Source: a virus
Virus record (IMG/VR): IMGVR_UViG_3300025669_000211
Coordinates: 1 to 22,446 of that record
DNA length: 22,446 bases
Strand: one strand, 5' to 3'
Below the pieces are notes generated by a model. It was not told the DNA's origin, ran no database searches, and saw only the letters and a list, made by a program, of their open reading frames with translations. Below, one piece after another: positions 1-22,446 of this stretch (position 1 is the stretch's first letter; every line of letters begins with the position of its first letter). The position numbers were made by a program, and so were the translations under genes.

Positions 1-95
1 CTAGCAGGTGTGGCACCGCCTAGTCCCTGTCCTCCTCCAATCATTCCACCGCCACTACCGTATCCGTAAGGGTTATCTCTCATGATGTAAGCCAT
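1..95 (-). CDS. 5' end of a Gly-rich virion-block protein (partial)
   Basis: The first 31 codons of a gene that runs off the left edge. The ATG at 95 follows an AGGAGAATAATT ribosome binding site and lies 2 nt after the stop of the upstream gene, so it is the next member of the same operon. The visible N-terminus reads MAYIMRDNPYGYGS and then becomes Gly-rich (GGGMIGGGQGLGG). Low-complexity Gly-rich starts are common in small structural or internal virion proteins of short-tailed phages, but no family can be named from 31 residues. Confidence 0.75.
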   Translation of the reverse strand, partial: MAYIMRDNPYGYGSGGGMIGGGQGLGGATPA

Positions 96-97
96 AA

Positions 98-487
98 TTA
101 TTCTCCTATTAGTTCAAACTTTACTTTACCAACAAATCCAGCACCACCAGTGAATAAAACTTTCATAGCGATATTCTCGTTATCAACCGTGTACCAATGA
201 TAAGATATTATCATATAATCATCATCGCTGGTATCTGGTGGTTTCATAATATTAAGCCCACTGAGCTTTGTTAAATTATGTTTAATATCAAGCAGGTATG
301 TGTCGTGTGTAAATTCAAACTCCCTGACAGTAGATAAGAAATTATCAGACCTAGACAACTTACCACGCATAGCAGTTATCATAGAGTCTAACGCTTCATT
401 CAGCGGTGTAAGAAGTATCTCAATCCATCCCTGAACTTCTTTAGGATACTCTTCCTTACCCAATCTTTTAATACCTTTAATCTTCAA
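98..487 (-). CDS. Small tail-associated protein, probable TTG start
   Basis: A protein of 129 residues if translation starts at the TTG at 487. That TTG overlaps the TGA of the upstream nozzle-like gene as TTGA and has AGAGAGG 8 nt upstream. A GTG at 544 in the same frame would overlap the upstream gene by 61 nt and has no better site, so it is less likely. The N-terminal half contains a helical stretch (WIEILLTPLNEALDSM), followed by SDNF. The C-terminal half looks beta-rich (MIISYHWYTVDNENIAMKVLFTGG). Proteins of this layout often sit directly after the nozzle or stabilisation gene of podoviruses, as small virion-associated proteins. That family placement is from memory; no catalytic motif is seen. 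Confidence 0.7.
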   Translation of the reverse strand: MKIKGIKRLGKEEYPKEVQGWIEILLTPLNEALDSMITAMRGKLSRSDNFLSTVREFEFTHDTYLLDIKHNLTKLSGLNIMKPPDTSDDDYMIISYHWYTVDNENIAMKVLFTGGAGFVGKVKFELIGE

Positions 488-3468
488 TCCGTTGGCCTCT
501 CTGTTAAGTTCTCGTAAAGTACGCTTATACCTGTAATAGCACACTGTTCTTGTGGAACCCTGTGTGTTAATTCTAGGTAGATTACACTACCTCTGTGATG
601 TTCTCCGTCAGCTAAGAATAACCATTTGTCTTTTACTCTCTTACTGCCCCAGATAACACCCCATTTCTTGCCCCAATATTCTAAGTCCAAATCATTAAAC
701 AGGACTTCTCTAGCTGTAGTGTCCAAGTCTGTGTATGTCTTGGCTATCATGTTCTTAATATTAGTCTCGTCATTATCGAAAAACACCTGGAACTTCCTGA
801 ACTGCTTACCGTATTCTGGGGACCCACAATGTATCTGTTGGTATTTTAATGTACTGACTATACCTGGACGGATAATAGCCGCAGCAGCAGTTAGGTTATT
901 TACATTAGATAACACCCATTCAGTACCACTTGATTTTTCAATTATTGTTTTAGTATAGGCACCCTGTATTAAATTACTCTCAATAGGGACATCTATAGCA
1001 ACGGCCAGCGTAACTGTATTGGTAGCTACATCAATAGCTGATATTATAACATCAATATCTGGTGTAGCATGGTCAGTTACAGCAAAGGCTTTTCTTTCTT
1101 TTAATAGCTCCTTACCTGTTAATGGGGCTGTGTATAGTAAGTTGTCTATGACTCTACCATCACGGATGTTAGTATCATTAGTATAGATACCATGTTCTCT
1201 GTCACTCCAACTTCTAGTGTATGTATTAAATGTATGTACTATGTCATTGTCAGTAGATGCAGTTGTGTTATGTGTAGAACAGTAGTAGGTCTTGTCAGAT
1301 TCGTAAAACCATGCTGCCCCGTCTTCTTCGTAATTTGCATTTAACGATGGCTGTAAATCTTTGAACTCATTATCACGTCCTATAATCTCAATACCTGCGT
1401 CACTTATCTGTACATACCCAAGGTTAGTCATCATAAATATAGCGTTCTCACCCTTCTGTATAGAGTTACGCTGTGTACACTCTAGCGTACCGTCGAACTC
1501 TGTAACAACCCAATCACTTGGGGTCTCACCAGTCATTCTGTATATTCCATCTTCTTGTTTAATAATAAAAACACTGTCTCTTAATCCTATTACTTTTAGG
1601 ATAGGGTCACCCTTATTACCAACAGCTTTGAAATTAACCGTAGGTACCGCCTCGGCTTGTCCTTGTTTAGACCACATTATTGCGTTTTGTAAGTCGCTGT
1701 TTGTTGAACTATAGTCTGTACCTGCTATTGGAATTACAGGGCTAAAGCAACTACCAGTTGCAACGCTGTCAACTATTAGATAAAAAACTGCATCACCTAA
1801 TGCCTTGGATACTAACTCCATCTTTCCCGACGGGTCAGTTGCACCACTGGTATAGAATACATCTATTATAGTATTCCCTGATGCTAGGTTTAATGTTCTA
1901 ACAATAGACCTTGCTGTTCTGTCTATGTTCTGTGCATCTGTACCGCTTGTGTTTCTTATAGCTCTTGGTGTTACACCTATATCTTCGTAGAAATTAGCAG
2001 TTGCAGTACTGTTACCAACAAACGCTACGTTTATATCAAATGTAGTTGCCGCTGGTGTGGCTAATACTGCATGTACACCGTTAGCTGCCGTAGTACCAGT
2101 ATCATCGTATATCAGTACATAATCAGCAGTTGTTAGACCGTGTGTGGCTGTAGTTGTGTACCTTACTAACCCTGCACCGTTATCTGCACTACTAGCTATA
2201 CCGTATCCACGATTTAGAATATTACTTAGTGTACCACCACCTGTATGGGCGTTTACATAAGCAGATGCCTGTAAGTCAACATTAAGGTCGTCAATTCTTG
2301 TTACAATCCATCCACCGTTAGCTTCTACTGTACCAGTAACATCAATTACTGTAGTATAGTCACCAGTAATCAACCCATGTGCTGCCGTTGTAGTCACCCT
2401 ACATAGCCCTGCACCATTGTTAGCAACATTACCAACTGTAGCAGTCTTCTCATCAAAGAATCCTAATACAATAGTTGTCGTAGCGTTACTTACTGTTAAA
2501 GTGCTAGTACCACCTGTTATATTTGTAACACTTATTAAATTCGTATATAGTCTTTCTAGTCCTTCGACATTACCGTAAATCATATACTCTTTATATTTGC
2601 CCATTGTCGTCGCTAATGGAGGTCTGTCGTTTTGCTGTAATATCCCTTCCTGTGTGATGTTTGTATATAAACTAGCACCCCTAAATCCTTCAGGTAGAAT
2701 ATCATTAACTGTCAACATCCCTGCAACAACTTCCGCTGCTGTTGGGTTGTCTTCATATACTAACTGCAAGTCCTCTGGTGGCGTTCCATTCACCATTGTT
2801 GACCTGTATAGTCCATATTTATAATTAACTGTAGTTTCAGTTGGTATCTGTATCTTTAGTTCTACAGCCCTATCCGCACCTGCATTATTTGTAACCTCTA
2901 TCCTTTCACTTGGAGCACCAGTTATAAGATTCTCGTTAGCATCCTCGTAACTCCATACAATACGATATGCAACTGTGTATAAGTTTGTTAGCCAATTTAT
3001 GTCATCTATTATTCTTAAATCAAAACCTAATGCCTTCTGTATACCTGCGTATCTGGCTGCACCTGCTACAGCGTCTAATTTCTGTATACCTGCTGATGTT
3101 GTTATATACCAGTTTGATGCGAATTGAGTGTCTTCAATTCTAAAATTAGCATCAGGAGCATTGAAATCAACACCTGCTGATACATCAACTATCTGTGCAA
3201 ATATCCCACCTGCTCCAGTATCTCTATATAATGTATTATTAGAAAAATGCAGTATTGGCAAATCGCCGTAATCTAGTATTGTGTTAATATTGAAATCAGG
3301 TAACGTAGTTAAATCAACGTATGTATCTCTACCACGAGGGATTCTGTAAACATTGTCTCTGGCAGTCTCCCAATTCTTACATACTATAGCTGTGCCTATT
3401 GGTAATGTAATAGGATTACCATTAACCATTCTGCCTATCTTTTCATTAAACACCCTGTGTTCAGCCAT
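484..3468 (-). CDS. Large nozzle/hub-like tail protein with two inserted repeat domains
   Basis: 994 residues, starting at an ATG preceded by GAGGGTAAG and 7 nt after the adaptor stop. The N-terminal 300 residues have the look of podovirus DNA-stabilisation or tail-nozzle proteins. These include repeated short beta strands, the segment TVAYRIVWSYEDANENLITG (about 165-184), and NDRPPLATTMGKYKEYMIYGN (about 280-300), which resembles the conserved 'P..A..M...KGR..YAN' region of that class. Two similar modules follow, at about 345-413 and 424-490. Each opens with NGAGL.R.TTTA.HGL.T.DY and contains ..GT..ANG.., a pattern known from phage proteins annotated as E1 FCCH-like repeats. The C-terminal half (ITGISVLYENLTERP at the end) is typical of closed-ring tail components. 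Function inferred: closes the portal/adaptor channel below the head. Position directly after the adaptor supports this. Confidence 0.75.
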   Translation of the reverse strand: MAEHRVFNEKIGRMVNGNPITLPIGTAIVCKNWETARDNVYRIPRGRDTYVDLTTLPDFNINTILDYGDLPILHFSNNTLYRDTGAGGIFAQIVDVSAGVDFNAPDANFRIEDTQFASNWYITTSAGIQKLDAVAGAARYAGIQKALGFDLRIIDDINWLTNLYTVAYRIVWSYEDANENLITGAPSERIEVTNNAGADRAVELKIQIPTETTVNYKYGLYRSTMVNGTPPEDLQLVYEDNPTAAEVVAGMLTVNDILPEGFRGASLYTNITQEGILQQNDRPPLATTMGKYKEYMIYGNVEGLERLYTNLISVTNITGGTSTLTVSNATTTIVLGFFDEKTATVGNVANNGAGLCRVTTTAAHGLITGDYTTVIDVTGTVEANGGWIVTRIDDLNVDLQASAYVNAHTGGGTLSNILNRGYGIASSADNGAGLVRYTTTATHGLTTADYVLIYDDTGTTAANGVHAVLATPAATTFDINVAFVGNSTATANFYEDIGVTPRAIRNTSGTDAQNIDRTARSIVRTLNLASGNTIIDVFYTSGATDPSGKMELVSKALGDAVFYLIVDSVATGSCFSPVIPIAGTDYSSTNSDLQNAIMWSKQGQAEAVPTVNFKAVGNKGDPILKVIGLRDSVFIIKQEDGIYRMTGETPSDWVVTEFDGTLECTQRNSIQKGENAIFMMTNLGYVQISDAGIEIIGRDNEFKDLQPSLNANYEEDGAAWFYESDKTYYCSTHNTTASTDNDIVHTFNTYTRSWSDREHGIYTNDTNIRDGRVIDNLLYTAPLTGKELLKERKAFAVTDHATPDIDVIISAIDVATNTVTLAVAIDVPIESNLIQGAYTKTIIEKSSGTEWVLSNVNNLTAAAAIIRPGIVSTLKYQQIHCGSPEYGKQFRKFQVFFDNDETNIKNMIAKTYTDLDTTAREVLFNDLDLEYWGKKWGVIWGSKRVKDKWLFLADGEHHRGSVIYLELTHRVPQEQCAITGISVLYENLTERPTD

Positions 3469-3475
3469 CTTACCC

Positions 3476-4381
3476 TCATCTTCGTTGTAGATTTAGTATA
3501 TAAGACCTTGGTACTATTTTCTTTGGAGAACCTTTACTTCTATTCTCTGTAACCCTACGCATTGTTGTTAGCATAGCACTTAGTTCCTGTGTTGCAGTCT
3601 GGTAGTTCTGAGCATCTCCAGAAGCAGCTAGAAGTTTAACAACTCCAGCTTGTACCAACAATGGATGAAATTCCGATGGGAAATGCGGTACTGGAGAATA
3701 TCCAGTCTGTGCAACCCAATCACCAGCTACTGGTGCTCTATCAAATCCAGCTATTGCTACCGTTACATCAGTACCAGCTACAGTATTTGCTACATCAGAT
3801 TGGATTATCTCGTAAGGGTTCTTGCCGTTTATTATATCAGTGTTGTTAGTTGGTAGACCTAATGGTGCAACATCACAACTTAAAACATAATCCGTTCCAA
3901 GAGTAGCAACTGCTGTTATCAAACCACAACTAGCAACTTCTCTCAGAAGATTTATAATCCTAGAATAGTAAATCTTTATCGTACCTGTTGGAGCTGTCCC
4001 CATATCAGGATATACTATAAAATTTGCACCCTCTAGGTAAAAACCCTCTGGACTGTTACTTGTACCCGTAACAGATTCATTCGCCCTAGTTCTTCTGTAT
4101 AGTCTTGTTTCGTTACCAGAAGTATCGACAAAATATATCCTATCAATAACCCAAGCAGAAGCCTTTTCAGGTAAGTGGTACTGGTCTTGACTGGCAACCA
4201 ATGTTATTGAGTGCTGGTCAGTAAAGTACTCTTCATTTGCAACTATTAACTCAGTCTGAGCTAACCATTGTATCTGCTCGTTTAGTATTGCTAGAATATC
4301 AGTATCGGTGAATTTCCGTGTACTGGATGGCATTAAAGTATTACGTTTAATAGCATCTACTAGAGTAGTTGTATTATACAC
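3476..4381 (-). CDS. Head-tail adaptor-like protein (podovirus type)
   Basis: 301 residues. The start is a GTG that overlaps the upstream stop as TAGTG, with AGAGG 8 nt upstream. The N-terminus (TTLVDAIKRNTLMPSS, FTDTDILAILNEQI, EEYFTDQHSITLV, YHLPEKASAWVI) follows the standard pattern of podovirus adaptor proteins. In these, a helical start with the F...DIL..LNE motif is followed by a strand with Y.LP..A and then a segment like GFYLEGANFIVYPD ending in IKIYYSR. An insertion of about 70 residues (about 155-225) with T/V-rich strands interrupts this. The C-terminus returns to helix (FHPLLVQAGVVKLLAASGDAQNYQTATQELSAML), again as in adaptors. It probably sits between the portal and the nozzle protein encoded next. 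Assignment is by pattern only. Confidence 0.72.
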   Translation of the reverse strand: MYNTTTLVDAIKRNTLMPSSTRKFTDTDILAILNEQIQWLAQTELIVANEEYFTDQHSITLVASQDQYHLPEKASAWVIDRIYFVDTSGNETRLYRRTRANESVTGTSNSPEGFYLEGANFIVYPDMGTAPTGTIKIYYSRIINLLREVASCGLITAVATLGTDYVLSCDVAPLGLPTNNTDIINGKNPYEIIQSDVANTVAGTDVTVAIAGFDRAPVAGDWVAQTGYSPVPHFPSEFHPLLVQAGVVKLLAASGDAQNYQTATQELSAMLTTMRRVTENRSKGSPKKIVPRSYILNLQRR

Positions 4382-4677
4382 TAATTATTCCTCTTTTTAT
4401 TTCTACCCGCTCTTGACATAGATTTTATCACCGGGCCTGTCTCCGCTGTTGTGCAATTAGGGTCGTTCTTATCAACTATCCCGCAGTATTCTGATGCGTC
4501 TAGTTCATAACCCTTATTGTTTTTGTTCTCTTTAGCCACGGCCTTATCTAATTTATCTGATTTAGTCTCTTCCTTCTTAGCCCACGGTGACTGACCTTTT
4601 AATTGTGGTACACGATAATTCTTGTTAAGGTAACTTAATAGTCCCTCTATAGCTTTAATCTCAGTTTTTTTATCCAC
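4381..4677 (-). CDS. Small Lys-rich protein carrying a CX9C motif
   Basis: 98 residues from a GTG start with AAGGGGG just upstream. The first 55 residues are charged and helical (MDKKTEIKAIEGLLSYL, then Lys/Glu-rich linker). The segment at about 55-77 reads KGYELDASEYCGIVDKNDPNC. This is strikingly similar to the C-terminus of the small early protein at 16244-16399 (YEIDAFEYCTIIDKTNKEC), including both cysteines nine residues apart. The C-terminal tail (MSRAGRNKKRNN) is basic. Its only two cysteines are those of the motif, so a disulfide or metal site is possible. It sits among head/tail genes, with its stop overlapping the adaptor start, so it is probably a virion or assembly protein. Function unknown. 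Confidence 0.7.
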   Translation of the reverse strand: MDKKTEIKAIEGLLSYLNKNYRVPQLKGQSPWAKKEETKSDKLDKAVAKENKNNKGYELDASEYCGIVDKNDPNCTTAETGPVIKSMSRAGRNKKRNN

Positions 4678-4689
4678 AAGTCCCCCTTT

Positions 4690-5073
4690 TTATGCTAGTT
4701 CCCAAATTAATGTACCATCAGCACCTTCAGTTAAACGAAGTGCTATATACCTTGGTGTTACAGAATAGTCCGCTGCAAATGTATAGTGTGTAGTTGTTCC
4801 AGCTGCACCATCACTTGATTGAACAGTTACATTAAAACCTGATGTATCAACAGAGCATTTTATGATTATCGTAGGTTGCATGTTCTTCTCTACACGGTAT
4901 TGTGAATACCTTGTAGCGTCGTACTCTCTTATTGTAAGAGCGTATGCTGCGGTTGCTGTTGAAATATCCCATGTTACAAGATTACCCTCTGCTGTTGTTG
5001 CTTCAACAATGTCAGTTCTAGCCTGTGTCTCTCCATGAAAAGTCTTACCATCTATTGCGTATGAGTTTCCCAT
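4690..5073 (-). CDS. Small beta-rich virion-block protein
   Basis: 127 residues. The ATG overlaps the stop of the upstream Lys-rich gene as TAATG, with GGAGGT nearby, so translation is probably coupled. The sequence is predicted by eye to be nearly all beta: NLVTWDISTATAAYALTI, TIIIKCSVDTSGFNVTV, ALRLTEGADGTLIWELA. There is no signal peptide, membrane segment or catalytic motif. The size, beta content and place downstream of the capsid gene fit a head decoration, head completion or small fibre component, but no family was recognised. Confidence 0.68.
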   Translation of the reverse strand: MGNSYAIDGKTFHGETQARTDIVEATTAEGNLVTWDISTATAAYALTIREYDATRYSQYRVEKNMQPTIIIKCSVDTSGFNVTVQSSDGAAGTTTHYTFAADYSVTPRYIALRLTEGADGTLIWELA

Positions 5074-5279
5074 TACCTACCTCCCTTTTTCTTTATGACC
5101 TTTTTAACTTCTTTTTTAATAGTAACCACTTTTTTTACTGGTTCAACTATTTCAATCTTTACTTCTTCTTTAACTTCTTCCTTTGGTTCTGGTATGTTAA
5201 ATTCTTCTCTTAATTTAGCAGTGCATACCTTTGTGTTCTGTCCATACTCTCTTACGATTTCAAATAATTTATCTTCCAT
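5073..5279 (-). CDS. Small acidic/basic low-complexity protein
   Basis: 68 residues, starting at an ATG with a perfect AAGGAGG whose bases also encode the end of the upstream gene. The first 30 residues form a helical domain (MEDKLFEIVREYGQNTKVCTAKLREEF). The rest is a highly charged repeat-like tail of alternating Glu/Lys/Val (EEVKEEVKIEIVEPVKKVV... to the end KKKGGR). Such tails are common in disordered or nucleic-acid-contacting virion proteins. It is tightly packed between two structural genes. Function unknown. Confidence 0.65.
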   Translation of the reverse strand: MEDKLFEIVREYGQNTKVCTAKLREEFNIPEPKEEVKEEVKIEIVEPVKKVVTIKKEVKKVIKKKGGR

Positions 5280-5280
5280 G

Positions 5281-5625
5281 TTATTCCTCCTTCATATTTA
5301 TAGCAGTAAAAGCTAAATCTGGATTTTCTTCTGCTACAGCGTCTAACGCTATATCTATCATCTTCTTTGCGACTAACTTTTCAACCTGATACTTTTTATA
5401 TTCTGGTTCTTTTGTTATATCTGTCTGCTGAACTATACCTTGTGCATCTAATGTATAGTTATACGCACCGCTTTTGTGTAATACGGTTAAAGTTTCTATA
5501 TCTATACCATCAGCAAAACTTTTAATTGTTACCAGTTTATCAGGGTGTTCAGAATTACCAAAAGAATAATCATCACTATGAAAACCTTGTATTTTGTCTG
5601 TATCTTTTATTATTGATGCTAACAT
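5281..5625 (-). CDS. Unknown small protein of the structural operon
   Basis: 114 residues from the ATG at 5625, which has GAGGTG 6 nt upstream. An in-frame GTG at 5634 would overlap the upstream gene and has no site of its own. The protein is mixed alpha/beta (MLASIIKDTDKIQGFHSDDYSFG, TIKSFADGIDIETLTVLHKSG). It ends in a helix (YQVEKLVAKKMIDIALDAVAEENPDL). No recognisable motif. The gene keeps the tight spacing of its neighbours, with its last codons doubling as the ribosome binding site of the next gene. Confidence 0.65.
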   Translation of the reverse strand: MLASIIKDTDKIQGFHSDDYSFGNSEHPDKLVTIKSFADGIDIETLTVLHKSGAYNYTLDAQGIVQQTDITKEPEYKKYQVEKLVAKKMIDIALDAVAEENPDLAFTAINMKEE

Positions 5626-5626
5626 A

Positions 5627-6013
5627 TTAAACACCTCGTTTTATAATTTGAAAATGTCCAAGACCCTCAGCCCTTATTTCTGTAGCAGTACCACCATTAT
5701 ACATGGCTTGTAGCGTGATAATATCAGCAGCCTTTAATGGGACAGCAAAAATAACATGACGAACACCTACAGTACCTGTACCACCAGCTAAAAAACTTTC
5801 GCTATTTATCCCACCTAAAATATTTCCACCTTTAGCCATTCTTGTCAAAGTTGTGTCACCGTCTGTGTTTTGGTATGTATTACAAGAACAGTTTATATCA
5901 TAAATACCGTCCTCTAAAACAGTTATAGAATACCCTGTTACATTAGCATAGGCGTTTGTTGTAGTATAAGATGCGGCTTGTAAAATTTGTTGAACTAAGT
6001 TTCTTTTCTGCAT
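5627..6013 (-). CDS. Small C1q-like jelly-roll protein
   Basis: 128 residues. The ATG directly abuts the upstream TAA, with GGGGAGAT before it. The order of strands is that of C1q/TNF-like jelly rolls found in phage fibres and heads: YSITVLEDGIYDINCSC, a central segment with R/K and Gly (TLTRMAKGGNILGG), VGVRHVIFAVPLKAADIITLQAMYNGG, and a last strand LGHFQIIKRGV. The phrase 'G.Y.I......' followed by 'PL.A.D.I.LQ....GG' and a short final strand is typical. It lies next to the LamG-like protein and may be its partner or a decoration/fibre head domain. The fold call is by eye, not by search. Confidence 0.65.
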   Translation of the reverse strand: MQKRNLVQQILQAASYTTTNAYANVTGYSITVLEDGIYDINCSCNTYQNTDGDTTLTRMAKGGNILGGINSESFLAGGTGTVGVRHVIFAVPLKAADIITLQAMYNGGTATEIRAEGLGHFQIIKRGV

Positions 6014-7621
6014 TTATAATCTCCCCAAAAGTTTGTAATAGTCGGTTGAACGTCTAGTACCACCTGATATTAAAACTCTTGTAGCGTCTCGTTGTACCTC
6101 GTCACACCAGACCTGGCTTACTGCACCTGCAACCGATGGTTTCATAAATGCGTCTATTGAGCAGTCAACACTCTGTAGAACTGTTGGTAGAGCGATACTT
6201 GTAGCTCCTATTCTCCGCAATTCTAAATCAGTTAATACAGCCTCGTAAACAAAACATTCGTCAGCTTCTGTAGCTGCCAATTCTAATGTTCCATCAGCTA
6301 TACACCCTACCCATATACTCTTATTGGCTTGTAGGTCTAAATTGGTCGTAGCTATGAATTGATTTTCGCATTTAAAATTTACATAACAATATGCCATTGA
6401 GGTTGCCTGATTATATACCAACGCTAAATGGTTCCATGCAGCTCCAGCGACATAACTAGAACTTAAACCAGTGATATTGGCTACATCAAAAACGGCATAA
6501 CCATTAGCATCTAAATATATCTGAACCTTCTGTGCTGCTGCGTTTGTACCAACAGCTATATAACCTGCGGATACCGCACTATTAAACCACCCACCGATAC
6601 TTACGTTTAAATCACCGTTACCTGTCCACCCTGCCGTTGCGTCAGCTTGTAGATGCTCACCTGCTCCTACTGGCACATAGGCTGTTGTAGCAACACCCAT
6701 TATCCCCGTAGCTGCTGCGTAAACATCGCCATCACTTAAGTCATTTGTGTTGGCACTTAAATCCACGTTGTCAGCAAGATTATAAACTGCGATTATCCTG
6801 GCAGCGGTATCAAAGTCAGTTAATATTAAATCGTGTGAGGCGTATTGCTGTAAAGCATCGCCCACTGCGCCAACTACCGTATAGTCCTGTATCTCGGCAC
6901 TACCAACTATGTCTAGCGTATTGCCAGCCTTGTCTATTGTATAACTATCAGTACCAGCATTTAAAATTACATCACCAGTATCTGAGTCAAGAGTTAAATC
7001 ATCTCCTGCTCCAGTGACTGTGATTTCTAAATTACCAGTAGTTTGTTCAATAACCCCGTTCTCAATTTCAATCAGGGCATCAAGTATTACTCGCCCCGTC
7101 CCGTTAGGGGTAATATATATATCACCATCATTTCCTGTGGTGCTTATTGTTAAATCTGGGTCAGCTACATCGTTATGTTTAATCTCGTGTGCCCAAACAT
7201 CCTTCCACTCTATAGCATCACTGCCAAGGTCGTCGGTATTGTCTGTATCACTTATTAACGATGTGTTTATTGCTACAGTTAAAAGATTACTAAGTGCTGT
7301 ATTGGCGTTTGTGACAGTTTCGAAATCACCCCAGTTACCACCACTTTCCTTGTATTGTAGCTGGCCGTTAGACGACCTGAATCCTGCGCTTGCGTCTCCG
7401 TCTGTACCGTCACCATCACTACCATATAAGATAGTCTGGTTAACAGCAGCATTGGATGTACCTCTATCAACTCGTGCAATACGACCTGTCTCTATAAACA
7501 TTGATACATTTACATAAGATGCAATAGCATTTAAAAACTGCGTACTATATACGCCATAATCCTCGTCTTGGTCCTCTGGGACTGTATAAGCTACACCTCG
7601 GACAGTTACAGCTAATGACAT
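6014..7621 (-). CDS. LamG/fibre-like structural protein
   Basis: 535 residues, ATG with GGAGGATAATA upstream. It is the first gene after the capsid gene and its terminator. The N-terminus (SLAVTVRGVAYTVPEDQDEDYG) is followed by a beta-repeat region at about 60-260. This contains LGSDAIEWKDVWAHEIKHN and DPDLTISTTGNDGDIYITPNG, the 'LGS....W.DVWA' and '..G.D..I.PNG.G.V' phrases common in phage fibres. From about 275 to 475 a concanavalin/LamG-like sandwich is suggested by SIGGWFNSA, the hallmark AAWNHLALVYN and the closing ATEADECFVYEAVLTDLELRRI. A small C-terminal domain of 50 residues follows. Likely role: host or glycan-binding surface fibre, or head decoration with a sugar-binding domain. 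No enzymatic residues identified. Confidence 0.7.
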   Translation of the reverse strand: MSLAVTVRGVAYTVPEDQDEDYGVYSTQFLNAIASYVNVSMFIETGRIARVDRGTSNAAVNQTILYGSDGDGTDGDASAGFRSSNGQLQYKESGGNWGDFETVTNANTALSNLLTVAINTSLISDTDNTDDLGSDAIEWKDVWAHEIKHNDVADPDLTISTTGNDGDIYITPNGTGRVILDALIEIENGVIEQTTGNLEITVTGAGDDLTLDSDTGDVILNAGTDSYTIDKAGNTLDIVGSAEIQDYTVVGAVGDALQQYASHDLILTDFDTAARIIAVYNLADNVDLSANTNDLSDGDVYAAATGIMGVATTAYVPVGAGEHLQADATAGWTGNGDLNVSIGGWFNSAVSAGYIAVGTNAAAQKVQIYLDANGYAVFDVANITGLSSSYVAGAAWNHLALVYNQATSMAYCYVNFKCENQFIATTNLDLQANKSIWVGCIADGTLELAATEADECFVYEAVLTDLELRRIGATSIALPTVLQSVDCSIDAFMKPSVAGAVSQVWCDEVQRDATRVLISGGTRRSTDYYKLLGRL

Positions 7622-7632
7622 TATTATCCTCC

Positions 7633-7660
7633 AAAAAGGGCGGGAGCTTGCACCCCCGCC
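7633..7660 (-). terminator. Intrinsic terminator after the major capsid gene
   Basis: On the minus strand an 8-bp stem, GGCGGGGG pairing with CTCCCGCC (one G-U pair) around a 6-nt loop, is followed by CTTTTT. It lies between the capsid stop (7669) and the ribosome binding site of the LamG-like gene. The T-tract is short, so partial termination is likely: it would let capsid mRNA exceed mRNA for the downstream tail genes. Confidence 0.75.
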
Positions 7661-7668
7661 ACATTTAT

Positions 7669-8901
7669 TTAGCTATTTACTATACCTGTCATCAATACAA
7701 GCTGACTCATATAGTCAGTTGCAATCGCAGCGTTCCAGTAAATTCTACTTTCGTAACCTTCGTTGTTCTCCATCTGTCTTAGATATTCTCCGCCTTTCTT
7801 TAGGCCAAACTTAGGAACAGTTACTGCACCTAGTTTCTCAAATGATTCGGAAACTCTAGGCATAATAAAACCCTGTCCTTCCTTCATCATTTTATGAGCA
7901 ATTATCCTAGCTGTACCAGCATTGGTGAAAAACTTTAGAACTTCATGTCCATTCTCGAAGCTATTCTCTTTATAAGAATAATCAGTAGTTCTGATTGCTG
8001 CTGCGTCCTGGTTTAAGTTGTTCCAAGCTCTAGGGTTTATAATTACGTCAAATTCGCTAGTATCATCACCTAGTCCACGGTTATAACCCTGTGTTACGGC
8101 TGCGAAAAGTTTATTAAAACTTAATGCTCCAGCGACATCATAAGCTGCACCTGGTCTCCACAAGTTATAAGTTGTAGAGTTTATACCAAATATTGTACCA
8201 GTTGTGTTTCTGAACATAACGTCCATACCTATCATCTGATTAGCGCTTCCTGAGTTATAGATTATGTCTCCAGCAACACAACCAATAGTCGTAAGGTCGA
8301 TGTCATAAGTAACAGTCCTTGCTTCTATTGCGTAATCTGTAACTATAGCTGTTCCTCTTAGAACTCCTGCTGCACTATAGAAATAATCCTTTCTGCCTTC
8401 AGCTCCCCACCATAGACCTGGAGCGTAAGTTTCAGTTGTTATTGTAGCAGTAGTAGTAGCTATAACACCTGTTATACCTATACCACCTGTTGACTGACCC
8501 CAAAGAATGTCCTGCTCCATCTGAGCATAAGCTGTTTTCATAGCGTTCTTTGTCTGTTTCTTAGTAAGAGCTACGAATACTTCCTTACCTTCACTTGACC
8601 TTTCGATAGCTTCTGTTGAGTAAGCAACCCTTAGTGAAAACTGATACGGTTGGTATGTTGCATACTTTATCGCACCAGCACTAGGACTTTCTAGCGCATA
8701 AGCTGTTGAATTAGGCGGAGCCTTCGTGTAGCCCTGCTCACTTGTTAGTGTCTGTGGGACTTTATAGTCTCCACCTGTTGATGTTCCCTTTCCTGATGGG
8801 ATGTCCTTACAAAGGTATCTACCATCGGGTGTCTTGTCTTTCAAATCGCCATAAACATCTTTAAAAATGCCACTGGCGGTTGTTAGAGTATTTTCAGCCA
8901 T
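7669..8901 (-). CDS. Major capsid protein, HK97-fold type
   Basis: 410 residues; ATG preceded by AAGGAGGACATGAA. Position right after a scaffold gene and before a terminator is diagnostic. The N-terminal arm (TASGIFKDVYGDL) leads to a region like the E-loop/spine helix of HK97-fold proteins (FSLRVAYSTEAIERSS, VALTKKQTKNAMKTAYAQMEQDILWG). Later come the A-domain-like segments FDVIINPRAWNNL, EVLKFFTNAGTARIIAH, and a C-terminal strand pair (ESRIYWNAAIATDYMSQLVLMTGI). There is no protease or long cleavable N-terminal delta domain, in agreement with the separate scaffold gene. It assembles the icosahedral shell. An insertion rich in Thr and Gly (about 135-230) may be a surface domain. Confidence 0.85.
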   Translation of the reverse strand: MAENTLTTASGIFKDVYGDLKDKTPDGRYLCKDIPSGKGTSTGGDYKVPQTLTSEQGYTKAPPNSTAYALESPSAGAIKYATYQPYQFSLRVAYSTEAIERSSEGKEVFVALTKKQTKNAMKTAYAQMEQDILWGQSTGGIGITGVIATTTATITTETYAPGLWWGAEGRKDYFYSAAGVLRGTAIVTDYAIEARTVTYDIDLTTIGCVAGDIIYNSGSANQMIGMDVMFRNTTGTIFGINSTTYNLWRPGAAYDVAGALSFNKLFAAVTQGYNRGLGDDTSEFDVIINPRAWNNLNQDAAAIRTTDYSYKENSFENGHEVLKFFTNAGTARIIAHKMMKEGQGFIMPRVSESFEKLGAVTVPKFGLKKGGEYLRQMENNEGYESRIYWNAAIATDYMSQLVLMTGIVNS

Positions 8902-8913
8902 TTCATGTCCTCC

Positions 8914-9888
8914 TTATAAATTTTTAAAAAACTCGTTCAATCCTTCTTCTTTCTTCTTCTTTTCAGGTTGAGATTCTGTGGACGGCTTTAGACTGTTTGA
9001 AGTTGGTATAGCTTCTAGCCCTGCTGTCTCATCTGAACCCACCCTTACTGCCTTTGCAACATTTTCAGGTACGACTTTTCTGATTTGGTCGTCAGACATC
9101 TTACCGAACATTGTGTAAACATATTCCTTTAAATCCTTCTCGGCATGACTTACCGCCTGGTCTGGCGTTACGTCAATGTCGTTATGCTTTGCGACCATCA
9201 TATAATATAAAGCATTTTGCATTATATCTAATCTGGTCTGCTCGCTTCCTTCTGTATAACCCTTTTCTTTTAGAGCTGTGATTATATCTGTTGAATATTT
9301 CTCCTGTAATCGTGATACCTCTGCGTTATATTCAGTAGTAGTCTTTAGCTCTGCTTCTTTCTTTTGATTCGCTTCCCACTTAGCCTTTTCGCTTCTTAGG
9401 TTTTCTAACTCCAGCTGCTCTTCGGTCATTTCACTTCTTGCAACTGCCTTCTCTAGTAATTCCTGAGCATACTCCGCATCTGCACTCTCTGGTATTCCTG
9501 CAAGTCTACGATACTCATTGTACTTCCTAGGGTCAGCAAGAATATCATCTACGAATATCTTGGTCTTCTCCTCTAGGTCTTTTAACTTCTTCTCCTGAGC
9601 CTTAACACCATCTAGCTTCATGTCGGCTGCGGTGTCTTTAGAATACGTCCTTACAATCTCTTCTAAATTTCTAGTTGTGGGTACACCATTTATCTTCATT
9701 GATAACGATGGCTTTCCGTCTTCCATTATAACTTCTGAACCTTCAGGTAGTCCACCTACCAGTGACGTAAAACTTGCAATTAAACTCTCGTCACTCTCTG
9801 TCGCTCCATCTACTACTACTTCTTCCGTCTCTACTGGTTCTGTTACTACTTCTTCTGTTCCCTCAATTACTGTTGTTTCTTCACTCAT
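8914..9888 (-). CDS. Capsid scaffolding protein
   Basis: 324 residues. Its ATG overlaps the portal stop as ATGA, with AAGGAG upstream inside the portal gene. The composition is typical of scaffolds: an acidic, disordered N-terminus (EETTVIEGTEEVVTEP), a long charged coiled-coil centre (about 95-210, for example KLKDLEEKTKIFVDD and LELENLRSEKAKWEANQKKEAEL), and a short basic C-terminus (PEKKKKEEGLNEFFKNL). The basic C-terminus of scaffolds usually binds the coat protein. The order portal-scaffold-capsid is the usual one. No protease motif is visible, so removal of the scaffold by exit is more likely than self-cleavage. Confidence 0.82.
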   Translation of the reverse strand: MSEETTVIEGTEEVVTEPVETEEVVVDGATESDESLIASFTSLVGGLPEGSEVIMEDGKPSLSMKINGVPTTRNLEEIVRTYSKDTAADMKLDGVKAQEKKLKDLEEKTKIFVDDILADPRKYNEYRRLAGIPESADAEYAQELLEKAVARSEMTEEQLELENLRSEKAKWEANQKKEAELKTTTEYNAEVSRLQEKYSTDIITALKEKGYTEGSEQTRLDIMQNALYYMMVAKHNDIDVTPDQAVSHAEKDLKEYVYTMFGKMSDDQIRKVVPENVAKAVRVGSDETAGLEAIPTSNSLKPSTESQPEKKKKEEGLNEFFKNL

Positions 9889-11762
9889 TTTTTAACTCCT
9901 TGTGGCTCTGGTTGGCCTTGGTTTTGTCCTGGTGGCATTTGCTGTGTCGGTAGCTGTCCACCATAGATTAAGTTCGCTACTTCATCCCCCTTTCTCATTA
10001 TGTCCATCGCATCACTAATGAACTTTGTAATGTTTTTGACCTTGTCTATGTTCTTCTCGTCCATTGAGAATTTAATATTTAATAACAAACTCTGTACTTC
10101 TTTAATTGTCTCAACATGATTCGTACCTGCAATAGGTGTTACAGCCTCGCCGTTCATCAATGACTGTTTAATCTGAGCTATGTAATCGTTCATAGCCATT
10201 GTACTCTTCACTGCACTTTCAAGATTACCAGTATTGGCAACCTCCATGAAATCCCCGTAAGTAAATTCTTTAGGGTTTAATTTCATATATTCACTCGCTG
10301 TTTCAATTCTACCAGCAGGTGTGTTTAGTATAGGATTTACTTGATTAACCATGACCCTAGATACACCTGTTAAATCCTGATTTGTAAACTCCATTACGTC
10401 AGTGACACTGTTAGGTCCAAGGATGTCTATCAGCCTCTTAGTATCTGCAAACTTACGCAACGTATCCAACATGAACATTGTTATATCTTCAAACGTATCG
10501 TTACGAGCAGCTTGTAGTCCAAAAGAAAACTGCTGTCCCATAGCAACAACTGTCTGCAAAGCTACGCCACTTTTTAAGTTAGGTGCGGCACTTGCGTCAC
10601 CACGGATAACTGCGTTCTGAGCAGATAGTGTTTCCATCTGGTGTGTCATAAATGATATTGCGTTAGTCAGCGACGATAAGTCACCCATTAAATCTACAAC
10701 CTCTGGTTTTGTCGTACTCGTCCATAAGTTTCGACCACTTTGTAATGTTTCGATTTCAACTTGGTCGCCACTTGGACACCAGACATCGTTCAGACCGTTT
10801 TGCATATTAGTATATAGTGAACTCATCGCATCGTTTACAACCATCTGTGGAGCACGAAGTAAATTAACATCGGTATATCCCATGCCTGTCTCTAAATATT
10901 TACCAGGCATTAACGGAAATACTGGTAGGCTCTCACCATGAATATTGACCGAATCATAAAGATGAACTGCACTACCATTACCACCACAGAATAAAACGTA
11001 CTTCCCGCCTTTAACAGCAGGAGTATCTCTATGGTATGCTGAATACACCCAAATATCATCAGTATCTGTATCGAAATCAGATGTATAGTATGGGTCGTTT
11101 GAGAACGAATCTAATGCTAAGATTTTGTCTTTCTTCTCACCACTGAACGAACTCGCAACATCGTATTTGTTCTTTCTTCTACGGAATATATACCAGTCCT
11201 GTTTTCCCTTTCTGGTATAGTCATAGAATACATCCCAGGTTGATAGAGCCTCATCATCGAAGTCGCCTTCTTTTTTGTACCGACCATCTTCGTCAACTAC
11301 TTCCTTACCCATCTCTGGGTTCCATTCCTTGACGTAAAAACCAGCCCCGTAGATTACACCGTACTCTGTGACTTGATTTAAAATCCTGCCGTATCTCTTG
11401 ACCTTTTCGTAGTAATCTAAAATCTGTCTGAATATCTGTGTTGACCTTCTGGACTCTACTGAATCGTTAGTTGCACTTACCGTGTATGATACAGGGATGC
11501 TAACTATTGGGTTCAACATGTGTCTTGCTATGTTTCGAAAATGTCCTAATGCACAAGCTAGGATTTCGCCCTGTTCACCTGTGTTTAGAATATCTAAGTC
11601 CTCAGAGTCCTCAGAAAAAAACCTGTTCTCATAGAAGTCTTTGTTCTTTTGCCAGCCATTAGCAATACCACTACTTGTAGTGTATTCCTGAAACTTGGTG
11701 ACTTTCTCCATGAGTTTCTGAGTTAATTGCTGTTTGTCTTTCTCATTGAAAAGATAACCCAT
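9885..11762 (-). CDS. Portal protein
   Basis: 625 residues from the ATG at 11762, preceded by AAGGGGTGATT, which matches the 16S anti-SD very well. A GTG two codons earlier lies inside that site and is unlikely. The protein shows a helical N-terminus (KDKQQLTQKLMEKVTKFQEY), the segment ACALGHFRNIARHMLNPIVS, then ILNQVTEYGVIYGAGFYVKEW, a clip/stem-like region, and a long C-terminal helical part (GVALQTVVAMGQQFSFGLQ, AARNDTFEDITMFMLDTLRKF). A Gln/Pro-rich tail follows (GGQLPTQQMPPGQNQGQPEPQ). These are features of podovirus portals. Twelve copies would form the vertex channel through which the terminase pumps DNA. Translation is coupled to the scaffold downstream. Confidence 0.85.
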   Translation of the reverse strand: MGYLFNEKDKQQLTQKLMEKVTKFQEYTTSSGIANGWQKNKDFYENRFFSEDSEDLDILNTGEQGEILACALGHFRNIARHMLNPIVSIPVSYTVSATNDSVESRRSTQIFRQILDYYEKVKRYGRILNQVTEYGVIYGAGFYVKEWNPEMGKEVVDEDGRYKKEGDFDDEALSTWDVFYDYTRKGKQDWYIFRRRKNKYDVASSFSGEKKDKILALDSFSNDPYYTSDFDTDTDDIWVYSAYHRDTPAVKGGKYVLFCGGNGSAVHLYDSVNIHGESLPVFPLMPGKYLETGMGYTDVNLLRAPQMVVNDAMSSLYTNMQNGLNDVWCPSGDQVEIETLQSGRNLWTSTTKPEVVDLMGDLSSLTNAISFMTHQMETLSAQNAVIRGDASAAPNLKSGVALQTVVAMGQQFSFGLQAARNDTFEDITMFMLDTLRKFADTKRLIDILGPNSVTDVMEFTNQDLTGVSRVMVNQVNPILNTPAGRIETASEYMKLNPKEFTYGDFMEVANTGNLESAVKSTMAMNDYIAQIKQSLMNGEAVTPIAGTNHVETIKEVQSLLLNIKFSMDEKNIDKVKNITKFISDAMDIMRKGDEVANLIYGGQLPTQQMPPGQNQGQPEPQGVKK

Positions 11763-12285
11763 AATCACCCCTTATGGCATTGTCTTGATTTAACTTTACA
11801 GTAGCAAGGACTATTTTAATATTTTAGATTATTTGAGATTTTAGACAGACGGGTATTCTTTTAGAAGGTTGCTCCTAATCACTCCCGAAGTTAATACTTA
11901 GTTCTTACTTAGTGTTTCTCTTAACTACCTATCTAGCCTTCGTAACGACAACAAACAAATAAACAGTCGTAGTAGCCTTTTACACCTTTCATACTAGGTT
12001 CTGTAGTAAAGTTAGTTAAGGAATGTGTTAGCCTACCCGTAATCATTTGTTTAGCTAACCGTGGTCGGATTTGTGAGCTGTTACCCTTTTGTTTCACCTT
12101 AACTCCTTTTACACATTTTAACATCCCGCTTATTGGCTCAACACCTTTTACGGTCTGTACTCTCGCCGAGGATATGATTGCCCTCGCTGTCGCCTTTGAT
12201 TTTTAAGGAAAAAGGTCGTTATAAAAAACCTACACTTGTCTACTGCTTTTACTTCGCAAGTATATCCACAAGATAGTGGAAATGT
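11763..12285 (-). other. Long non-coding leader of the portal transcript
   Basis: About 0.5 kb between a putative promoter (12292-12320) and the portal ATG. A phage structural operon would normally have a few tens of bases here. The minus strand shows a 5-bp stem CGAGG/CCTCG around a 10-nt loop (12167-12186). An 11-nt stretch at 12249-12259 is complementary to the predicted small RNA. A direct repeat of TACTTAGT (plus strand) 11 nt apart lies at 11895 and 11906. Only one weak ORF (11933-12097) was found; nothing is seen on the plus strand. A structured untranslated leader is the simplest reading. Confidence 0.5.
11933..12097 (-). CDS. Doubtful small ORF in the portal leader
   Basis: 54 codons from a GTG at 12097 that has AAAAGGAG five bases upstream. 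An in-frame ATG at 12124 gives 63 codons but only GCGGG before it. The product starts MKQKGNSSQIRPRLAKQ, is basic in its first half, and ends GYYDCLFVCCRYEG. It is not similar to anything recognised, and the sequence around it looks structured rather than coding. It may be a real miniprotein, a leader peptide, or chance. Confidence 0.25.
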   Translation of the reverse strand: MKQKGNSSQIRPRLAKQMITGRLTHSLTNFTTEPSMKGVKGYYDCLFVCCRYEG

Positions 12286-12299
12286 TCTGATACTATCTT
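12270..12299. repeat. 8-bp inverted repeat over the portal-side promoter
   Basis: AAGATAGT (12270-12277) and ACTATCTT (12292-12299) are perfect inverted copies separated by 14 bases. The right arm covers the proposed -10 (GATAGT on the minus strand). This is the geometry of a dimeric repressor operator. In a read-through transcript it could instead form a hairpin. Confidence 0.5.
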
Positions 12300-12320
12300 A
12301 TAATATAATTAAATTGTCAA
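12292..12320 (-). promoter_or_regulatory. Putative promoter for the portal operon
   Basis: On the minus strand TTGACA (12320-12315) is followed after 17 bases by GATAGT (12297-12292, four of six consensus bases). It lies immediately after the T-tract of the upstream terminator, as expected for a fresh transcription start of the head operon. The -10 is imperfect and overlapped by the inverted repeat, so regulated use is plausible. Confidence 0.45.
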
Positions 12321-12321
12321 G

Positions 12322-12354
12322 ATAAAAAAATAGGGGGCTATAGAAATAACCCCC
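12322..12354 (-). terminator. Strong intrinsic terminator after the terminase block
   Basis: On the minus strand GGGGGTTAT pairs with ATAGCCCCC (nine pairs, one G-U) around the loop TTCT, followed by TATTTTTTTATC. Five G-C pairs at the base and seven T in a row make this a textbook rho-independent terminator. It ends the candidate small RNA and would also stop read-through from the terminase genes. Confidence 0.88.
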
Positions 12355-12403
12355 AAGTAGTAAAGTGTAGTCTCTTCTAACGAATAGACTTTGCGAAGTA
12401 ATA
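12322..12403 (-). ncRNA. Candidate phage small RNA
   Basis: A compact transcription unit with no ORF: consensus promoter, predicted start near 12403, then about 80 nt ending in a strong terminator. The predicted RNA has an unpaired 5' end that includes UUACUUCGCAA. Next is a hairpin (12369-12390) made of AGUCU/AGACU, an A-G mismatch, UUC/GAA and a GUUA tetraloop. A linker ACACUUUACUACUU follows, then the terminator hairpin. It lies between the large terminase gene and the portal leader. The alternative is that the promoter serves the portal operon and the terminator acts as an attenuator. Homology to a known RNA family was not recognised. Confidence 0.55.
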
Positions 12404-12409
12404 CTATGT

Positions 12410-12437
12410 ATTATACTCTAGTATGTTCTATTGTCAA
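12410..12437 (-). promoter_or_regulatory. Consensus sigma70-type promoter of the candidate small RNA
   Basis: The minus strand reads TTGACA (12437-12432), 16 bases, then TATAAT (12415-12410): both hexamers are perfect. The -35 is embedded in the 13-bp palindrome CTATTGTCAATAG (12428-12440), which could be an operator. It lies 64 bases after the terminase stop, pointing away from it, with no ORF before the terminator 80 bases on. Confidence 0.75.
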
Positions 12438-12500
12438 TAGTTATTTTCATTGATGTGTAATAGGTGTGTTTAGTGTGTATTTTGATGGGTTAATCATGGG

Positions 12501-14405
12501 TTATAATATATCCCTCAAGCCCTTCTTACCATTTACTGATTTAACAATCTCGTGAGTACTTGGTAGTATCCTGCGACCCTCTTCGTCCATCTCTCCAATC
12601 TTGTATGGGTTCTTACGCCAGTTTACGTTATCAAAGAAATAACACATCGCCATTAACGCATCTAAGTGTCCCATTGTCTCAGTCCTTTCGAAATCAGTCC
12701 TGTTTACATTCCAAATACCAAACCGTAACTGCTGGACAAGGTTAGGGCACATCTCTTCGTTTATCAGTATCTTACTCAACCCCACCCTCAACTGATTTAT
12801 CACCGAGTCTCTATACCCCTTGTTACTCTCCTTCTTTCTCTTACTGACTGGCATTACAGTGTATCCGTAACTCCTGCCCATATCGAATAACTGCTGCATC
12901 TCGTTATCACCAATTCTCTTCGGCTTGTCGTAACCCAACTCCCTCTCAATCCTCTTGCATTCCTTTACAATATCTTCCGTACTCTTATAGTGCTCGAAGT
13001 ACTCCCGCTCAATTACTAAATTACCCTTTGTGAAATCTAGGTACCCAAATAATACCGCAGTATTGTCCACTAACCCTAAATCAAAACAAACGTAACTATC
13101 AAAACTTGGTGGTCTCTCAATCGTACCAACACGGAGAGTACACGCCTCGGGAATTACTAACCTGTCCTTTGCACCATCATCCCTTAACTCATACTCAATC
13201 CGATAAGCATCACTCATCACACCACCACACCTCTCCAATATCCGCTCGTGTTGCTCATCACTAACTATCCCCTCCTCCAAACTCATGTGTATGTCCTGGT
13301 AGAAATAATAATTCCCAGCACTAGCACTCGCAATCTGAGTTATGAAGTCATGAGTTAAGTCTGGAGGTATCGTACTCGTGATTATCATCTGGCCATTAGT
13401 CGTGTCCAACTGAGGGCCCAAAACATGAGTTAACGTATATCTCGGTCTGTACTTCCAAAACCCATACTCATCACAGTATATTATGTCCGCTTCATTACCC
13501 CTCGCTTTAGCACTCTCATCCTTGTCCTTTACACCAAATAAATATATCCTGCTGCCACTCTCAAATAACCAGCAGTCATCCCTACTCAAATACCTTGGAG
13601 CTAACTCCATACAGTCACCGTATATGTGCTCCAATAAAGTTATGAATATCTCACGAAATGACTTCTGAGTGATACCACCTGCCCTTACAATAATCTTCTC
13701 CCTTATACACCTCTCAAAGATATATACAAACGTAGTCGTGCTCTTACCCCATCTCCTGTGAGTGTTGCTTAAACACCTCTTGCCATCCCTTAACATCCTA
13801 TACAACCTCAACTGGTCAGGTCTCAAATACCAGTCAGCAATTATCCCGTTCTTGAAGTACTTAACCAACCTACTCTTTCTCTCCTCTTTACCCACAATAG
13901 ATAACTTGTCCAAAATATCAGCCCTCTTGCCAGATACGGAAATTTTTTCCGAAACATCAACCTTGCCTTTAGAACCTGAAAATTTTTCTATGATGGATAC
14001 TCTCTTACTATCACTATCTGGATGCGGGGTACCCCCCTTAATGTCTATTGGTACACCTGCTTTAATATCAGTATAGGCAATCTCACACGTAGCATTGGGT
14101 GTTTCATAGGGCGTAGGATTAGCATTAACTTGTTTATTATCAGGTACTTGTATTTTAGCCTTATCTTGACGGATAACGGTCTTATGCACCTTTGCGGGCT
14201 TATTTGCCTTGAGTAACTCTCTCTCTGCCTTAGCGTTTAACCGTGCTTCCTTCCTGTTCAGTATGTTGATTCTCTTCCTGTCCTTAGCTCTACACGCAGG
14301 ACTACAGTATATTGGCACCTTTGTACCTCTTTTGTATGCTATGTCCTTATTACACTTTAGACAATTAGTATGAAGCCATTTGTTATTGTACTTAGTAGTG
14401 TTCAT
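12501..14405 (-). CDS. terL: Terminase large subunit with N-terminal zinc finger extension
   Basis: 634 residues. Packaging motor ATPase and nuclease that cuts concatemers and pumps DNA through the portal. The ATPase domain has Walker A NTHRRWGKST (214-223), Walker B ADIIYCDE (306-313) with catalytic E313, and a coupling motif IITSTIP (341-347). The C-terminal RNase H-like nuclease shows acidic residues D442 (VCFDLGL), D500 (RIGD) and D582 (HLDALMA). Unusually, about 180 residues precede the ATPase. They include a putative Cys4 finger C15-C18-C34-C38 (NCLKCNK ... YCSPACR), a basic helix, and three imperfect 13-14-residue repeats (about 135-174) of the type ..I..K.S.SGK. The start ATG has no clear ribosome binding site. 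A TTGACT/TAATAC promoter lies upstream. Confidence 0.92.
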   Translation of the reverse strand: MNTTKYNNKWLHTNCLKCNKDIAYKRGTKVPIYCSPACRAKDRKRINILNRKEARLNAKAERELLKANKPAKVHKTVIRQDKAKIQVPDNKQVNANPTPYETPNATCEIAYTDIKAGVPIDIKGGTPHPDSDSKRVSIIEKFSGSKGKVDVSEKISVSGKRADILDKLSIVGKEERKSRLVKYFKNGIIADWYLRPDQLRLYRMLRDGKRCLSNTHRRWGKSTTTFVYIFERCIREKIIVRAGGITQKSFREIFITLLEHIYGDCMELAPRYLSRDDCWLFESGSRIYLFGVKDKDESAKARGNEADIIYCDEYGFWKYRPRYTLTHVLGPQLDTTNGQMIITSTIPPDLTHDFITQIASASAGNYYFYQDIHMSLEEGIVSDEQHERILERCGGVMSDAYRIEYELRDDGAKDRLVIPEACTLRVGTIERPPSFDSYVCFDLGLVDNTAVLFGYLDFTKGNLVIEREYFEHYKSTEDIVKECKRIERELGYDKPKRIGDNEMQQLFDMGRSYGYTVMPVSKRKKESNKGYRDSVINQLRVGLSKILINEEMCPNLVQQLRFGIWNVNRTDFERTETMGHLDALMAMCYFFDNVNWRKNPYKIGEMDEEGRRILPSTHEIVKSVNGKKGLRDIL

Positions 14406-14429
14406 AGAGTAGTTGTTTAATATCCAATA

Positions 14430-14457
14430 GTATTATCTATGTTTTTGATATAGTCAA
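14430..14457 (-). promoter_or_regulatory. Possible promoter before the large terminase gene
   Basis: The minus strand has TTGACT (14457-14452), 16 bases, then TAATAC (14435-14430), 25 bases before the start codon. The -35 is good and the -10 weak. It sits in the only gap (119 bases) between the two terminase genes. The rest of that gap shows nothing recognisable beyond AT-rich sequence and a C-rich run. Confidence 0.3.
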
Positions 14458-14524
14458 GACTTCTGAATAGGGTGGGTTTGGGGGCAATTATAATACTACT
14501 GTTTAATGGCATATTATACCCTTA

Positions 14525-14977
14525 TTAGTTTAGTTTACCTTTGTTATTGGGGTTTGGTTGCTTTCCGAACTTTTCTATTCTCAACTGCTCAATCTCGTTG
14601 CGGATTTTATCAACAGAAGCATCATCTAGCTTTATCTCGGCTTCAACATTGACATTCTCACTTTGTATGTACTGTTTCTCTATCATGCCATAATTTGCTT
14701 TTAATAGAAACAATGCCATGGCGTTATTTAGTTTATTTGTCAATCCGCCAGTTATCAAGGCTTCCTGACAGTGCGTTCTTAATCTTGCGATTGGTTCGGC
14801 ATATTCTGGATAGTTCCGCTCGTACGATTTAATCACGTCTTTATAGCATTTTGAATAGATTGCAAAGCCCGACGCTGTAGGGATTTTATTCTTTTTGTCA
14901 CAGTGACGTAAATATGCGGAAATCTTTTTATTCATGTCATTGGGACTTGCGAATATCTTGTCATATGCCATTACCAT
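14525..14977 (-). CDS. terS: Terminase small subunit
   Basis: 150 residues. DNA-recognition partner of the large terminase. The N-terminal part (MNKKISAYLRHCDKKNKIPTASGFAIYSKCYKDVIKSYE) reads like the helix-turn-helix region of gp3/Nu1-like packaging proteins. The phrase AMALFLLKANYGMIEKQYIQSENVNVEAE near residue 90 is the well-known 'FLLK.NFG..DKQ' signature of phage small terminases. A charged C-terminal helix follows. It is the first gene of the minus-strand block, directly upstream of the large subunit. Two ATGs (14977 and 14971) are possible; neither has a Shine-Dalgarno. A promoter whose -10 abuts the first ATG suggests a leaderless or very short leader message. Confidence 0.85.
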   Translation of the reverse strand: MVMAYDKIFASPNDMNKKISAYLRHCDKKNKIPTASGFAIYSKCYKDVIKSYERNYPEYAEPIARLRTHCQEALITGGLTNKLNNAMALFLLKANYGMIEKQYIQSENVNVEAEIKLDDASVDKIRNEIEQLRIEKFGKQPNPNNKGKLN

Positions 14978-15006
14978 ACAATATATGCTACGCTTTGCTA
15001 GTGCAA
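14978..15006 (-). promoter_or_regulatory. Possible divergent promoter for the packaging block
   Basis: The minus strand has TTGCAC (15006-15001), 17 bases, then TATTGT (14983-14978), immediately before the first ATG of the small terminase gene. Transcription would start about at that ATG. It is divergent to the early promoter at 15053-15080. The 46 AT-rich bases between the two could act as a shared UP element. Confidence 0.35.
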
Positions 15007-15052
15007 GTTAAATTAAACATAAAAATAAAATAAAAAATAATTAAAATAAAGG

Positions 15053-15080
15053 TTGCATTTCTTTTAAAACCGTGTATAAT
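15053..15080 (+). promoter_or_regulatory. Early promoter of the plus-strand block
   Basis: TTGCAT (15053-15058), 16 bases, then a perfect TATAAT (15075-15080) preceded by TG. It is flanked upstream by A/T tracts (15007-15052). The first gene starts 40 bases downstream with GGAGG nine bases before its ATG. Confidence 0.8.
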
Positions 15081-15120
15081 AGGGCTTGTAAGTTAAAAAA
15101 AGGCACGGAGGAACAAAATC

Positions 15121-15315
15121 ATGGGAAAAAGAAGTTTTAAATGTTTGTGTGAAGCATTAGAGGACAGGGGTTACTATGCTTATAGGTTAGACAATGACTT
15201 GTTTAAGCTAAATGGTATGAAGTTGACAATCACAGAGTTTGTAGAAAATGCAAGAGACATTATTACTAATGTCAATCCTAAGTTATCATTATTATCAGTA
15301 ATAGGGGGGTGTTAG
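15121..15315 (+). CDS. Unknown early protein, 64 aa
   Basis: First gene after the early promoter, ATG with GGAGG at 15107-15111. The product is a small mixed alpha/beta protein: a helical start (FKCLCEALEDRGYYAYRL), a strand (DLFKLNGMKLTI), then a helix (TEFVENARDIITNV). The last codons overlap the poly-G ribosome binding site of the next gene, which gives the C-terminal GGC. First-expressed tiny phage proteins are often host-takeover or anti-defence factors, but nothing in this one identifies a target. Confidence 0.7.
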   Translation: MGKRSFKCLCEALEDRGYYAYRLDNDLFKLNGMKLTITEFVENARDIITNVNPKLSLLSVIGGC

Positions 15316-15320
15316 TATGA
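15304..15320 (+). repeat. Gene-junction repeat, type 1, copy 1
   Basis: GGGGGGTGTTAGTATGA. It contains a run of six G serving as ribosome binding site and the ATG of the gene at 15317. An identical 17-base copy lies at 15522-15538, again at a gene junction. Confidence 0.85.
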
Positions 15321-15538
15321 ATTATTATATTAAGACAACATTAAAAGATAAAAACGGGCTTTACAAAGTAGAAAGTGAAACCATTGATTATGAATATGAG
15401 TTGCTTTGGCGTATGCTTAAAACTTACTATCCCAATGCAAAACATGCAAATATTACAGTGGATGCAATAGCAAATGGCGGAGCGTTGTCAACAGTATATA
15501 GAAGTCTAAAAATAGAAGTATGGGGGGTGTTAGTATGA
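15317..15538 (+). CDS. Unknown early protein, 73 aa
   Basis: Starts at an ATG one base after the upstream stop, with a GGGGGG ribosome binding site. The sequence opens with a strand (YYIKTTLKDKNGLYKVES), followed by a helix with aromatic residues (YEYELLWRMLKTYYPNAKHANI) and a short C-terminal beta segment. It ends in ATGA overlap with the next gene, whose ribosome binding site lies inside it. No family recognised. Confidence 0.7.
   Translation: MNYYIKTTLKDKNGLYKVESETIDYEYELLWRMLKTYYPNAKHANITVDAIANGGALSTVYRSLKIEVWGVLV
15522..15538 (+). repeat. Gene-junction repeat, type 1, copy 2
   Basis: The second exact copy of GGGGGGTGTTAGTATGA (first at 15304-15320). Here the TGA of the upstream gene and the ATG of the downstream gene overlap within the repeat. 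Confidence 0.85.
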
Positions 15539-15777
15539 GATACTTATACGTTGATATAAACATAGCAATAAATAGGGTCAATTATCTTGAAGGTAGTGTT
15601 GCAGATTGTAGTTATTCTTGTAACTGCTACGATAAACTAACAAAGTATAAACAAGAACTGCAAGATTTATCACTTTTTGGCTATTACACAAAAACATATA
15701 ACAAGGAATTTAAACTACTATGCCAAAGGTTTGACCGATTTATGAAACGTCATGGTTATTTTGAATTTATAAACTAA
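15535..15777 (+). CDS. Unknown early protein with a Cys cluster, 80 aa
   Basis: The ATG at 15535 overlaps the upstream stop (ATGA) with the poly-G site at ideal distance. An in-frame ATG at 15520 lies before that site and is rejected. The N-terminus is a strand (MRYLYVDINIAINRV). Then comes a cysteine-containing segment (DCSYSCNCYD), and the rest is helical and aromatic (KQELQDLSLFGYYTKTYNKEF, RFDRFMKRHGYFEF). The three cysteines within seven residues could bind metal, but no partner His/Cys pair is obvious. Function unknown. Confidence 0.68.
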   Translation: MRYLYVDINIAINRVNYLEGSVADCSYSCNCYDKLTKYKQELQDLSLFGYYTKTYNKEFKLLCQRFDRFMKRHGYFEFIN

Positions 15778-15810
15778 ATAAAGCTATGCCAAGCTATAAC
15801 TGGCAAGGGG
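15769..15810 (+). repeat. Gene-junction repeat, type 2, copy 1
   Basis: Begins with ATAAACTAA (the end of the upstream gene, Ile-Asn-stop) and ends with GCTATAACTGGCAAGGGG, the ribosome binding site of the next gene. A diverged copy lies at 16201-16239. GCCA and TGGC in it could pair as a small stem. Confidence 0.75.
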
Positions 15811-15816
15811 TAAATT

Positions 15817-16209
15817 ATGAATTATCAAAAACAAGGAACTGATTTTCTTAAAAGTACAGGTACAGATTTCAAGGTTGAATACCTTAAAAATGACGTCTAT
15901 TTTGACGGCGACAAGGAAACTAGGGATATTTATAGGATTACACTAAGGCGCAAGGGGGAGCAATTTAGTTTTAAATTTGGGCAGAGCATAGCTAACAGCG
16001 ATTACGGCAATAATACTCCCACAGCATACGACGTTTTAACTTGCTTAACTAAGTACGACCCAAACGATTTTGCTAATTTTTGTAGCGACTATGGCTATGT
16101 CATAGACAGCAGAAAAGCAGAAAAACTTTATGAGGGTGTATGCAGAGAGTTTAAGGGCGTGGACAGGCTTTTTAGTGATGTTATAGAGCAATTACAAGAA
16201 ATAAACTAA
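15817..16209 (+). CDS. Conserved phage protein of unknown function, 130 aa
   Basis: ATG with GGCAAGGGG six bases upstream, within the type 2 junction repeat. The sequence has a pattern I recognise from many phage and prophage hypothetical proteins. It combines a beta segment ending EQFSFKFGQSIANSD, then PTAYDVLTCLTKYDPNDFANFCSDYGY, then DSRKAEKLYEGVCREFKGVDRLF and a C-terminal helix. The 'AYDVL.CLTKYDP..F..FC.D.GY..DSR.AE..Y' block is highly characteristic, yet no function is established to my knowledge. It is the largest gene of the early cluster. Confidence 0.8.
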   Translation: MNYQKQGTDFLKSTGTDFKVEYLKNDVYFDGDKETRDIYRITLRRKGEQFSFKFGQSIANSDYGNNTPTAYDVLTCLTKYDPNDFANFCSDYGYVIDSRKAEKLYEGVCREFKGVDRLFSDVIEQLQEIN

Positions 16210-16239
16210 GCCAATGCAAGGCTATAAATGGCAAGGGGG
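16201..16239 (+). repeat. Gene-junction repeat, type 2, copy 2
   Basis: ATAAACTAA (again Ile-Asn-stop), a short variable part, then GCTATAAATGGCAAGGGGG. It is nearly identical to 15769-15810 apart from a 4-base deletion and a few substitutions. Confidence 0.75.
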
Positions 16240-16243
16240 CTTT

Positions 16244-16399
16244 ATGCGAGTAATACTATTACTATTGACATTGACATTGACTCAAGAACTAGCACAGATA
16301 AATAATAACCTTAGAAAAGGCGAGTATGAAATAGACGCTTTTGAATACTGCACGATAATTGATAAAACAAATAAAGAATGTACGGAGGTTTTAAAATGA
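16244..16399 (+). CDS. Small exported-looking protein with a CX9C motif
   Basis: 51 residues from the ATG at 16244, directly after AAGGGGGC. An in-frame ATG at 16214 lies before the ribosome binding site and is rejected. The N-terminus MRVILLLLTLTLTQELA looks like a short signal peptide or membrane anchor. The C-terminus (KGEYEIDAFEYCTIIDKTNKEC) closely matches a segment of the structural-block protein at 4381-4677, including two cysteines nine residues apart. These are its only cysteines. If exported, they could form a disulfide. The gene ends in ATGA overlap with the next one. Function unknown. Confidence 0.68.
   Translation: MRVILLLLTLTLTQELAQINNNLRKGEYEIDAFEYCTIIDKTNKECTEVLK
16382..16399 (+). 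repeat. Gene-junction repeat, type 3, copy 1
   Basis: ACGGAGGTTTTAAAATGA: ribosome binding site, the stop of one gene (Val-Leu-Lys-stop) and the ATG of the next. A copy with one mismatch lies at 17524-17541. Confidence 0.75.
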
Positions 16400-16599
16400 T
16401 AAACTTAGACAAAATTAAAAGGGATATTGACGAAAATGTTTATAATTCCATTGTAACCTGTATTAAGCCCGAAGTTCTTAAAAGGTGGTATAGGGATTGT
16501 ACTTTAGAAATAATAAACTTTACAAGGTGTGGAGACGAAAAACACTATAAACTTAATTGCGAAAAGGCTTTGTTGGAATATATGCTAGAAATAAGATAA
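16396..16599 (+). CDS. Unknown helical early protein, 67 aa
   Basis: ATG at 16396 with GGAGG seven bases upstream, overlapping the previous stop as ATGA. The protein is charged and helical throughout: INLDKIKRDIDENVYNSIV, PEVLKRWYRDCTLEII, EKALLEYMLEIR. Three cysteines are spread out without a metal-site pattern. The gene is followed by an A-rich stretch and the poly-G ribosome binding site of the next gene. No family recognised. Confidence 0.68.
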   Translation: MINLDKIKRDIDENVYNSIVTCIKPEVLKRWYRDCTLEIINFTRCGDEKHYKLNCEKALLEYMLEIR

Positions 16600-16616
16600 A
16601 AAAAAGGGGGGGTAAA

Positions 16617-16886
16617 ATGAAAAGATATATAATTGCAGAGTGCGACATTGACAGAATAAAGGCTGGTACAATGAATATTGATAGTATCAAGGGCGACAGT
16701 GATTACCTATGCTTAGACGGTACTACAATGGGTGATGTTATAGACAGGCTAGAACTTGACTTGCTTGATGATAATACTCAAAAATTGTTAGACTTTGTTT
16801 ATAACAGATATATGGGTAGCTTTGACGTAACAGATATTTGGCAATTTATAGAGGACACGGCAATACTATTTAATGAGGGGAGGTGA
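16617..16886 (+). CDS. Unknown acidic early protein, 89 aa
   Basis: ATG at 16617 after a run of seven G. An in-frame upstream ATG at 16557 lacks a site and would overlap the previous gene. The product is acidic: a strand (RYIIAECDIDRIKAG), a turn region (SDYLCLDGTTMGDVIDRLELDL), then helices (TQKLLDFVYNRYMG, TDIWQFIEDTAILF). Strongly acidic small phage proteins can be DNA mimics, but that is only a possibility here. Its last codons overlap the AGGTGAT site of the next gene. Confidence 0.68.
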   Translation: MKRYIIAECDIDRIKAGTMNIDSIKGDSDYLCLDGTTMGDVIDRLELDLLDDNTQKLLDFVYNRYMGSFDVTDIWQFIEDTAILFNEGR

Positions 16887-16890
16887 TTAA

Positions 16891-17094
16891 ATGAAAGTAA
16901 ATAATAATTACGAACTAACAGGGTATGCCAAAAGACTTTTTGAAGAGCAACCAATAAGAATTGTAGCAATAGAAAAACAAGACGAAAAATGGTCGAAACT
17001 AAGATACAAAACACTACCAAGAGGGCGCAAGGTTTATTCAATGTTTATTTACAATAACGATGTAATAATAAAGGGGTGCAAAAATGGATTGTAA
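16891..17094 (+). CDS. Unknown basic early protein, 67 aa
   Basis: ATG preceded by GGGGAGGTGATTAA, an excellent ribosome binding site. The protein is basic with a helical first third (NYELTGYAKRLFEEQPIRIV) and beta-like remainder (KLRYKTLPRGRKVYSMFIYNNDVIIKG). Its 3' end overlaps the next gene by 11 bases. The shape (helix then beta hairpins, basic) would suit nucleic-acid binding, but no motif proves it. Confidence 0.65.
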   Translation: MKVNNNYELTGYAKRLFEEQPIRIVAIEKQDEKWSKLRYKTLPRGRKVYSMFIYNNDVIIKGCKNGL

Positions 17095-17305
17095 AAGCTG
17101 TAAAAAAAGACCCCACGGCTACTCAGTCTGTAGACAGTTATCAGAAAAGGGAACCTGTGAGTTTTACGAACCTAAGAACCCTGATGTTTGCCCTGTTTGT
17201 GGGAGCAAAAACTTCACAGAAAGCCAGTTAAAAACCAGAAAAGGGAAAAATGGAGAGTTTTACAGAAAGTGCTTAAGTTGTGGAAAAATAAGAACTTTAT
17301 ACTAG
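17084..17305 (+). CDS. Double zinc-ribbon miniprotein, 73 aa
   Basis: ATG at 17084 with GGGGTG upstream, inside the end of the previous gene. Eight cysteines form two sets: C3-C6-C16-C25 (DCKSCKK ... C ... C) and C36-C39-C63-C66 (CPVCGSKNF ... CLSCGK). The second is a classical zinc ribbon like those of transcription factors and small phage regulators. No nuclease or polymerase motif accompanies it. Possible role: binding host transcription machinery or nucleic acid; this is inference from the fold alone. Confidence 0.75.
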   Translation: MDCKSCKKRPHGYSVCRQLSEKGTCEFYEPKNPDVCPVCGSKNFTESQLKTRKGKNGEFYRKCLSCGKIRTLY

Positions 17306-17316
17306 GAGGGTAAACA

Positions 17317-17541
17317 ATGAAAAACAAAAAGGCTGTGGTTTACGTTAAATTTAGGGGTGGATTAGTTGATAGCCCTTTATCCTGTAAATATCATAAATTA
17401 AAATGGACAGATGATGTTTGTAAGTGTGAGAAGGGACATATACTTTCAAGAGGCTTTAATGTTATAAAAGATTGTACTATCGGTTGCCCTGATTTTATAA
17501 ATGGTACAGTGCTTGAATATAAAACGAAGGTTTTAAAATGA
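17317..17541 (+). CDS. Cys/His-rich miniprotein, 74 aa
   Basis: ATG with GGAGGG upstream. The residues C23, H26, C35, C37, H41, C53 and C57 probably hold one or two metal ions. The ending ..CTIGCPDFING is a phrase seen in several small phage proteins of unknown role. A strand-rich start (KKAVVYVKFRGGL) precedes the metal site. It is the last gene before the second plus-strand promoter, and its stop lies in the type 3 junction repeat. Confidence 0.72.
   Translation: MKNKKAVVYVKFRGGLVDSPLSCKYHKLKWTDDVCKCEKGHILSRGFNVIKDCTIGCPDFINGTVLEYKTKVLK
17524..17541 (+). repeat. Gene-junction repeat, type 3, copy 2, with a remnant start
   Basis: ACGAAGGTTTTAAAATGA, one mismatch from 16382-16399. The ATG at 17538 opens a frame of only seven codons (MKLNNKI) ending at 17561. 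This suggests that a gene once began here and was lost. Confidence 0.6.
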
Positions 17542-17568
17542 AGTTAAATAATAAAATATAAATAATAT

Positions 17569-17597
17569 TTGACTTGTTTCAATAAATAGTGTATAAA
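17569..17597 (+). promoter_or_regulatory. Promoter of the DNA-metabolism genes
   Basis: TTGACT (17569-17574), 17 bases, TATAAA (17592-17597), preceded by an AT-rich stretch. Transcription would start near 17604, only about 13 bases before the ATG of the Cas4-like gene. This divides the plus-strand block into two transcription units. Confidence 0.78.
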
Positions 17598-17616
17598 TAA
17601 TAAAAAAGAGGTAAAA

Positions 17617-18324
17617 ATGATTACAGAAAAGATTTTAAACTATTTCCAAAATGTAGAGAAAAAACGTGAGTGGAGCAATAACGTCTTTAGAGCTTCAAGT
17701 TCTGGTAAATGCGCCAGGGCTTTAGCTTATCAGCGACTAGAATATGAAGCTGAGCCTTTGAGTGCCAGAGCAAGAATGGTTTTTAGAATGGGTGATTTAG
17801 TAGAGCAAGATATGGTCAACGCTTGTGAAGCCGTAGAATGTCTTACGGACATGCAAAAAGAAGCTAATTTTATACTACCTAATGGTCAAGAAGTTACGGG
17901 GCATATTGACGGGATTACAGAATTTAACGGTGAAAAAATTGTCGTTGATTTTAAATCTATTTCTATGTTCGGATTCATGCGTGCAGAAAAAGGCGAATTG
18001 GATTATTCATACAAATGTCAAGCCACCTGTTACATGAAAGCATTAGACTTAAAGAAGTTCCTATTCTTATTCTATAACAAGAACACAAGCCATGTTACAG
18101 AGATACTATACCAATGGGATGAAAAGATATTAAACGAAGTTGTGGACAGATTTACACGAGTGGGGCAAGCTACTAAAGAAAATCTACCAAACAAGGATTA
18201 TGGACCAAACGCAAAAGGAGATTTGCCGTACCAATGTTCTTACTGTGCTTATGCTAATGTATGTCAAACAGACTATGAGCTTATATTTGAGAAGGGCAAG
18301 CCTAAACTAAGGAGGAGAAAGTAA
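17617..18324 (+). CDS. Cas4/RecB-like PD-(D/E)XK nuclease with Fe-S cysteines
   Basis: 235 residues, ATG with AGAGG upstream. The fold motifs are in order: RASSSGKCARALAYQR with C32; GDLVEQD (E63); TGHIDGI with D98; VVDFKS with D111 and K113; and KCQATCYMKAL with Q135 and Y139. The end PYQCSYCAYANVC carries C207, C210 and C216, which with C32 would bind a 4Fe-4S cluster. This is the layout of Cas4 and of phage AddB/RecB-like exonucleases. No CRISPR array or other cas gene is seen, so a role in replication, recombination or end processing is most likely. It is directly followed by an OB-fold-like gene (TAATG overlap), a usual pairing of nuclease and DNA-binding protein. Confidence 0.85.
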   Translation: MITEKILNYFQNVEKKREWSNNVFRASSSGKCARALAYQRLEYEAEPLSARARMVFRMGDLVEQDMVNACEAVECLTDMQKEANFILPNGQEVTGHIDGITEFNGEKIVVDFKSISMFGFMRAEKGELDYSYKCQATCYMKALDLKKFLFLFYNKNTSHVTEILYQWDEKILNEVVDRFTRVGQATKENLPNKDYGPNAKGDLPYQCSYCAYANVCQTDYELIFEKGKPKLRRRK

Positions 18325-18635
18325 TGCAATTACTAATTGAACAGTTAGACAAGAGAGAATTTGACGGAAAATTTGGGAAGTATTGGAAGGTTGGTATCTA
18401 TGCCAATGGTAAGTGGTACGGTACACCAGAAAAGGACTGGAATAGGGGTTGGGAAGTAGGTAATACCATTGACGTAGAAGTTGAGCAGGTTACGGGCAAA
18501 AATGGTAAAACATACAATAATATTCTACCACCTGGGAAGTCAAGCGGTGGTTCGGGTCAGGATAGTTTATTATTGGAACGTATTGCCACCATATTGGAAC
18601 GAATTGAGTTAATCCTTAGTAAGAGAGGTTCTTAA
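18324..18635 (+). CDS. Small OB-fold-like protein, possible ssDNA-binding partner
   Basis: 103 residues, start overlapping the nuclease stop as TAATG with GGAGG in the nuclease end. The first 65 residues are beta-rich with aromatic residues (GKFGKYWKVGIYANGKWYGTPEKDW, NTIDVEVEQVTGKNGKTYNNI), like short OB-folds in phage DNA-metabolism clusters. A Gly/Ser linker (GKSSGGSGQD) follows, and then a helix (LLLERIATILERIELIL) that could mediate self-association. Context with the exonuclease-like gene suggests single-strand DNA binding. No family could be confirmed. Confidence 0.6.
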   Translation: MQLLIEQLDKREFDGKFGKYWKVGIYANGKWYGTPEKDWNRGWEVGNTIDVEVEQVTGKNGKTYNNILPPGKSSGGSGQDSLLLERIATILERIELILSKRGS

Positions 18636-18809
18636 ATGAAAGTTGAAGGAAACGGCAATTCTGTGCAAACTGAGGGATTTTGCAAGTATTGTAAAAAATG
18701 GTGTACTTTAGTGTTTTCTACAAATTATGATGATGTTAAGATTTGTGAGGATTGTCAGCAGATGGAAATTAACCAGTACGAAGAAACTTTAGAAAGAGGA
18801 GGCAAATAA
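18636..18809 (+). CDS. Zinc-finger miniprotein, 57 aa
   Basis: Starts directly at the end of the previous stop, with AGAGAGG seven bases upstream. Cysteines are arranged C16-C19 with C23, and C37-C40 (FCKYCKKWC ... ICEDCQQ), a short zinc finger. The rest is charged and helical to the end (EINQYEETLERGGK). Its last A is the first base of the next ATG. Function unknown; one of several small zinc proteins in this block. Confidence 0.72.
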   Translation: MKVEGNGNSVQTEGFCKYCKKWCTLVFSTNYDDVKICEDCQQMEINQYEETLERGGK

Positions 18810-18973
18810 TGTATATAGCAACAATAAATGCAGATGAAAAATTAGTGATTAAGTTTAAAAAGTATCTGAAAAAGAATGGGAAAGTGTTTAGCTTTGAACT
18901 AAAGAGAGTTTTAGATGAAGCCATAAAACTTGAAATTGATAGGTACGAAGAAGGAGAAAGCGAAAAGAAATAG
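18809..18973 (+). CDS. Unknown 54-aa charged protein
   Basis: Start overlaps the previous stop (TAATG), with AGAGGAGG upstream. The product reads YIATINADEKLVIKFKKYLKKNG, then a helix FELKRVLDEAIKLEIDRYEEGE, and is highly charged. A strand followed by helices in a 54-residue protein would suit a ribbon-helix-helix type regulator, but key residues are not clear enough to call it. The last gene of this tight cluster; a gap of about 60 bases follows. Confidence 0.6.
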   Translation: MYIATINADEKLVIKFKKYLKKNGKVFSFELKRVLDEAIKLEIDRYEEGESEKK

Positions 18974-18974
18974 A

Positions 18975-19003
18975 TTGACAGATTGTATTTTTGTAGTAAG
19001 GTT
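18975..19003 (+). promoter_or_regulatory. Possible weak promoter before the replication gene
   Basis: A perfect TTGACA (18975-18980) overlaps the end of the upstream gene, but the -10 at the right distance is poor (TAAGGT at 18997-19002). It may need an activator or be fortuitous. Confidence 0.25.
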
Positions 19004-19031
19004 TAATTATTGGCAAAGGGGAGATTAAAAT

Positions 19032-19145
19032 ATGTTTTATTTAGGTTATATCGGCGGTGGGAATTCAACTCTCCGTGCCAAACATCGCCGTATAATAGCA
19101 GGGTTGGGGTTATGTCCCAGCCCTGTTTATATTTGGAGGGCTTAA
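19032..19145 (+). CDS. 37-codon leader ORF coupled to the replication gene
   Basis: ATG at 19032 preceded by AAAGGGGAGATTAAAAT. The stop overlaps the next ATG as TAATG. The product begins MFYLGYIGGGNSTLRAKHRR and ends in GLGLCPSPVYIWRA. It spans two hairpins, so it may be a translated leader that couples or senses translation, rather than a functional protein. Alternatively the region is a structured RNA and the frame is chance. Confidence 0.4.
   Translation: MFYLGYIGGGNSTLRAKHRRIIAGLGLCPSPVYIWRA
19052..19125 (+). promoter_or_regulatory. Two stem-loops upstream of the replication gene
   Basis: First stem: CGGCGGTG (19052-19059) with CATCGCCG (19083-19090), eight pairs with one G-U. Second stem: CAGGGTTGGG (19099-19108) with CCCAGCCCTG (19116-19125), ten pairs with one G-U and a 7-nt loop, followed by TTTATATTT. 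The second resembles an attenuator or a weak terminator placed 10 bases before the GGAGGG ribosome binding site. Confidence 0.55.
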
Positions 19146-19804
19146 TGAAAAGGGATAGTTTTATTTTCTATAGAAGTTTTTATGAAGCGATAGTTTTAAT
19201 GCCCCCAGAAGAGCAGGTAAAGGTCTATCACGCAATAGCAACATACTGTTTAAACCATAAAGAGACCGAGCTCGATGGCATGGCAAAGATGGTTTTTACT
19301 CTTGTTAAACCTCAACTAGATGCGAACTACAAGAGATTTGAGAACGGTTGTAAAGGTGGTAAGCCTAAGCAGGTTGTAACCAAACCCGAACCAAAAGCTA
19401 ACCAAACCGTAACCAAAAGCAAAGCTAATCTTAATCTTAATGTAAATGTAAATGAATATAAAGAGAATACATTGTCTGGTAAATTGAACCAGACGGCTAC
19501 TGCAAGGCAAGTAATTGACCATTTAAACAAAACTGCGAACAGGGCTTACAGACATTCAAAGACATCCCTTGAACCAATCGTAGCAAGATTAAAGGATATG
19601 GCTTTAGACCCATGTGGCTTGGACAAGTACCCAGATATTAACCCTTACCAGTGGTGTGAATTTGTAATTAACCGTAAGGTTGCCAAGTGGGGTAAAGACC
19701 CAAAAATGAGTGAGTTCTTGCGTCCTGAGACATTATTTAGACGTTCTAACTTTGAGAGTTACCTTGGCGAAGTATTAACAAGTATTAAGAAATCGGAGGA
19801 ATAG
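19145..19804 (+). CDS. Replication-type protein (DUF6291-like plus Phg_2220_C-like)
   Basis: 219 residues from the ATG at 19145, with GGAGGG five bases upstream; longer in-frame starts have no comparable site. The N-terminal 65 residues (SFIFYRSFYEAIVLMPPEEQVKVYHAIATYC) match the DUF6291-type domain at the start of many phage replication proteins. A flexible, Lys/Asn-rich linker (about 72-108) follows. The C-terminus (VIDHLNKTANRAYRH ... VIARL-like and FLRPETLFRRSNFESYLGE) is the conserved phage C-terminal domain Phg_2220_C, seen next to DnaD-like initiators. Likely role: origin binding or helicase loading. A loop of about 20 residues (DPCGLDKYPDINPYQ) interrupts that domain. Confidence 0.78.
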   Translation: MKRDSFIFYRSFYEAIVLMPPEEQVKVYHAIATYCLNHKETELDGMAKMVFTLVKPQLDANYKRFENGCKGGKPKQVVTKPEPKANQTVTKSKANLNLNVNVNEYKENTLSGKLNQTATARQVIDHLNKTANRAYRHSKTSLEPIVARLKDMALDPCGLDKYPDINPYQWCEFVINRKVAKWGKDPKMSEFLRPETLFRRSNFESYLGEVLTSIKKSEE

Positions 19805-19805
19805 T

Positions 19806-20453
19806 ATGCCAAGTCCATACCCAAATAACCCACACAAAATACTAGAGGGGTATCCTATTACAAAACCTTTTCAAAGTATTACTGAAGTTAATGATTATTT
19901 CAATAACGATAGAATAGTTTGTTTATTATGTGGAAAACAATATAAAAGTATCACTGCTGGGCATTTAATGATGGTTCATAATATAACAGTAGATGAATAT
20001 AAAGAAATGTATGCTATTCCTAATGGACGAGGACTGTCTTGTATAACTACAAAAGAAAAACACTCAAACCACGCTTGGAAAATGGTAGATAAAGGCAAGT
20101 TTGTCTTAAATAAAAAGGGTTGTGATATGTCTGAGTTCTCATCTAAACCAAAACGCAAATGCCCTCAAAAAAGTAGTGTTGCTAGAAATAATCTAAATGA
20201 ACATATGAAACCTAAAAGGGATTTAGTAAGACTCAATGGCAAACTTGTTACATTTACAGAGTCAAGAAAAATAAAAAGATTAAAAAAAGGAACACCAGAA
20301 TATCAAGAAATGCTGTTAGCAAGACCACAATGCCAGCCAGATATAGTCAGAAGAAATATGGGGTCTTACTGGAAGGGAAGGAAAAGGTCTGAAGAAACAA
20401 CACGAAAAAGGCTAGAAACTTTAAAAAAAATTAAAGCAAGCAAGGAGGAATAA
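19806..20453 (+). CDS. MucR/Ros-like zinc finger protein with a NUMOD3-like C-terminus
   Basis: 215 residues, ATG with GGAGG upstream. Residues 36-72 (RIVCLLCGKQYKSITAGHLMMVHNITVDEYKEMYAIP) are the Ros/MucR zinc-finger pattern with C39, C42, H53 and H58. The centre is basic and unassigned. Near the end, SYWKGRKRSEETTRKRLETL resembles the NUMOD3 DNA-binding repeat of homing endonucleases (GR.HSEET). No GIY-YIG or HNH catalytic motif was seen. It could be a DNA-binding regulator, or a homing endonuclease relative that has lost or swapped its nuclease part. It lies in the middle of the replication genes. Confidence 0.65.
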   Translation: MPSPYPNNPHKILEGYPITKPFQSITEVNDYFNNDRIVCLLCGKQYKSITAGHLMMVHNITVDEYKEMYAIPNGRGLSCITTKEKHSNHAWKMVDKGKFVLNKKGCDMSEFSSKPKRKCPQKSSVARNNLNEHMKPKRDLVRLNGKLVTFTESRKIKRLKKGTPEYQEMLLARPQCQPDIVRRNMGSYWKGRKRSEETTRKRLETLKKIKASKEE

Positions 20454-20747
20454 ATGATACTAGCACTAGATGGTAAAAATATAGGAGCAATAGAAGGTAA
20501 TGTGTTTTACAAAAGAGTCAACTCTAAAAAACACAAGATGAGATTACTAAATGCTTATGGGATAGATAGCGAAGCATTTAATAACATTATCTCCGCAAGG
20601 TGTGATACGATTAAGCTAACAGAAACAGATACTAAGGCTACTTATACTGTACCAGTCCAGACATTTGAAGAGAAGTCAGTATATAAGCACTTTAAACCAC
20701 ACAGGGCACAACGATTTTTAGAACTGAAATACTGGAGTAAATTATGA
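20454..20747 (+). CDS. Unknown early protein, 97 aa
   Basis: ATG immediately after the upstream stop, with AAGGAGG in the upstream gene end. It opens with a strand and turn (ILALDGKNIGAIEGNVFYKRVNSKKHKMRL), then AYGIDSEAFNNI, then a beta pair with TYTVPVQTFEE, and a C-terminal helix. The opening 'DGK.IG.I.GNVFYK.V..KKHKMR' recalls a recurring small phage family without assigned function. It overlaps the next gene as ATGA. Confidence 0.65.
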   Translation: MILALDGKNIGAIEGNVFYKRVNSKKHKMRLLNAYGIDSEAFNNIISARCDTIKLTETDTKATYTVPVQTFEEKSVYKHFKPHRAQRFLELKYWSKL

Positions 20748-21154
20748 CAAATACTAAAAAAATATGTGCTACATGTGGTGAGTATTATTCTGGTAAGTAC
20801 TGTTCTTGTCAGAAGAAAACTACATCAACTGGTTGGGAAAAACTACCCTGCGATATATGCAAAGACCCAGCATTTAATGTGCTGGGTGCAATAAAGGGTG
20901 ATGGTGGCTACTACCATGGTGGGAAGGTTCTCTGCTCTTCTTGTTATAGCTCAGAGTATGAAAAGGCTTACGAATTTAGAGCAACACCTGAACAGACTGC
21001 TAGGTTTTTAATCCTGAGTGGTAGTGAGTCTGTAGTGTGGGATAAAGCTTCAGATGGAATGAAACAATACGCAATCAATTACGCTAAGACTAATGGTATT
21101 CCAGATAAAGATAAATCTGATTATGGTCTGAGTAAGATATGTCAACTGATTTAA
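20744..21154 (+). CDS. Zinc-ribbon protein, 136 aa
   Basis: ATG overlapping the upstream stop, with GGAG upstream. Two metal sites are visible: C8-C11-C20-C22 (ICATCGEYYSGKYCSC) and C36-C39-C64-C67 (CDICKDPAF ... LCSSCYS). Between them is a GAIKGDGGYYHGG loop. The C-terminal 60 residues are helical and lack cysteines apart from the end (SKICQLI). No catalytic motif. Possibly a transcription or replication accessory factor. Confidence 0.68.
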   Translation: MTNTKKICATCGEYYSGKYCSCQKKTTSTGWEKLPCDICKDPAFNVLGAIKGDGGYYHGGKVLCSSCYSSEYEKAYEFRATPEQTARFLILSGSESVVWDKASDGMKQYAINYAKTNGIPDKDKSDYGLSKICQLI

Positions 21155-21264
21155 AAAGACGGGGTATTATTTGTGTGCGTTGTGGTAGAAAACTAGATAA
21201 TCCAACAGGTCGCCCAACGTACTGTGAGTTTTGTTTACAAGAGAAAAAAAGGAGGGGAAGATGA
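21139..21264 (+). CDS. 41-aa zinc-ribbon miniprotein
   Basis: A short frame overlapping the previous gene by 16 bases and the next one by 4 (ATGA). The product (MSTDLKRRGIICVRCGRKL ... TYCEFCLQEKKRRGR) has C12-C15 and C29-C32, a minimal zinc knuckle, with a basic tail. Its end contains the AAAGGAGGGG ribosome binding site of the next gene. The tight overlaps and the Cys pairs argue that it is real. Confidence 0.6.
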   Translation: MSTDLKRRGIICVRCGRKLDNPTGRPTYCEFCLQEKKRRGR

Positions 21265-21488
21265 AACTAAATGAATTTAGGAAAAAGTATCCTAATCACA
21301 TTAACATCGTGGAGACTTCTAAATTGACAGGCGTACATCATGGTAAAATCAAAAAACTCATAAAACTACACCTCATAAATCCAATCGTACTAGACAGGAT
21401 TAGACTTAACTATTACTTGCTATCTCCAGATGATGTCGAGGTTGTTAAGTCTTTAAAGGATAAACTTGTACGCATGGAGGGACTATAA
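21261..21488 (+). CDS. HTH-type small regulator
   Basis: 75 residues from the ATG at 21261 with GGAGG upstream; an upstream in-frame ATG at 21231 lies inside the preceding gene and is rejected. The segment INIVETSKLTGVHHGKIKKLIKLHLI reads like a MerR/excisionase-type helix-turn-helix, followed by a wing-like strand (DRIRLNYYLLSPDDVEVV) and a final helix. It could control the plus-strand promoters or be an excisionase. No integrase is in the window. Confidence 0.6.
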   Translation: MKLNEFRKKYPNHINIVETSKLTGVHHGKIKKLIKLHLINPIVLDRIRLNYYLLSPDDVEVVKSLKDKLVRMEGL

Positions 21489-21649
21489 TGGATAGAACTA
21501 TAGTAACGATGGGAGCATTGATACTTGTTCTTATACTCTTGGTTTTTGGTACAGGACTAGAAAAGGAAGAACTAAGTAAGGAACTGAAGGCATACAAAAC
21601 GATGGTTAAGAGAAGTTGTAACTGTCACCCTTATAGGAGTACAAAATGA
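21488..21649 (+). CDS. Single-span membrane protein, 53 aa
   Basis: The ATG overlaps the previous stop as TAATG, with GGAGG upstream. Residues 5-22 (IVTMGALILVLILLVFGT) form one membrane helix, followed by a charged helix (EKEELSKELKAYKTMVKR) and a short tail with C44, C46 and H47 (SCNCHPYRS). Topology is probably N-out/C-in from the positive tail. It could be a membrane-anchored partner or an exclusion-type protein, but this is only suggested by its shape. Confidence 0.62.
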   Translation: MDRTIVTMGALILVLILLVFGTGLEKEELSKELKAYKTMVKRSCNCHPYRSTK

Positions 21650-22446
21650 AAAAATACAAAGTATTAAACAAAGACAAGACTAGCCCATTTAAAAACTTCA
21701 AGTATATGTTAGGTAAAGAACACCATGTTCCAGAGATTGATATGTGTAAAGACAATGACTGTTCTTACGGACTGTATGCCACCGATTTAGAGGGCATATT
21801 GTATTCCAACCTATCCGATGGTAAGCAAGTTTACGAGTGTGAGGTGAGGGGTAAAGAGGTTGTTATAGACCAGTTTAAACAGAGATTTGAATACTTAAAA
21901 TTGATTAGAAAAGTCCCACTAAAAGAACTAGAACCAATGCTTAAAAAAGAAAGCAAGAAGCTGGGTTATGATTTATATAGAGCATTGATACCAGTTAATC
22001 CCTTAGCTTCCAAGCCGAATAAGCCTACTAAAAAAGATATAGCAAACCTTAAAAAATGGTACTCTGTGAGGGAATCTGTGAGGGAATCTGTGGGGGAATC
22101 TGTGAGGGAATCTGTGGGGGACTCTGTGGGGTACTCTGTGGGGGAATCTGTGTGGGACTCTGTGGGGGAATCTGTGTGGGACTCTGTGTGGAACTCTGTG
22201 TGGAACTCTGTGAGGTACTCTGTGAGGTACTCTGTGAGGGACTCTGTGTGGGACTCTGTGGGGGCGTATGTTTCCAGCCTGTTTCCTAACATTAAGGACT
22301 GGAAGTATATATACCACAAAAAAGGCATAAACCCTTTTCAGTCATGTATAGATTTATGGCACAGAGGCTTTGTACCAAGTTTTGACGGTGAGATTTGGAG
22401 GTTACATTCTGGTAAGAAAGCAGAGATAGTATTTGAAATACACAAA
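21646..22446 (+). CDS. Tetrapeptide-repeat protein with DUF7666-like N-terminus (partial)
   Basis: The first 267 codons of a gene running off the right edge. The start overlaps the upstream stop (ATGA) with AGGAG just before it. The N-terminal region of about 95 residues (YKVLNKDKTSPFKNFKYMLGKEH, then YECEVRGKEVV..., YLKLIRKV) resembles the DUF7666 domain found in phage repeat proteins (from memory). A linker follows, then 17 copies of a tetrapeptide of the type [E/D/Y/N]-S-V-[R/G/W], then a globular part with several Trp (DWKYIYHK, DLWHRGF, GEIWRL). The repeats are perfect in phase and unbroken. Such domains may build a long rod. Function unknown. Confidence 0.8.
   Translation, partial: MKKYKVLNKDKTSPFKNFKYMLGKEHHVPEIDMCKDNDCSYGLYATDLEGILYSNLSDGKQVYECEVRGKEVVIDQFKQRFEYLKLIRKVPLKELEPMLKKESKKLGYDLYRALIPVNPLASKPNKPTKKDIANLKKWYSVRESVRESVGESVRESVGDSVGYSVGESVWDSVGESVWDSVWNSVWNSVRYSVRYSVRDSVWDSVGAYVSSLFPNIKDWKYIYHKKGINPFQSCIDLWHRGFVPSFDGEIWRLHSGKKAEIVFEIHK
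22060..22263 (+). repeat. 12-bp tandem repeat, 17 copies
   Basis: Unit xAx-TCT-GTG-xGG, 17 times without a gap (204 bases). TCTGTG is identical in all copies. Variation is confined to bases 1 and 3 of the first codon (GAA, GAC, TAC, AAC) and base 1 of the fourth (AGG, GGG, TGG). Confidence 0.95.

Follow-up and report, generated by a model that had tools for sequence, protein, structure and literature searches.

A predicted accessory small RNA gene between the terminase and portal genes of an uncultivated phage

The promoter-terminator unit in the terL-portal gap

The DNA analysed here, which we call the window, is IMG/VR record IMGVR_UViG_3300025669_000211 (22,446 bases), in which the head genes all lie on the minus strand. 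The small terminase (14977-14525; Pfam GP3_package) is followed by the large terminase terL (14405-12501), the portal (11768-9885), a protein (9888-8914) encoded where the scaffold usually is, between portal and capsid, and the major capsid protein (8901-7669), and the scan placed a further strong terminator past the end of the capsid gene, at 7660-7639. The gap between terL and portal measures 732 nt and holds a promoter-terminator unit. Two peculiarities of the coding regions may be mentioned in passing: TerL has at its N-terminus (residues 8-63, window 14384-14217) a zinc-ribbon-like CxxC...C..C stretch, matching the HNH endonuclease family phrog_1271 in PHROG (E = 8.6e-05) and with its cysteines kept in the relative L002 described below, and the ORF starting at 21646 contains a tandem pentapeptide-like repeat (RESVGESVRESVG...) at window 22050-22290.

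The unit opens with the promoter P1 (12410..12437, minus strand), TTGACA-16-TATAAT, which matches the sigma-70-type consensus at 12 of 12 positions and is the sole promoter above 10/12 in the 19,947 bases scanned. Transcription is expected to start near 12403, downstream of P1, and the predicted small RNA, RNA1 (12322..12403, minus strand, about 82 nt), extends from there to the U tract of an intrinsic terminator. This terminator (12321..12354, minus strand), found both by the scan and in the fold, consists of a 9-pair stem and a 4-nt loop followed by UAUUUUUUUAUC; the stem, GGGGGUUAU/AUAGCCCCC at 12354-12333, encloses the loop UUCU and leads into UAUUUUUUU with its seven U. Nearer the 5' end, the minimum free energy and centroid structures both contain a hairpin (12369..12390, minus strand) with a GUUA tetraloop and a 1x1 internal loop, reading AGUCU-A-UUC-GUUA-GAA-G-AGACU from 12390 to 12369, which is modest when taken alone. 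The ORF search found no frame of at least 20 aa on the minus strand from 12124 to the end of terL. The main elements of the preliminary description, namely the two perfect hexamers on the minus strand, the upstream hairpin with a tetraloop at 12390-12369, the nine-pair terminator with seven U at 12354-12322 and the lack of an ORF in the unit, are thus all present.

Perfect promoters occur at a rate of 0.04 per shuffled window, and a promoter of at least 10/12 with an equally strong terminator within 150 nt, present once in the real window, did not appear in any of 300 shuffles. RNA1 folds to -22.6, against -11.7 (sd 2.4) for shuffled sequences (z = -4.5; 0/200 shuffles), with the z-score owed mostly to the terminator. 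A promoter and a terminator of its own around a short non-coding stretch are what marks a phage-encoded small RNA at the level of sequence, and the stand-alone arrangement proposed in the preliminary description remains the best reading, well supported as a prediction because of the shuffling result and the fold z-score. We consider it probable that RNA1 exists as a transcript, a prediction for which nearly all the evidence is drawn from a single genome. That neither promoter nor terminator works in the real host, their likeness to functional signals being due to chance, appears improbable in the extreme given the 0/300 shuffles, even with the unit found in one phage only.

The same fold bears on the attenuator, raised earlier as the main alternative. 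In this reading read-through from P1 would be regulated, and the unit would serve the head operon as an attenuator or as a leader akin to a riboswitch. The terminator does stand in line with the downstream genes, as such a leader requires. However, a transcript cut before the 3' arm of the terminator folds only to -9.6 kcal/mol, and we found no antiterminator; the terminator fold prevails in full-length RNA1, the terminator keeps a probability of 0.99 in read-through RNA, and Rfam gives no match. Since no competing structure was found and the terminator probability is so high, regulated attenuation is disfavoured, and we regard it as very unlikely.

Comparison with related phages

Only two contigs were found that share these head genes. 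One, 3300005915_000237, comes from the same sample and is identical to the window across the 12,296 bases compared; the other, L002 (3300031227_007144), is 84% identical in TerL and 92% in the portal over the matched segments. DNA similarity to L002 ends at 12507 and restarts at 11817: in place of the 689 nt of the accessory segment (11818..12506, minus strand) the alignment has 163 unrelated nt in L002, while the 49-nt portal leader immediately beyond it (11769..11817, minus strand) is 98% conserved. The best promoter-like site in the L002 gap scores 9/12 and lies on the opposite strand. Since a phage with both terL and portal has unrelated DNA here, the unit is, on this sequence comparison, accessory, moron-like DNA, either gained by the lineage of the window or lost by that of L002. 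Both marks of a moron are found, namely absence between the same genes in a relative and transcription signals of its own, here P1 and the terminator.

This result also limits what RNA1 could be doing. Conservation of promoter and stems in related phages, one of the expectations raised at the outset, is not seen, the unit being absent from the single relative available, and the suggested part in a packaging-to-head switch loses ground, as L002 has terL and portal but not the DNA of the unit. The absence counts against a core function, either as a packaging RNA or in the core transition from packaging to head, but not against the existence of RNA1. A packaging RNA of the phi29 type, which the packaging motor requires and which would therefore be expected to stay with terL and portal, was considered and rejected, as L002 is without the unit at this locus despite TerL and portal being 84-92% identical, and as Rfam gives no match.

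Searches for the unit elsewhere returned little. No blastn homologue was found in phage or plasmid records, exact and degenerate RNA1 patterns hit nothing in viral contigs besides the same-sample contig, an exact 22-base RNA1 pattern found no homologue among genome contigs, and Rfam showed no match at the gathering score for either the window or the gap. The protein routes (from TerL, from portal, from capsid and from an alignment of TerL to which a Silvanigrella phage contributed) led only to L002 as a relative; the Silvanigrella phage itself, the only other relative found, has 23-27% protein identity, and some 15 kb separate its TerL from its portal. A looser pattern of promoter plus CTTCGCAA returned 39 stretches, all judged unrelated except the same-sample contig.

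In the course of these searches we also noticed a module TTGACA-17-TATAAT-(4-8 nt)-ACTTCGCAACA, in many cases with CACTAAAGGA and ATG behind it, shared by phage contigs that seem to have no relation to the window (L016, L017, L019, L020, L024, L027, L032, L039 and L045), three times in contig 3300021602_000006. It has the appearance of a repeated, conserved untranslated leader right behind the -10 box, as recovered by a search that itself demanded CTTCGCAA.

The second promoter and complementarity to its leader

Beginning one base past the terminator tract there is a second promoter, P2 (12292..12320, minus strand), TTGACA-17-GATAGT, with 10/12 matches. Further downstream lies a possible small ORF of 54 aa (11933..12097, minus strand), with a GTG start behind AAAAGGAG, a ribosome-binding site in the sequence; it would be 63 aa long if started at ATG 12124. 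Its coding score is ambiguous (0.06, where phage genes score 0.25 and out-of-frame readings -0.09), and a search for relatives of the small ORF found none.

A more prosaic account of the locus is that of an ordinary operon boundary, where the terminator closes the terminase operon, P2 drives the head genes (with P1 as an extra) and the P1 transcript is a functionless by-product. The position of P2 directly behind the terminator fits this well, as does the second strong terminator downstream of the capsid gene. Nevertheless, it leaves P1 unexplained: the transcript of this promoter, the best one scanned, would end after ~80 nt, and an operon promoter would have no use for so early a stop. L002, moreover, has no such arrangement in its gap; we consider a plain boundary rather unlikely.

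RNA1 is complementary to the leader of P2. Segment B of RNA1 (12356..12383, minus strand), which overlaps the 3' part of the hairpin and extends to the terminator, complements this leader at 79% over 29 nt with one gap; its partner B' (12216..12244, minus strand, pairing with 12383-12356) is the best RNA1 interaction site in the window. In addition, segment A (TTACTTCGCAA; 12391..12401, minus strand) is the exact complement of 12259-12249, forming an inverted repeat, and the order of A and its complement is permuted with respect to B and B'. The duplex of RNA1 with the P2 leader has an energy of -33.7 kcal/mol, ranking first among 2,973 windows slid along the two phage strands, and with self-structure charged the net energy of -19.6 kcal/mol ranks first among 890 windows. 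Shuffled leaders equal the real pairing in 2-5 of 200 and in 4-5 of 1000 cases, moderate statistics for a region that was picked after inspection. The outcome varies with window placement: on a 45-nt coarse grid the P2 leader is not the top partner of RNA1. On such a grid, none of 80 random 48-mers had its best partner 60-300 nt downstream, a weak control because the grid also misses the RNA1 site. In read-through RNA from P1, 23-24 B:B' pairs are predicted with probability >0.5, enclosing the intact terminator hairpin, whose outer pair has a probability of 0.99.

How such pairing might act on the small ORF is less apparent from the fold. Masking the part of the leader bound by RNA1 changes the predicted accessibility of the small-ORF ribosome-binding site only slightly, and so no clear on/off switch emerges. 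A scheme in which RNA1 would release this ribosome-binding site by an anti-antisense effect looks attractive by eye (UAAC..CCUUUU pairs with AAAAGG.GUUA); as accessibility scarcely shifts, we do not claim it.

The moderate statistics leave considerable room for the possibility that the leader match is due to chance and that RNA1 is a trans-acting stand-alone small RNA aimed at host messages or small RNAs, in the manner of PreS, AgvB and 24B_1. An independent promoter and terminator within accessory DNA would suit such an RNA, and there are precedents for phage small RNAs that act on host targets (PMC12197685, PMC4104026). On the other hand, the best phage partner of RNA1 lies only about 110-170 nt downstream, roughly a 1% coincidence by position alone. 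Host targeting is possible, and almost as likely as pairing with the leader. P2, the complementarity and the absence of the unit from the nearest relative are points beyond the preliminary description.

Known phage small RNAs and a possible mechanism

The closest parallel in layout is IsrK of the prophage Gifsy-1 of Salmonella, a small RNA that ends at a terminator ahead of the message it acts on, pairs with ~30 nt of that downstream message and activates it in trans (PMC4825925). Like IsrK, RNA1 has its own promoter and rho-independent terminator and stands in line with a small ORF and other genes that follow downstream; in both, the middle part complements ~30 nt downstream and would form a cis helix in read-through RNA, as predicted for RNA1. 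The differences are also clear. The RNA1 unit has a second promoter behind the terminator; its predicted target lies in the leader and so >100 nt ahead of the small ORF, whereas that of IsrK is within the small ORF; and it is flanked by head genes, where IsrK has antQ and anrP. Sequence homology of RNA1 to IsrK was not found, either at the Rfam gathering score in the window and gap or in phage records. On its sequence features we file the unit among phage-encoded small RNAs, a known kind, and claim no membership in the IsrK type.

Other comparisons illuminate the location rather than the mechanism. The EcOnc family (AgvB, AsxR) likewise consists of small RNA genes at an accessory phage insertion point, and moron-site small RNAs are known from lambdoid prophages (PMC4104026). 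The EcOnc RNAs, however, lie downstream of PR' as convergent pairs, measure 51-60 nt and are anti-sRNAs (PMC4104026), in contrast to RNA1, which sits in a head-gene cluster and for which no homologue was found. P22H and P22I resemble RNA1 as same-strand small RNAs beside portal, scaffold and coat genes, with no promoter or terminator described for them in the main text (PMC13397905). P22H is reported to be '17 bp upstream of portal', with coordinates 27,230-27,351 (PMC13397905, 2026); set against the AF217253 annotation, with portal gene 1 at 25177-27354 and scaffold gene 8 at 27368, this interval falls within the 3' end of portal and stops 17 nt short of scaffold. P22 also lacks an equivalent of the RNA1 site, as its terL and portal share one base. 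The preliminary description likewise named no small RNA known from this place in phage genomes. The alphaproteobacterial mmgR/suhB RNA (RF00519) is similar to RNA1 in size and in its terminator-centred fold, and membership was rejected (15.8 bits vs a gathering score of 41, E = 1.6).

Taking the locus as a whole, our leading explanation, put forward tentatively, is an accessory small-RNA gene whose product pairs with the P2 leader. Pairing with the adjacent downstream message is our preferred mechanism because the layout resembles that of IsrK, and as a conjecture by analogy it calls for slightly more reserve. In the proposed sequence of events, host RNA polymerase with the housekeeping sigma factor would make RNA1 from P1 independently of late phage transcription; the terminator would end RNA1 at ~82 nt and also stop transcripts coming from terL, and P2 would restart transcription toward the small ORF and the portal, scaffold and capsid genes. 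Free RNA1 would pair in trans with the P2 leader, while in read-through transcripts B and B' would pair in cis around the terminator hairpin. Pairing would then alter how the downstream message is translated or how stable it is, in an IsrK-like way, the direction of the effect being possible either way. The production of RNA1 is strongly suggested by the sequence, and the later steps we infer.

A bolder version, which we think improbable although worth stating, is an IsrK-like cis/trans circuit at the terminase-head junction, recently gained in one lineage, in which RNA1 would time the translation of portal, scaffold and capsid via the P2 leader. If true, head assembly would here be under the control of a small RNA. 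Few phage small RNAs are known, most of them from temperate phages that infect enteric bacteria. The present cassette, lying among the head genes of a phage not yet cultivated and with its predicted target in the neighbouring leader, would give a case of RNA-controlled virion assembly genes and would also exemplify small RNAs moving as morons; as it stands, the cassette is a sound prediction and not a discovery.

A separate complementarity touches the portal gene itself. The terL stop region (12504-12487) is complementary to the portal ribosome-binding site and start (11771-11754) over 18 nt at 83%, more with G-U pairs, and in a terL-portal read-through message such pairing would mask portal initiation. 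It may be due to chance, as which we treat it, because it ranks only about 19th of 8,932 windows.
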